A stretch of 51,799 nt of DNA from Antricoccus suffuscus. Lineage in GTDB: Bacteria > Actinomycetota > Actinomycetes > Mycobacteriales > Antricoccaceae. Below the pieces are notes generated by a model. That model worked only from the letters and a program-made list of their open reading frames with translations. It searched no databases and was not told the origin of the DNA. A program made the translations under genes and the position numbers. Below are positions 1 to 51,799 of the stretch, in pieces (the first letter of the stretch is position 1; every line of letters starts with the position of its first letter). The DNA lies in the NCBI RefSeq assembly GCF_003003235.1, contig NZ_PVUE01000025.1:1-51799 (forward strand). Direction: 5' to 3'.

Positions 1-958
1 CGGTGCCGTTGCTACCAGCGTTGCCGGTGCCAGCACCATCGCCGCCGCCGTTGCCGTTGCTGCCAGCGTTGCCGGTGCCAGCACCACTACCACCATCGCT
101 GCCGCCGTGACTGCTGTTGCTGGTGCTGTTGGTGTCGAGGAGTCGGTTGACTGCCGTGAGTAACGCGTCGTGCACGCGCTGCCCACCACTGCGGGCGTCC
201 CGCCCGGACGCGTCGGCGGGTCGGGGCGCGGCGAGCGGGTCGAGGACGGCGCGCAGTTTCGCGAGCAGTTCGGCGGTCACCTGACCGGTCACGGCGCCAC
301 TGTGGTGAAAATGCACGGCGCGTTGCCGGGCGCGTTGCTCGTCGCGGGGTTCGTCACCGTCGGGGTCCAACCGGTCGATGATCTCGGCCGCGAGCCGGGT
401 GAGGTCTTTCGGCCCGAGGGTGGTGGCGTGAGTGGTCAGGATGGTTTCTGCCTCGCCGCGGTCCGCGTCGGAGACGTCGGGCCGGTGGGCCAGGTGGTTC
501 AGGCAGGTAGTGATCACGCGGGCTTGGGCCGGGGTGAGGCGTCCGGCGCGTTGCCGCGCCGCGAGGTACTCCCACATCGGTGGCTGCGGCTGGCCGGTGA
601 ACGTGACCCGCGGGCCGAGGCTGGCGGCGGCCTCGACCCGGTGCCGCGCGTCGGTGTGCGTCAGGTGCAGTGTGTCGGCGAGCAGGATCGCGATGGTCCG
701 TTTCGACGCTACCTGCGCGGCACTGGTGTCTTCTAGCGCGCCGATGACCGCGTGGTCCACCGCGGCCAACGCGTTACGGGCTTGTTCGAGGTTAGTGGCG
801 AACTGCATCAACCCGGCCGGTCCGAGCCCGGACAAACTGGCGCGGTCGGCGGTATCGATCAACTCCCGCGCGGCCTCAGTGAACGCGTGCTGGACGGTGG
901 CGAGGCGGTCGGGTGCGGGGAGGTAGGCCACGCTCACGACCAACTCACCTCGTTCCAT
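1..958 (-). CDS. DUF222 / HNH (13E12-type) protein, C-terminus cut by window edge
   Basis: The minus-strand frame is open from an ATG at 958 to the window edge (about 319 codons), so only the N-terminal DUF222 part is present. A Gly/Ser/Asn-rich linker begins near the edge and contains a 34-nt unit repeated every 48 bp (6-39 and 54-87). From about 400 down to 1 it closely matches the gene at the right end, which carries the HNH domain expected here. DUF222-HNH proteins are multicopy in actinobacteria; HNH domains are nuclease-like, but the role of the family is unknown. The ATG has no clear Shine-Dalgarno sequence. A GTG at 937, preceded by GAGGTGA, is an equally good start. Confidence 0.85.
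   Translation of the reverse strand, partial: MERGELVVSVAYLPAPDRLATVQHAFTEAARELIDTADRASLSGLGPAGLMQFATNLEQARNALAAVDHAVIGALEDTSAAQVASKRTIAILLADTLHLTHTDARHRVEAAASLGPRVTFTGQPQPPMWEYLAARQRAGRLTPAQARVITTCLNHLAHRPDVSDADRGEAETILTTHATTLGPKDLTRLAAEIIDRLDPDGDEPRDEQRARQRAVHFHHSGAVTGQVTAELLAKLRAVLDPLAAPRPADASGRDARSGGQRVHDALLTAVNRLLDTNSTSNSSHGGSDGGSGAGTGNAGSNGNGGGDGAGTGNAGSNGT
6..87. repeat. 48-bp-period repeat in the DUF222 linker
   Basis: A 34-nt unit at 6-39 recurs at 54-87 with one visible difference. It recurs again in the right-hand paralogue at about 51458-51491. The period is 48 bp, or 16 codons, so copy number can change without shifting the frame. It encodes Gly/Ser/Asn/Thr-rich linker. Confidence 0.7.
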
Positions 959-993
959 TCGCCAGTCACTTCATTCACTAGCACGTACGTTCG

Positions 994-1023
994 ATTCTAC
1001 TCCGAGGTATCGACGCTTGTCTA
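994..1023 (-). promoter_or_regulatory. Sigma-70-like promoter of the left DUF222 gene
   Basis: On the minus strand a -35 element TAGACA (1023-1018) is followed after 18 nt by a -10 element TAGAAT (999-994). Each differs from the E. coli consensus at one base. The predicted transcript would begin near 987, leaving about 30 nt before the ATG at 958. Confidence 0.6.
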
Positions 1024-1074
1024 GAGGTCAGACTCTATTTTTCGCACGATCACCCAAACGGCGCTATCGGCCCC

Positions 1075-2385
1075 TCAGAACTGTGCGCGGTCGGCCGCGC
1101 GACGACCGGCGTCCCAGCCACGCGGATTGACTGAGTAGGTCCCGCTCTTGCCCAGCCGCGGAAACAGCCGATCAAACTCGCTCTCGACAGCTTCGGCCTG
1201 CCGCGCGAACATCGGCACCAAATCGCGGCCGTGCGCTTTGGCTTCCGCCGCGGTGGCCTGCGCGTCCGCTTCGACGAGCCGTTCCCCTATTCGGACCGCG
1301 TAGGCCAACAGGAACGACTTACGGAACGATGACGACCGATCGTGTCCACCCGATTGCGACCCGCCCTCCTCGAGCATCGCGTGGGTCGCCTGGACCAGCA
1401 ACGACGTAAAGAGCATTTCGACTTGGCGTACGTCGACCGGCGTACCGACAACCGTCGCGATCGCGAGCTCTTTGGACCAGACAACGCGGACCCGGTTGGC
1501 CTCGCCGATGTGGTGCAGAAGCTGCACTTTGGCCGAGGCATAGGGAGCGACGATGTGGATCCGGGTGGACTGAATTGCTATCTTCTCGTTCTCGCCCTGC
1601 AGCAGCGCCTCGTCGATAGAGTGACGCGTCATCAGATCCTGCGCCTTCGCCGTGAGCGCTTCGGCCTCGGCGGCGTACGGCGTCGCCTCGGCCTTGGCGA
1701 GAAGGTTGCGGATACGGCCGAGGATCTTCGCGTTGTGAGCGCCGGTCGTCTGCCGTTCGCCATTCTGCCGATGCCGGCGACTCCACTTCGACGGCGGCGG
1801 GAGGAGCTTGGGCATGTCTGGTTGGTAGCACAGGATGCCGATCAGCCTCAGCACGTCCAGCCAGGCGTCGCGTAGCGTCCGGCCCGCCTCCGATTGCATG
1901 TCGATCGCGGACCAGGGTTTCGTTGTAAGGGGCTCGGGCCCTTCCTGGTCTTCCACCTCGATCTCGAACAGCCCGACCTCGGGCTCGGGAGCCGGAGCGA
2001 TCGCCTCGACGTCCTCGTCGAGTTGAAAGAGTTCATCCAACTGGTCGAGCCAGCCATCCGGAGCGCGGAGCGCCGCCGACGAGCGACGCGCCTCCTCGCT
2101 TACCGCCGCAAGTGCGAGCGGCTCAAGTCGTGGCGCCTGGCGTCGTACCGCATGGATCGAGTCGAGCGGCTGCCAACCGACCTCCCACAGTTGTTGCAGT
2201 GCTTGCATCAACACGTCGGTCGCGAGCTCGGTCGGTCCTGAGACACCCTTTGACCTGGCCGCCGCGGCTTCGGCAACCAGGTCATCAACGAGGCCGCTGT
2301 GCTGGCGCCCGCGTTTGATCGCCAGCACCAAGCCGATCTCAATCATTCGTTGTTCTAGGGGATCCATTTGCGCGCGCTCAAACAA
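1075..2385 (-). CDS. DUF2786 domain-containing protein
   Basis: 436 aa and apparently cytoplasmic, with no signal peptide or membrane segment. The recognisable part is a DUF2786 segment around residues 218-258 (RIRNLLAKAEATPY, then EAEALTAKAQDLMTRHSI). A longer conserved-looking C-terminal region follows and ends in an Arg-rich tail. The function of this family is unknown. The start is taken as TTG at 2385 because AAGGAG lies 9 nt upstream; an in-frame ATG at 2367 is the alternative. The N-terminal 200 residues are acidic and not recognised. It stands alone, with no obvious operon partner. Confidence 0.8.
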   Translation of the reverse strand: MFERAQMDPLEQRMIEIGLVLAIKRGRQHSGLVDDLVAEAAAARSKGVSGPTELATDVLMQALQQLWEVGWQPLDSIHAVRRQAPRLEPLALAAVSEEARRSSAALRAPDGWLDQLDELFQLDEDVEAIAPAPEPEVGLFEIEVEDQEGPEPLTTKPWSAIDMQSEAGRTLRDAWLDVLRLIGILCYQPDMPKLLPPPSKWSRRHRQNGERQTTGAHNAKILGRIRNLLAKAEATPYAAEAEALTAKAQDLMTRHSIDEALLQGENEKIAIQSTRIHIVAPYASAKVQLLHHIGEANRVRVVWSKELAIATVVGTPVDVRQVEMLFTSLLVQATHAMLEEGGSQSGGHDRSSSFRKSFLLAYAVRIGERLVEADAQATAAEAKAHGRDLVPMFARQAEAVESEFDRLFPRLGKSGTYSVNPRGWDAGRRAADRAQF

Positions 2386-2600
2386 AATTCCTCACTCCTT
2401 CGCGGTCTCAACCTAGCGAAGCAGAAGCGTCCGACACGTGCCTGCGTTGTCCACAACCAAAGTCGGAGGATCTGGGCTGAGCGGTTCCTCCGGAGGTCAG
2501 GTCTTGGAAACGTCGAACGAGGATCAGTGTGACACGCTTCGATGAGTCTCGGACGCAATCAGCAGCGATCGTTTCCTGCTGACAGCAAGGCCATAGCCGT

Positions 2601-3359
2601 CTAGACCGTGTCCCATAAGAGCTTTGCGGCGAGCGCGAACCCGAGGATCGCGATGACGATTCGGGTCGGACGCTCGGGGAGCCGACGCATGATCTTCGGG
2701 CCGATGAAGCTTCCGACTACGCCGCCGATCGCGACCGCGAGAGCGGCGAGCCAGTGCACGTGGTTGAAGATCGCGAACCCGACGGCCGCGGTCAAGTTCG
2801 CAATCCCGAGCAGCACGTTCTTCTCGGCGTTAACCCGCGGCAGACTCTCCCGGCTCGACATGCTGAGCATCGCGAGGACCAAAACCCCTGCGCCAGCGCC
2901 AAAATAGCCGCCGTACATCGCGGCGAGCAGGACCACGATCAGGAAAACCGGACCGGTCCGGCGTAGGTGGTTACCGTCGACCTGGCGCTTCAGGATGTAC
3001 GGACGGGCGAGGAGTACGCCGCTTGCCCCGGCAACCAGCCACGGGACGATGAAAGCGAAGACCGTGCCGGGCAACGCAAGCAGCAGTACCGCGCCTGCGG
3101 CACCGCCGACGAGCATCAACGCAGCCAGCGGCAGCAGTGAGCGAGCCTTTCCGCGCAACTCGGGTCGAGAACCCAGTACGGCACCGACGGTGTTAGCAGT
3201 CAGGGCAACGGTATTGGTGATGTTCGCCTGCACAGGAGGGATTCCCACCAATAGCAGCGCGGGGTAACTCGCTAGTGACGCCAGCCCGGCGATCGACCCG
3301 GCCAAACCGGCGCCGAAGCCGGCAAGGACGAGAAACCCGAACTGGGCAGTGGAGAGCAC
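2601..3359 (-). CDS. TauE/SafE (TSUP) family membrane permease
   Basis: 252 aa with about seven or eight hydrophobic segments and the Gly-rich N-terminal helix typical of the TauE/SafE family (GFGAGLAGSIAGLASLASYPALL). The family includes exporters of sulfite, sulfoacetate and related anions, but many members are uncharacterised. It is the last gene of the minus-strand catabolic cluster, and its GTG start lies 15 nt after the SDR stop, suggesting translational coupling. In this context it could export an inorganic or organic anion released by the pathway, such as sulfite. That is inference from family and position only. Confidence 0.85.
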   Translation of the reverse strand: MLSTAQFGFLVLAGFGAGLAGSIAGLASLASYPALLLVGIPPVQANITNTVALTANTVGAVLGSRPELRGKARSLLPLAALMLVGGAAGAVLLLALPGTVFAFIVPWLVAGASGVLLARPYILKRQVDGNHLRRTGPVFLIVVLLAAMYGGYFGAGAGVLVLAMLSMSSRESLPRVNAEKNVLLGIANLTAAVGFAIFNHVHWLAALAVAIGGVVGSFIGPKIMRRLPERPTRIVIAILGFALAAKLLWDTV

Positions 3360-3374
3360 GGAATGAAACTACCG

Positions 3375-4109
3375 TCAGTAGCTCATCGACATTCCACCGT
3401 CTACCGCAATCGTCTGACCCGTCACGTAGGTGTTGAGAGCCGACCCGAGTAGCAGCGTTAGCGGTACAACCTCTTTTGCATCACCGAATCGTCCGAGCGG
3501 GATCCGGTCTGCGGCGAACGCCCGCCGAGCCTGCTCATCCGGAAATGCGCGATCCAACTGCCCGCTGCGGATACGGCCCGGCGCGATGCAGTTGGTCAAT
3601 ATGTCGTATCCGGCAAGTTCGCGGCTCAGCGTCTTCGCGAGCACCGTCACGCCCGCCTTGCAAACATTCGACACGACGTGATCAGCGCGCGGTTCCGCCG
3701 CGGAGACCGCGCCGAATATCACGATGCGTCCTGACCGGACCTTCAATGGATCCGCGGCAGCGCGGCACAGTCGCATCACGGCCATCAGGTTTGTCTGCAG
3801 CGCCATTTCCCAGTCATCGTCCGAAGCAGACTCAATCGTTCCTGATACGGCACCGCCTGCGGCTGCGATGACCGTATCGATGCCTCCCATCGATGCGGCC
3901 GCGGACTCGACGAGCCGCTCCGGCGCGCCATCTGTGCTCAGGTCGACGTACGACGACCCCTTGCATCCTTCCGGCATAGCCTTCTGCTGATTGCGCCCAG
4001 CGCCGAAAACCACCGCACCTTCGTCGATGTAGCCCTCAGCGATGGCTTTACCCAGCCCGTCCGTGGCACCTGTCACCAGTACCCGCCGCCCTGTTAGCCC
4101 AAGGTCCAT
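3375..4109 (-). CDS. SDR-fold protein lacking the catalytic Ser and Tyr
   Basis: 244 aa with a Rossmann fold. The nucleotide-binding motif TGATDGLG is at residues 13-20, an AAAGG motif follows beta-4 at 82-86, the conserved Asn is N107, and PGRI/VDGG elements lie near the C-terminus. Aligned without gaps to E. coli FabG from GRI to YxxxK, the catalytic Ser becomes Ala134 and the catalytic Tyr becomes Ser147, while Lys151 is kept (SNVCK instead of YxxxK). The fold and cofactor site look intact, so this is probably not a decayed gene. It may catalyse something other than classical Tyr-dependent ketoreduction, or use another acid. It lies between the crotonase and the TauE-type permease in a probable operon. 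Confidence 0.85.
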   Translation of the reverse strand: MDLGLTGRRVLVTGATDGLGKAIAEGYIDEGAVVFGAGRNQQKAMPEGCKGSSYVDLSTDGAPERLVESAAASMGGIDTVIAAAGGAVSGTIESASDDDWEMALQTNLMAVMRLCRAAADPLKVRSGRIVIFGAVSAAEPRADHVVSNVCKAGVTVLAKTLSRELAGYDILTNCIAPGRIRSGQLDRAFPDEQARRAFAADRIPLGRFGDAKEVVPLTLLLGSALNTYVTGQTIAVDGGMSMSY

Positions 4110-4157
4110 TTTGAGTCTCCTCGTCGAGTTTTCTTGATATCTCGAGCGCAGTACGCC

Positions 4158-4961
4158 CTATCGTCGTTCGTATATGGCGGGACGCTTTTCGATGAATGAA
4201 CGGAGCGCCTCTGCGTGGTCGCGGGTCTGCGCCATCTCAAGGAACTTCTCCCGTTGTAGCGTGGCCGCCTCCTTGGCAGTCAGGTCGAAGGCACTCGTCG
4301 CGCAGGCCTTTGTGTTCTCCACCGACAGCGGCGCGCGCGATGCGATCTGCTCAGCGAGATCGAGTGCTGCGGGCACCAACGCGTCCGGTTCGTGCAGGGA
4401 ACTGACAAGTCCGAAGTGATCGGCCTTCGCCGCGTCGTACATCTTGCCGCTGAGCAGCATCTCCTTTGCGCGGCCCATACCAATGACTCGAGGAAGCCGC
4501 CACCAACTCAGTATGAGCCCGACGTTGACACCGGCGCAGACGAACCGCGCATTGGTGGACGCTATCCGGATGTCGCAACACAGTGCGAGTTCGAGCCCGC
4601 CACCGAGGGTAAAGCCGTTGATCGCCGCGATTACAGGCACTCGCGATTGCTCGATCCTGGTCATGATCGCGCCCAAGCTGGTCGGCGCATCGACGTACGC
4701 GCTGAGGTCGTCGAGCGAGGTGACCTGTTCTTGTTCTTTCAAGTTTGCCCCGGAACACCACGACTTGTCCGTGCCTGTGAGTACGACGCAACGTAAATCC
4801 GTATCGGCCTCGACCTCGTCCAGTACCCGGAGAAACGCACGGTTCTCCTCCTTGCCTAGCTGATTGCGAGGCGGGCTGTCGATGACAATCATTGCCACGC
4901 CGGCGCGCGGCCGCTCGAGTCGGATGGCCGTCGTGTCGGCGATATTGTCGTGTGCAGTCAT
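4158..4961 (-). CDS. Crotonase (enoyl-CoA hydratase/isomerase) family protein
   Basis: 267 aa. CoA-binding and oxyanion-hole motifs are CSGANLKE (69-76) and NGFTLGGGLELAL (115-127). The glutamate corresponding to rat hydratase Glu144 is kept (E124). The second catalytic glutamate (Glu164 in rat) falls in FVCAGVNVGL and is Gly144; the usual Pro-Gly-Ala-Gly-Gly loop is replaced by LSWWRLPR. Classical hydration needs both glutamates, so this enzyme may be an isomerase, hydrolase, decarboxylase or other crotonase. It follows the CoA-transferase by about 47 nt, which suggests it acts on the CoA thioester formed there. Confidence 0.88.
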   Translation of the reverse strand: MTAHDNIADTTAIRLERPRAGVAMIVIDSPPRNQLGKEENRAFLRVLDEVEADTDLRCVVLTGTDKSWCSGANLKEQEQVTSLDDLSAYVDAPTSLGAIMTRIEQSRVPVIAAINGFTLGGGLELALCCDIRIASTNARFVCAGVNVGLILSWWRLPRVIGMGRAKEMLLSGKMYDAAKADHFGLVSSLHEPDALVPAALDLAEQIASRAPLSVENTKACATSAFDLTAKEAATLQREKFLEMAQTRDHAEALRSFIEKRPAIYERR

Positions 4962-5008
4962 GTTTGCCTCCCGGCGCTTAAGTGGTTGATAACTCGATTC
5001 ATCAAGAG

Positions 5009-6232
5009 TTACGGCGCACTAGCTTTGTTTCGTTTGTGGAGTGATTCCGGCGTAAAGACACTTCCCTGCTTTACCAAGCGATCGATTTCGTCGCTCGACA
5101 TCCCGACCTCTCCAAGAACTTCTACGGTGTGCTGTCCATGTAGCGGTGCCGCGAATCGAATCGATCCTGGCGTGTCGCTAAGCTTCGCGGGTATTCCCAG
5201 CGCCGGGATGCTCCCCTCGATCGGATGCTCGACGTACTGAACGAGCTTGCGAGCAAGCACTTGCTCATTCGACAACGACTGGCGATAGTCGAGGATGGGG
5301 CTCGCAGGTATGTCGGCGACCAGGAATGTGTCGATCCACTCGTCGACAGTGCGATCGCTAAGCGCCTGTTCTATTTCAACGATCAGCGCAGGCAAATTCT
5401 CCATACGGTTTTGGTTCGTGGCGAATCGGTCGTCATCGAAAAGCGCAGGTCGTGAAATCACCTGGCAGAATGCCGCCCAGAACTTCGCGTTGTTGACGGC
5501 TATGGCCAGGTAACCGTCTTTCGCCTTGACAGCTTGGTAGGGCGCAGTCGCACGATGGGCGCTGCCCAAGGCCTCCGGGACATGATCTGTCGCCCAGAGC
5601 TCCGCGCTTTCCCATACAGACAGCGAAATCGCGGCGTCGAGCAATGAAGTCTCGACATATTGTCCACGTCTGGTTCGAGTGCGAGCGATGATCGCCGTCA
5701 GGATGGCCTGCGAGCAGACCAGACCCGCGGTCAGGTCGCCAATCGGCAGCCCAGCCTTGGCAGGGGGTCCATCCGGCGAACCAGTCACGCTCATGATTCC
5801 GGAGAGTGCCTGTGCGAGTAGGTCATAGCCGGGGCGCTGTGCGTAGGGCCCGTCCTGGCCAAATCCAGAGATGCTCGCGTAAATCAGCTCCGGGTTGACG
5901 TGTGCAAGCGTCGGCCAGTCGATCCCCAGTTTCGCGGTGACTCCAGGGCGGAAGTTCTCGACGAACACATCCGCCTGCGCCACAAGCTCCAACAGCGCCG
6001 CACGCCCGTCGTGATCTTTGAGATCCACTACAAAGCTTCGCTTATTACGGTTGACCGCCAGAAAACCGGCGCCGTCGCTGCCCTTCATCGGATATCCCAT
6101 CGCCCGCGGGGCCGTACTGGGTTGCTCGATCTTGATGACATCCGCGCCCATGTCCGCCAGCATCATCGTGCAGTACGGTCCGGCGATCACCTGAGTCATA
6201 TCAAGGATCGTCAAATGGTCGAGTGCTTGCAC
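5009..6232 (-). CDS. CaiB/BaiF-type (family III) CoA-transferase
   Basis: 407 aa, full length for family III CoA-transferases. The N-terminus (DMTQVIAGPYCTMMLADMGADVIKIE) and the segments RNKRSF, ENFRPG and GPYAQRPGYDLLAQALSG are typical. Asp137 in the GYD motif matches the aspartate that forms the covalent intermediates. Such enzymes move CoA from an acyl-CoA donor to a carboxylic acid (formate/oxalate, carnitine, benzylsuccinate and others). It sits between an ABC importer and a crotonase, so it most likely activates the imported acid. The substrate cannot be told from sequence. Confidence 0.9.
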   Translation of the reverse strand: MQALDHLTILDMTQVIAGPYCTMMLADMGADVIKIEQPSTAPRAMGYPMKGSDGAGFLAVNRNKRSFVVDLKDHDGRAALLELVAQADVFVENFRPGVTAKLGIDWPTLAHVNPELIYASISGFGQDGPYAQRPGYDLLAQALSGIMSVTGSPDGPPAKAGLPIGDLTAGLVCSQAILTAIIARTRTRRGQYVETSLLDAAISLSVWESAELWATDHVPEALGSAHRATAPYQAVKAKDGYLAIAVNNAKFWAAFCQVISRPALFDDDRFATNQNRMENLPALIVEIEQALSDRTVDEWIDTFLVADIPASPILDYRQSLSNEQVLARKLVQYVEHPIEGSIPALGIPAKLSDTPGSIRFAAPLHGQHTVEVLGEVGMSSDEIDRLVKQGSVFTPESLHKRNKASAP

Positions 6233-6328
6233 AGAGGATTCGCTCCAATAGTTGGCGGCGCTTGAGAGCGCCGATGGGGATGAGCTTGGTGTCCACGCGT
6301 CGATCGGCTGACACCTTGTTGAGATCGC

Positions 6329-7432
6329 CTACGCGCTGACGAGCTCACTCGAGGCCTCAACGGTTTCCGACACCCGCTCGACAGCTACCGCGCCATTGAG
6401 CCTACAAATGACGCTGTCGCCATTTTGTACACCGACATACGGGCTAATATCGGCCAGCAGCGGGGTTTCAAACCCGTTCAACCGGATCCGCACCTCTTTG
6501 GACTCACCGAGAAAGACGACATCCTCCACGACACCTTCGAAATCGGCATCAGAAGTAGAACCATCATCGACAATGCTGACGCCTATCGGCCGCACAACGG
6601 CCCACGCATCCGAACCGGTGGGCAGGTCGGAAACGCTTGCGCATTGGATGCGTTTCGACCCGGTCTCGAGCACACCGTCACCGACAACTGTCGCCGGGAG
6701 CATGTTCGCTCGCCCGATGAAGCCCGCGACGAACTCGTTCGCCGGTCGCAGGTACAGGTCGGCCGGCGTGCCCACCTGCTGAATTACGCCTTGGTCCATG
6801 ACCACGATCCGGTCAGCTAAGGCCATCGCCTCACTTTGATCATGAGTCACGTATACCGCGCTAAAACGAAGCGCTGCATGCAATTCGTGCAGCTGCTGAC
6901 GCATCTCTTCACGTAGCTTCGCGTCGAGGTTCGACAGTGGCTCGTCCATGAGAAGAAGCGTTGGATCCACTGACAGTGCTCTGGCCAGCGCAACTCGCTG
7001 TTGCTGTCCGCCTGAGAGTTCTCCAGGATAGCGATCGGCAAGGTGGTCGAGCTTGACCCGCGCCAAGGACTCCTCGATCCGCGTCTGCATGGTCCGCTTC
7101 GGCATTTTGCGAAGCTTCAACCCATAGCTGAGATTTTTAGCCACTGTCATATGCGGCCACACCGCGTAACTTTGAAACATCATCGCCATGTTGCGTCGCT
7201 CCGGAGGGACGACGCGTCGGGACGAGGAGATCACCTTGTCCTTCAAGAGGATTTCCCCGGACGAGGGATGCTCGAACCCGGCGATCATTCGCAGTGTGGT
7301 GGTCTTTCCGCATCCGGACGGGCCCAGCAGCACAATGAACTCGCCGTCCTCGATCTCAAGCCGAAAATCCTCCACCGCCGTTGCGTCGCCGAACTTCTTA
7401 CCGAGCCCTCGCAGTTCGAGTACCGAACCCAT
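6329..7432 (-). CDS. ABC importer ATPase (PotA/FbpC-like)
   Basis: 367 aa. Walker A GPSGCGKTT is at 37-45, the Q-loop lies around MMFQSYAVWPHM, the signature LSGGQQQR is near 139, Walker B is LLLMDEP, and the switch histidine lies in VTHDQSEAM. A C-terminal TOBE-like regulatory domain covers roughly 285-360. Its start is immediately after the permease stop (1 nt gap), so the two are translationally coupled. It powers the permease for uptake of the ligand carried by the lipoprotein encoded at 9301-10374. Confidence 0.93.
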   Translation of the reverse strand: MGSVLELRGLGKKFGDATAVEDFRLEIEDGEFIVLLGPSGCGKTTTLRMIAGFEHPSSGEILLKDKVISSSRRVVPPERRNMAMMFQSYAVWPHMTVAKNLSYGLKLRKMPKRTMQTRIEESLARVKLDHLADRYPGELSGGQQQRVALARALSVDPTLLLMDEPLSNLDAKLREEMRQQLHELHAALRFSAVYVTHDQSEAMALADRIVVMDQGVIQQVGTPADLYLRPANEFVAGFIGRANMLPATVVGDGVLETGSKRIQCASVSDLPTGSDAWAVVRPIGVSIVDDGSTSDADFEGVVEDVVFLGESKEVRIRLNGFETPLLADISPYVGVQNGDSVICRLNGAVAVERVSETVEASSELVSA

Positions 7433-7433
7433 A

Positions 7434-9206
7434 TCATTTGCTCCTCTTGCCTAGAAACCGATCACTGGCCAGGATCCGGCCCACAATTACGGCGATCATC
7501 GTGATGCCAACCATTACTACTCCGAGCGCCGCGATTCGTCCGTACAAGGCCTGTTCATAGAGGTTGGTCACGAGCGTCGGCATCACCTGCGTGTCGATAC
7601 CCACCAGCAGCATCGCGGCACTGATCTCGTGAGTGGAAAGGACGAAGGTAAAAATCCACGCCGAGACCATCGCCCCGCCGGCGAGCGGCACCGTAATACG
7701 TGCCATCGTCTTGACCAGCCCAGCGCCGCCAATCCGAGACGCCTGCTCAAGCTCAGGGTTAATCTGCGCAATCGCAGGCTGTATGTTCTGAAACGCGATT
7801 GGCATGAACCTGACCCAGAACGCGACGATCAGAATGACGCCCGTGCCATAGATCAGGATTGGTGGGCGGGAGTACGCCGCGAGCATTCCGATCGCAAGAA
7901 TCATGCCCGGCACTACTAGCGGCGTCGTCGTGAGGAACGCGAGGACACGGTTCACCAGATTGTTTCGTCGTTCCGACAGATACGCCACGACAAAACCGAC
8001 GATCATGCAGAGCGTCCCCGTCCAAAGTGCGAACTCCAGGGAGTTTCCGATCGCTTGCGCACCGTTGTTGAATACCCAGTTGAAATTGTCGAAGTTCAGA
8101 TCGAGACCGAGCCGGGTCCAGTTTCGCAATAGCGCCATATATACGAGCGTGCCGGCGGGCAGCAACACCGCAATCACAAAGAATCCCCATGACAATACGG
8201 CGGCAGGCCATTTCCACGCGCCGAGCTTTACTTTGTACGGCGCACCGCCTCGACCGCCCACCGTGACATAGCTGCGGCGCCCCATGATCCGTTTCCGAAG
8301 CCAGATCAACAGCGCCGCGAAAATGACGAGCGGAAGTGCGTACGCTGCTGCGAGTTCGGGGCGTTGCGGGAACGCGAAGAACGAGAACAGTTGGGTCGTG
8401 ATCACCTGCTGTCCGGCAGGAACAGCGATCAGCGCGGGCGCTCCGTAGAGCGCGATGGTCTGCAGAAAGGTCACGATCATCGAACTGAGGATCGCTGGTA
8501 ACACTAGCGGCAGCACAATCGTTATTGTCCTTCGCAGTCGGCCAGCACCCATGATCGCCGCGGCTTCCTCAACCTCTCCACCGACATTGTCCAAGCTGGA
8601 CACAGTGAATATGAACGTATACGAAAACAAGCTGAACGAGATCAGCAGCGCGAGGAACGTCATCGAGAAGACGTTGAACGGCTTGACACCGAACAGCGAA
8701 TCGGTCAGCTTATTGAGCATCCCCGAGTTTGGGCTGGCCAACAGGACCCAAGCGACCGCCGTAATCAGGGACGGAAGCACAAAGGAGATATAGACGGCCG
8801 AACGCATCAGCTTCGCGCCAGGCAGGTCTGTGCGAGCAACCAGCCATGCGAGCGGCACGCCGATTACGACGCACAAGATCATGACCGTTCCGCTGAGCCG
8901 GATTGAGTTCCAGACCGGCCTTAGGAACTCCGGGGCGCTGAAGGCGTCCACGAAGTTGCTGAACGTGAAGCCATCCCCCTTGGGATCACTGATGCTGTCG
9001 AAGAAGATCCAGGCGAGTGGTAATACCACCACCAGCAACAGCACGACCAACGTCACGAACGACGGAATGCCCCACTTGACACGCTCACTGATCATGGGGC
9101 GCCTGGTTCGGACCTCACCCGGCCGGCCCGGAGACGGTGGCGCGCCGACCGCTCCCGGATGCGCGCCCGCCACTATGTGTACCGGCGACTCCTGTCCTAC
9201 AGACAT
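7434..9206 (-). CDS. ABC importer permease, fused two-domain (FbpB-like)
   Basis: About 590 aa with two homologous halves of about six membrane helices each, as in iron(III)- and thiamine-type permeases. Both EAA loops are visible: EEAAAIMGAGRLRRTI in the first half and ELEQASRIGGAGLVKTM in the second. A cytoplasmic N-terminal tail of about 45 residues is rich in Pro and Gly. I chose the ATG at 9206 because GAGGAG lies 8 nt upstream; an in-frame GTG at 9215 would overlap that ribosome site. It belongs to the same operon as the ATPase and the binding protein. Confidence 0.92.
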   Translation of the reverse strand: MSVGQESPVHIVAGAHPGAVGAPPSPGRPGEVRTRRPMISERVKWGIPSFVTLVVLLLVVVLPLAWIFFDSISDPKGDGFTFSNFVDAFSAPEFLRPVWNSIRLSGTVMILCVVIGVPLAWLVARTDLPGAKLMRSAVYISFVLPSLITAVAWVLLASPNSGMLNKLTDSLFGVKPFNVFSMTFLALLISFSLFSYTFIFTVSSLDNVGGEVEEAAAIMGAGRLRRTITIVLPLVLPAILSSMIVTFLQTIALYGAPALIAVPAGQQVITTQLFSFFAFPQRPELAAAYALPLVIFAALLIWLRKRIMGRRSYVTVGGRGGAPYKVKLGAWKWPAAVLSWGFFVIAVLLPAGTLVYMALLRNWTRLGLDLNFDNFNWVFNNGAQAIGNSLEFALWTGTLCMIVGFVVAYLSERRNNLVNRVLAFLTTTPLVVPGMILAIGMLAAYSRPPILIYGTGVILIVAFWVRFMPIAFQNIQPAIAQINPELEQASRIGGAGLVKTMARITVPLAGGAMVSAWIFTFVLSTHEISAAMLLVGIDTQVMPTLVTNLYEQALYGRIAALGVVMVGITMIAVIVGRILASDRFLGKRSK

Positions 9207-9300
9207 ACGCGACACTCCTCATCGGTGTACGGCATCGGTACGCCGGCCCGAACACACATGGGCGACATGCGTATCAGCATCGTGGCCCAAGTGGCCACGC

Positions 9301-10374
9301 TCATGCGCCGAACAGGGCTTGCCAGCGTTTGATGACTACGGGAACCGTGGACTCCAGCGCTGGCAACTCCGGCCGGATGTAGTCGGCGGTCTTGGCGCCA
9401 TCCAAGTTCTTGGGCGGGTTGACGCCCTCGATTACCGGCAGAAGACTCGCATTCTCCGCGAGGTACTTTTGCACTCCCTTGCTCAAGATGAACTCGGCCA
9501 GGAGTTTTGCCGCCGCCGGATGTTTGGCACTCTTCGGAATCGCGTTGGGACACGGCATTATCACTGCCCCGTCCTCCGGATACACCATCGCAATCGGGCT
9601 ACCGTCCTTGATTGCCTGCGCGACAGTCTGATCCGAAGAAACACCAACAGCACGCTCGCCGCCGGCAACCCGCGGAATCGTATCGGTGACCGACTGCCCG
9701 ACGAGTACGTCCTGCTTCTGTAGGTTGACCAGGTACTGATCGCCGAACATCAGGTACATCTGCGTTGCCCAAGTTCCGACATAACCGCTGGCGCCCGGGT
9801 TACCGGTCGCGATTTTGCCTTTCCACTTGGGATCGAGCAGATCACTCCAATTCTTCGGCGCGTCTTCGGGCTTCACCTGGTCGGTGTTGTACGAGATGAT
9901 GTTGTTGCCAACAGCGCCAATGTGGTAGTAGCCGGCGGGGTCGTCGTACGCCGAGTACGCGCTGATCCGGTTGAGGTCCTTCCTCGGCTTGAAAGGCAAG
10001 AGCTTGCCGTCCTTGGCGAGGCCAGCGACAATTCCCATCTCGGTGATTCCTAATAGATCCGCTGACGGCTGTCCCGCATCTTCCTCTTGGCTATATCGCT
10101 GGTAGATCCGCTGGGCAGTTTGGCGATAGAGACTCACCTTGATCTTCGGGTATGCCTCTTCAAATAGGCTTTTGACGGTCTCGGCGGTCTCGCTGTCGTA
10201 GTGCGCTGTGTACCAGGTGACCGCGCCTTCCTTCTGGGCATCGGCTAGATATGGCGAGCTCTTATCCGCAAGATCTTTGCCCGCTCCATCTGTCGTCGAC
10301 CCTCCACCGCAGGCCGCCAAACCCAGCGCCAGAGCCAGAATCGGCGCAGCGAGAAATTTCAAATGACGGTTCAT
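9301..10374 (-). CDS. Solute-binding lipoprotein (PBP2/Fbp-like fold), ligand unknown
   Basis: 357 aa from the ATG at 10374, which has GGAAGG 8 nt upstream. A lipoprotein signal (LALALGLAAC) is followed by a Gly/Ser/Asp linker and a type 2 periplasmic-binding fold (VTWYTAHYDSE, then NWSDLLDPKWKGKIATGNP). Relatives bind Fe(III), but the tandem tyrosines of ferric-binding proteins are absent: the matching region reads GVSSDQTVAQAI. There is also no iron box upstream. The ligand is therefore probably an organic anion, consistent with the CoA-activating genes downstream. It is the first gene of the structural operon, just downstream of the operator-like repeat at 10519-10550. Confidence 0.9.
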   Translation of the reverse strand: MNRHLKFLAAPILALALGLAACGGGSTTDGAGKDLADKSSPYLADAQKEGAVTWYTAHYDSETAETVKSLFEEAYPKIKVSLYRQTAQRIYQRYSQEEDAGQPSADLLGITEMGIVAGLAKDGKLLPFKPRKDLNRISAYSAYDDPAGYYHIGAVGNNIISYNTDQVKPEDAPKNWSDLLDPKWKGKIATGNPGASGYVGTWATQMYLMFGDQYLVNLQKQDVLVGQSVTDTIPRVAGGERAVGVSSDQTVAQAIKDGSPIAMVYPEDGAVIMPCPNAIPKSAKHPAAAKLLAEFILSKGVQKYLAENASLLPVIEGVNPPKNLDGAKTADYIRPELPALESTVPVVIKRWQALFGA

Positions 10375-10518
10375 TCCACGTGCCTTCCAATAGCGCGTCA
10401 ACAGACGGTTTGCGTGTTTGCTCGTTCAACTGGGAGAAATCGCTAACCACGTGTTGGCGGGAGATGCGTTGGACTACCTGAACTCAGAATTGAGTCTCGC
10501 TCGATCCTGATTCATACC

Positions 10519-10550
10519 GTTCCGTTTTACGGAACACATGTTCCGTTTTG
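10519..10550 (-). promoter_or_regulatory. Operator with three GTTCCG half-sites, probable IclR target
   Basis: A perfect inverted repeat GTTCCGT-TTT-ACGGAAC lies at 10519-10535. Its right arm also pairs with a third half-site (GGAAC-ACAT-GTTCC, 10531-10544). GTTCCGTTTT occurs as a direct repeat starting at 10519 and 10540, 21 bp or two helical turns apart. It lies between the IclR gene and the start of the ABC/CoA-transferase operon, about 145 bp upstream of the lipoprotein ATG. IclR regulators bind palindromes of this size, often as multimers, so this is the natural candidate site. Confidence 0.6.
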
Positions 10551-10605
10551 ACGTCGGACGTCATTTAACAACGGTCGTAGGGTGATGTCAATAACCGCGC
10601 TTAGA

Positions 10606-11361
10606 TCAGACGACTACGGAGTTGGCCGCCCCGATGACAAGGGCCCCGTATTCGGCCCACTTGGATCGCGGCACACGCGACGATGGCGCGGAGATACTGA
10701 TAGCCGCTACCGGGCGTCCCAGACGATCGACGATGGCGGCCGCGATCGCCGTTATATCTGGATTCCCTTCGCGATCATTAATCGCGTAGCCCTTCCGTCG
10801 CGTCTCTTTGATCTTCTTCATAAAATTGTCGAACGAGGTCACCGTGCGCGGCGTAAGTGCGGCCAACTCGGTGCCAACAATCTGTCGGATTTCCTCGTCA
10901 GATAATGGCGCTAGCATCGCTTTGCCGGTCGATGCGGTATAGGCCGGCTGCGTCCCGCCAATCCGACTCCACGTGCGCAACGCACGCGCCGGCGACGACT
11001 TCTCGATCAACACAACGACCGATCCCTCAAGGACAGTCAGATGGACGGTCTCCTGAACCGCCTCGGTGAGTTTCTTCATCGCCGGTTTGGCGACCCGCGA
11101 CAGGTGTTTCTGAACGTCCATGTGTGCAGCCAGACCCAACACTTTGCTGCTCAGGATCCAGTCCCGGTTGTCGCTGCGCAGAATCCATCCCTCGCGCGCC
11201 AAAGCTTCGAGCGACCGCTGCACCGTAGTCTTCGGCAATTCCAACTCGCGCGAGATCAGGGATACCCCAACCGGCTGGTTTTCGGCAACGCATTCCAGTA
11301 CGGCAAACGCGACTTGGAGACTCCTCAACGTATTTCCAATCATGATGGCGCTAGGGCGCAA
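10606..11361 (-). CDS. IclR-family transcriptional regulator
   Basis: 251 aa. An N-terminal winged helix-turn-helix (LRSLQVAFAVLECVAENQPVGVSLISRELELPKTTVQRSL, in segments) spans about residues 10-65. The C-terminal IclR effector domain contains GGTQPAYTASTGKAMLAPL and GYAINDREGNPDITAIAAAIVD. It lies upstream of, and in the same direction as, the ABC/CoA-transferase operon, so it is the likely local regulator, with the pathway acid or its CoA ester as effector. The start is uncertain: TTG at 11361 or ATG at 11343, neither with a clear ribosome site. Confidence 0.92.
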   Translation of the reverse strand: MRPSAIMIGNTLRSLQVAFAVLECVAENQPVGVSLISRELELPKTTVQRSLEALAREGWILRSDNRDWILSSKVLGLAAHMDVQKHLSRVAKPAMKKLTEAVQETVHLTVLEGSVVVLIEKSSPARALRTWSRIGGTQPAYTASTGKAMLAPLSDEEIRQIVGTELAALTPRTVTSFDNFMKKIKETRRKGYAINDREGNPDITAIAAAIVDRLGRPVAAISISAPSSRVPRSKWAEYGALVIGAANSVVV

Positions 11362-11581
11362 CTAGGGCACAGCAGGTCAAGAATCCGCCGGATCGGCCTG
11401 GCGCGATAGACAAGAAGCGAACCTCGTCAGAATTCTATGGGCATCGCACACAAGAGCGACGGACTCAGGCCGCGAGTTCTGACGGTCGGGAGGTCATGCG
11501 GCCTGGTCGTAATGGGCGCCGCCGCGTACGACCTCCTGCATGGAAGTTAACCTGGTGTCCCCATCACAGCAGGGAGCATGA
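11362..11581. other. Divergent promoter region between iclR-type gene and crotonase
   Basis: This 220-bp region separates divergent genes. It holds a long-range inverted repeat CGTCAGAA/TTCTGACG (11425-11432 and 11477-11484). A second pair, GGAGGTC/GACCTCC (11489-11495 and 11530-11536), encloses GCGGC/GCCGC. The second could form a leader hairpin for the crotonase mRNA. I see no copy of the GTTCCG operator here and no clear -10/-35 pair. Confidence 0.35.
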
Positions 11582-12370
11582 GTGACCATCCATAGCAGTA
11601 TCAGCGAACTTTCCGTCGAGGTCCGCAATGGAGTTGCGATCCTCAGCCTCAACCGAGCCGAGAAACGCAACGCGCTCGCATTACGTATGTGGCAGGCAAT
11701 CCCGGCGATTCTGGATAGCGTCGAGGCCGACTCGGACATCAGCGCATTGGTATTCACCGGAGCGGGCGATCATTTCAGCGCGGGCGCCGACATCAGCGAG
11801 TTCAAGACTGTGCGGGGCACCGAGGAAGGCGCCGACAGCTATCGGAACGCAGTCGATGCCGCGGAACGCAAGCTCGCGGCAATGACCAAACCGACCATTG
11901 CGATGATCCGTGGCTACTGTGTCGGTGGCGGCTGCGAGATCGCCCTCGCTTGCGACTTCCGGATTGCCAGTACGACGGCGAAGCTCGGCATCACCGCCTC
12001 CAAGCTCGGCATTGTGTACGGCGTACCGTCCACCCGCCGACTCGCCAGCATCGTCGGCCCGGCATGGGCAAAATACGTGTTGTTCTCGGCGAAGATCCTG
12101 GACGCGGCGAAGGCCGACAAGATCGGCCTTCTCACCGAACTCGTCGAAGACGAGGCGCTGGAGAGTACGACGTTCGAGTTCGCCGAGCTGCTCGCCGGCC
12201 GGTCGCCGATCACCATCGCCGCGTCGAAGATGGTCATCGACCAGTTCAGCCAGGTCGACACTCTTGAGGCACCGGACCTCGCGCCGCACGCACGCGCGGC
12301 CGTCACCGGCACTTATTATCAGGACGCGGTGACCGCCTTCAACGACAAGACACTCCCCCGCGAGGTCTGA
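11582..12370 (+). CDS. Crotonase (enoyl-CoA hydratase/isomerase) family protein
   Basis: 262 aa from a GTG with GGGAG just upstream. The CoA site and oxyanion-hole motifs are FSAGADISEF (65-74) and GYCVGGGCEIALACD (111-125). Glu119 matches the first catalytic glutamate. The second is replaced by Ala139 in GITASKLGIVYGVP, a pattern seen in non-hydratase crotonases such as decarboxylase-like members. It is transcribed away from the IclR gene, so it may or may not share that regulon. The exact reaction is not predictable. Confidence 0.88.
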   Translation: MTIHSSISELSVEVRNGVAILSLNRAEKRNALALRMWQAIPAILDSVEADSDISALVFTGAGDHFSAGADISEFKTVRGTEEGADSYRNAVDAAERKLAAMTKPTIAMIRGYCVGGGCEIALACDFRIASTTAKLGITASKLGIVYGVPSTRRLASIVGPAWAKYVLFSAKILDAAKADKIGLLTELVEDEALESTTFEFAELLAGRSPITIAASKMVIDQFSQVDTLEAPDLAPHARAAVTGTYYQDAVTAFNDKTLPREV

Positions 12371-12379
12371 ATCGGCCTC

Positions 12380-12391
12380 TAAACTGGCGAC
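12380..12391 (+). promoter_or_regulatory. Leaderless -10 element of ilvA
   Basis: TAAACT (12380-12385) is followed by exactly 6 nt and then the ilvA ATG. This spacing places the transcription start at the A of the ATG. No Shine-Dalgarno sequence is present. Confidence 0.6.
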
Positions 12392-13645
12392 ATGCCAACC
12401 GCCCCACCAATCCGCGCGGCGGATATTGCAGCAGCCAGCGAACGCATAGCCCCCGTCGTACGGCGCACTCCATTAGAGTTCAGCCCCCGGCTGTCCGCGT
12501 CGTACGGCGCGACGATCTATCTCAAGCGCGAGGACCTTCAGGTCGTCCGGTCGTACAAACTGCGCGGCGCTTATAACGTGATGGCGCAGTTGACGGACGC
12601 CGAGCGACGCGCGGGTGTGGTCTGCGCTAGCGCAGGCAACCACGCTCAGGGCGTCGCTTACTCGTGCCGCACGCTTGAGATCTCCGGCCGGATCTACCTT
12701 CCGCGCAATACGCCGCGGCAGAAGCGAGACCGGATTCGCGCCCTCGGAGCAGATCAGGTCGAGCTGGCGTTCGTCGGCAACACGTACGACCAGGCGGCCG
12801 CGGCCGCGATGGAGTACGCCGCGCAGACCGGCGCCACCGTGGTCGCGCCATTCGACGACCCGCGCACGATGGCCGGGCAAGGCACCGTCGCAAAGGAAAT
12901 TCTCGAGCAGCTCGACTCTGCACCGGACTCCATCGTGATCCCGGTCGGCGGCGGCGGGCTGGCCTCAGGGATGACAGTGTGGTGCCGCGAGCAGGCCGCG
13001 TCGACCCGACTTATCGGGGTAGAACCCGAAGGCGCGCCGTCGATGCAGGCAGCGCTGGCGTCCGGGATGCCGGTCAAGCTGCCGGCCCCGGACCCCTTCG
13101 TCGACGGCGCCTCGGTCGGTCAGGTCGGCAGCGCTCCGTTCGACGTGCTGTACGCCGGGGACTTCGAAATGGTCGACGTGCCCGAAGGCGCCGTGTGCAC
13201 CCACATGCTTGACCTCTACCAGAACGAAGGCATCATCGCCGAGCCCGCGGGAGCCCTGTCGATCGCGGCCCTCGACGTGATCGAGATCAGGCCCGGCGAG
13301 ACGATCGTCTGCGTGATCTCCGGCGGCAACAACGACGTCTCGCGGTACGGCGAGATCCTCGAACGCTCGCTTGTCCACAAGGGCCTCAAGCACTATTTCC
13401 TGGTCAACTTCTCCCAAGAGCCCGGCGCGCTGCGGCGGCTATTGGACGCAGTGCTCGGCCCCGACGACGACATCACGTTGTTCGAGTACGTCAAACGCAA
13501 TAACCGAGAGCTCGGGCCGGCGCTGGTCGGAATCGAGCTCGGTAACGCGGACAGCCTGCCGGCGTTCCTCGAACGCGCCGCGCACGCGCCGTTCGAGATC
13601 GAGATTTTAGAACCGGGCTCCAACGCCTACCGCTATCTGACCTAG
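12392..13645 (+). CDS. ilvA: Threonine ammonia-lyase (threonine dehydratase)
   Basis: 417 aa PLP enzyme that deaminates L-threonine to 2-oxobutanoate, the first step of isoleucine synthesis. The Schiff-base lysine is K56 in SYKLRGAYN; the substrate loop SAGNHAQGVA and the phosphate-binding GGGGLASG are present. A single C-terminal ACT-like regulatory domain (HYFLVNFSQEPGALRRLL onward, about residues 335-417) indicates the short biosynthetic form found in actinobacteria. The ATG follows TAAACT-N6, so the mRNA is probably leaderless. Its TAG stop shares the CTAG at 13642-13645 with the convergent gene. Confidence 0.95.
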   Translation: MPTAPPIRAADIAAASERIAPVVRRTPLEFSPRLSASYGATIYLKREDLQVVRSYKLRGAYNVMAQLTDAERRAGVVCASAGNHAQGVAYSCRTLEISGRIYLPRNTPRQKRDRIRALGADQVELAFVGNTYDQAAAAAMEYAAQTGATVVAPFDDPRTMAGQGTVAKEILEQLDSAPDSIVIPVGGGGLASGMTVWCREQAASTRLIGVEPEGAPSMQAALASGMPVKLPAPDPFVDGASVGQVGSAPFDVLYAGDFEMVDVPEGAVCTHMLDLYQNEGIIAEPAGALSIAALDVIEIRPGETIVCVISGGNNDVSRYGEILERSLVHKGLKHYFLVNFSQEPGALRRLLDAVLGPDDDITLFEYVKRNNRELGPALVGIELGNADSLPAFLERAAHAPFEIEILEPGSNAYRYLT

Positions 13646-14445
13646 CCGCAGCCCGCGGCTGCCGTAACCTTCGCCCAGGTCTCTGGACCGACAATGCCGT
13701 CGGCGGTCACTCCTTGCGCCGCCTGGAACTCCTTCACCGCGGCGACGACCGACGCGGCCATTTCGCTCCGGTTGGCCTCGTCTTTGGCCAGGTACCCCTT
13801 GTCGGCCAGGAACTGCGCGAGGTCGTAGACCTGCCATCCACTGGTCGCCCCGATCGACGCATCGGCGGACAATTTGGGCAGGCTGGCGGCAGGATACGAG
13901 CAGACACACAGCAGGTTGCTCAGTCCGTCCGTTGCGCTGCCTTTCAGCGTCTTGAGGCTCGTCCCTGGCAGAGTCTGGCGCGCGGCGCACGCCGCATTGC
14001 CGTCCGGATAGGGACCGAACGCAATGACCACGCTTGCACCGGAGGTCGAGTTCGCCAGGCAACCGGCCTGGATCTGGCTGAGCACCCCACCGGGGTACGT
14101 CGCGGCGATCCCCGCCGGGTCGGACAACAGCGCCGTCTCACTCACGCCGCCATCGGTCACGACGTACGACGGCCCGGCGCAGTCCAGCGCGGGCAGCGAA
14201 TCAGGGTTCGTGGTCGGCGGGGCGGACGACGTACTTGACTGACTTGCCGATGATGACACCGAGGACGACGGCGACGAGGTGCTCGCAGACTTCTTGGACG
14301 CCGCGCCGGTCTGGCCGAACACGATGAACGCCACGACGACAAGTACGACGACGACGGCAACCACCGCGAGCACGGGACGTAACGGAATTGGGTGCCGATC
14401 CGAACTCGCGTGCCGCGGCCCCCGTTGGTTATTTGGCGAAGTCAC
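13642..14445 (-). CDS. Membrane-anchored peptidoglycan-binding-domain protein
   Basis: 267 aa. A cytoplasmic basic N-terminus of about 25 residues is followed by one membrane helix (VLAVVAVVVVLVVVAFIVF) and a long Ser/Thr-rich extracytoplasmic linker. An unrecognised Cys-containing domain comes next. The C-terminus is a PG_binding_1-type domain (LAQFLADKGYL, AVKEFQAAQGVTADGIVGPETW). No catalytic cell-wall domain is seen. GTG start at 14445. It converges with ilvA, the two stop codons overlapping in one CTAG. Confidence 0.82.
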   Translation of the reverse strand: MTSPNNQRGPRHASSDRHPIPLRPVLAVVAVVVVLVVVAFIVFGQTGAASKKSASTSSPSSSVSSSASQSSTSSAPPTTNPDSLPALDCAGPSYVVTDGGVSETALLSDPAGIAATYPGGVLSQIQAGCLANSTSGASVVIAFGPYPDGNAACAARQTLPGTSLKTLKGSATDGLSNLLCVCSYPAASLPKLSADASIGATSGWQVYDLAQFLADKGYLAKDEANRSEMAASVVAAVKEFQAAQGVTADGIVGPETWAKVTAAAGCG

Positions 14446-14457
14446 CCAGCAATTTTA
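14446..14457 (-). promoter_or_regulatory. Leaderless -10 element of the PG-binding protein gene
   Basis: On the minus strand TAAAAT (14457-14452) is followed by 6 nt and the GTG start at 14445. The element matches TATAAT at five of six positions. Confidence 0.6.
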
Positions 14458-14511
14458 GGCCGCGAACACTTCGAACGCGCGCGTATCCGTCGTGTCGCCG
14501 GGCGAATCCAG

Positions 14512-14542
14512 TAGCGTTACCTCCGTGGTGAGCCAGTGCTAG
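14512..14542 (+). promoter_or_regulatory. Putative leaderless five-codon uORF before the MFS gene
   Basis: TAGCGT (14512-14517) is followed by 7 nt and a GTG at 14525, which opens a five-codon frame (MVSQC) ending at TAG 14540-14542. The MFS start GTG (14536) lies inside it in another frame, so termination and reinitiation could be coupled. The MFS frame cannot start earlier because of an in-frame TAG at 14512. Confidence 0.35.
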
Positions 14543-15774
14543 GTCCGTATCGGGAGGTCTTGCGCACCCCACACACGATTCCGATGGAACTCTCCGGGTT
14601 CATCGGTCGGCTACCGCTCTCCATGGTCGGGCTCGGGTCGGTATTTCTGATCATCGGCAACTATCCGGGCAAGGCATACGGCCTCGGGGGCACTGTCGCG
14701 GCCGTCGGCGCCATCGCCACGGCCATCATGGGCCCCATCCTCGGCCGCTTGGCCGACCGGTTCGGACAGCGACGGGTGCTCATCCCCGTCGTCATCCTGT
14801 TCGGTGCCGGCGCGACGCTATTCATCATCGCGGTCAAGAACCTCGCGCCGGCGTGGGTGCTCTGCATTGCCGCGTTGCTGGCCGGAGGCTGTATCCCGCC
14901 GGTCGGGTCGATGCTGCGCGCACGATGGTCCTACCTCCTCGAGGGATCTCGGCGGCTTCCGGCCGCACTTGCGATGGAGTCGGTCCTCGACGAGCTGGTC
15001 TTCATCATCGGACCGGTGCTCGTGACGTTTCTGTCCTCCACTGGGCACGCGACTAGCGGGATGGTGGTGGCCGCCGCACTGGCCGTCATCGGCAGCCTCA
15101 CCTTCGCGGCCCAACACCGGACCGAACCACCGCCGGGCCGGTCCGAGAGCTATTCAGGTCCGTCCGCCATCCGTACGCCGGGCCTGAGCATTCTGTGTCT
15201 CGTCGGGTTGTCCATGGGAATGACGCTCGGCACGTTTGAACTCGTACTCGTCGCATTCGCCAAGTCGCAGCACGAAAGTTCGCTCGCCGGCGTGCTGATC
15301 GCGGCGCTCGCCGTCGGCTCGATGCTCTCCGGGATCGTCTGGGGCACGATCAACTGGCTCGCACCGCTCAACCGCCGGCTGCTGCTCATTCTTTGCGCCC
15401 TCGCGATCGCGACGCTGCCAATGCTCGTGACCACCAATATCTGGCTGCTGCTGATCTTCGTCGTCATCTGCGGGATGGCAGTCTCGCCGACCCTGATTAC
15501 GTCGTTCACGTTGTGCGAGGAGCTAGTGCCCCGCGAATCGACCAACGAAGGGTTCACCTGGATCGGTACGACGATCGCGCTCGGCGTCGCCGTTGGCACG
15601 TCTGCTTCGGGCATCATCGTGGACTCCTACAACGCCAATCTCGCCTTCGGGGTCGCGACCATCGCGGCCGGGATCTCCGCACTTGCGGTGTGGGCGGCGC
15701 AACGACTGCTGCATCCGAAAGGGCGCATTATCTCCACCGATTCGTCGTACGGCTATCCGGACCTCACCGAGTAG
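14536..15774 (+). CDS. MFS transporter
   Basis: 412 aa with about 12 membrane helices. The loop between helices 2 and 3 carries the MFS A-motif-like GRLADRFGQRRVL. The overall pattern resembles actinobacterial drug or metabolite efflux carriers; the substrate is unknown. The GTG at 14536 is the first possible start after an in-frame stop. It precedes the thiamine-binding-family gene by 24 bp, but that gene has its own leaderless promoter signature. Confidence 0.88.
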   Translation: MLGPYREVLRTPHTIPMELSGFIGRLPLSMVGLGSVFLIIGNYPGKAYGLGGTVAAVGAIATAIMGPILGRLADRFGQRRVLIPVVILFGAGATLFIIAVKNLAPAWVLCIAALLAGGCIPPVGSMLRARWSYLLEGSRRLPAALAMESVLDELVFIIGPVLVTFLSSTGHATSGMVVAAALAVIGSLTFAAQHRTEPPPGRSESYSGPSAIRTPGLSILCLVGLSMGMTLGTFELVLVAFAKSQHESSLAGVLIAALAVGSMLSGIVWGTINWLAPLNRRLLLILCALAIATLPMLVTTNIWLLLIFVVICGMAVSPTLITSFTLCEELVPRESTNEGFTWIGTTIALGVAVGTSASGIIVDSYNANLAFGVATIAAGISALAVWAAQRLLHPKGRIISTDSSYGYPDLTE

Positions 15775-15786
15775 CCGGCCGGACAC

Positions 15787-15798
15787 TACAGTCGAGGC
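15787..15798 (+). promoter_or_regulatory. Leaderless -10 element of the thiamine-binding-family gene
   Basis: TACAGT (15787-15792) is followed by 6 nt and the ATG at 15799, the same geometry as at ilvA. Confidence 0.5.
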
Positions 15799-16095
15799 AT
15801 GCTCGTAGCGTTCAGCATTTCCCCAGGTTCAGCGTCCGAAGACGGCTCCGTCACCGACGGGGTCGCGGCGGCGGTCAAGGTCGTTCGCGACAGCGGACTC
15901 CCCAACGAGACCAACTCGATGTTCACCAACATCGAGGGCGAGTGGGACGAGGTCATGGCCGTCATCAAACGCGCGATCGACGCGGTCGCCGCCACCTCGC
16001 CGCGCGTCGGCCTCGTGCTCAAGGCAGATATCCGGCCCGGGTACGACGGGCAGATGACCGCCAAGGTCGAGCGCCTCAACTCAGCGGTCGGCTAA
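15799..16095 (+). CDS. Thiamine-binding (MTH1187/YqgV-like) family protein
   Basis: 98 aa, the normal length for this small ferredoxin-like-fold family. The pattern LVAFSISPGS...SVTDGVAAAVKVVRDSGLPN...TNIEGEWDEVMAVIKRA is characteristic. Family members bind thiamine or related pyrimidines in the cytoplasm, and some are fused or linked to transporters. The MFS gene just upstream could be a partner, but this is only proximity. Confidence 0.85.
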   Translation: MLVAFSISPGSASEDGSVTDGVAAAVKVVRDSGLPNETNSMFTNIEGEWDEVMAVIKRAIDAVAATSPRVGLVLKADIRPGYDGQMTAKVERLNSAVG

Positions 16096-16170
16096 GACGC
16101 CGGGTCCGGATGTGTCCGAGACCTCGTGACTACGAAATGCCCATAACTACCGTTGCGGACATTGGCCAAC

Positions 16171-17406
16171 TCACCGAGTCTCGGCTGCGTTCGCTGCGCT
16201 CACCGCTCGACGGCCGAGAATTGATCGGCCGGGAATCGCGAGGATCAGCATGATCACGGCCGCGGCAATCCCGAGCCCGACGATCGTGCTGCCACGTTCC
16301 ATCGTCTGTTTACCCCAGATCAGCGACAGCACCGTCGGGCTGGAATACCCGATGTACACCACGATGTAGAACATCGAGATCAGCGCACCTCGACGCTCGG
16401 GTGGCGCGAGCAAATCCGCGACGGTCACGCCGGAGGTCATCGACAGACCGCCGGCGAGGCCAATCACCACGGACGCCGGGAGCACCCACGGCCAGCCGCC
16501 CGGCTGTACCGCCAAGTAACCGAGTGCACAGCCAGCGGCGCCACATAGCCCGGCCATCCAGCCGGCGTTACCAGGGCCCAGCCGCTTGGCCCAGATCGTC
16601 GCCAGGGCCGCGAAGCCCTGCACCAGCAGCGCACTGACGCCGAGGATGAAGTAGATCTGCACGAACCCGGCCTCGCCGAGCTGGATCGGGAACGCCACCA
16701 GCGAGAGCATCGCGAAGGTGTAGACCAGTAACCCGCACGGTACGAGGTAACAGAGAAATCCGGTCACCGTCCCTTTGGGTAGCCCGATCTGGATTCGACC
16801 CGGCCGGTGCTCGGTCATCGTCTCGGGAAGGGACCGGGCGATCGCGATTGCGGCGACCACCGCTATCAAGGCGATCACGAACGAGAGGATTCTCGGCAGC
16901 GGCAGCCACTGGACGAGGATGCCGGCGACAAACGGTCCGACCGCGAAACCGAAGGCCATGACCCCGCTGGCGCGCATCGCCGCGCCGGCCGCATGTTTCG
17001 TGCCGGCGAGCTCACGGAGCCAGACGGTGCCGACGGTGAAAACGGCACCACTGGCGACACCCTGGACGAATCTCGCGATGAGGATCATCGGCTCGCCCCA
17101 CGCCGCGGCGCCGAGTAACGCGATGATTGCCAGCAGCAGTAGACCCATCGACGGTACGACGACGGCCTTTCGGCCGCGCTTGTCCGACTGCGGCCCACCA
17201 ATGAGGAAAGCGATCATCAGTCCGATCGCGTAAACGGTGAAGAACAACGTCAAGGTCGTCGTGGACAGCTTCAGATCGACGGTATAGAAGAGCATTACCG
17301 GCGATACCGTCTGCGCGGAGTACGCGATCGCGAACAGCGCCAGGCACAGCAACGTCTGTTGTCTACGCGTCCCAACCGCGTCGTTTACGACGCGCGCATT
17401 TGCCAT
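16171..17406 (-). CDS. MFS transporter
   Basis: 411 aa with about 12 membrane helices. An A-motif-like segment (GGPQSDKRGRKAVV) lies after helix 2 and a second half begins near residue 210. The pattern resembles YnfM/YgaY-type arabinose or drug efflux carriers; the substrate is unknown. The ATG at 17406 follows TAGGGT-N6, suggesting a leaderless mRNA. It converges with the thiamine-binding-family gene and diverges from the HelR-like gene. Confidence 0.88.
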   Translation of the reverse strand: MANARVVNDAVGTRRQQTLLCLALFAIAYSAQTVSPVMLFYTVDLKLSTTTLTLFFTVYAIGLMIAFLIGGPQSDKRGRKAVVVPSMGLLLLAIIALLGAAAWGEPMILIARFVQGVASGAVFTVGTVWLRELAGTKHAAGAAMRASGVMAFGFAVGPFVAGILVQWLPLPRILSFVIALIAVVAAIAIARSLPETMTEHRPGRIQIGLPKGTVTGFLCYLVPCGLLVYTFAMLSLVAFPIQLGEAGFVQIYFILGVSALLVQGFAALATIWAKRLGPGNAGWMAGLCGAAGCALGYLAVQPGGWPWVLPASVVIGLAGGLSMTSGVTVADLLAPPERRGALISMFYIVVYIGYSSPTVLSLIWGKQTMERGSTIVGLGIAAAVIMLILAIPGRSILGRRAVSAANAAETR

Positions 17407-17418
17407 AGTCGGACCCTA
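17407..17418 (-). promoter_or_regulatory. Leaderless -10 element of the minus-strand MFS gene
   Basis: On the minus strand TAGGGT (17418-17413) is followed by 6 nt and the ATG at 17406. Confidence 0.5.
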
Positions 17419-17489
17419 GTGCACGACGATACGACGCGTGGATCGGCAACCGGCGAGGACGACGTTCATAAAGGACCGACCTTATTAAG

Positions 17490-17518
17490 TGGACGCCGGA
17501 TCGCATGCGGCGTAAAGT
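17490..17518 (+). promoter_or_regulatory. Probable promoter of the HelR-like gene
   Basis: TGGACG (17490-17495), 17 nt, then TAAAGT (17513-17518), with the GTG start 9 nt further on. The transcript would have almost no leader. I see no palindromic rifamycin-associated element of the kind reported upstream of helR in some Streptomyces. Confidence 0.4.
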
Positions 17519-17527
17519 TTTCCGATT

Positions 17528-19543
17528 GTGTCGACTGCCCCGGACCAAGCCAGCGCCCTTGAAGAACTCGCCGCCGAACGCGCGCACATGATCCGCTCGG
17601 ATGAGTGCCTCAACCAGATGCGAGCGGTGGCCGAGGGCGTCGGTGACGCCGGCAGCGACGCGTGGACCTCCGAAGTGCTAGGCCGTTATCGGGCCGAACG
17701 GCTGGAGTCACTCAAACGAGACCGGCACGTGCCACCGTTCTTCGGGCGGATCGACTTCGACGAGCGCGCCGACGGACCCGAAGAGACATTCCACGTCGGT
17801 CGACGCCACATCCGCGACGAGCAAGGCGATCCCATCGTGATCGACTGGCGCGCTCCGATGTCCGAAGCGTTCTACCAGGCGACCTCGCTCGAACCGCGCG
17901 GAGTACGACGGCGACGACGGTTCGGTTTCGCGGACGGCGCTCTCACGTCGTACGAGGACGAAAACCTGCAGGATGCCGTCATCGACCCGCTGACCTCTCA
18001 GATTCTGCTCAGCGAAATCGAACGTCCGCGGGTCGGCCCGATGCGCGACATCGTCGCGACCATCCAGCCGGACCAGGACGACATCGTGCGATCGGCGCTC
18101 GACGTTGACATTTGCGTGCAGGGCGCGCCGGGCACCGGAAAGACGGCAGTCGGGCTGCACCGCGCGGCGTACCTGCTGTACACCTACCCGGACCAACTCA
18201 AGCAGGCGAAGGTCCTGATCGTCGGGCCCAACACCTCGTTTCTGTCGTACATCGGCGCGGTGCTGCCGGCGCTGGGCGAGTTCGACGTCGACCAGAGTTC
18301 GGTTGAGCAGATCACCGACGAGGTCACTATCCGCGGGACAGATCGCCCCGAAGCGGCTCGGGTCAAGGGCGAGGCGCGGATGGCGCAAGTCATCGCCAAC
18401 GCCGTACGCCGCAAGATCACCAAGCCGCGCGAATCCGTTCAGCTGACTATGTCGGGGCGCAAATACCGTGTCTCCGAACATCATTTCGTGCGCTACGTCG
18501 ACGACATTCGGCGCAGTGACGTCTCGTACCTCGCGGGTCGAGAACGACTGTCGTTAGCCCTCGCCGAGGACGTACGCCGCCAGAAAGAAGCCGGCGGCGG
18601 ATCGCCGACCGACGCCGAGTTGCGCCGCACGGCGCGCTCGCGCGAGGCGCAGGCTGCCGTGCAGGCAGTGTGGCCGCTGGTCACCGCGCCCGGGTTGATC
18701 TTCGAGCTACTCACGAATCCAGACACGCTGGCCGGAGCGGCGCACGGAATCCTCGACGAGAACGAGATCGAACTACTGCTGTGGGACAAGACACCGGCAA
18801 GTGTCAAGCGCGCTCGCTGGTCGGTCGCCGACGCCGTACTGGTGGACGAGGCTGCCGGCCTGCTCAATCGGGTGCGTTCGTACGGCCACGTCATCCTGGA
18901 CGAAGCGCAGGACCTGTCTCCCATGCAGTGCCGGTGTATCGCCCGACGGTGCGTCAACGGCTCGCTCACGGTGCTCGGCGACATCGCTCAAGGAACGACC
19001 GATTGGGCGGCGACGTCGTGGGCGCAGACCCTGGAACACCTCGGCCGGCCGCAGGCGCATGTCGAGCCGCTGACGCTCGGCTATCGCGTCCCTGGCGAGG
19101 TCATCGACTTCTCCAACCAGCTGCTGCCGCTGATAGCCCCGGAACTCCCGCCTGCCTCGTCGGTACGCCCTGGTCACGGTTCACTACGCATCGAACAGGC
19201 CGCCGACATCGAGTCCCGGCTGGCCGAGCTGGTCATCGAGTCGGCCGGCAAGGAGGGTACGACGGCCGTCATCTGCGCAGATGCGAGCGTGACCTCAATC
19301 GTGAGCAACTTGGCGGCGCGAGAGATCCGTATCACCGTGCTCGGCGATGGTGACACAGGTCTGATTGACGTCGTACCGTGCTCAATAGTGAAAGGTTTGG
19401 AGTTTGATCACGTGATCCTTGTCGAACCGGCAGACATCGTCGAAGCAGAGGACCGAGGCCTCAATCGCCTCTACGTATGCCTCACCCGCGCCGTGGCTGA
19501 CCTGCACATACTGCACCGCCGCCCGATGCCCGATTTTGAGTGA
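17528..19543 (+). CDS. helR: HelD/HelR-like RNA polymerase-associated UvrD-type ATPase
   Basis: 671 aa superfamily 1 ATPase. Walker A GAPGTGKTAVGLHR is near residue 199, Walker B VILDEAQDLSPMQ near 454, and C-terminal helicase motifs (IVKGLEFDHVIL, NRLYVCLTRAVADLHIL) are at 618-660. The N-terminal region (LNQMRAVAEG... PFFGRIDFDE... YIGRRHI-like, DWRAPMSEAFYQ) is that of HelD proteins, which insert arms into RNA polymerase and free stalled enzyme. Actinobacterial HelR members can protect against rifamycins. The symbol rests on family resemblance. Confidence 0.85.
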   Translation: MSTAPDQASALEELAAERAHMIRSDECLNQMRAVAEGVGDAGSDAWTSEVLGRYRAERLESLKRDRHVPPFFGRIDFDERADGPEETFHVGRRHIRDEQGDPIVIDWRAPMSEAFYQATSLEPRGVRRRRRFGFADGALTSYEDENLQDAVIDPLTSQILLSEIERPRVGPMRDIVATIQPDQDDIVRSALDVDICVQGAPGTGKTAVGLHRAAYLLYTYPDQLKQAKVLIVGPNTSFLSYIGAVLPALGEFDVDQSSVEQITDEVTIRGTDRPEAARVKGEARMAQVIANAVRRKITKPRESVQLTMSGRKYRVSEHHFVRYVDDIRRSDVSYLAGRERLSLALAEDVRRQKEAGGGSPTDAELRRTARSREAQAAVQAVWPLVTAPGLIFELLTNPDTLAGAAHGILDENEIELLLWDKTPASVKRARWSVADAVLVDEAAGLLNRVRSYGHVILDEAQDLSPMQCRCIARRCVNGSLTVLGDIAQGTTDWAATSWAQTLEHLGRPQAHVEPLTLGYRVPGEVIDFSNQLLPLIAPELPPASSVRPGHGSLRIEQAADIESRLAELVIESAGKEGTTAVICADASVTSIVSNLAAREIRITVLGDGDTGLIDVVPCSIVKGLEFDHVILVEPADIVEAEDRGLNRLYVCLTRAVADLHILHRRPMPDFE

Positions 19544-19554
19544 ACAGTGTTCAC
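19540..19554. repeat. Inverted repeat across the helR stop codon
   Basis: GTGAAC-AGT-GTTCAC is a perfect 6-bp-arm palindrome that includes the TGA stop (19541-19543). No T-run follows. It could be part of a terminator or a protein-binding site; sequence alone does not decide. Confidence 0.4.
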
Positions 19555-19591
19555 ATTGCCGACGCCCCAACTAGTTTTGCGTAGATCACAC

Positions 19592-19612
19592 CGAACTTCT
19601 TTGAGAAGTTCG
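19592..19612. promoter_or_regulatory. Perfect 9-bp inverted repeat upstream of the 6C RNA
   Basis: CGAACTTCT-TTG-AGAAGTTCG lies about 10 bp upstream of the -35 element of the 6C RNA. It may be an operator for the small RNA or the helR terminator; no T-tract follows on the plus strand. Confidence 0.45.
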
Positions 19613-19622
19613 AATGTTCGGG

Positions 19623-19650
19623 TTGCTAACTTCCGAAAAGTCTTTAAGGT
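19623..19650 (+). promoter_or_regulatory. Probable promoter of the 6C RNA
   Basis: TTGCTA (19623-19628), 16 nt, then TAAGGT (19645-19650). The predicted start at about 19657 coincides with the 5' strand of the closing stem. Confidence 0.5.
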
Positions 19651-19656
19651 TAATAC

Positions 19657-19752
19657 CGGAAAACCTCCGGTTGCAGCTCAGACCCCCCGCTGAGTTAAAG
19701 CTCATCTCTCCCCCCGTTGAGATTTTGCGAGCCGGAGGTTTTCCCCTTTCTT
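19657..19752 (+). ncRNA. 6C small RNA
   Basis: A perfect 13-bp closing stem (GGAAAACCTCCGG at 19658-19670 with CCGGAGGTTTTCC at 19732-19744) encloses two hairpins. Hairpin 1 is CTCAG/CTGAG (19677-19694) with six C in its loop. Hairpin 2 is ATCTC/GAGAT (19704-19723), again with exactly six C in its loop. Two C6 loops inside a closing stem define the actinobacterial 6C RNA (B11 in M. tuberculosis), which base-pairs with mRNAs through the C-rich loops. The closing stem followed by CCTTTCTT would act as terminator. No protein frame accounts for the region. Confidence 0.88.
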
Positions 19753-19887
19753 AACGGCTGTACCTAATGGCCGTCGTGGTCCGATTTGACATACATCAAG
19801 TCACCTCCGTTGCCGCGGCACTTATCAGCGCTACCAACGGGTTTGGCACGTGTGCGCACGACATCGGGCGCATGAAACAGTAGGTGC

Positions 19888-20895
19888 ATGGCCAGCACCC
19901 CACCGCGACCGCGCGTCCACGTCATTGCGCTGGGCGGCACGATCGCGTCCACCGCCTCCGGAGCCGACACCGGCGTCACTCCCGGGATCAGTGGCGACGA
20001 CCTTGTGCGCGCGGTACCGGCGATCACCGAGTACGCCGACATCACGACCGAGCAACTCGCGCAGGTCGGCTCGGCAAGCTTGACGGTCGGCAAGATCGTC
20101 GTCGTTGCCGAAGCGGCGCGAAGCGCCATCGACGACGGCGCCGTGGGCGTGGTTGTCACGCAAGGCACCGACTCACTCGAGGAGACTGCGTTCGTACTCG
20201 CGATGCTGCACGACCGGCCGGAGCCGGTGATCGTCACTGGCGCCATGCGCAACCCCACGCTTCCCGGCGCGGACGGGCCCGCCAACCTGCTCGCCGCCGT
20301 TCAGGTGGCCTGCAGCGAGCAGTCCCGAGACTTGGGCGCCGTCGTCGTTTTCAACGACGAGATCCATGACCCCGTCTTCGTGCGCAAGAGCCACACGTCG
20401 AGCCCGGCGACGTTCACCTCGGGCCCAGCGGCCGGCCCGATCGGCTGGGTCAGCGAGGGTGACGTCGTACTGCCGCACCGACCGGTACGGCGCACGCCAC
20501 TGCCGATGCCGTCTGGTGAGATCGCGCCGGTCGCACTTCTTCCGGCCACGCTCGGCGATGACATGCGGCTTCTAGACTTCCTGCGGGAGTGCGGATATGT
20601 CGCCGTGGTCATCGACGGAATGGGCGGCGGCCACGTCCCCGAGACCGCGGTCGACGCAATTGCGCGGATCGCCGCGCAGATGCCGGTCGTGATGGCCTCG
20701 CGGACCGGTGCGGGCCGCACGCTGCGCCGTACCTACAGCTACCCCGGAAGCGAGATTGCGCTCGCGGGGCTCGGCGTACTGTCCGCCGGCGTCCTGGATG
20801 GGCGCAAGGCCCGGCTCGCCCTGTCCCTCCTGCTGAGCGTCGCGTCCAGTGCCCCCATTGACCAACGTTGGCGCACCTTCATCGACGAGATCTGA
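19888..20895 (+). CDS. ansA: L-asparaginase
   Basis: 335 aa without a signal peptide. It hydrolyses L-asparagine to aspartate and ammonia. The first active-site threonine is T18 in ALGGTIAST, and the second motif is TQGTDSLEE with T94-D95. FNDEIHDPVFVRKSHTSSPATFTS and the C-terminal domain linked by MGGGHVPE are typical of the bacterial asparaginase/glutaminase family. The ATG has a weak ribosome site (GTAGGTGC). It converges with fbiC, the stops being 28 bp apart. Confidence 0.93.
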   Translation: MASTPPRPRVHVIALGGTIASTASGADTGVTPGISGDDLVRAVPAITEYADITTEQLAQVGSASLTVGKIVVVAEAARSAIDDGAVGVVVTQGTDSLEETAFVLAMLHDRPEPVIVTGAMRNPTLPGADGPANLLAAVQVACSEQSRDLGAVVVFNDEIHDPVFVRKSHTSSPATFTSGPAAGPIGWVSEGDVVLPHRPVRRTPLPMPSGEIAPVALLPATLGDDMRLLDFLRECGYVAVVIDGMGGGHVPETAVDAIARIAAQMPVVMASRTGAGRTLRRTYSYPGSEIALAGLGVLSAGVLDGRKARLALSLLLSVASSAPIDQRWRTFIDEI

Positions 20896-20923
20896 GAGTC
20901 CGCAGGGCGCGGCGGCGGGGGGA

Positions 20924-23422
20924 CTATCGGCGAGCCGCCACAAGACGTTCATCGTCGACGGTGCCGTAGGTGGTGGTGCGCTGACGGGGCGTACGGCCGG
21001 CGCCGCGGACCATCGTCTCGAGCTCTTCCACTGACTTGCGCGAACCGTGCATTGACCCCGCCATCCGGCTGATTGTCTCCTCCATCAGCGTGCCGCCGAG
21101 ATCGTCGACACCGCCGTGGATCACGCGAGTGCACTCCTCGGGCCCGAGTTTGACCCACGAGCACTGGATGTGGTCGATCCGTTCGTGCAGCATCAGCCTG
21201 GCGACCGCATGCACGGCTCGGTTGTCGCGCACCGTGGGACCGGGCCGAGCGACTCCGGCCAGATAGATCGGGGCGTTGTTGTGCACGAATGGCAGCGGCA
21301 CGAACTCAGTAAAGCCGCCGGTCTCCCCCTGCAGGTTGCGCAGCACTCTGAGATGGCCTATCCAGTGATGAGGCTGGTCGACGTGGCCGTACATCATCGT
21401 GCTGGTCGTGGGGATGCCAAGCCGATGCGCGGAGGTGACGACCTCGATCCACTGCGCGGTAGGCAATTTCCCCTTGGTAAGCACCCATCGCACCTCATCG
21501 TCGAGAATCTCCGCGGCCGTGCCGGGCAACGAATCTACGCCGGCCTCTCGGGCCGCGACGAGGAACTCGCTGATCGAGACGCCCATCCGCGCGGCCCCGT
21601 TGACGACCTCCATCGGGCTGTACGCATGCAGGTGCAGACCCGGCGCGCCCGACTTCACTGCCTGCGCGAGCTCCAAGTACGCCGTACCCGGGAGCGCAGG
21701 GTCAATGCCGCCCTGCATACAGACTTCGGTCGCGCCTACCGCCCAGGCTTCACGGGCCCGATCGGCTACCTCGCTGAGTGACAGCGAGTATGCATCGGCG
21801 TCCGTACGCCGCTGCGCAAATGCGCAGAACCGGCAGCCGGTGTAGCAGACATTCGTGAAGTTGATATTGCGGTTGACGACGTAGGTCACGTCGTCGCCCA
21901 CGGTGTCACGTCGTACGTCGTCAGCCAGCGCGCACACGGCCTCCAGATCCGCACCATCGGCCGTAATCAACGCGAGCGCCTGCTCGTCGGACAGCGCCGA
22001 GGGATTGTCCCTGGCAACCCGCAGAGCCGCGGCGACATCGCTGCCCAACGGCTTAACCGTGGTCGGGACCGAGGCCTTCACGGCCGCCCAGTCGCCATAC
22101 ACCTCGTCGAAGTCGCCTCGCCGGTCCGTTGTCCTGCCCACGGTGTCGATGCTTGCGTGCAGGTCCGTGCGGCCGGTGCCAGCACCGTTTTGCGCCAGAC
22201 CACCGTCGGGCTCTTGCCACGGCCTGCCTTCTGCGGTTACGTCTGCCGCCAGACCGTCCGGGCCCGCGAGAGCCGCCACGTGTGCACTCAACCGCGGATC
22301 GAGCCACGGTTCGCGCAGGTACGGCGGATGAGCCGTCAGCCGCTCGCGCAACGTGAATCCCGCCGCGTCAACGATCTGCGCCAGGGCCTCAATCTCGGGC
22401 CACGGACGCTCCGGATTGACGTGATCGGGCGTAAGCGGCGAGATTCCGCCGAAGTCGTCGACACCGGCAGCGATCAGCCGCCGGGTCTGGTCCAGATCGA
22501 CCAGGTTGGGCGGGGCTTGGACACGCATCCGCGGACCCATCACGACCCGGGTGACCGCCACGGCCGCGAGGAACTCGTCGAGCTCGACGTCCGGGACCGA
22601 CCGCATCGCGGTGTCGGGTTTTGCCCGGAAGTTTTGCACGATGACCTCCTGCACGTGACCGTGCAGTCGGTGGGAGCGGCGGATGGCGAAAATCGTCTCA
22701 GCCCGCTCGGTCAGCGTCTCGCCGATGCCGACAAGCAAGCCGGTCGTGAACGGAACAGACTGGCGGCCGGCATCCTCCAGCACGCGCAGTCGCACCTCGG
22801 GATCTTTGTCCGGGCTCCCGTCGTGCGCATGCACCCGGGCGGTGGTCTCAAGCATCATGCCCATCGACGGTGCGACGGGCTTGAGCCGCTGCAACTCCGA
22901 CCAGGTCATCACACCCGGGTTGAGGTGCGGCAGCAGACCGGTCTCCTCCAGTACCGCGATCGCGCACGCCCGCACATACGACAGCGTGTCGTCGTAGCCC
23001 GCCTCGTCGAGCCAGGCGCGGGCCTGCTCCCAACGGTCCTCCGGACGGTCCCCAAGGGTGAAAAGCGCCTCCTTGCACCCCATCGCCGCGCCCTGGCGGG
23101 CAATCTCGAGGACCTCGTCAATGCTCAGGTACGCCGACGGCACCCGGCCGGGCACCGTCGCGAACGTGCAGTAATGGCAACGATCACGGCACAACCGGGT
23201 CAGCGGTATGAAGACTTTCTTGCTGTACGTGATCAGGCCCTCGCGTGCGGCGTCGATGAGGCCCTGGTCGCGAACTCTGGACGCCGTCACGCATAACTGC
23301 TCGAGATCGTCGCCGCGCGCGGCCAACAGGACGGCAGCTTCGCCTACGTCGAGCGACTTCCCGTCTCGGGCTCGAGCGAGCGAGCGGCGCATCGCGCTGG
23401 ATGTGGGAACCGACTCGTGCAT
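20924..23422 (-). CDS. fbiC: Bifunctional FO synthase (CofG-CofH fusion)
   Basis: 832 aa radical-SAM enzyme that makes 7,8-didemethyl-8-hydroxy-5-deazariboflavin (FO), the chromophore of F420. The N-terminal CofG half has C78-x3-C82-x2-C85 (CRDRCHYC). The C-terminal CofH half has CYTGCRFC near residue 525. The single-chain form is characteristic of actinobacteria. I chose ATG 23422 because GAAGGAG lies 6 nt upstream; the frame is open 24 codons further. A palindrome at 23584-23598 lies in the divergent promoter region. Confidence 0.95.
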
Positions 23423-23583
23423 TGGCGCTCCTTCGGCAGGTTTTGCGGGGCCCAGCGAGCATGCAAGCCGCCGCGAGTGGGCCGCTACCGACATTACGTG
23501 GTGCGCTGGTGGCCGAATTGGCGCGGTGCAAGTTTGGCAAGCTGCGTATCGGCGACACGACCGGTGGCGCTGGCACTCCGTTG

Positions 23584-23598
23584 TCTCATATGCTGAGA
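23584..23598. promoter_or_regulatory. Palindrome in the fbiC / E1-alpha divergent region
   Basis: TCTCA-TATGC-TGAGA is an inverted repeat with 5-bp arms in the 296-bp region between the divergent fbiC and E1-alpha genes. It could be an operator for either. Apart from the E1-alpha ribosome site, nothing else in the region is recognisable. Confidence 0.3.
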
Positions 23599-23718
23599 TA
23601 GTCCGTGATCACCATCACCGAGTCGCGTCACGCCAGCACGGCCCCATCACGGTCGTCCGTGCGTAGTCGCTTTGCGAATCGTCGCTACCGCGGCCGTCGC
23701 GCTAAGGAGTGAAAGCCC

Positions 23719-24816
23719 ATGTCTTTGCATTACGTAACCCCGGAGCCGGTGCCCGACATGGTGCAACTGCTCACGCCCGAGGGACAGCGCGTCGACAACC
23801 CCGAGTTCGAGTGGACCTTCACCGACGACGAGATCCGCGGCCTCTACCGCGACCTGGCGATCGTGCGACGAATCGACGTCGAGGCCATGGCGCTGCAGCG
23901 GCAAGGCGAACTCGGCATCTGGGCGTCCTGCCTCGGACAAGAGGCCGCGCAAATCGGTAGCGGACGAGCACTCAGCCCTAACGACATGGCGTTTCCGACG
24001 TACCGCGAGACCGGTGTCGCCTGGTGCCGCGGAATCGACCCCCTTGACCTCACCGCAGCGTGGCGCGGTCTCAATTACGGCGGGTGGGATCCGATCGAGA
24101 AGAAGTTCAACCTCTACACGATCGTGATCGGATCACAGACCCTGCACGCGGTCGGCTACGCGATGGGCGTGCAGAAGGACCATGCCGACGACGCCGTCAT
24201 CGCCTACTTCGGTGACGGTGCGAGCTCGCAGGGTGATGTCAACGAGGCGTTCATCTTCGCCGCGTCGTACGACGCCCCGGTCGTCTTCTTCTGCCAGAAC
24301 AACCAGTACGCCATCAGCGAGCCCTTCTCTCGGCAGTCAAGGGTGCCGCTTTACCACCGCGCGGAGGGATTCGGGTTTCGCGGGATCCGGGTCGACGGCA
24401 ACGACGTACTCGCGTGCCTAGCGGTGACTCGCTATGCGCTCGAGGAATGCCGCACGGGCAACGGCCCGGTGCTCGTCGAGGCCTACACCTACCGGATGAG
24501 CGCGCACACCTCCAACGACGACCCGACCCGCTACCGGCTCGCGGCGGAGGTCGAGGAGTGGACACTGCGCGACCCGATCGAACGCGTCAAGGCCTACCTC
24601 GTGCGCAACGGCCACGTCACCCAGTCGTTCTTCGACGAGATCGACGCCGAAGGCAACGAGATCGCCACTCGGCTGCGCGCCGGCACCCTGGCAATGGAAC
24701 CGCCTGCGCTGGAAGAGATGTTTGACTGGGCGTACGCCGAACAGACCGACCTGCTCACCAAACAGCGCAAGGACTTTGTCGACTACAAGGCATCGTTCGT
24801 CAGCGAGGAGGCATAG
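23719..24816 (+). CDS. 2-oxoacid dehydrogenase E1 component, alpha subunit
   Basis: 365 aa thiamine-diphosphate enzyme that decarboxylates a 2-oxoacid (pyruvate or branched-chain). The TPP motif runs from GDGASSQGD (near residue 165) to QNNQYAIS about 27 residues later. The phosphorylation-loop-like YRMSAHTSNDDPTRY follows. AAGGAG lies 9 nt before the ATG. It heads a three-gene operon (E1a, E1b, E2) with no E3 in the window. Branched-chain and pyruvate versions cannot be separated with certainty; similar actinobacterial operons are called bkdABC or pdhABC. Confidence 0.92.
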   Translation: MSLHYVTPEPVPDMVQLLTPEGQRVDNPEFEWTFTDDEIRGLYRDLAIVRRIDVEAMALQRQGELGIWASCLGQEAAQIGSGRALSPNDMAFPTYRETGVAWCRGIDPLDLTAAWRGLNYGGWDPIEKKFNLYTIVIGSQTLHAVGYAMGVQKDHADDAVIAYFGDGASSQGDVNEAFIFAASYDAPVVFFCQNNQYAISEPFSRQSRVPLYHRAEGFGFRGIRVDGNDVLACLAVTRYALEECRTGNGPVLVEAYTYRMSAHTSNDDPTRYRLAAEVEEWTLRDPIERVKAYLVRNGHVTQSFFDEIDAEGNEIATRLRAGTLAMEPPALEEMFDWAYAEQTDLLTKQRKDFVDYKASFVSEEA

Positions 24817-24819
24817 GTC

Positions 24820-25809
24820 ATGGGCGAGAACATCACGCTTGGCCGAGCGCTTAACATCGGCCTTCGCAGGGCGATGGAGGACGACCCCAAGGTACTGCTG
24901 ATGGGCGAGGACATCGGTAAGCTCGGCGGGGTGTTCCGCGTGACCGACGGCTTACAGAAGGACTTCGGCGAGGATCGCGTCATCGATACGCCACTGGCCG
25001 AGTCCGGAATCATCGGCACTGCGGTGGGTCTGGCCATCCGCGGCTACCGGCCGGTCTGCGAGATCCAGTTCGATGGCTTCGTATTTCCGGCGTACGACCA
25101 GATCGTCACGCAGGTCGCCAAGATGCACCAACGCACCCGCGGCAAGGTCAAGATGCCCATTGTCATTAGGATCCCGTACGGCGGAGGCATCGGCGCCGTC
25201 GAGCATCACAGCGAGTCGCCGGAGGCCTATTTTGCACACACGCCCGGTCTCAAGGTCGTGTCGCCGTCCAACCCTCAAGACGCGTTCTGGATGATTCAGC
25301 AGGCAATCGCGTGCGACGACCCCATTGTCTTCTTCGAGCCAAAACGTCGCTACCACGACAAGGCCGAGGTCGACACGTCGGCGCCGCTTTCCGCTGCGCC
25401 GCAACATCTTTTCAGCGCGACCGTCGCACACTCAGGCACCGATGCCACGCTGTTGTGTTACGGACCCATGGTCAAAACCTGTGTGACCGCAGCCGCTGCC
25501 GCGAAGGAAGAGGGGCGTTCACTGGAAGTGGTCGACCTGCGGACGCTGTCGCCGCTGGACATGGCGCCGATTATCGCCTCGACACGCAAGACCGGTCGGG
25601 TCATCGTCGTACACGAGGCGCAAGGCTCACTCGGCATGGGAGCCGAACTCGCCGCCCGAATCACCGAAGAATGCTTTTATGACTTGGAAGCACCGGTGCT
25701 ACGGGTCACCGGCTTCGATACGCCGTACCCACCCTCACGATTCGAAGAGGACTATCTGCCCGACCTTGACCGCGTACTAGACGGCGTCGACCGCGCCTTC
25801 GGATTCTAG
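24820..25809 (+). CDS. 2-oxoacid dehydrogenase E1 component, beta subunit
   Basis: 329 aa transketolase-like subunit that completes the E1 heterotetramer. Typical segments are LMGEDIGKLGGVFRVTDGL, RVIDTPLAESGIIGTAVGLA and PYGGGIGAVEHHSESPEAYF, and the C-terminal domain has LRVTGFDTPYPPSRFEEDYLPD. Its ATG is 3 nt after the E1-alpha stop, so translation is coupled. Confidence 0.93.
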   Translation: MGENITLGRALNIGLRRAMEDDPKVLLMGEDIGKLGGVFRVTDGLQKDFGEDRVIDTPLAESGIIGTAVGLAIRGYRPVCEIQFDGFVFPAYDQIVTQVAKMHQRTRGKVKMPIVIRIPYGGGIGAVEHHSESPEAYFAHTPGLKVVSPSNPQDAFWMIQQAIACDDPIVFFEPKRRYHDKAEVDTSAPLSAAPQHLFSATVAHSGTDATLLCYGPMVKTCVTAAAAAKEEGRSLEVVDLRTLSPLDMAPIIASTRKTGRVIVVHEAQGSLGMGAELAARITEECFYDLEAPVLRVTGFDTPYPPSRFEEDYLPDLDRVLDGVDRAFGF

Positions 25810-25821
25810 GAGGCGCCGCTC

Positions 25822-27294
25822 ATGCCCACGATCAGCGAATTCAAACTGCCGGACATCGGCGAGGGCCTTACCGAGGGCGAGATCGTCAAATGGATGGTCG
25901 CTGTCGGCGACACGGTCACGCTCAACCAGCCCATCGTCGAAGTCGAGACGTCCAAGGTCACGGTCGAACTCCCCTCGCCGTACGCCGGTCTCGTCACGGT
26001 GCTGCACTATCCCGAAGGCGCTACGGTCGAGGTCGGAGCGCCGATCATCGCCATCGACACCGACCCGGACGGTACGGCGCCGGCGACCCCGGACGCCTCC
26101 GAAGGGATGCTGGTCGGGCCCGGGCCAAAGACTGCTTCCACCGCACGACGTGCGCGTCATGGGAAGCCTCCGGGCGTGGCCGAGGCGGTACGAGCGACGA
26201 AAACCGCCGTACACTCGGCGTTTGACCCCCCGCCGTCGATATCCGGCATGCCACCGGCCGTGCCGCCGACCCTCGACGCTCCCGCACATCCGGACTCACA
26301 CGGAGCGGTCAGCACCGACCCCCCGCCGATCGACGCCGCCGTCGATCAGACCGCTCCCACCGACATCAACACCGCGTCCGGCGCCTCAGACGTGCCGGCG
26401 CGCCCCCGGGCAAAGCCACCGGTTCGCAAGTATGCCAAGGATTCCGGCGTCGACCTAGCCGCCTGCACGCCTACCGGACCGGGCAATGTCGTGACTCGCG
26501 CGGACGTTGACAACTACCTGGCGATGTCCGCCGCCGCGGCGTCCTCGCCTGCTGCTGCGACGATCCACGCCGCTCCCGCGGCCGCGACGCCGACCGGCCG
26601 CGAGGAACGCATTCCGGTGAAAGGCATCCGCAAGGCTACCGCGCAGGCGATGGTGAGCAGCGCGTTTACCGCGCCGCATGTCACCGAGTGGATCACGATC
26701 GACGTCACGCCCATGATGAAGCTGCGCAAGAAGCTCGCTGCGGATCCGACGTACTCCGGCGTGAAGTTGAGCCCGCTGGTCTTCGTGGCAAAGGCGGTGC
26801 TGATGGGGCTGCGGAAGTACCCGATGGTCAACTCCGCGTGGGACGAGCCTGCGCAGGAGATTGTCGTCAAGCACTACGCCAATCTCGGCATCGCCGCGGC
26901 CACGCCTCGAGGGCTACTCGTGCCCAACATCAAGGACGCCGACCGATTGTCGCTCCGGGAACTCGCCGATGCGATTGCCACGCTGACAGCCACCGCTCGC
27001 GACGGCGGATCCACTGCGGCCGACCTGTCCGGCGGATCGTTTACCATCACCAACGTCGGAGTCTTCGGCGTCGACATGGGTACGCCGATCATCAACCCCG
27101 GCGAGGCGGCGATCCTCGCGTTCGGCACGATCCGTGAACAGCCGTGGGTGCACAAGGGCAAGGTCAAGGCGCGGCAGGTGACCACGCTCGGGCTGTCGTT
27201 CGATCACCGGATCATTGACGGCGAACTCGGCTCCCACTTCCTCGCCGATGTCGCCGCACTACTCACCGACCCGCGCACCGCGTTCATCATCTAG
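25822..27294 (+). CDS. 2-oxoacid dehydrogenase E2 (dihydrolipoyl acyltransferase)
   Basis: 490 aa. One N-terminal lipoyl domain has its lipoylated lysine at K45 in ETSKVTVE. A Pro/Ala/Thr-rich linker runs from about 85 to 190. A peripheral-subunit-binding domain (VRKYAKDSGVDLAACTPTGPG) follows at about 192-230. The catalytic acyltransferase domain (about 255-490) has the active-site SFDHRIIDGELG near residue 460. AGGAGG lies just upstream of the ATG. The E2 transfers the acyl group from lipoate to CoA; E3 must be encoded elsewhere. Confidence 0.93.
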   Translation: MPTISEFKLPDIGEGLTEGEIVKWMVAVGDTVTLNQPIVEVETSKVTVELPSPYAGLVTVLHYPEGATVEVGAPIIAIDTDPDGTAPATPDASEGMLVGPGPKTASTARRARHGKPPGVAEAVRATKTAVHSAFDPPPSISGMPPAVPPTLDAPAHPDSHGAVSTDPPPIDAAVDQTAPTDINTASGASDVPARPRAKPPVRKYAKDSGVDLAACTPTGPGNVVTRADVDNYLAMSAAAASSPAAATIHAAPAAATPTGREERIPVKGIRKATAQAMVSSAFTAPHVTEWITIDVTPMMKLRKKLAADPTYSGVKLSPLVFVAKAVLMGLRKYPMVNSAWDEPAQEIVVKHYANLGIAAATPRGLLVPNIKDADRLSLRELADAIATLTATARDGGSTAADLSGGSFTITNVGVFGVDMGTPIINPGEAAILAFGTIREQPWVHKGKVKARQVTTLGLSFDHRIIDGELGSHFLADVAALLTDPRTAFII

Positions 27295-27341
27295 CGTCGA
27301 TCCGCAATTGGCCCGCCGGCGTAACGCACGCCCTTCTGACA

Positions 27342-27809
27342 TCACCTCAACGCTCGACCGGCCGCAGCACCGTGATCGACGCCGTTCTCCGGGACGACCA
27401 CAACCGGCCGGTGCGCACGATGCAGGATCCCTCGCGAAATCGATCCGGTGACCAAGTGATTAAGCATGGCGCCAAGTCCTTGCTCTGGCTTGCCGACGAT
27501 GATCATCAGCGCATCACGCTTTTCGCATGCGTCCACCAGCAGCCGCACCGGGCTACCCCGTCGCACGTCGTACGTCCATTTAGTTAGGCCGTGCGCACCA
27601 AGTACCTCCCGCGCGCTCTCTCGCTCGGCCGAAACTTCACGCTCTGCGCAGGCCTCCCAGTCCAGACCATCCGGATCGATCGGGTAGTCGTCGATACTAA
27701 GCACATGAACGATGTTGAGCTCTGCGTCGAGCCGGACGGCGAGCGCCGCGGCGAAGTCAAGCGCGGCGCCGCTGGCAGGGTGCTCGTCGTACCCGACAAC
27801 TATGTTCAC
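27342..27809 (-). CDS. UspA-type universal stress protein
   Basis: 155 aa single Usp domain, beginning NIVVGYDEHPASGAALDFAAALA and ending RAHRPVVVVPE. The ATP-binding signature is only partly conserved (GKPEQGLGAMLNHLVTGSIS does not fit G-2x-G-9x-G-S/T), so nucleotide binding is uncertain. The GTG start has a strong ribosome site (GGAGGAGG). A 7-bp hairpin at 27819-27842 (CTCCCAC/GTGGGAG) overlaps the upstream edge of that site and could affect translation. Confidence 0.88.
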   Translation of the reverse strand: MNIVVGYDEHPASGAALDFAAALAVRLDAELNIVHVLSIDDYPIDPDGLDWEACAEREVSAERESAREVLGAHGLTKWTYDVRRGSPVRLLVDACEKRDALMIIVGKPEQGLGAMLNHLVTGSISRGILHRAHRPVVVVPENGVDHGAAAGRALR

Positions 27810-27992
27810 CGCGTCCTCCTCCCACGAGTGAAGGGGTGGGAGCCATCAGTCCGCAGACAGGCCCGATGGACATCCATCGCTTTTCACAGCGTAACCCCCG
27901 GATCGGAGCTTGAACGTCGCCTGCACGCGCCGATCATGTCGGGTTTCGCCGACGCCATATGCCCAGACGCGACGTTTAGTTGCACCTAGATG

Positions 27993-28631
27993 TCAATCGC
28001 GACCTGGTTGATACCGGTCAGCGTGGATCGCGTCATGTAAGGGTCGTTTCTGCCGCCAGCCCAGCCGTTCAAGATCGGGTTTTTCCTGGACTCGCGACAC
28101 CGGGCCGACGCACAGCCAGGCAACCGGCCGGACTGAGGTGGGTATTCCCAGCAGCTCCTGCAAGAAGCTCTCGCGATAGAAGGAGACCCATCCGATCCCG
28201 AGAGACTCGGCGGTTGCGGCCAGCCAGAGATTCTGGATGCATAGGCAGACCGAGTACAGGCCGGCATCGGCGATCGCGTGGCGCCCGAGGACGTGCGGCC
28301 CGCCGCGGTCGGCATCGTAGGTCACGACGATCCCGAGGGTCGACTCCATAATCCCCTCGACTTTGATGCGCGAGAACGTCTCTCGCCGAGAGGGATCGAG
28401 GCTTTGGTCGAACACTTCGCGTTCGGACTCGACGTGTTGCTGGAACTGTCTTCTCATCTGCCGATCCCTTACGAGGATGAAGTCCCACGGCTGGCTGTGC
28501 CCGACGCTGGGCGCCGCATGAGCGGCCGCAAGGACGCGCTCTAAGGCGTCGGGCTGAATCGGCTCACCGTTGAATTCGCTACGCACGTCGCGGCGCCGAT
28601 AGATGAGGTCGTAAAGATCGGATGATGGCAT
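27993..28631 (-). CDS. bluB: 5,6-dimethylbenzimidazole synthase
   Basis: 212 aa nitroreductase-fold flavoenzyme. BluB cleaves FMN with oxygen to make 5,6-dimethylbenzimidazole, the lower ligand of cobalamin. The N-terminal DLIYRRRDVRSEF, the segment AAPSVGHSQPWDFI and the C-terminal GIGWVSFYRESFLQELLGIP are BluB-like. The assignment is strengthened by the cobalamin riboswitch in its leader. GGGAG lies 4 nt before the ATG. It is not next to other B12 genes. Confidence 0.9.
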   Translation of the reverse strand: MPSSDLYDLIYRRRDVRSEFNGEPIQPDALERVLAAAHAAPSVGHSQPWDFILVRDRQMRRQFQQHVESEREVFDQSLDPSRRETFSRIKVEGIMESTLGIVVTYDADRGGPHVLGRHAIADAGLYSVCLCIQNLWLAATAESLGIGWVSFYRESFLQELLGIPTSVRPVAWLCVGPVSRVQEKPDLERLGWRQKRPLHDAIHADRYQPGRD

Positions 28632-28679
28632 GTGGCTCCCGACAGTTATCCGCGTGATCGCAGCGAAGCGATGCGCGCG

Positions 28680-28866
28680 GCGGTGGAGCGAGGCCGGTCT
28701 TCGGACTTCCCGTCAACGTCAGTCGATCGCCTTCCCAAGTCCGAATCGGACTCAGTGGCTGCGCAAGCGCGAGATCGATGACTCCGGGTCACCGCAGCGG
28801 GCCCTGTGCCGGAGTCTCACCGGCTTCCCGATTCTCTCCGTTAGGAGCACCTCGCAGGCTTTGCCG
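28680..28866 (-). promoter_or_regulatory. Cobalamin riboswitch controlling bluB
   Basis: Read on the minus strand, the leader contains GGGAAGCCGGTGAGACTCCG (about 28828-28809), then CAGGGCCCGC and GCGGTGA. The B12-box region GTCCGAAGACCGGCC follows at about 28706-28692. These are the conserved core elements of the cobalamin riboswitch in the right order. The bluB start is about 60 nt after the B12 box. A stem-loop (ATCGC/GCGAT with flanking CGCG) and then GGGAG-CCAC-ATG lie in between, which suggests translational control. A -10 element TAGAGT at 28878-28873, inside GGGTA-CTC-TACCC, puts the transcript start near 28866. Confidence 0.88.
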
Positions 28867-29071
28867 CTGGGTACTCTACCCGGAGACCGGTCAGCAAGCG
28901 CGCGACGAGTTCCTGGGGTCGGCCGGACGTACGCCGATCCCGAGTCGTCGCCAGGGCTGCTTTTGCCGACGATCAAGCCAGAAGAAGCGGTCGACAAGGG
29001 GTGCTTGCGGGGCGCTAGAGTCGGGTATGCACGGTCAAGGGGGATCGACGCAACTGACGAAAGGTACTCGC

Positions 29072-29950
29072 ATGCCGCTGTCTGACAAGCCACTCGAGAA
29101 GAAGTACGCCGACGTACTGGGACAACGGATGGCGTACGCCGAAGCCGGTACCGGCGACCCGATCGTGTTTCTGCATGGCAACCCGACCTCGTCGTACCTC
29201 TGGCGCAACGTCATCCCGCATCTGCAGTCACAGGGCCGGTGCATCGCGCCGGACCTGATCGGCATGGGCGACTCGGACAAGCTCCCGGACTCGGCGCCGG
29301 GCAGTTATCGTTTCGTCGACCATCGCCGTTACCTCGATGCCCTACTCGAGCAGCTCGGCGTGACCGAACGCGTCACTCTGGTCATCCACGACTGGGGCTC
29401 GGCGCTCGGGTTTGACTGGGCTAACCGTCATCGCGACGCGGTCAAGGGAATCGCCTATATGGAGGCGATCGTCCGCGAGGTCACCTGGGCAGACTGGCCA
29501 GAGGCCGCCCGCGGCATCTTCCAAGGATTCCGCTCCGACGCGGGCGAGAAGCTGATCATCGAGAAAAACATGTTCGTCGAGCGGGTGCTGCCTGCCTCGG
29601 TCCTGCGGACACTCACCGATGCCGAGATGGACGTCTACCGGGCGCCGTATGTGAATCCGGGCGAGGATCGCCGACCGACGCTGACGTGGCCGCGGGAAAT
29701 CCCGATCGAAGGCGAGCCATCCGACGTGTGCGCGATCGTGGGCGACTACAGCTCTTGGCTCGCGTCGAGCGAGGTACCCAAGCTCTTTGTGAACGCCGAC
29801 CCCGGGTCGATCCTGACCGGGCCGCAGCGGGAGTTCGCCCGCACCTGGCCCAACCAGCGCGAAGTCACCGTCGCCGGCAACCACTTCATCCAGGAAGACT
29901 CCCCAGATGAGATCGGGGCGGCGATCGCCGACTGGTACGCCGGCCTCTAG
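29072..29950 (+). CDS. Haloalkane dehalogenase, LinB-like (HLD-II)
   Basis: 292 aa alpha/beta-hydrolase that replaces a halogen with hydroxyl by a covalent aspartyl intermediate. The residues line up with LinB one position earlier: halide-binding N37 and W108, nucleophile D107 (VIHDWGS), acid E131 (IAYMEAI) and base H271 ([14 protein letters not shown]). No signal peptide. I chose ATG 29072 because it matches the LinB N-terminus and has AAAGG upstream. An in-frame ATG at 29027 lies about 6 nt after TAGAGT and could be a leaderless start adding 15 residues. Natural substrates are unknown. Confidence 0.93.
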
Positions 29951-29967
29951 AACGGCCTCGAGCCGTT
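29951..29967. terminator. Short hairpin between convergent genes
   Basis: AACGGC-CTCGA-GCCGTT is a perfect 6-bp stem immediately after the dehalogenase stop, between convergent genes. No strong T-run follows on either strand, so terminator function is tentative. Confidence 0.45.
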
Positions 29968-30028
29968 AGGCAGCTACCGCTTTCTTGTCGGACGACGCGT
30001 TGCGGGTGTGACGAAGCGTCGACAGCGG

Positions 30029-31345
30029 TCAGGAGACGCCGCGAAGCAGCGCGTCACGGTGATCGGGGTGCGCGATCGCGACCAGCCGCTCGATCCGCTG
30101 TTCGATCGTCGCGGCCCGCAGGTCGGCGACGCCGTACTCGGTGACAAACAAGTCAGCGTTGGAGCGCGGCGTCGTGACGATGCCGGTCGCGATGCGCGAG
30201 ACGATCCGCGACAGTTTGCCTTTGGCGGCGGTGGCGGGAAACGCAATCACCGACCGGCCGCGTTCTGAGGACATCGCGGCCTGCGTGAAGTCGACCTGCC
30301 CGCCGACGCCGCCGGCGTACTTATCGCCCATCATCTCGGCGTTGACCTGACCGGTGAGGTCCATCTCGATCGCACTGTTGATCGCCCACAGGTCTGGAAA
30401 CTGAGCCAATACGGCAGGCGAGTGAGTGTGCTCCAGGGACCGCACGCCGAGGGCCTTGTTCTGGTGCGCCCATTTCACGAGCCGTTCGGTGCCAAATGCG
30501 AGGCCGGTCGTCGTAACGCCAGTATCAATTGGCTTGCGCGCATTGGTCACCACGCCCGCTTCAATCAGGTCGACTACCGTATCGCCGATCATCCCGGAGT
30601 GGATGCCTAGGTCGCGCCTGTCTGTCAGCGCCGCGCAGAGCGCCTCCGGGATCGCGCCGATCCCCAGTTGCAGCGTCGCGCCATCCGGGATGAGCTCGGC
30701 GACATTGCGCGCGACCGCAGACGCTTCTGGGCTCGGCGTACCCGCGGGCCACTCCAGCAACGGTACGTCGGTGTGTACGACGTAGTCGATATCGCTCAAC
30801 GGCACGAGAGTGTCGCCGTATGTGAACGGCACGTGCGGATTGATCTCCGCGACGACCGTGCGCGCGGCGCGGATCGTCTCGCGCATGAAGTCCGCGAGTA
30901 GACCGGTTGAGCACATTCCGTCGGCATTAGGTTCGCTGAGCTGAATAAACACGACGTCCGCATGCAGATGCCCCGAGTTGAACAGAGCCGGCAACGTCGA
31001 CAGCCGGATCGGCATCGTCTCGACGACACCCTGGCGGCTCAGTTTCGATGTGTCACCGAGACCGCCGAGACCGAAGTAGCGAAACGTGTCGACGTACTCG
31101 GCCTTCAGCGTCTCGCCCTTGAGTACGCCGAGGAAGATCGAGAGCCGGTCTTGGCCGTTATTGCTGAGCTCTTGGCGCTGCGCGACTAGGGCGTGCGTCA
31201 GCGTGATCGGCTCGGCGGCGCCCTGCCCCCAGACGAGCGTGTCGCCTGGCCGTATGACGCCACTCAGGTCCGGAGCCACCGAGTCGAGCGGGACGGGCCG
31301 GTCACTGGTCGGCTTGTTACGGCGTTCGAACGTCGTGCTGGCCAT
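30029..31345 (-). CDS. Acetyl-CoA hydrolase/CoA-transferase family protein
   Basis: 438 aa, full length for the acetyl-CoA hydrolase / 4-hydroxybutyrate CoA-transferase family. Segments include LQLGIGAIPEALCAAL, GIHSGMIGDTVVDLIEAGVVTNARK and the C-terminal GGVGGQVDFTQAA, plus TEYGVADLRAATIEQRIERLVAIAHPDHR. The enzyme moves CoA between short acids or hydrolyses acetyl-CoA through a glutamyl-CoA intermediate. I chose ATG 31345, which has GGAAG upstream; a TTG precedes it by one codon. It lies downstream of a UspA gene on the same strand, separated by a strong hairpin. Confidence 0.9.
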   Translation of the reverse strand: MASTTFERRNKPTSDRPVPLDSVAPDLSGVIRPGDTLVWGQGAAEPITLTHALVAQRQELSNNGQDRLSIFLGVLKGETLKAEYVDTFRYFGLGGLGDTSKLSRQGVVETMPIRLSTLPALFNSGHLHADVVFIQLSEPNADGMCSTGLLADFMRETIRAARTVVAEINPHVPFTYGDTLVPLSDIDYVVHTDVPLLEWPAGTPSPEASAVARNVAELIPDGATLQLGIGAIPEALCAALTDRRDLGIHSGMIGDTVVDLIEAGVVTNARKPIDTGVTTTGLAFGTERLVKWAHQNKALGVRSLEHTHSPAVLAQFPDLWAINSAIEMDLTGQVNAEMMGDKYAGGVGGQVDFTQAAMSSERGRSVIAFPATAAKGKLSRIVSRIATGIVTTPRSNADLFVTEYGVADLRAATIEQRIERLVAIAHPDHRDALLRGVS

Positions 31346-31372
31346 CAATCGTTACTTCCATTCGGTCCTAAG

Positions 31373-31411
31373 CTGGAAAGTTTGATGCGCTGAACGCATC
31401 AAACCTTCCAG
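31373..31411 (-). terminator. 17-bp hairpin after the UspA gene
   Basis: CTGGAAAGTTTGATGCG (31373-31389) pairs with CGCATCAAACCTTCCAG (31395-31411) with one mismatch and a 5-nt loop. It begins 15 nt after the UspA stop and ends 27 nt before the CoA-hydrolase ATG. There is no T-run, so it would be a non-canonical actinobacterial terminator. It could instead be an attenuator or an operator. Confidence 0.55.
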
Positions 31412-31426
31412 TTAAATCTCTAGCTA

Positions 31427-31864
31427 TTACGATTCGTCTCGCTCGCGGGTTACGACGACTGGGCAGCGCGCATGCGCGACAACATGTGAGCTGACCGAAC
31501 CGAGTACGGCGCCGACAAAGCCACCGTGGCCGCGCGAGCCGACGACGACGAGCTCGGCGCCCTTGGACGCCTCGACCAAGACGTCGGCCGGATGGCCCTG
31601 GACGTTTTTCTTGGTCACCACGGCGCCGCTATCACCTATGGCTTCGCTCAGAGCGGCGTCGAGGATCTCATGGGAGTTCGATTCCCAATCGACTGTTTCG
31701 ACGGCCCCCATCGCAACCCCGAACGACACTGGGACGCTCCAACAGATGATCGCCTCGACCGAAGCGCCGGTCAGAGCCGCCTGCGCGACCGCCCACTTAA
31801 TTGCATCGACTGAGGCTCCCGAACCGTCTACCCCGACAACGATCCGTCCGCTACCCTGCGCCAT
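31427..31864 (-). CDS. UspA-type universal stress protein
   Basis: 145 aa single Usp domain (IVVGVDGSGASVDAIKWAVAQA). It has an intact ATP-binding signature G-2x-G-9x-G-S in VVVGSRGHGGFVGAVLGSVS, so it is probably an ATP-binding member. GGGAG lies 5 nt before the ATG. It is about 120 bp downstream of the histidine kinase gene on the same strand, but no function links the two. Confidence 0.92.
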   Translation of the reverse strand: MAQGSGRIVVGVDGSGASVDAIKWAVAQAALTGASVEAIICWSVPVSFGVAMGAVETVDWESNSHEILDAALSEAIGDSGAVVTKKNVQGHPADVLVEASKGAELVVVGSRGHGGFVGAVLGSVSSHVVAHARCPVVVTRERDES

Positions 31865-31983
31865 CGCGACTCCCTAGGAAGGTGATATCTACTTTGCTGA
31901 CCCTATGTGGCATGGGCTCCGTCGCCGGAGACCGGGTAGACGGCACCGCGATAGTGGCCACCCGACTCACGAATTCGATCGGC

Positions 31984-33369
31984 TCAGTCGATGGGGAGGG
32001 TCAGCCGGAACCTGCAGTAACCTTCCGGCGACTCGGTCGCAGTCAACGTGCCGCCGTGCGCCCGCGTGTACTCCGTGGCGATGGCCAGGCCCAGCCCGCT
32101 GTTACCGCTGCCGCGAGAGCGACTGTCGTCGAGGCGCACAAACCGTTCAAAGATCCTGGTCCGCTCATCAACGGGCACCACCGGGCCGTCATTGTCGATG
32201 TCAACGACGGCGGTCGTGCCGTCCGCGGCAACGGTGACCCAAATTCGCGACATAGCGTGCCGGCCGGCGTTATCGAGCAGATTACTGATCACTTGTTCGA
32301 TCCGCGGCCCGTCGCAATGGAGCCTGATTGGCACTGCGCGCACCACGATCGTATGGACCGAGGCGCCACGGATTCGGCCTACTTCGGTTTCGACGATATC
32401 GTCGAGATCTTGTTCCGTTCGCCGTATTTGCACGCCGCGATCGTCCGCCTTTGCCAGCACCAGCAAGTCGTCTACGAGATCTTTCATGCGCTCAGTCTGG
32501 GAGGTAAGGACCGGCTGCATGTCACGCCAGGTCTGCCCCGAGGTGTCGGCGATCGCGATTTCGAGCGTCGCGCCCAGCGTCGCAAGTGGGCTGCGCAACT
32601 CGTGGCTCGCGTCCGCTGCAAAACGGCGCTGGGCCGCATCAGATTCCTCGAGGCGAGCCAGCATTTCATTCATTGTCTGTGCCAGCCGGGCGATTTCGTC
32701 TGCGGTCCGCGGTACGCCGATGCGTTGGCTGAGACTGGCGCGCCGCACCCCGTCGACTTGCTCACGTATCCGTTCGACCTCCCTCAACGCTCGGCCCACG
32801 AGAAACCACGTGACGGCCGCAACGAGACCAACGAGCACCGGGAATCCAACGAGAAGGTAGAGCCCTGCGGTGCGCACCGACGCGGTTTGCACATCGACGT
32901 CGGCCTGCACATTGACCGCATAGTCCATACCGTGATTGACGAAGCCCACCGACGTGACAATGCTCGGATCTTCGTGTTCGGAGATCTGCGCCGAGTCCGC
33001 CGGATAGGTCACCGTTTTGCCGGGCGGCGCGAGGGTCGAGACCAGCGACCGAGTGCGGTATTCGGCGTGCCCGGCCGCAACCACCACGCCGTCGGCTCGG
33101 ACGATCTGGATCTCAAGACCTTTGTGCCTCAGGTCTTTTGGCAGGCTGTCGGTCGGACTGATCTCTTGGTTGTCGTATCGCGAAGCAATATCTTTTGCCG
33201 TCGTCGATGCGGAATTGGTCGCGTCGTTGATGAGAGCTTGCTGCAGGAAGACGAGCAGCAATGCACCTCCCCCCAGCAGTGCGACAAGTACGACGGAGGC
33301 CGCGACCAACGTCGCCCGTTTACGCACGCCCCAACGGCGCATGCGCGCGCGCATTCGCATCAACAGCAC
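31984..33369 (-). CDS. Sensor histidine kinase (HAMP-HisKA-HATPase), orphan
   Basis: About 461 aa. Membrane helix 1 is at about 20-42, an extracytoplasmic sensor region at 43-165 and helix 2 at 168-190. A HAMP linker follows. The phosphoacceptor is in RRFAADASHELRSPLATLG (near 250). The N-box is NLLDNAGRHA and the G-box GNSGLGLAIATEYTRAHGG. The response regulator that normally lies next to such a kinase is absent on both sides. Several starts are possible (GTG 33369, TTG 33363, ATG 33360) with GGAGG upstream. Confidence 0.92.
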   Translation of the reverse strand: MLLMRMRARMRRWGVRKRATLVAASVVLVALLGGGALLLVFLQQALINDATNSASTTAKDIASRYDNQEISPTDSLPKDLRHKGLEIQIVRADGVVVAAGHAEYRTRSLVSTLAPPGKTVTYPADSAQISEHEDPSIVTSVGFVNHGMDYAVNVQADVDVQTASVRTAGLYLLVGFPVLVGLVAAVTWFLVGRALREVERIREQVDGVRRASLSQRIGVPRTADEIARLAQTMNEMLARLEESDAAQRRFAADASHELRSPLATLGATLEIAIADTSGQTWRDMQPVLTSQTERMKDLVDDLLVLAKADDRGVQIRRTEQDLDDIVETEVGRIRGASVHTIVVRAVPIRLHCDGPRIEQVISNLLDNAGRHAMSRIWVTVAADGTTAVVDIDNDGPVVPVDERTRIFERFVRLDDSRSRGSGNSGLGLAIATEYTRAHGGTLTATESPEGYCRFRLTLPID

Positions 33370-33554
33370 ACCACCTCCACTCCATCAGACGCTACCGTGC
33401 CCCACACATTCGCGAAGCGCAGTCGGCCTATTGGCCGTCGCCACGAGCCAGACCTGAGATCAGCCTGAGTGCACCACTTCGGAACAGTGCCATGAACGGG
33501 TCGCAGCGTGTTAACTGAGTGCACTGCGTTAATTGCGCTGCACAAGGGGGCACC

Positions 33555-34454
33555 ATGACCGTCGCAAGGTCCGTCGTACGCTCATCGACTCCGACGCTTG
33601 AGGTCGCGGACCAGGCAACAACACAGTCCCGCTTCAGCGTGGTCGTCCCCGCCTACAACGAAGAGCACTTCCTCGGCGCGTGCCTCGATTCTCTTGCGGC
33701 GCAGGATTTTCCCGGCGACGTCGAGATCATCGTGGTCGACAACAACAGCACCGATGCCACCGCTGCCGTCGCCACCCGCCCCGGGGTCACCGTCATTTCC
33801 GAGCCTAAGCAGGGAGTGTGTGCCGCGCGTCAGGCCGGCACGGCGGCCGCCACCGGCGAGATCGTCGTGTCCACCGATGCGGACACGACATTTCGATCCG
33901 ATTGGCTCTCAACCATCGACCGATCGTTCCGCGAACAGCCGGACCTGACCGCCGTGGCCGGTCCTCCGCACTGGGTCGACGCGCCACGGTGGGGCCGCGT
34001 CTACGAACGCGCCTTTTTCGGACTTATACAGGGCTTCTACCGACTCACCGGACGGGTCGCATACGTCTCGGCGGCCAACATCGCATTCCGACGTAACGCG
34101 TGGAGAGGGTACGACGTACGCCTCACACAAGGCGGCGATGAGCTCGATCTGCTGCGCCAACTGCACGAGCACGGCACCGTCGTCTATAACCACCGCAACG
34201 CCGTACTTACCTCTGCACGACGGATGGATCGCGGCTTCCTCTACAACGTCTTCGTCACCTGCTTTTACTACTACCTACTCGGTTATGCGACCAATCGACT
34301 GTTGGGACGTACGGCGATCGGAATGGCCCCGTCGTTTCGCACCGAGCCTCGCCGCTCGCCCCGGCGCGGCGACAGCTGGACGTGGCGACGTCGGACCGCA
34401 ATCGCGCTTGTAGTCACTGGTCTGGCATGGATCGGCTGGACACTTCTGCTATGA
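33555..34454 (+). CDS. Family 2 glycosyltransferase
   Basis: 299 aa GT-A fold enzyme (FSVVVPAYNEEHFLGACLDSL, VDNNSTDAT, STDADTTFRSDWL). It ends with one hydrophobic C-terminal helix (TAIALVVTGLAWIGWTLLL), which suggests membrane attachment. The ATG at 33555 is chosen for its AAGGGGG ribosome site. Its TGA overlaps the deacetylase ATG (ATGA at 34451-34454), so the two act together. An extracellular or lipid-linked glycan product is likely but unidentified. Confidence 0.9.
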   Translation: MTVARSVVRSSTPTLEVADQATTQSRFSVVVPAYNEEHFLGACLDSLAAQDFPGDVEIIVVDNNSTDATAAVATRPGVTVISEPKQGVCAARQAGTAAATGEIVVSTDADTTFRSDWLSTIDRSFREQPDLTAVAGPPHWVDAPRWGRVYERAFFGLIQGFYRLTGRVAYVSAANIAFRRNAWRGYDVRLTQGGDELDLLRQLHEHGTVVYNHRNAVLTSARRMDRGFLYNVFVTCFYYYLLGYATNRLLGRTAIGMAPSFRTEPRRSPRRGDSWTWRRRTAIALVVTGLAWIGWTLLL

Positions 34455-35173
34455 GTGTCCGCCTTCCGAAGGCGCGATCGGGAGCGGCAATCGCCGCCGT
34501 CACCGCGACCGCGGCCTATTGGACCACGATGTCGTCGTACTCGCAGCTTTACGGCGCGTTCCCCTACCGAGCTCGGACCCTCGAACGAGTCGTCGCGCTG
34601 ACATTTGACGACGGACCAAACGAGCCTCACACATCTCGTCTCGCGGACATCTTGGCCACCGAGGACGTACGAGCAACGTTCTTCCAGGTCGGTAGGTGCA
34701 TCGAACGACATCCCGAAGTCACCGCGCGGCTTGCCGCGGCTGGCCATTTGATCGGCAACCACAGCTACTCGCATCAGTTCCACAGATGCTGGAACGACGC
34801 GACCATGCGGCTCGAAATCGACCGTACCCAAACAATGCTCACCGAGATCCTCGGTACGCCGCCGGTCTACTACCGTCCGCCGTGGCTATTGCGTACGCCG
34901 TCGCTATTTCGAACGCTCAACGAACGCGGGCTGACACCGATCTCGGGCGAGTTTTGCCACGCGTTCGAGCCGGTGCAGCCTCCGGCAGCCGCGATTGCCC
35001 GCCGCGCGCTGGCTAAGGCGCGCCCCGGCGCCGTGCTGATCTTTCATGACGGCTTCGACGGACGTGGCGGAAATCGCGCGCACACCGTGCAAGCGGTCCG
35101 CATTGTGATCCGAGAGCTGAAGCGACGCGGCTACCGCTTTGCCACGATCGACGAGTTGCTCGCCGCGGCGTAA
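34451..35173 (+). CDS. Polysaccharide deacetylase (NodB homology domain)
   Basis: 240 aa. A hydrophobic N-terminal segment (about 10-25) is followed by a NodB domain. The catalytic and metal motifs are TFDDGPN, the H-x3-H metal ligands in NHSYSH, YRPPWL and LIFHDGFDG. These are carbohydrate esterase family 4 features, for removal of N- or O-acetyl groups from chitin-like or peptidoglycan-like glycans. The start overlaps the glycosyltransferase stop by 4 nt, which points to a paired pathway. Confidence 0.92.
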   Translation: MSVRLPKARSGAAIAAVTATAAYWTTMSSYSQLYGAFPYRARTLERVVALTFDDGPNEPHTSRLADILATEDVRATFFQVGRCIERHPEVTARLAAAGHLIGNHSYSHQFHRCWNDATMRLEIDRTQTMLTEILGTPPVYYRPPWLLRTPSLFRTLNERGLTPISGEFCHAFEPVQPPAAAIARRALAKARPGAVLIFHDGFDGRGGNRAHTVQAVRIVIRELKRRGYRFATIDELLAAA

Positions 35174-35232
35174 CCCTTTTTCCGTCACACCCCGTATTGG
35201 GCGGCCCAAATGTGTAGTAGCGTTTCTTTCGG

Positions 35233-35251
35233 TTTGGTAAGCCTTACCGAA
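35233..35251 (+). promoter_or_regulatory. IdeR/DtxR-type iron box before the ferric importer
   Basis: TTTGGTAAGCCTTACCGAA matches the consensus TTAGGTTAGGCTAACCTAA at 14 of 19 positions by my alignment. Its core GGTAAG-C-CTTACC is a perfect palindrome. It lies 31 bp upstream of the binding-protein ATG, in the right place for iron-dependent repression. Confidence 0.75.
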
Positions 35252-35282
35252 ATAAGCGACCCGCGATTGGACCACAAATACT

Positions 35283-36338
35283 ATGACCAGATCAAGACCT
35301 CTCGTGCTGCTGGCAGCCGTCGTCTCGCTCGCCTTCCTCGCGTCTGCGTGTAGCAGCGCGTCAGGATCCGACGAGTCGTCGACTTCGTCTTCTGCTGCTC
35401 TGGACACGTCTGCCGAACTGGTCCTCTACAACGCGCAGCACGAAGATCTTATGCAAACGCTGGTCGACGGGTTCACCAAGGAGACCGGCATAAAGGTCAC
35501 GATGAAGAACGGCAAAGACTTCGAGTTGGCCAACCAACTCGTTCAGGAAGGCGCCGCGTCGCCGGCGGACGTTTTTGTCACCGAGAACTCGCCCGCGATG
35601 ACGCTTGTTGACAGTAAGGGCCTATTCGCGCCGGTCGACAAGGCGACCCTCGCGAACGTGCCGTCACAGTTCGTCCCGTCGAGCAAGAAATGGACCGGCT
35701 TCGCAGCGCGCGCCACCGTGGTCGTCTATAACAAGGACAAACTCACCAAGGATCAACTGCCAACCTCGATCATGGACCTGAGCAAACCCGAGTGGCAAGG
35801 CAAGTTCGGCGTCGCGGCCGGTGGCGCGGACTTCCAGGCCATCGTGAGTGCCGTCCTCGCCGAGAAGGGGACCGCTGCAACCGAGAAGTGGCTGACTGGA
35901 CTCAAGACCAACGCGAAGATCTACCAAGGCAACGGCGCGGTGATGAAGGCCGTCAACGCCGGCGAGATCGAGGCCGGGGTCATCTACCACTACTACTGGT
36001 ACAAAGACCAGGCCGAATCCAAGGCCAACAGCGCAAATACCGAGTTGGACTTTCTGGGAAACAAGGATCCCGGCGCGTTCGTCAGTGTCTCCGGCGCCGG
36101 CGTACTGAAGTCGAGCAAGCACCCTAAGGAAGCCCAGAAGTTCGTCGAATACCTCACGAGCAAGGCCGGCCAGAAGGCGCTGGCGGGAAGTACAGCGATG
36201 GAATACAGCATCGCTAGCGGCGTGGCGTCAAACCCCGCGCTCAAGCCGCTCAACGAGCTGGACCCGCCCAAGCTCGACGTTGCCAAACTCAACGGACCCA
36301 AGGTCGTCGAGCTGATGCAGAAAGCCGGCCTGCTGTAG
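35283..36338 (+). CDS. fbpA: Ferric iron-binding lipoprotein of ABC importer
   Basis: 351 aa. A lipoprotein signal ends in LASACSS and a Ser-rich linker follows. The type 2 binding fold includes LVLYNAQHEDLMQTLVDGFTK, and GVIYHYYWYKDQAES contains the tandem tyrosines that coordinate Fe(III) in FbpA proteins. The upstream iron box supports an iron role. It heads a three-gene operon with permease and ATPase. The other Fbp-like system in the window lacks both tyrosines and iron box. Confidence 0.93.
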   Translation: MTRSRPLVLLAAVVSLAFLASACSSASGSDESSTSSSAALDTSAELVLYNAQHEDLMQTLVDGFTKETGIKVTMKNGKDFELANQLVQEGAASPADVFVTENSPAMTLVDSKGLFAPVDKATLANVPSQFVPSSKKWTGFAARATVVVYNKDKLTKDQLPTSIMDLSKPEWQGKFGVAAGGADFQAIVSAVLAEKGTAATEKWLTGLKTNAKIYQGNGAVMKAVNAGEIEAGVIYHYYWYKDQAESKANSANTELDFLGNKDPGAFVSVSGAGVLKSSKHPKEAQKFVEYLTSKAGQKALAGSTAMEYSIASGVASNPALKPLNELDPPKLDVAKLNGPKVVELMQKAGLL

Positions 36339-36341
36339 TCC

Positions 36342-37976
36342 ATGGTGCACGACACAACCGTGAGATCCTCGACCGCGCCGCCGGTCGAGGATCTCACGCG
36401 TCCGGTCGCGCCGACACCCTCGGCAGACCCCGGCAGCGTGCAGAAGGTACGCCGGCGGCGTAGACACCCACCGATGCTGGTGGCCGCCGCTATCGTCGTC
36501 GCCGCCATTGCTCTCATCCCACTGGGATTCATCCTCGGCTACACGATCAGCATCGGGCCGAGCACTGCCGCGCAGTTGATCTTCCGGCCCCGTATCGGCG
36601 AGCTGCTCTGGAACACCACCCGGTTGACGGTCGGCGCCATGACGTTATCGATTGTGCTCGGGGTCAGCGCCGCTTGGCTGGTCGAACGCAGCAACCTGCC
36701 GTTTCGGCGTACCTTGCACATCCTGCTGGCCGCGCCGCTGGCGATCCCGGCGTTTGTCAACAGCTACGCCTGGATCTCGGTCCTGCCCGGCGCCAATGGC
36801 TATTCTGGGGCACTGCTCGTCGTCACCCTGTCGTACTACCCGCTGGTCTATCTTCCCGCCGTCGCGGCATTGCGCGGTCTCGACCCGGCGCTCGAGGAGA
36901 CCGCTGCGGCTCTCGGGCTGAGCCGGTGGCGCACCTTCCTGCGGGTCGTCGTGCCCCAGCTGCGGCCGGCCGTATTCGGCGGCTGCCTCCTCGTCGGCCT
37001 ACATCTGCTGGCCGAGTTCGGTGCACTGCAGATGGTTCAGTTCCCGACCTTCACGACCGCGATCTATGACCAATACCAGTCGACGTTCAACGGTCCGGCC
37101 GCCAACATGATCGCCGGCGTACTCGTGCTGTGCGGTCTGCTCCTCGTGCTCGGCGAACTGCGGCTCCGCGGCCGCGCACGCTATGCGCGGGTCGGCCGCG
37201 GGTCGGCCCGGCCCGCGGTACGCGCACGGCTGGGTCGGCTCCGCATACCCAGCACCCTTTATGTATTCGCCATCGTCGCGGTCGGCGTCGGCGTACCGGT
37301 CGGGAGTCTCATCTACTGGTTGTCGGTCGGCGCATCCACGCATGTTGACACCTCCCTACTCATCACGACAACGATGACCTCCGTCGGGTACGCCGCCGCG
37401 GCGGCCGCGGTTGCCGTCGTATTCGCCACTCCTGTTGCATGGCTGTGTGTCCGGCACCCCGGCAAGCTCAGCACCGTGCTGGAGCGCAGCACCTACTTCG
37501 GCAACGCGCTACCCGGGATTGTCGTTGCGCTTGCGCTGGTCACGATCACCATCCGTGTCGCTCCAGCGGTATATCAGTCCGCGCTTGTGGTCATCATCGC
37601 CTACATCATCCTGTTCTTGCCCCGCGCGATGGTCAACATGCGCTCTGCGCTCGGCCAGGCGCCTCCGGTGCTCGATGACGTGGCGCACTCCCTGGGGCTC
37701 AGCCGTTTGGGGACGTTTCGCCGAGTCACGCTGCCCCTGATCGCTCCGGGGATCGGCGCCGGCGCCGCGTTGGTATTCCTTGCGGCAGTGACCGAACTGA
37801 CCGCGACCCTGCTGCTGGCTCCGATCGGGACGCGTACTCTGGCGACGCAGTTCTGGAGCTTCAGCGACAGCATCGCGTACGGGGCAGCCGCGCCGTACGC
37901 CGCCGTCATGATCCTGATCTCCGCGCCTGCGACGTTTTTGCTCACCCGTCACGCCCGTTCAGGACTCATCGAATGA
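36342..37976 (+). CDS. fbpB: Ferric iron ABC permease, fused two-domain
   Basis: 544 aa with about 12 membrane helices in two homologous halves. EAA loops are LEETAAALGLSRWRTFLRVV and LDDVAHSLGLSRLGTFRRVT. The cytoplasmic N-terminal tail is about 50 residues. The ATG is 3 nt after the fbpA stop, and the gene overlaps fbpC by 4 nt (ATGA). Confidence 0.93.
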   Translation: MVHDTTVRSSTAPPVEDLTRPVAPTPSADPGSVQKVRRRRRHPPMLVAAAIVVAAIALIPLGFILGYTISIGPSTAAQLIFRPRIGELLWNTTRLTVGAMTLSIVLGVSAAWLVERSNLPFRRTLHILLAAPLAIPAFVNSYAWISVLPGANGYSGALLVVTLSYYPLVYLPAVAALRGLDPALEETAAALGLSRWRTFLRVVVPQLRPAVFGGCLLVGLHLLAEFGALQMVQFPTFTTAIYDQYQSTFNGPAANMIAGVLVLCGLLLVLGELRLRGRARYARVGRGSARPAVRARLGRLRIPSTLYVFAIVAVGVGVPVGSLIYWLSVGASTHVDTSLLITTTMTSVGYAAAAAAVAVVFATPVAWLCVRHPGKLSTVLERSTYFGNALPGIVVALALVTITIRVAPAVYQSALVVIIAYIILFLPRAMVNMRSALGQAPPVLDDVAHSLGLSRLGTFRRVTLPLIAPGIGAGAALVFLAAVTELTATLLLAPIGTRTLATQFWSFSDSIAYGAAAPYAAVMILISAPATFLLTRHARSGLIE

Positions 37977-39016
37977 CACCGCTAGACATCGAGGGCATCA
38001 CCAAGTCATTCGGCACGACTCAGGTGCTGCATGGCGTCGACTTGCACGCGCCCGAAGGCGAGCTCACCGCGATCCTCGGTCCATCCGGGTGCGGAAAGAC
38101 CACGCTGCTCAGGCTGATCGCGGGATTCGACGAGCCCGACGCGGGCACGATCTCGATCGGCTCGACGATGGTCGCCGGACCGCGCGGCGTCGTACCACCG
38201 CAGCGCCGCCGTGTTGGCTACGTACCGCAGGAAGGGGCACTGTTTCCGCACGTGAACGCCGCCGCCAACATCACCTTTGGGCTGCCACTGCGCCAGCGCC
38301 GCGGACGGCACCGTGTCGAGGAACTGCTTGAGCTCGTCGGACTTGCTCCTGAGGTCGGCAAGCGGTTTCCGCATCAGTTGTCCGGCGGCCAGCAGCAGCG
38401 CGTCGCCCTCGCACGGGCACTGGCGCCGTCGCCATCCTTGGTGCTACTCGACGAACCGTTTTCATCGTTAGATGCCGGGCTACGCAACCAAACTCGGCGC
38501 GCCGTGGCCCGGGCACTGCGCGAATCCGGCTCGACCGCGGTCCTCGTCACGCACGATCAGGACGAGGCGCTGTCGATGGCGACACAGGTCGCGGTCATGC
38601 GCGGCGGCCGGCTCGTGCAGGTGGACTCGCCAGAAGGTATCTACACCCGCCCGCACGACGTCGCGGTAGGCCGTTTCGTCGGGGACGCCATAGCGCTACG
38701 CGCCAAGATCGTCAGCGGCGTAGCCGAATGCCCGCTCGGCCGCATCCCTGTCGCCGGCGACGTACCGGATCATCCCGCACGCGACATCCTGATCCGCCCT
38801 GTACAGGTAAAACTTCACTCAGCTAACAGCGCAAACGCCGTCCGCGCCGAGGTCATCGAGGTGGCGTACTACGGCCACGACGCCGACGTCCGGCTGCGAC
38901 TGACAGACTCCGATCACGTTGTGCACGCCCTAACGCCCGGCCACGACGTGCCGGCAGTGAGGTCCATCGTGTACGCCGCCGTCGACGGTGAGGCGTTGGT
39001 CTTTCCCAGCGAGTAG
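37973..39016 (+). CDS. fbpC: Ferric iron ABC importer ATPase
   Basis: 347 aa. Walker A GPSGCGKTT is at 36-44, signature LSGGQQQRVAL, Walker B LVLLDEPFSSLD and switch histidine VTHDQDEAL. A C-terminal TOBE-like domain covers about 240-340. It overlaps fbpB by 4 nt and completes the FbpABC operon. Confidence 0.93.
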   Translation: MTPLDIEGITKSFGTTQVLHGVDLHAPEGELTAILGPSGCGKTTLLRLIAGFDEPDAGTISIGSTMVAGPRGVVPPQRRRVGYVPQEGALFPHVNAAANITFGLPLRQRRGRHRVEELLELVGLAPEVGKRFPHQLSGGQQQRVALARALAPSPSLVLLDEPFSSLDAGLRNQTRRAVARALRESGSTAVLVTHDQDEALSMATQVAVMRGGRLVQVDSPEGIYTRPHDVAVGRFVGDAIALRAKIVSGVAECPLGRIPVAGDVPDHPARDILIRPVQVKLHSANSANAVRAEVIEVAYYGHDADVRLRLTDSDHVVHALTPGHDVPAVRSIVYAAVDGEALVFPSE

Positions 39017-39064
39017 CCGCATTCGCTCAGCATCTCCTCAGTGGACCTGCGGAGGATTAGCGGT

Positions 39065-40948
39065 GTGGCAGATTTGCTTGCACCTCCGCGAGACCGCTCC
39101 GACCCGACCCGATCTCGGGCGCCGGGCGGGACTGGGCCGACCCTATCGGCGCCGCCCGTGACCGGGCCCGCGCCGCGTTGGGTCACCCCATCGCTCATTG
39201 CGCTGCTGGTGCTCACCGCGGTGCTGTATCTTTACCGGCTCGACGTCTCCGGGTACGCCAACTCCTACTATGCCGCCGCCGCGCAGGCCGGATCGACGTC
39301 CTGGAAGGCATTCTTCTTCGGTTCGCTCGACGGCGGCAATCTGATCACCGTCGACAAGCCGCCGGCGGCCCTGTGGTTCATGGCATTGTCCGTGCGGGTT
39401 TTCGGCCTGAGCAGCTGGGCAATTCTCGTTCCCCAAGCACTGATGGGTGTGGCCACCGTCGCTCTGCTGTTCTTCACGGTGCGTCGCTGGAACGGTCCGG
39501 TCGCCGGGATCATCGCCGCCACGACGTTGGCGGTCACGCCGGTCGCGACCCTGATGTTTCGGTTCAACAATCCCGATGCGTTATTGACACTGCTCGTCGT
39601 CGCTGCGGCGTACGCAACTGTGCGGGCGATCGACTCCACAAAACGGCGATGGGTCTATCTCATCGGAGCACTCATTGGCCTTGCATTTCTGACCAAGCTC
39701 CTCCAGGCATTCCTCGTCGTACCGGCGTTCGCGTTGACCTATTTAATCGCCGCGCCCATCTCGCTGAAGGCGCGAGTCCTGCAACTGTTCCGCGCCGCAG
39801 CGTCCATGGTCGTGGTTGCCGGGAGCTGGCTGGCGGCCGTCGGGCTGACGTCACCGGCTAACCGGCCGTGGATCGGGAGCACCGCCACCAACAGCATCTG
39901 GGACCTGACGATCGGCTACAACGGGCTCGGCAGACTCACCGGGAACGAGGTCGCCGGCGGCAAGCAGGTCGCGGGCGGTTCGGGCAGTGTGCTGCGGATG
40001 TTCGGTTCGCGGATGCTCGTCGATGCCTCATGGTTGCTCATAGCCGCCGTCGTCTCGCTCGCAGTGGGACTTTGGTTGACTCGTAAGGCAGGCCGCACCG
40101 ATCGGACGCGAGGTGGCCTGATCTTGTGGGGGACGTGGTTGATCACCTGCGTCGTCGTGTTCTCCGGCATGTCGGGAATCTTCCATACGTACTACGCGAT
40201 CGAACTGGCGCCGGCCGTCGCCGCGCTGTTCGGGATCGGCGCCACGATCCTCTGGAAACAGCGCCATCGACCAGGCATCGTCTTCGCGATCATCGTGACC
40301 ATCGGCCTGACCACGGCGTGCGCGGTCGCGGCTTTTCTGGTCAACCAGGGATTCTTGCCGTGGCTCATGTGGTCCATCCTGGTGCTCGGTTTGGCCTGCG
40401 TGATCGGCTGGGCGGCACCACTTCTGATGCAGATGCCGCCGACGTACACGCATCGTGCCCCCAAACTCCTCGCGATCGCGACGATCGTGACCTGCCTTGC
40501 CGGGCCCACGGCCTTCTCGATATCGACCGCGAACTCCGGCCACGTCGGATCGTCGGTGTCGGCCGGTCCCAACGGCACGGGCCGCGACGTGACCAATAAC
40601 TTCGACTGCGCCGCACTCGCCCCGATGCTCAGCAAGAACAGCTCTCAGTTCCAGTGGGTCGCGGCGGCGAGCCGCGTGCGCATCCCCGAGGGCTGCCAGC
40701 TGGCCACGAAACTGCCCGTGATGTCGATCGGCGGTTTCTACGGACACGACCCCGCGCCGACCTTGCGCCAGTTCGCGAATTTGGTGAGCGAACACGCGGT
40801 GCATTACTACCTCGAATATCCAGGCAAAGTCTCGCGCGCCGCGGGTCCGGCCTCACAGATCCAGGCGTGGGTGCGGACGAACTACAAGGGGGTCCGAATC
40901 GATGGGATCAACGTCTACGATCTGACCGCCCCGCGCGCGGCTCGCTAG
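39065..40948 (+). CDS. GT39/ArnT-like membrane glycosyltransferase
   Basis: About 627 aa. A Pro-rich cytoplasmic N-terminus of about 45 residues is followed by some 12 membrane helices and a C-terminal extracytoplasmic domain. The first loop (YRLDVSGYANSYYAAAAQAG, then GGNLITVDKPPAALWFMAL) has the acidic and DKPP features of the ArnT/YkcB-like branch of GT39/GT83. Such enzymes use polyprenyl-phosphate sugars. GTG 39065 is chosen because GGAGG lies 9 nt upstream; an in-frame GTG at 39041 lacks one. Confidence 0.87.
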   Translation: MADLLAPPRDRSDPTRSRAPGGTGPTLSAPPVTGPAPRWVTPSLIALLVLTAVLYLYRLDVSGYANSYYAAAAQAGSTSWKAFFFGSLDGGNLITVDKPPAALWFMALSVRVFGLSSWAILVPQALMGVATVALLFFTVRRWNGPVAGIIAATTLAVTPVATLMFRFNNPDALLTLLVVAAAYATVRAIDSTKRRWVYLIGALIGLAFLTKLLQAFLVVPAFALTYLIAAPISLKARVLQLFRAAASMVVVAGSWLAAVGLTSPANRPWIGSTATNSIWDLTIGYNGLGRLTGNEVAGGKQVAGGSGSVLRMFGSRMLVDASWLLIAAVVSLAVGLWLTRKAGRTDRTRGGLILWGTWLITCVVVFSGMSGIFHTYYAIELAPAVAALFGIGATILWKQRHRPGIVFAIIVTIGLTTACAVAAFLVNQGFLPWLMWSILVLGLACVIGWAAPLLMQMPPTYTHRAPKLLAIATIVTCLAGPTAFSISTANSGHVGSSVSAGPNGTGRDVTNNFDCAALAPMLSKNSSQFQWVAAASRVRIPEGCQLATKLPVMSIGGFYGHDPAPTLRQFANLVSEHAVHYYLEYPGKVSRAAGPASQIQAWVRTNYKGVRIDGINVYDLTAPRAAR

Positions 40949-41068
40949 AGCGACACCGTCGTACGCCAGCAATATTCTCAGGCAACGCTCAGAATTATGC
41001 CGGACCATGAGAATTGTGACTGACCAGATTGAGGCGAGCGACTTCGACGTAAGCCGGACGCACAGACC

Positions 41069-41923
41069 ATGATCATTGGCCTGCTGTGCGCATTCGGCGG
41101 CGCCGTCGCAATGGGCGTCGCCTCGATCCTGCAGTCCATCAGCGCCAAACGCTCAGCCGCGCTGTCGACAATTCACGCGGGTCGGATCGTCAGGCTCATT
41201 GGCCACCCGATGTACGTCGCGGGCATCGCGCTCGACCTCGTTGGCGCCGTCGCTGCGCTTATTGCCCTGCAACACCTGCCCATTTTCCTTGTGCAGTCGG
41301 CGCTCGCGTCGAGCGTTGCGATCACCGCCCTCATCGCGGCCTTCTTGGGATCACGGATCCGGCGAGCGGAGTGGCTCGCATTGGGCGCCCTGGCCGTCGG
41401 CCTGATTCTGCTCGCGCTCGCGGCGGCACCCGCGCCGTCGTCGCCGCTGGCTGGTCACTGGAACTGGGTGATGCTGGCGGCAGCGATTCCGGTGGTCGCG
41501 CTCGCCGGAATCGGGGTGCGCGCCGCGGACCGACGCGCGGGAGTCATTCTGGCTGTTGCCGGCGGACTGAGTTTCAGTATCGTGGCCATCGCCGCCCGAA
41601 CGCTGTCGATGTCCGCACCGTTGTGGCACCTGCTGGCCGCGCCGGCATTGTGGGTAATCGTGGTGCATGGAATCCTCGCGACCGTAATGTTTGCGATGGC
41701 CTTGCAGCGCGGATCCGTCACCTCCGTCACCGCGCTGACGTTTGGCACCGAAGTGCTAATCCCGTCGGCCATCGGCCTGGCCTTCCTCGGTGACGCGGCA
41801 CGGTCCGGTTTCGCGGCCGCCGCCGCCGCGGGTTTCGTTCTTGCGATCGTCGGCGCGCTGGCACTTGCCCGATTCTCCGAACCTGACCTGAACACCGGGC
41901 GCACTAATGTTGTGCCTACATGA
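41069..41923 (+). CDS. DMT-superfamily (EamA-like) transporter
   Basis: 284 aa with nine or ten hydrophobic helices in two similar halves (GLLCAFGGAVAMGVASILQS... and VILAVAGGLSFSIVAIAARTL...). The pattern is that of the drug/metabolite transporter superfamily; the substrate is unknown. The start has no clear ribosome site. It is 26 bp upstream of the LCP gene. Confidence 0.82.
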   Translation: MIIGLLCAFGGAVAMGVASILQSISAKRSAALSTIHAGRIVRLIGHPMYVAGIALDLVGAVAALIALQHLPIFLVQSALASSVAITALIAAFLGSRIRRAEWLALGALAVGLILLALAAAPAPSSPLAGHWNWVMLAAAIPVVALAGIGVRAADRRAGVILAVAGGLSFSIVAIAARTLSMSAPLWHLLAAPALWVIVVHGILATVMFAMALQRGSVTSVTALTFGTEVLIPSAIGLAFLGDAARSGFAAAAAAGFVLAIVGALALARFSEPDLNTGRTNVVPT

Positions 41924-41949
41924 CATGCGCAGATAGGTAACCAGACTCG

Positions 41950-43218
41950 ATGCCCGAACCCACACTTCCGCCCGAGCTCGACCCGCGGCGCCGTCCGGCC
42001 GTGCGGCCCCGAGCGAACACCGGCAATCGGGCTCGTTCACGAGCCGACCGCAACAAACGCAAACGGTACGCCGTACTCGTCGCGCGCACGCTTGCCACCG
42101 TCATCTCGGTGGCCCTCCTCGTTGGCGCGGGTTTTGTGCACAGCTCGATTAACCGATTCAACGCGCACGCCGGGACCCTGCCCGGGACTTCGGATGTCGC
42201 AGGCAACAAGGACGCCAAGGGCGTCAACGGCGCGGATATGAACATCCTGGTCATCGGTGACGACAGCCGGGACGGCTATACGCAGGCGCAGCTTGCCGAA
42301 CTCAGCACACAAGCGAATCCTGGCAACAACACCGACACGCTGATGCTCATCCACGTGCCCGCCAACGGAACCGCTGCCTCTGTCGTGTCGTTCCCGCGCG
42401 ACTCGTATGTGTCGATTCCTGGCTACGGCAAGAGCAAGATCAACTCGGCGTACGCCGACGGCTATAACGACGCGCCGCAGAGTTCGACGCCCGCACAGCG
42501 CCAGGCCGCCGGCCAGGCCCTGTTGATCAGCACGATCAGCCAGCTGAGCGGCGTAAAAGTCGACCATGTCGTCACCGTCAGCCTGCTCGGCTTTTACAAC
42601 CTGACCAATCAGCTTGGCGGGGTCGAGGTCAATCTGTGCCAAGCCGCGAAGGACAGCTACAGCGGGATCGACCTGTCGGCAGGCAAGCACCTGCTCATGG
42701 GCAAGGAGGCACTCAGCTTCGTCCGTCAGCGGCACGGACTTCCTAACGGCGACCTCGACCGGGTCAAGCGTCAGCAATACTTCTTTGGCGCAACCATCCG
42801 AAAACTGCTGGGTCAGAATCTGCTCGACGTACTGAACATCTCCAAGCTCAACAACCTCATCGACGCGCTTGCCGGGACCATCAACTACGACAAGGGCCTC
42901 AATCCTTTGGACCTTGCCGCGCAGATGCGCGACATCGCCGCGGGCAACGTGAAGTTCCAGACGATCCCGCTCGCGGCACAGCCATTCGTCACCAAGCCAG
43001 GAGTCGGTGACGTCGTCATGCCAGTGGGACAGAGCGAGATGTATTCGTTCTTCCAGGGCCTATCCGCGGCCACCACCGCGCCCGCGCCCAGCAGTACGTC
43101 GTCCGCCGCCGCGCCGTCCGCGTCCGGGAGCGCGGCGCCGACGACGGCAGCGGGCTCCGGCAGCGCGGCCCCACCGACTCAGGCGACGACCGCGGCCAAC
43201 ACCGGCTGCGTCAACTAA
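41950..43218 (+). CDS. LytR-CpsA-Psr (LCP) family ligase
   Basis: 422 aa. A basic cytoplasmic N-terminus of about 40 residues and one membrane helix (residues 42-60) precede the LCP domain (MNILVIGDDSRDG, NTDTLMLIHVP, SFPRDSYVSIPGYGKSKINSAYADG, with the conserved Asp and Arg residues). The tail is Ala/Ser/Pro/Thr-rich, and no LytR_C domain is seen. LCP proteins transfer lipid-linked glycans to peptidoglycan (arabinogalactan or other wall polymers). Confidence 0.93.
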   Translation: MPEPTLPPELDPRRRPAVRPRANTGNRARSRADRNKRKRYAVLVARTLATVISVALLVGAGFVHSSINRFNAHAGTLPGTSDVAGNKDAKGVNGADMNILVIGDDSRDGYTQAQLAELSTQANPGNNTDTLMLIHVPANGTAASVVSFPRDSYVSIPGYGKSKINSAYADGYNDAPQSSTPAQRQAAGQALLISTISQLSGVKVDHVVTVSLLGFYNLTNQLGGVEVNLCQAAKDSYSGIDLSAGKHLLMGKEALSFVRQRHGLPNGDLDRVKRQQYFFGATIRKLLGQNLLDVLNISKLNNLIDALAGTINYDKGLNPLDLAAQMRDIAAGNVKFQTIPLAAQPFVTKPGVGDVVMPVGQSEMYSFFQGLSAATTAPAPSSTSSAAAPSASGSAAPTTAAGSGSAAPPTQATTAANTGCVN

Positions 43219-43261
43219 CTGCGTCGCACGCTTGCGTCCGTGGCGCATTCCGACTCGAACA

Positions 43262-44356
43262 CTAAGCGGCGTCGGTAGATCTCGACTTCTTCGATTTCAC
43301 CGGGTAGTGCTCGAGGAGAGCGTTGTTGAACTGCGCGCCGATAATGATGGCCATCGATGCGAAATAGTAGAACAGCAGGAAAGTGATCGGGGTCGCGAGC
43401 GCGCCGTACGTCAACCCGTGGGAATAGACGTAGCTGAGGTAGATGCGCAGCCCGATGCTCGCCACGAGGAAAATCGCGGCGGCGAGCAGCGCACCGGGAA
43501 GCCCGCGCAGCCACGGATGTCGGAATTTGGGCGCGACTTTGTAGAACGTCGTCATCAGCAGGATGATCACAATCGCGAGCACCGGATAGTACGAGAACCC
43601 GACAATGGTCGCCACGTCGTCGCGCCACGAAGTCGGGAAAAGGTTCGGCAGGTACGACGGGCCGATCGCCAGGATCGGCAGCAGCAAGATCCCGGAGAAC
43701 AACGCGATGAGATACAGGCCGAGCGCGAAGAATCGCTCCTTGATCGGGTGGCGCACCTCGTGCTGGCCGTAGGCAACCGTGATCGATTCGACGAATGCCG
43801 CCATCGCCGAAGACCCGGCCCAGAAGCTAATGACCAGCCCGACCGAAATAGCGCCACTTTGGTTGTGCCGCAGGATCGTCGACACGGTGTCGCCGAGGAG
43901 GTTGGACGCGACCTCCTCGTTGAAGACGCTGTGCAGGAATTTGTCGATCTGATGGTCGATCTGGTTCAGGGTCCCGGGACCGAACAGCCGCGCAAACGGC
44001 CCGACCAGACCGAGCAGCGCCAACAACAGCGGCGCCGTTGACAGTGCACACCAAAACGCGGCCTGCGAACTCATTCCGAAAAGGGAGTCGTCCCACGTCT
44101 TGGACAACGTCCGCAGCAATACTTTGCGAACTCGGTGATGGACCCGTCCATCGGCGCCGCGCTCGGGCTGCTCTCCCGCCTCCCGCCAGAATTCCGCAGC
44201 ATCTTTGGTATCGACGCTGCCCGTCTCATCGGGGATGTCCCCGACCGACTTCACAAGGTGGCCGTCGACTTCCAGCCCGCTGTACTCCCGTGAAGCGTCT
44301 CGGTCAGGTACGTCGACAGACTCCTCCGAAGGGTCTGGAGGCGGCGAAGTGGTCAC
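43262..44356 (-). CDS. YihY/virulence factor BrkB family membrane protein
   Basis: About 364 aa. An acidic N-terminal region of about 80 residues precedes a YihY/BrkB domain (DDSLFGMSSQAAFWCALSTAPLLLALLG, GLVISFWAGSSAMAAFVESI, YGQHEVRHPIKERFFALGLYL) with about six helices. The function is unclear; the old RNase BN name is not supported. The frame is open to 44497, but that extension runs into the promoter of the divergent gene, so I chose GTG 44356. It converges with the LCP gene. Confidence 0.85.
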   Translation of the reverse strand: MTTSPPPDPSEESVDVPDRDASREYSGLEVDGHLVKSVGDIPDETGSVDTKDAAEFWREAGEQPERGADGRVHHRVRKVLLRTLSKTWDDSLFGMSSQAAFWCALSTAPLLLALLGLVGPFARLFGPGTLNQIDHQIDKFLHSVFNEEVASNLLGDTVSTILRHNQSGAISVGLVISFWAGSSAMAAFVESITVAYGQHEVRHPIKERFFALGLYLIALFSGILLLPILAIGPSYLPNLFPTSWRDDVATIVGFSYYPVLAIVIILLMTTFYKVAPKFRHPWLRGLPGALLAAAIFLVASIGLRIYLSYVYSHGLTYGALATPITFLLFYYFASMAIIIGAQFNNALLEHYPVKSKKSRSTDAA

Positions 44357-44499
44357 CAGTTGAGCATGCCGGAAATTTCGCTCAGCCGCTCGGCCAACAC
44401 GCGCAACGGGAGTGAGACACCCACCGCGCCTGCCACAACTCACCTGAGCACAAAATATTCGGGGTTGAGTACGCCGCTCATCTGATAAAGACTGCATCA

Positions 44500-46764
44500 G
44501 TGAGCATTCTTGGTACCCGCGTCCTTCGGACCGAAGACCCCCGCTTCTTGACCGGACAATCCATCTACACCGCAGACCTGAAGGACGACCGGCTCGCCGG
44601 CGCCCTGTTCGCGCACTTTGTGCGCTCGGACGTCGCGCACGGCACTATTCTCAGCATCGACACCGACGACGCCGCGCAGATGCCCGGCGTCGTTGCAATC
44701 TATACGGCTGATGACCTGCTAATGCTGCCCAGCCCGCCGACGATGCGGCCCACCGAGACGAAGATGAACCGGCAACCGCTGGCGACCGACACGGTGCGGT
44801 TCGCCGGCGAGCCGGTCGCGATCGTGCTGGCCGAAACCGCCACGCAGGCGGCGGACGCGGCCGAGCGGGTCGAGGTCGACTACGACTTCCTCGACGCGGT
44901 CACCGATCCGCGCGAAGCACTCAAGGACCAGGTGCTGCTCTATCCCGACGTGGGCACCAACGTCACGGTGCAACACGGCTTCGAAAACGAACCCGACGAG
45001 AACCTCTTCGACGGTTGCGAAGTCGTCGTCACTCAAGAGGTCCTCAACCCGCGGCTTGCCGTCGTACCGTTGGAAGCCCGCGCGGGCGCCTGCTGCTGGG
45101 GGGACGACGGTCGGCTGACGATCTGGCTGAGCAACCAGGGCGCGCAGAACGCCAAGCGCGAGATCGCGCTGCAGCTCGGCTTGGAAAAGGATGTCGTACG
45201 GGTAATCACGCCCGACGTGGGTGGAGCGTTCGGCGCGAAAGCGGGGGCGGACGTCGAGTACGGCATCATCGCCGCTGCGTCACGCAAGGCCGGTCGCCCA
45301 GTGCGGTGGACCGAGTATCGCTCGGAAAACATGATCGGCATGACCCACGGCCGCGGCCAGATCCAGACCCTCACCATCGGCGGGTCCAAGGACGGCAAGA
45401 TCGAGGCCTACCGGATCGACATCCTGCAGGACTCCGGCGCATATCCACGCTCCGGCGCGATGCTGCCAACCATGACCCGGCTGATGGCGCCCGGCGTGTA
45501 CGACATTCCGCGGGTCGAGTCCCGCTCGACGTCGGTCGTCACCAACACGACGTCCATCGCGGCGTACCGCGGCGCCGGTAGGCCCGAGGCCGCAGCCGCG
45601 ATCGAGCGTGCCGTCGACCTGTTTGCGCAGGAGATCGGCATGGATCCCGCGGACGTACGCCGGCGCAACTTCATCAAACCCGAGCAGTTCCCCTTCCAGA
45701 CCCACGGCGGGGCCAACTACGACAACGGCAACTACGACGGCGCACTCACGATGGCCCTCGAAGCTGCCGGGTACGACGCCCTGCGGGCCGAGCAGAAGCT
45801 ACGCCGGGAGCGCGGCGACACCGTGCAGATCGGGATCGGTATCTCGACGTACGTCGAGGTCACCTTCGGCGGCGACCGCGAAAACGCGACCGTCGAGGTC
45901 CACCCGGACGGCACCGTCACGGTGCTCACCGGCACATCGCCGCACGGGCAGGGTCACGCGACCTCGTGGGCGATGCTCGTGTCCGACCAGCTCGGTATCG
46001 ACATCGACAAGATCACGGTGCTGCATGGCGACACCGACCTGATCCCCAACGGCGGTGGCACCGGAGGTTCACGCTCGCTGCAGCTCGGTGGCGTGGCCGT
46101 CATGGCCGCGACCGGCGACCTGGTCGAGGAGGCGAAAAAACGCGCCGCCCTGGTTCTCGAGGCGGACGTCTCGGACCTGCAGATGGACGCGCGCACCCAG
46201 GCCGTGGTCGTCAAGGGCGCGCCTGGTGCCAGCGTCGCGCTGGCAAAATTGGCCGAAGACGAACCGCTGTCGGCGTACCGGGTATGGAACGGCGAAGGTC
46301 AGACATTTCCCTTCGGCGCGCACATTGCCGTGGTCGAGGTCGACACCGAGCTCGCCGACGTCCGGCTGCGCACCCTCACCTCGTGTGATGACGCGGGCAC
46401 AGTGCTCAACCCGCTGTTGTGTGAGGGCCAACGGATGGGCGGTATAGCGCAAGGCGCGTCGCAGGCGCTCTATGAAGAGTTCGTGTACGACGAATACGGC
46501 AACCCGATGACCTCGACGCTGATGGACTACCCGTTCCCGACGGCGGCGGACCTGCCGTCGTTCAACCTCGTCACACAAGAGACACCGACGCCGCGAAATC
46601 CGCTTGGCGCCAAGGGAATCGGCGAGGCCGGCACGATCGGCGCCACCCCGGCCGTACAAAACGCGATCGTCGATGCGCTCAGCTACCTCGGCGTCAACCA
46701 CGTCGACATCCCCGCCAATCCACAACGGATCTGGGAGACGATCCAACGCGCAAACACCAAGTAA
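44500..46764 (+). CDS. Molybdenum hydroxylase large subunit (CoxL/xanthine dehydrogenase family), orphan
   Basis: 754 aa, full length for the Mo-cofactor subunit. The N-terminal a/b hammerhead (GQSIYTADL, FAHFVRSDVAHG) is followed by the Mo-binding domain. The active-site loop AAYRGAGR (near 355) is the form II type rather than the AYxCSFR of true CO dehydrogenase, and the catalytic glutamate lies in GAKGIGEAGTIG (near 709). The usual FAD subunit (CoxM) and 2Fe-2S subunit (CoxS) are absent from both flanks. The GTG start is 8 nt after TAAAGA and may be leaderless. The substrate is probably an aldehyde or N-heterocycle. Confidence 0.92.
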   Translation: MSILGTRVLRTEDPRFLTGQSIYTADLKDDRLAGALFAHFVRSDVAHGTILSIDTDDAAQMPGVVAIYTADDLLMLPSPPTMRPTETKMNRQPLATDTVRFAGEPVAIVLAETATQAADAAERVEVDYDFLDAVTDPREALKDQVLLYPDVGTNVTVQHGFENEPDENLFDGCEVVVTQEVLNPRLAVVPLEARAGACCWGDDGRLTIWLSNQGAQNAKREIALQLGLEKDVVRVITPDVGGAFGAKAGADVEYGIIAAASRKAGRPVRWTEYRSENMIGMTHGRGQIQTLTIGGSKDGKIEAYRIDILQDSGAYPRSGAMLPTMTRLMAPGVYDIPRVESRSTSVVTNTTSIAAYRGAGRPEAAAAIERAVDLFAQEIGMDPADVRRRNFIKPEQFPFQTHGGANYDNGNYDGALTMALEAAGYDALRAEQKLRRERGDTVQIGIGISTYVEVTFGGDRENATVEVHPDGTVTVLTGTSPHGQGHATSWAMLVSDQLGIDIDKITVLHGDTDLIPNGGGTGGSRSLQLGGVAVMAATGDLVEEAKKRAALVLEADVSDLQMDARTQAVVVKGAPGASVALAKLAEDEPLSAYRVWNGEGQTFPFGAHIAVVEVDTELADVRLRTLTSCDDAGTVLNPLLCEGQRMGGIAQGASQALYEEFVYDEYGNPMTSTLMDYPFPTAADLPSFNLVTQETPTPRNPLGAKGIGEAGTIGATPAVQNAIVDALSYLGVNHVDIPANPQRIWETIQRANTK

Positions 46765-46804
46765 CGCGAGCATGCGCGCGCACGCATGTCGAAGTTGGCT
46801 CAGA

Positions 46805-46816
46805 CTGACGCGTCAG
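46805..46816. promoter_or_regulatory. 12-bp palindrome upstream of the TetR gene
   Basis: CTGACGCGTCAG is a perfect palindrome 109 bp upstream of the TetR -10 element, just after the molybdenum hydroxylase gene. It may be an operator or a chance CG-rich palindrome. Confidence 0.25.
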
Positions 46817-46924
46817 GCACGGATCGCTACCGCCCCGGACGGTTGAGCACGCGCCAAACGGTCAAATCAGACATCGAACTTGCCGACTCGGCATCGGAAC
46901 ACTGAATGGGCGCCGCCGGTCCAT

Positions 46925-46937
46925 TAGCATGATCTAC
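46925..46937 (+). promoter_or_regulatory. Leaderless -10 element of the TetR gene
   Basis: TAGCAT (46925-46930) is followed by 7 nt and an ATG at 46938. This supports that start over the in-frame ATG at 46929, which would lie inside the -10 region. Confidence 0.5.
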
Positions 46938-47528
46938 ATGGCTAGACCACGTGCGGATGACGTGCGAGACCGTGTCGTACTTGAGACTTTCGCACAGATC
47001 GCCGATCGCGGAGTCGACGGCATGAGCATGCGCACCTTAGCCGCGGCAACCGGTCTCAGTGTTGGGACCATCACCTACCACTTCACGAACAAGCGGCGGC
47101 TGCTGCTAGAAGCAATCACCTACGGCTACCAACGTCGGCCGTCTGGCTTTCAAGACGGAGACGCCGTACGAAGCCTGCAGGCCCTCCTGCACCGCTACGA
47201 TCTCGGGACCGAGAAGCGCCGCACGTGGTGGCAGTTCTGGTTGGCCGTCGTCACCTACGCCCAGAAGGACGACGAGATTCGCAGCCTGCTCACCGCACAA
47301 CATCACTCGGCCGTCGGGCGATTCCGGGACCTCATCTTCGAGGGCATCACCAGCGGCGAACTCCAGGACGTCGACGTGCCCGCGACGGCGGAACGATTGG
47401 TCGCGCAGGCGCACGGACTCGCTATTGCACAACTTGTCGACCCGTCGGCCGACGAGATTCTCCGACGGGGACTGCCTGCACTCCTCGATCCGATCCGGCG
47501 GAAAGACGAAGACCGCACGCCGACTTAG
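46938..47528 (+). CDS. TetR-family transcriptional regulator
   Basis: 196 aa. The N-terminal helix-turn-helix is typical (VVLETFAQIADRGVDGMSMRTLAAATGLSVGTITYHFTNKRRLL, seen in segments), with the YHF recognition motif. The C-terminal ligand domain is unremarkable and resembles the AcrR/BetI group. It converges with the acyl-CoA dehydrogenase gene, whose operon promoter carries a 16-bp palindrome suited to a TetR dimer. I infer that this operon is a target. Confidence 0.92.
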   Translation: MARPRADDVRDRVVLETFAQIADRGVDGMSMRTLAAATGLSVGTITYHFTNKRRLLLEAITYGYQRRPSGFQDGDAVRSLQALLHRYDLGTEKRRTWWQFWLAVVTYAQKDDEIRSLLTAQHHSAVGRFRDLIFEGITSGELQDVDVPATAERLVAQAHGLAIAQLVDPSADEILRRGLPALLDPIRRKDEDRTPT

Positions 47529-47556
47529 AGCGACGAAAAGAAACCCGAATGCCGGT

Positions 47557-48714
47557 TCAGAACTTCTTACCGAGGATGTCGCGGGCCATCACGATCTTCA
47601 TGATCTCCGTGGAGCCCTCCATTTGCTTACACATGCGGAGCTGGGCGTAGAAATCGCCGAACGGGTAGTCCTCAATCGCCAACCCCCGGCCACCCAGGAC
47701 CTGCATAGAACGGTCCACTACCCGCAACCCCGCATCGATGCAGTAAGCCTTCACCATGGATGCCTGTACACGCGCCGCGGAATATCCTCCACGATCTACC
47801 ATCCACGCGGCGTAGTAGGTATTCCAACGAATCGACTCGATGTCGTAGTGGTTATCAGTCAGCATCCATTGGATCGCTTGGTTGTCACCGAGCTTTCCGC
47901 CAAAGACTTCGCGGCTGCGGGCGTAGTCCACAGCCAGTTGCTGGCTACGCTCGGACATCCCAAGCGCGAGGCCGCCGAGCCGAAGCCGGAACCTATTGAA
48001 CTGATGCTGCGCGATTTGAAAGCCCCCACCCTCTTCCCCGAGAAGATTTTCGGCCGGCACCACAACATTGTCGAGGGCCACCTCCTCCTCGATCCCCCAC
48101 GTGCGAGAAAGGACCGGGATGTCACGCGCCTTCTCGAATCCAGGAGTGTCGTTATCGACGAGAAAGATGCTGATCCCTCGGGCGCCCTTTGAGGCATCCG
48201 TGACCGCCGCCACCGCGGTGTACGAAGCACCTTGATGCCCGGTGCGCCACATCTTGCGTCCGTTGATGACCCAGTGGTCACCCTTGCGAACTGCGGTCGT
48301 CTTGATCCCCGCCAGGTCTGAGCCCGCGCCGGGTTCGGTGAAGCACATCGACCAGCCGGTCTTGCCTTCTAGCACCGGATAGAGGTATTTCTCCTTTATC
48401 GGATCCGCGGCGTCGTACATCACCGGCCACGGCGCGAATATTGTTCCTGGAATACGACGAGGGGACCTTGAAAACTCGGCAAGGACGAGCGCGTCCTCCA
48501 TAGCTCCCAGTCCCTGACCGCCGTACTCCTTCGGGACGATGAGGTTGGTAAGGCCAAGATCCTTTTGGCGCTCCTTCAATGTTGCAACGAGTTCCGGGCT
48601 GTATTCCGCCACCGTCACCGGCCAGCTGCGGTAGTGCGGCAGCACGTCGGTGTCGACGAACTCTCGCGCCCGGCGTTGTAGGTCGAGCTGGTCTTCAGTT
48701 AGTTCTAGGTCCAT
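47557..48714 (-). CDS. Acyl-CoA dehydrogenase
   Basis: 385 aa FAD enzyme. Characteristic segments are FTEPGAGSDLAGIKTTAVRKGD, INGRKMWRTGH and QVLGGRGLAIEDYPFGDFYAQLRMCKQMEGSTEI. E366 in MEGST corresponds to the catalytic base of medium-chain dehydrogenase. The acyl chain is not predictable. AGAGGA lies 9 nt before the ATG. It follows the quinone-oxidoreductase gene in one operon, with a 45-bp gap. Confidence 0.93.
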   Translation of the reverse strand: MDLELTEDQLDLQRRAREFVDTDVLPHYRSWPVTVAEYSPELVATLKERQKDLGLTNLIVPKEYGGQGLGAMEDALVLAEFSRSPRRIPGTIFAPWPVMYDAADPIKEKYLYPVLEGKTGWSMCFTEPGAGSDLAGIKTTAVRKGDHWVINGRKMWRTGHQGASYTAVAAVTDASKGARGISIFLVDNDTPGFEKARDIPVLSRTWGIEEEVALDNVVVPAENLLGEEGGGFQIAQHQFNRFRLRLGGLALGMSERSQQLAVDYARSREVFGGKLGDNQAIQWMLTDNHYDIESIRWNTYYAAWMVDRGGYSAARVQASMVKAYCIDAGLRVVDRSMQVLGGRGLAIEDYPFGDFYAQLRMCKQMEGSTEIMKIVMARDILGKKF

Positions 48715-48759
48715 GCTTAATGTCCTCTCACGGTGATTAGTGCTAAGCGGTGAGGCGCG

Positions 48760-49758
48760 TCAAGCCCGCATACTCACAGCGATTTTTCCGACAGCTCGCC
48801 GCGACTCGAGTCTTGCGACCGCGGCCGGCGCATCCTCAAACGTGAACCGCTCGGTGACCTTCGGCTCGATTTGCCCGGCTTGCCACATTGCTAGTAGGGC
48901 CTCGACGTTTGCCGCGTTTGCGTCGGGTTCTTGCCGGATGAACGTCCGCCAGTCCACGCCGAGGATTTGGCAACTCTTCAGCAGTGCGATATTCAGTGGC
49001 ACGCGCGGAATCCCTGCGGTAAAGCCGATAACGAGGTGGCGACCGCCGCGCGCGATGCTGCGCAAGACGGGTTCGGTGTAGCTCCCACCAACCGGGTCGA
49101 CGACGACGTTGATGCCACCCGGAGTGAGATCTTTAAGTTGTCCGGCAAGGCCCCTTTGTTGAGCGCCATCCTGCAGGTTTGCGTCGTACACGAGCCCTGC
49201 GCTCGCCCCGCACGACAGTGCGAAGTCGAGCTTTGACTGACTCGACGCGCAGGCGATCACGTTCGCCCCGAGGGCCGCGGCTACGTCGATCGCGGCGGTA
49301 CCGACACCACCTGCTGCACCTAGTACCGCGAGTGTTTCGCCAGCTCGTAAGTGGCCCACATCGTGGAGTGCGTGGTACGCCGTCGCGTAGGCAAACAAGA
49401 AGGTGGCCGCTTCGGCGCGCGGCAATCCGTCCGGGACTCGGAAGCAACGGTCCTGTGACTGGACGACGTACTCGGCCATTGCACCCCAGCCACAGGTGCC
49501 GCTCACAACGTCGCCCACCCGGAACCGGGTTACTGCACTTCCGGTGCCTTCGACGACACCGCAGAACTCACTGCCGGGGACAAACGGGCGGGGCGGTTTG
49601 ACCTGATACAGGTCGCGGATCAGGAGGCTGTCGGGAAAGTTGATACCGACGGCCTCGACGCGAATGAGGACATCGCCGGCCGCGCACTCGGGAATTGAAA
49701 CCTCCTCGAGCGCAAGGCTCTCGGGGCCTCCCGCCAGGTGGCTGATCCACGCTTTCAT
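48760..49758 (-). CDS. Zinc-independent NADPH:quinone oxidoreductase (MDR family)
   Basis: 332 aa from ATG 49758. It shows GroES-like and Rossmann domains of the quinone oxidoreductase branch of medium-chain reductases (VGINFPDSLLIRDLYQVKPPRPFVPGSEFCGVVEG in segments, then AAGGVGTAAIDVAAALGANVIACASS). No structural-zinc cysteine cluster is seen. A TTG at 49776 with GGAG 6 nt upstream is an alternative start. It is first in an operon with the acyl-CoA dehydrogenase, behind a TTGACA and a 16-bp palindrome. Confidence 0.9.
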   Translation of the reverse strand: MKAWISHLAGGPESLALEEVSIPECAAGDVLIRVEAVGINFPDSLLIRDLYQVKPPRPFVPGSEFCGVVEGTGSAVTRFRVGDVVSGTCGWGAMAEYVVQSQDRCFRVPDGLPRAEAATFLFAYATAYHALHDVGHLRAGETLAVLGAAGGVGTAAIDVAAALGANVIACASSQSKLDFALSCGASAGLVYDANLQDGAQQRGLAGQLKDLTPGGINVVVDPVGGSYTEPVLRSIARGGRHLVIGFTAGIPRVPLNIALLKSCQILGVDWRTFIRQEPDANAANVEALLAMWQAGQIEPKVTERFTFEDAPAAVARLESRRAVGKIAVSMRA

Positions 49759-49819
49759 CTTGCCAACCGACGCCAATGGTCGCTCCGCATCACTTGGGGT
49801 CTTGTTTACCCGCGTAGAC

Positions 49820-49845
49820 TCGCACGATCGTGCGACTTCTGTCAA
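49820..49845 (-). promoter_or_regulatory. Promoter and 16-bp palindromic operator, probable TetR site
   Basis: TCGCACGA-TCGTGCGA is a perfect 16-bp palindrome (49820-49835). A consensus -35 element TTGACA on the minus strand (49845-49840) lies 4 nt upstream of it. The palindrome therefore fills the spacer region of the quinone-oxidoreductase promoter, a classic position for TetR repression. Confidence 0.6.
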
Positions 49846-49930
49846 TACGCATCGATGAGCGCTGAGGGCGCCGAGTCACCTGCGCCAGGCGGTCCGCTCC
49901 TGCCGTGCCGTGCCGAATCGCTCGTGCAAG

Positions 49931-49942
49931 TAAACTGCGCAC
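49931..49942 (+). promoter_or_regulatory. Leaderless -10 element of the siderophore-interacting protein gene
   Basis: TAAACT (49931-49936) is followed by 6 nt and a GTG at 49943. It is the same hexamer and spacing as at ilvA. Confidence 0.55.
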
Positions 49943-50707
49943 GTGCAGCGACCCGAGACCACATACTTCGCAGATGTTCTGACCAACGAGATGATCACGC
50001 CGCACATGCGGCGAGTCGTCTTCGGCGGCCCCGGCCTTGCCGAGTTCACCTCGTGTGGCATCGCCGACGAATGGATCCGATTGTTCTTTCCTACTGCCGC
50101 AGGCGAGCCCGCTGTCCTGCCAGTCAGCCAAGGAAAGGGGTGGTCGTTTCCGGACGACGTACCGCGCGAAGGCCGCTGGTATTCGGTACGCCGGTTCGAT
50201 CCCGCCCTGTCCGAGTTGACCGTTGACATCGTCGACCACGACGGCGGCGTCGCCACGGCGTGGGCTCGGACCGCGGTGCCCGGCGACCGGATCGCGGTCA
50301 GCGGCGCCGACGGTCGCTACGGCGCCGACGTACCCACCGACTGGGAATTGATCGTCGCGGACATGACCGGGTTGCCCTCAGCGCTGCGGATACTGGAAGA
50401 AATGCCCGCGGGCAAGACGGTCGTCGCGGTGTTCGAGGTCCAGTCGGTGGCAGACCAGCAGGTGGTGCAGACGTCGGCGGAGGTCGACGTGCACTGGCTA
50501 GTCCATCCCGAGCACGGCAGTGCGCCGAGCCAGCTCGCACCGTACGTCGAGGCTTTGGAATGGCACCCGGGCACGCCGTACGTCTGGATGAGCGCCGAGG
50601 CCGGCGCAACTCGCGACGTCCGCAGCTATGTACGCCGCCAACGACGAGTGCCGAACGGCTGCGCTGATGTCGTCGGCTACTGGAGTATCAAGCGCAACAC
50701 CCGCTGA
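49943..50707 (+). CDS. Siderophore-interacting protein (ferric-siderophore reductase, SIP family)
   Basis: 254 aa. An N-terminal FAD-binding domain (TPHMRRVVFGG, WYSVRRFDPALSELTVDIVDH, with the SIP motif variant YSVRRF) precedes a C-terminal NAD(P)H-binding SIP domain (LIVADMTGLPSALRILEEMPAG, ending DVVGYWSIKRN). SIP proteins reduce ferric siderophores in the cytoplasm. No iron box is visible upstream, in contrast to the fbp operon. The GTG is probably a leaderless start. Confidence 0.92.
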   Translation: MQRPETTYFADVLTNEMITPHMRRVVFGGPGLAEFTSCGIADEWIRLFFPTAAGEPAVLPVSQGKGWSFPDDVPREGRWYSVRRFDPALSELTVDIVDHDGGVATAWARTAVPGDRIAVSGADGRYGADVPTDWELIVADMTGLPSALRILEEMPAGKTVVAVFEVQSVADQQVVQTSAEVDVHWLVHPEHGSAPSQLAPYVEALEWHPGTPYVWMSAEAGATRDVRSYVRRQRRVPNGCADVVGYWSIKRNTR

Positions 50708-50764
50708 CGGTCAAGAGCGACCGCTCATGGTGGATCGAGGACTCTCGTACTCGCTAGTTCCGTT

Positions 50765-50924
50765 GCCGGTGGCGGGTCTATTCGCGTCTGTTGTTGAGGG
50801 TGATGCGGTGATGCAGGACCGGGACGCGGTCGGGGTCGATCCACGCCGGTGGCGGGTCTATTCGCGTCTGTTGTTGAGGGTGATGCGGTGATGCAGGACC
50901 GGTACGCGGTCGGGGTCGATCCAC
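50765..50924. repeat. 80-bp tandem duplication at the 3' end of the DUF222-HNH gene
   Basis: Two 80-bp copies (50765-50844 and 50845-50924) differ at one visible position (a G in place of T within the segment after GCAGGACCG). The inner copy holds the last codons and stop of the DUF222-HNH gene; the outer copy is a duplicate remnant downstream of the stop. Confidence 0.9.
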
Positions 50925-51799
50925 GCCGGCGGGCGCCAGTGCGGTAGTCCGCTGATCATGACTGATTCCCAGCCGCGGTCCTCGTATTCACGGTGGTGAT
51001 ACCCACACGCGAGAGTCAGGTCGTCGATGTCGGTCGGGCCGCCGTCTCGCCACGCGGTGACGTGGTGGATTTGGCACCATTCCGGTGGCGTGTGGCATCC
51101 GGGGAAGGTGCAGCCGCCGTCCCGCGCGACCAGCGCGATGTATTGGCTCGCGGTCGCGAGCCGTTGCGCCCGGCCGAGGTACAGCACGACACCGTTCGAG
51201 TCCAGGACCGCGGGCAGGAACCGCAGGTGCGCCGCTTCGGCGAGTAGGTCCCGCACCGGGACGCGGACACCATGCGTGCTGGTGGCGTATCCGCAGCCGG
51301 CCTTGAGGTCCTCGAGGCGGATGGTGGTGATCACGGTCCCGCGGGTCCCGCCGCGGCCACTCGGCGCACCACCGCTACTGCCGCCGTTGCTGGTGCTGCC
51401 GTTTCCGTTGCTGCCGCCGGTGCCGCCGTCACGGTCGCTGTTGGTGCTGCCGCCGTTGCCGTTGCTGCCAGCGTTGCCGGTGCCAGCACCATCGCTACCG
51501 CCGTGACTGCTGTTGCTGCTGCGGTTGGTGTCGAGGAGTCGGTTGACTGCCGCGAGTAACGCGTCGTGCATCCGTTGCCCCGCGCTGCGGGCGTCCCGCC
51601 CGGACGCATCGGCCGGTCGCGGCGCGGCGAGCGGGTCGAGGACGGCGCGTAGTTTCGCGAGCAGTTCCGCGGTGACCTGCCCGGTCACGGCGCCGGAGTC
51701 GTGCAGGTGCAGGGCGCGTTGCCGGGCGCGTTGCTCGTCGCGGGGTTCGTCACCGTCGGGGTCGAGGCGGTCGATGATTTCGGTGGCGAGGTGCTCAAG
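50858..51799 (-). CDS. DUF222-HNH (13E12-type) protein, N-terminus cut by window edge
   Basis: The minus-strand frame is open to the window edge, giving 313 residues plus stop. It contains the end of DUF222 (IIDRLDPDGDEPRDEQRARQRALHLH, in segments), a long Gly/Ser/Asn linker of low complexity, then RLEDLKAGCGYATSTHGVRVP. The C-terminus is an HNH domain (GCTFPGCHTPPEWCQIHHV, then LTLACGYHHREYEDRGW) with the zinc cysteines and histidines. It is a close paralogue of the left-end gene. The gene ends inside an 80-bp tandem repeat. Confidence 0.9.
   Translation of the reverse strand, partial: LEHLATEIIDRLDPDGDEPRDEQRARQRALHLHDSGAVTGQVTAELLAKLRAVLDPLAAPRPADASGRDARSAGQRMHDALLAAVNRLLDTNRSSNSSHGGSDGAGTGNAGSNGNGGSTNSDRDGGTGGSNGNGSTSNGGSSGGAPSGRGGTRGTVITTIRLEDLKAGCGYATSTHGVRVPVRDLLAEAAHLRFLPAVLDSNGVVLYLGRAQRLATASQYIALVARDGGCTFPGCHTPPEWCQIHHVTAWRDGGPTDIDDLTLACGYHHREYEDRGWESVMISGLPHWRPPAWIDPDRVPVLHHRITLNNRRE

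What the first reader, a model, noticed from the sequence alone, without database searches (positions are those of the whole stretch)
28680..28866. Cobalamin riboswitch on an isolated bluB
The leader has the conserved core and B12 box, and the gene makes the cobalamin lower ligand. End-product control of a lone lower-ligand gene fits well, and the riboswitch independently supports the BluB assignment over a generic nitroreductase.
Basis: partly seen in the sequence, partly recalled or inferred. Interest (0 to 1): 0.5.

Follow-up and report, generated by a model that had tools for sequence, protein, structure and literature searches.

The report
Vitamin B12 riboswitch before bluB
A B12-sensing RNA switch sits directly in front of the gene that makes the lower ligand of vitamin B12 in an actinobacterium; this is a known kind of control, though the way this version may grip the ribosome-binding site looks conserved and has not been tested.

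Summary
Rfam's cobalamin riboswitch model matches the minus strand at window 28869-28675 over its full length (94.8 bits, cut-off 31.5, E 2.1e-22). The next gene, 28631-27993 (-), is BluB (TIGR02476, 214 bits, cut-off 150), the only copy over the cut-off in a genome that also encodes much of the aerobic B12 pathway, CobT and seven further riboswitches. No B12 gene was found beside it. Riboswitches on bluB are already described (Sinorhizobium, Mesorhizobium; PMC5948670), so this is a new member of a known kind.

New detail: 26 of 100 distinct BluB genes examined carry this leader. All 26 keep P1, a variable GC-rich hairpin and the Shine-Dalgarno block CGGGAGCC; the same leader also precedes putative cobaltochelatase (ChlD-like) genes. 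No terminator was found, so control is probably translational. The block can pair with aptamer loop L5 (repression) or with the 3' strand of P1 (activation if ligand closes P1). Repression is much the likelier, but the sign is not shown, and in the window itself neither pairing clearly beats chance.

The parts
28675..28869 (-). cobalamin riboswitch aptamer (RF00174, full length)
   Evidence: 94.8 bits, cut-off 31.5
28873..28878 (-). promoter -10-like TAGAGT, 7 nt before the conserved GGCA
   Evidence: TANNNT exactly 7 nt before GGCA in 22 of 26 bluB leaders; the generic sigma-70 scan found nothing
28862..28865 (-). GGCA, likely close to the start of the transcript
   Evidence: present in 25 of 26 leaders; transcript start inferred
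28849..28855 (-). P1 5' strand GCGAGGU
   Evidence: located in relatives by a pattern that fixes most letters, free at one pair: A-U 10, G-C 14, G-U 2, never A-C
28797..28803 (-). L5 loop strand GGCCCGC, candidate kissing partner of the Shine-Dalgarno block
   Evidence: L5 kissing cytidines as in PMC11260477 section 18
28753..28759 (-). conserved GCCACTG of the P6 extension
28692..28710 (-). B12 box (GGAAGUCCGAAGACCGGCC)
28688..28694 (-). P1 3' strand GCCUCGC; with the preceding G also complementary to the Shine-Dalgarno block (7 of 8 pairs here)
28650..28680 (-). GC-rich hairpin between P1 and the Shine-Dalgarno block; no T run follows
   Evidence: sequence varies, some hairpin predicted in each of 26 leaders; no terminator
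28634..28641 (-). CGGGAGCC: Shine-Dalgarno block
   Evidence: GGGAGCC in 26 of 26 riboswitch leaders; within 120 nt upstream of 1 of 74 bluB genes without the riboswitch
27993..28631 (-). bluB, 5,6-dimethylbenzimidazole synthase, 212 aa

Best explanation
It is a class-I-type cobalamin riboswitch in the leader of a stand-alone bluB. A promoter just upstream starts a transcript near GGCA. When adenosylcobalamin is plentiful it binds the aptamer, the fold (P1 closed, L5 presented) is locked, and the Shine-Dalgarno block CGGGAGCC is taken out of use, most simply by pairing with the cytidines of L5 (the kissing-loop partner, here lying on the Shine-Dalgarno block instead of in a separate hairpin loop). 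BluB is then not translated and no more lower ligand is made. Shown: aptamer, gene, conservation of the promoter-like and Shine-Dalgarno blocks, no terminator found. Inferred: ligand, sign, kissing partner, translational level.
For: Full-length RF00174 match. BluB, sole copy over the cut-off (1 of 9 matches), in a genome with much of the aerobic pathway including CobT. Seven other riboswitches of the genome precede metE, two NikA-like transporter genes, cobN, a CbtA gene and two BtuF-type binding proteins, an ordinary B12 regulon. The leader is before bluB in 26 of 100 distinct BluBs; 25 of the 26 pass Rfam's threshold, directly or through another locus with the same leader. GGGAGCC is in 26 of 26 such leaders and before 1 of 74 bluB genes without one. 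L5 is GGCCCGC in 26 of 26 and pairs with GCGGG of the block (CGGG in the window). No terminator. Corrinoid riboswitches are described as repressing, with one activating exception (PMC10653944 abstract, passages, sections 9 and 14); L5 cytidines pair with a GG in L13 in the repressing M. tuberculosis metE switch (PMC11260477, section 18 read).
Against: L5:block pairing is not better than chance in the window (18% of Shine-Dalgarno-like 12-mers do as well) and modest elsewhere (4.7-8.9% in the other 25). In 7 of 26 bluB leaders another site matches L5 longer. The alternative pairing, block with P1 3' strand, ranks better across the family (0.8-1.8% for 25 of 26; window 13%) and its naive logic is activation. 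No expression data.
Confidence: 0.75

Rival explanations
1. Activating switch. Without ligand the 3' strand of P1 (GGCCUCGC) pairs with the Shine-Dalgarno block and blocks translation; a corrinoid, perhaps one lacking the lower ligand, closes P1, frees the block and turns bluB on, so that the lower ligand is made when there is a ring waiting for it.
For: The block GCGGGAGCC can form 8 of 8 pairs (one bulged A) with the P1 3' strand in 25 of 26 leaders, 7 of 8 in the window. P1 and this stem exclude each other, and P1 is kept, with changes on both sides at one pair. The stem-forced fold is more stable than the P1-forced fold in 24 of 26. Complementarity is at the 0.8-1.8% level of Shine-Dalgarno-like 12-mers in 25 of 26. 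Precedent: A. halodurans cobT, a lower-ligand gene, is activated by cobinamide (PMC10653944 section 9).
Against: Leaders share ancestry, so 26 is nearer to one observation. The window's own block has lost one pair and its match is at the 13% level. The same leader also precedes 20 cobaltochelatase (ChlD-like) genes, where activation makes less sense. Secondary-structure energies ignore ligand and tertiary contacts.
Confidence: 0.15
2. A transcriptional riboswitch with an intrinsic or Rho-dependent terminator between aptamer and bluB.
For: A strong hairpin lies between P1 and the gene. M. tuberculosis metE shows added loss of RNA that the authors relate to Rho (PMC11260477, section 18).
Against: No T run follows the hairpin and no terminator-like site was found at 28500-29100; the Shine-Dalgarno block follows shortly after the hairpin across the family.
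Confidence: 0.07
3. The gene is a generic nitroreductase and the riboswitch is a relic without function.
For: Pfam calls the protein only Nitroreductase. One relative, L139, shows that such leaders can decay.
Against: BluB equivalog score 214 over 150; a BluB is the closest solved chain by about 40 orders of magnitude in E-value; the window aptamer is full length at 94.8 bits with P1 intact.
Confidence: 0.03

Closest known systems
bluB riboswitches of Sinorhizobium meliloti and Mesorhizobium loti (PMC5948670: passages seen, section 15 read)
   Same: cobalamin riboswitch before bluB
   Different: Alphaproteobacteria; the paper lists the leaders and puts them before GFP; in what I read it does not say which curve is bluB's and does not dissect the expression platform
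Mycobacterium tuberculosis metE B12 riboswitch (PMC11260477: passages seen, section 18 read)
   Same: actinobacterial, class I, large P6 extension, no intrinsic terminator, translational, L5 cytidines used for a kissing loop
   Different: there the kissing partner is the loop of a separate hairpin and the initiation region is covered by an alpha-TIR strand; here the L5 complement found in all 26 leaders is the Shine-Dalgarno block itself
Activating cobT riboswitch of Alkalihalobacillus halodurans (PMC10653944: abstract and passages seen, sections 9 and 14 read)
   Same: corrinoid riboswitch on a lower-ligand gene
   Different: transcriptional, works through P13 against a terminator; none was found here; sign here unknown
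Leaders of cobaltochelatase (ChlD-like) genes in families f41 and f31 of the sample (20 loci; f41 holds G147, whose bluB leader equals that of Nocardioides gilvus)
   Same: same B12 box, P1 3' strand and GCGGGAGCC block (fixed by the search pattern); L5 GGCCCGC in 17 of 20, GGUCCGC in 3; 13 of 13 scanned pass RF00174
   Different: short P6 region without the GCCACTG extension in the sequences printed

Membership tests
Cobalamin riboswitch (Rfam RF00174) | covariance score over the curated threshold | tested here: met
   94.8 bits, gathering 31.5
Cobalamin riboswitch (Rfam RF00174) | conserved core and B12 box in register | tested here: met
   full-length alignment 1-189; single pattern match, 0.01 expected
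Cobalamin riboswitch (Rfam RF00174) | lies before a B12-related gene on the same strand | tested here: met
   bluB begins 43 nt beyond the aptamer
Cobalamin riboswitch (Rfam RF00174) | L5-L13 kissing loop | tested here: inconclusive
   L5 complement on the Shine-Dalgarno block in 26 of 26, but energy match near chance in the window; hairpin loops differ between leaders
Cobalamin riboswitch (Rfam RF00174) | binds cobalamin and changes expression | not testable with these tools
   needs binding and reporter assays
Class I (AdoCbl-type) cobalamin riboswitch | large P6 extension | tested here: met
   P6 extension with the GCCACTG stem aligned
Class I (AdoCbl-type) cobalamin riboswitch | preference for adenosylcobalamin | not testable with these tools
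   binding assay needed
BluB (TIGR02476) | equivalog score over cut-off | tested here: met
   214.3 bits, cut-off 150
BluB (TIGR02476) | catalytic Asp and Ser of S. meliloti BluB (D32, S167; residues, numbering and the organism of 2isj recalled) | tested here: met
   both aligned and identical in the 2isj alignment (query D15, S150)
BluB (TIGR02476) | makes dimethylbenzimidazole | not testable with these tools
   enzyme assay needed
Activating corrinoid riboswitch (A. halodurans cobT type) | antiterminator against an intrinsic terminator | tested here: not met
   no terminator-like site at 28500-29100
Activating corrinoid riboswitch (A. halodurans cobT type) | expression raised by cobinamide | not testable with these tools
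   reporter assay needed

The most novel reading that the evidence does not exclude
The actinobacterial bluB leader is a translational activating corrinoid riboswitch: the 3' strand of P1 holds the Shine-Dalgarno block when no corrinoid is bound, and a corrinoid (possibly an unfinished one without lower ligand) closes P1 and turns on lower-ligand synthesis. It would be a second activating corrinoid riboswitch on a lower-ligand gene, with a different, translational mechanism.
Probability: 0.13. Interest if true: 0.65.

Novelty: new member of a known kind. Interest (0 to 1): 0.3.

Why it matters
It ties lower-ligand synthesis to corrinoid supply in actinobacteria whose bluB stands away from the cob genes, and it gives 26 naturally varied leaders with one conserved platform. 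Two mutually exclusive pairings of the Shine-Dalgarno block predict opposite signs, so a simple reporter test would settle whether this lower-ligand gene is repressed by finished cobalamin or called up by unfinished rings.

Tried and rejected
Intrinsic terminator: none found. Another RNA family on the bluB loci: in the 64 loci scanned at gathering thresholds the only match besides cobalamin/AdoCbl riboswitches was one group II intron in L044; no FMN riboswitch. Kissing loop through the hairpin between P1 and the gene: the hairpin loops vary and share no L5 complement that I could see. Fold energy as evidence: z -0.35, no help. A second BluB in the genome: 1 of 9 matches is over the cut-off.

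Screens and their limits. A core pattern missed the window itself, so the tally printed (1 of 100) was discarded; one search uses GCCACTG plus the B12-box motif 45-70 nt apart within 700 nt upstream, and 25 of its 26 leaders were confirmed by Rfam (L170, with a long insertion, was not). The 100 BluBs are the 69 places plus 36 of the 64 loci, less 5 duplicates; the other 28 loci, among them nearly all BluB-CobT fusions, were not put in, so 26 of 100 is not a frequency for all BluBs. That screen fixes GACCNG[CG]C, and P1's 5' strand was found by a pattern too; free evidence are the last letters of the P1 3' strand, the one variable P1 pair and the block. The pattern fixes P1 3' strand and block outright, so its 29 places (one is the window) were used only to see which genes follow. 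One of the 20 queries, which I had labelled cobK, is a GntR regulator; CobK was not searched for. Loci L087-L093 were fetched; ORFs were listed for L087 and L088, and none of the seven supports a claim.

Full report
Observation. RF00174 matches the minus strand of the window at 28869-28675 over all 189 model positions with 94.8 bits (cut-off 31.5, E 2.1e-22), and is the only Rfam match at gathering score in the window. GCCACTG plus the B12-box motif occurs once, against 0.01 expected. The folding energy of the leader is ordinary (z -0.35). The gene that follows, 28631-27993 (-), 212 aa, is BluB: TIGR02476 at 214.3 bits over a cut-off of 150, nearest solved chain BluB 2isj at E 2.8e-52 with the next best at 1.2e-12. 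In that alignment the positions that I recall as catalytic (D32, S167) are identical.

Genome setting. The genome (4.68 Mb in 43 contigs, 97.8% complete) holds 8 cobalamin riboswitches over threshold. Besides bluB they lie before metE, two NikA-like transporter genes, cobN, a CbtA gene and two BtuF-type binding proteins. MetE and CobN pass their NCBIfam cut-offs and CbtA its Pfam cut-off; the NikA-like and BtuF-type genes pass only general families, no NCBIfam equivalog. The CbtA ORF starts some 280 nt downstream, and one NikA-like gene was read only inside the fetched stretch. Contig C8 holds a cob cluster: cobQ, cbiD, cobH, cobIJ and a CobG just under its cut-off (221.5 of 234.8); cobL domains, cobO, cobBC, a uroporphyrinogen-III methyltransferase and cobT over their cut-offs, CobM (255.9 of 259.65), CobS and CobU under theirs (CobT); and a putative cobaltochelatase, ChlD-like, over its cut-off (TIGR02442, 780.9 of 779.45). 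BluB has one match over its cut-off (1 of 9). Of 20 queries from this genome, 19 B12-related, none matches the window at E 1e-8 (one query proved to be a GntR regulator), so bluB is isolated. Isolation itself is common: 40 of the 46 non-fused rows, window included, show no such gene within the flanks held (1.5-3 kb for the other loci, fewer where a contig ends), and only 6 of the 46 have the riboswitch.

How widespread. Four BluB-CobT fusion loci (Conexibacter and other Solirubrobacterales) have one nearby on the opposite strand. A wider sample, 394 genomes of the class, gave 69 BluB places in 68 genomes at E 1e-60. With 36 of the earlier 64 loci added and 5 duplicates dropped, 100 distinct BluBs were screened; 26 have the leader, 23 of them among the 69. 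Nearly all fusion BluBs were outside this set. Of the 26, 25 pass Rfam's threshold directly or through another locus with the same leader; L170, which has a long insertion, does not. A quick BluB tree needs 7 gains or losses of the leader, 23 on average if labels are shuffled. L139, sister to a leader-bearing gene, keeps the first half of the aptamer and the Shine-Dalgarno block but lacks the rest: a decayed leader.

Anatomy of the leader. Across the 26: TANNNT lies exactly 7 nt before GGCA in 22, GGCA is present in 25. P1 has 7 pairs, 182 of 182 standard with G-U allowed; most of its letters are fixed by how it was found, but at the free pair A goes with U (10) and G with C (14) or U (2), never A with C. 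A GC-rich hairpin of variable sequence follows, then GGGAGCC in 26 of 26, 44 to 64 nt after the start of the B12-box match. GGGAGCC is found upstream of only 1 of 74 bluB genes without the leader, the decayed one. In 25 of 26 the block reads GCGGGAGCC; the window alone reads UCGGGAGCC. No terminator is predicted in the window leader.

Same leader elsewhere. A search for the P1 3' strand plus block found 29 places in 28 of 394 genomes; the reversed control found none in the rows shown. Nine precede bluB, the window among them, and twenty a ChlD-like gene, recognised by 65-75% identity over some 310-330 residues to the cobaltochelatase gene that heads a run with cobO and cobB in the window's own genome. 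No other gene was found behind it. Thirteen of these twenty leaders were given to Rfam and all thirteen pass RF00174.

How it may switch. Two pairings of the block are available. First, with L5: GGCCCGC in 26 of 26 bluB leaders, five pairs with GCGGG, four in the window; the block is the longest or tied-longest complement of L5 downstream in 19 of 26 bluB and 20 of 20 ChlD-type leaders. L5 cytidines are the known kissing partners (PMC11260477 section 18; PMC10653944 passages), and pairing them with the block would repress. Second, with the P1 3' strand: 8 of 8 pairs with one bulged A in 25 of 26, 7 of 8 in the window. That pairing excludes P1, so a ligand that closes P1 would free the block and activate. 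Forced folds favour it over P1 in 24 of 26, but such energies leave out ligand and tertiary contacts. Against 1500 Shine-Dalgarno-like 12-mers the P1 3' pairing ranks in the best 0.8-1.8% in 25 of 26, but 13% in the window; the L5 pairing ranks 4.7-8.9% in 25, 18% in the window. Shared ancestry makes the 26 far fewer independent cases. So the window alone supports neither pairing beyond chance; the family supports both moderately, the P1 pairing better.

Verdict on sign. In the passages I read, corrinoid riboswitches are said to repress, with one activating exception reported in the same paper (PMC10653944), and the cobaltochelatase genes with the same leader fit feedback. I put repression at about 0.75. 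The exception is a lower-ligand gene, cobT, induced by cobinamide, which keeps activation at about 0.13-0.15 here.

Novelty. Riboswitches before bluB are in print (PMC5948670, section 15 read: S. meliloti and M. loti). Searches of the held library for bluB with cobalamin or B12 riboswitch, Actinobacteria, Streptomyces, and cobinamide with lower ligand (listings seen, 10 of 18 papers shown) showed no title on an actinobacterial bluB riboswitch; I did not read all listed papers, and two older papers that I looked up by recalled id are not held. I file it as a new member of a known kind.

Noticed in passing
L139 (G204:C4), upstream of bluB: Decayed riboswitch: the 5' half of the aptamer (P1 5' strand to P5) runs straight into GACACAGCGGGAGCCTGCC and the bluB start; the B12 box, P1 3' strand and hairpin are missing.
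   Followed up: partly
L101-L107, L109-L120, L122: Twenty leaders of ChlD-like cobaltochelatase genes share the B12 box, P1 3' strand and Shine-Dalgarno block with bluB leaders but have a much shorter P6 region.
   Followed up: partly
window 28862-28865 (-) and the equivalent place in 25 of 26 leaders: GGCA conserved just after the -10-like box; it might pair with UGCC or UGUC near the bluB start codon.
   Followed up: no
L040, L041, L042, L047: BluB-CobT fusion genes of Solirubrobacterales have a cobalamin or AdoCbl riboswitch upstream on the opposite strand; in L040, L041 and L047 a cobQ match lies on that side.
   Followed up: no
window 29072-29950 (+): Divergent neighbour is a haloalkane dehalogenase (NF002938, 449 bits); the mechanical ORF from 28778 runs antisense through part of the riboswitch and is most likely an over-long start.
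   Followed up: no
L016: A contig labelled Candidatus Melainabacteria carries a BluB 67% identical to the window's, inside the actinobacterial clade of the tree; probably a mis-binned contig.
   Followed up: no
G000:C16:12877-13331: Two cobalamin riboswitches back to back, one for metE and one for a NikA-like transporter, share one divergent intergenic region.
   Followed up: no
G000:C8 about 107583: The window's own cobaltochelatase-cobO-cobB run has no riboswitch over threshold, unlike the twenty ChlD-type genes of other genomes.
   Followed up: no
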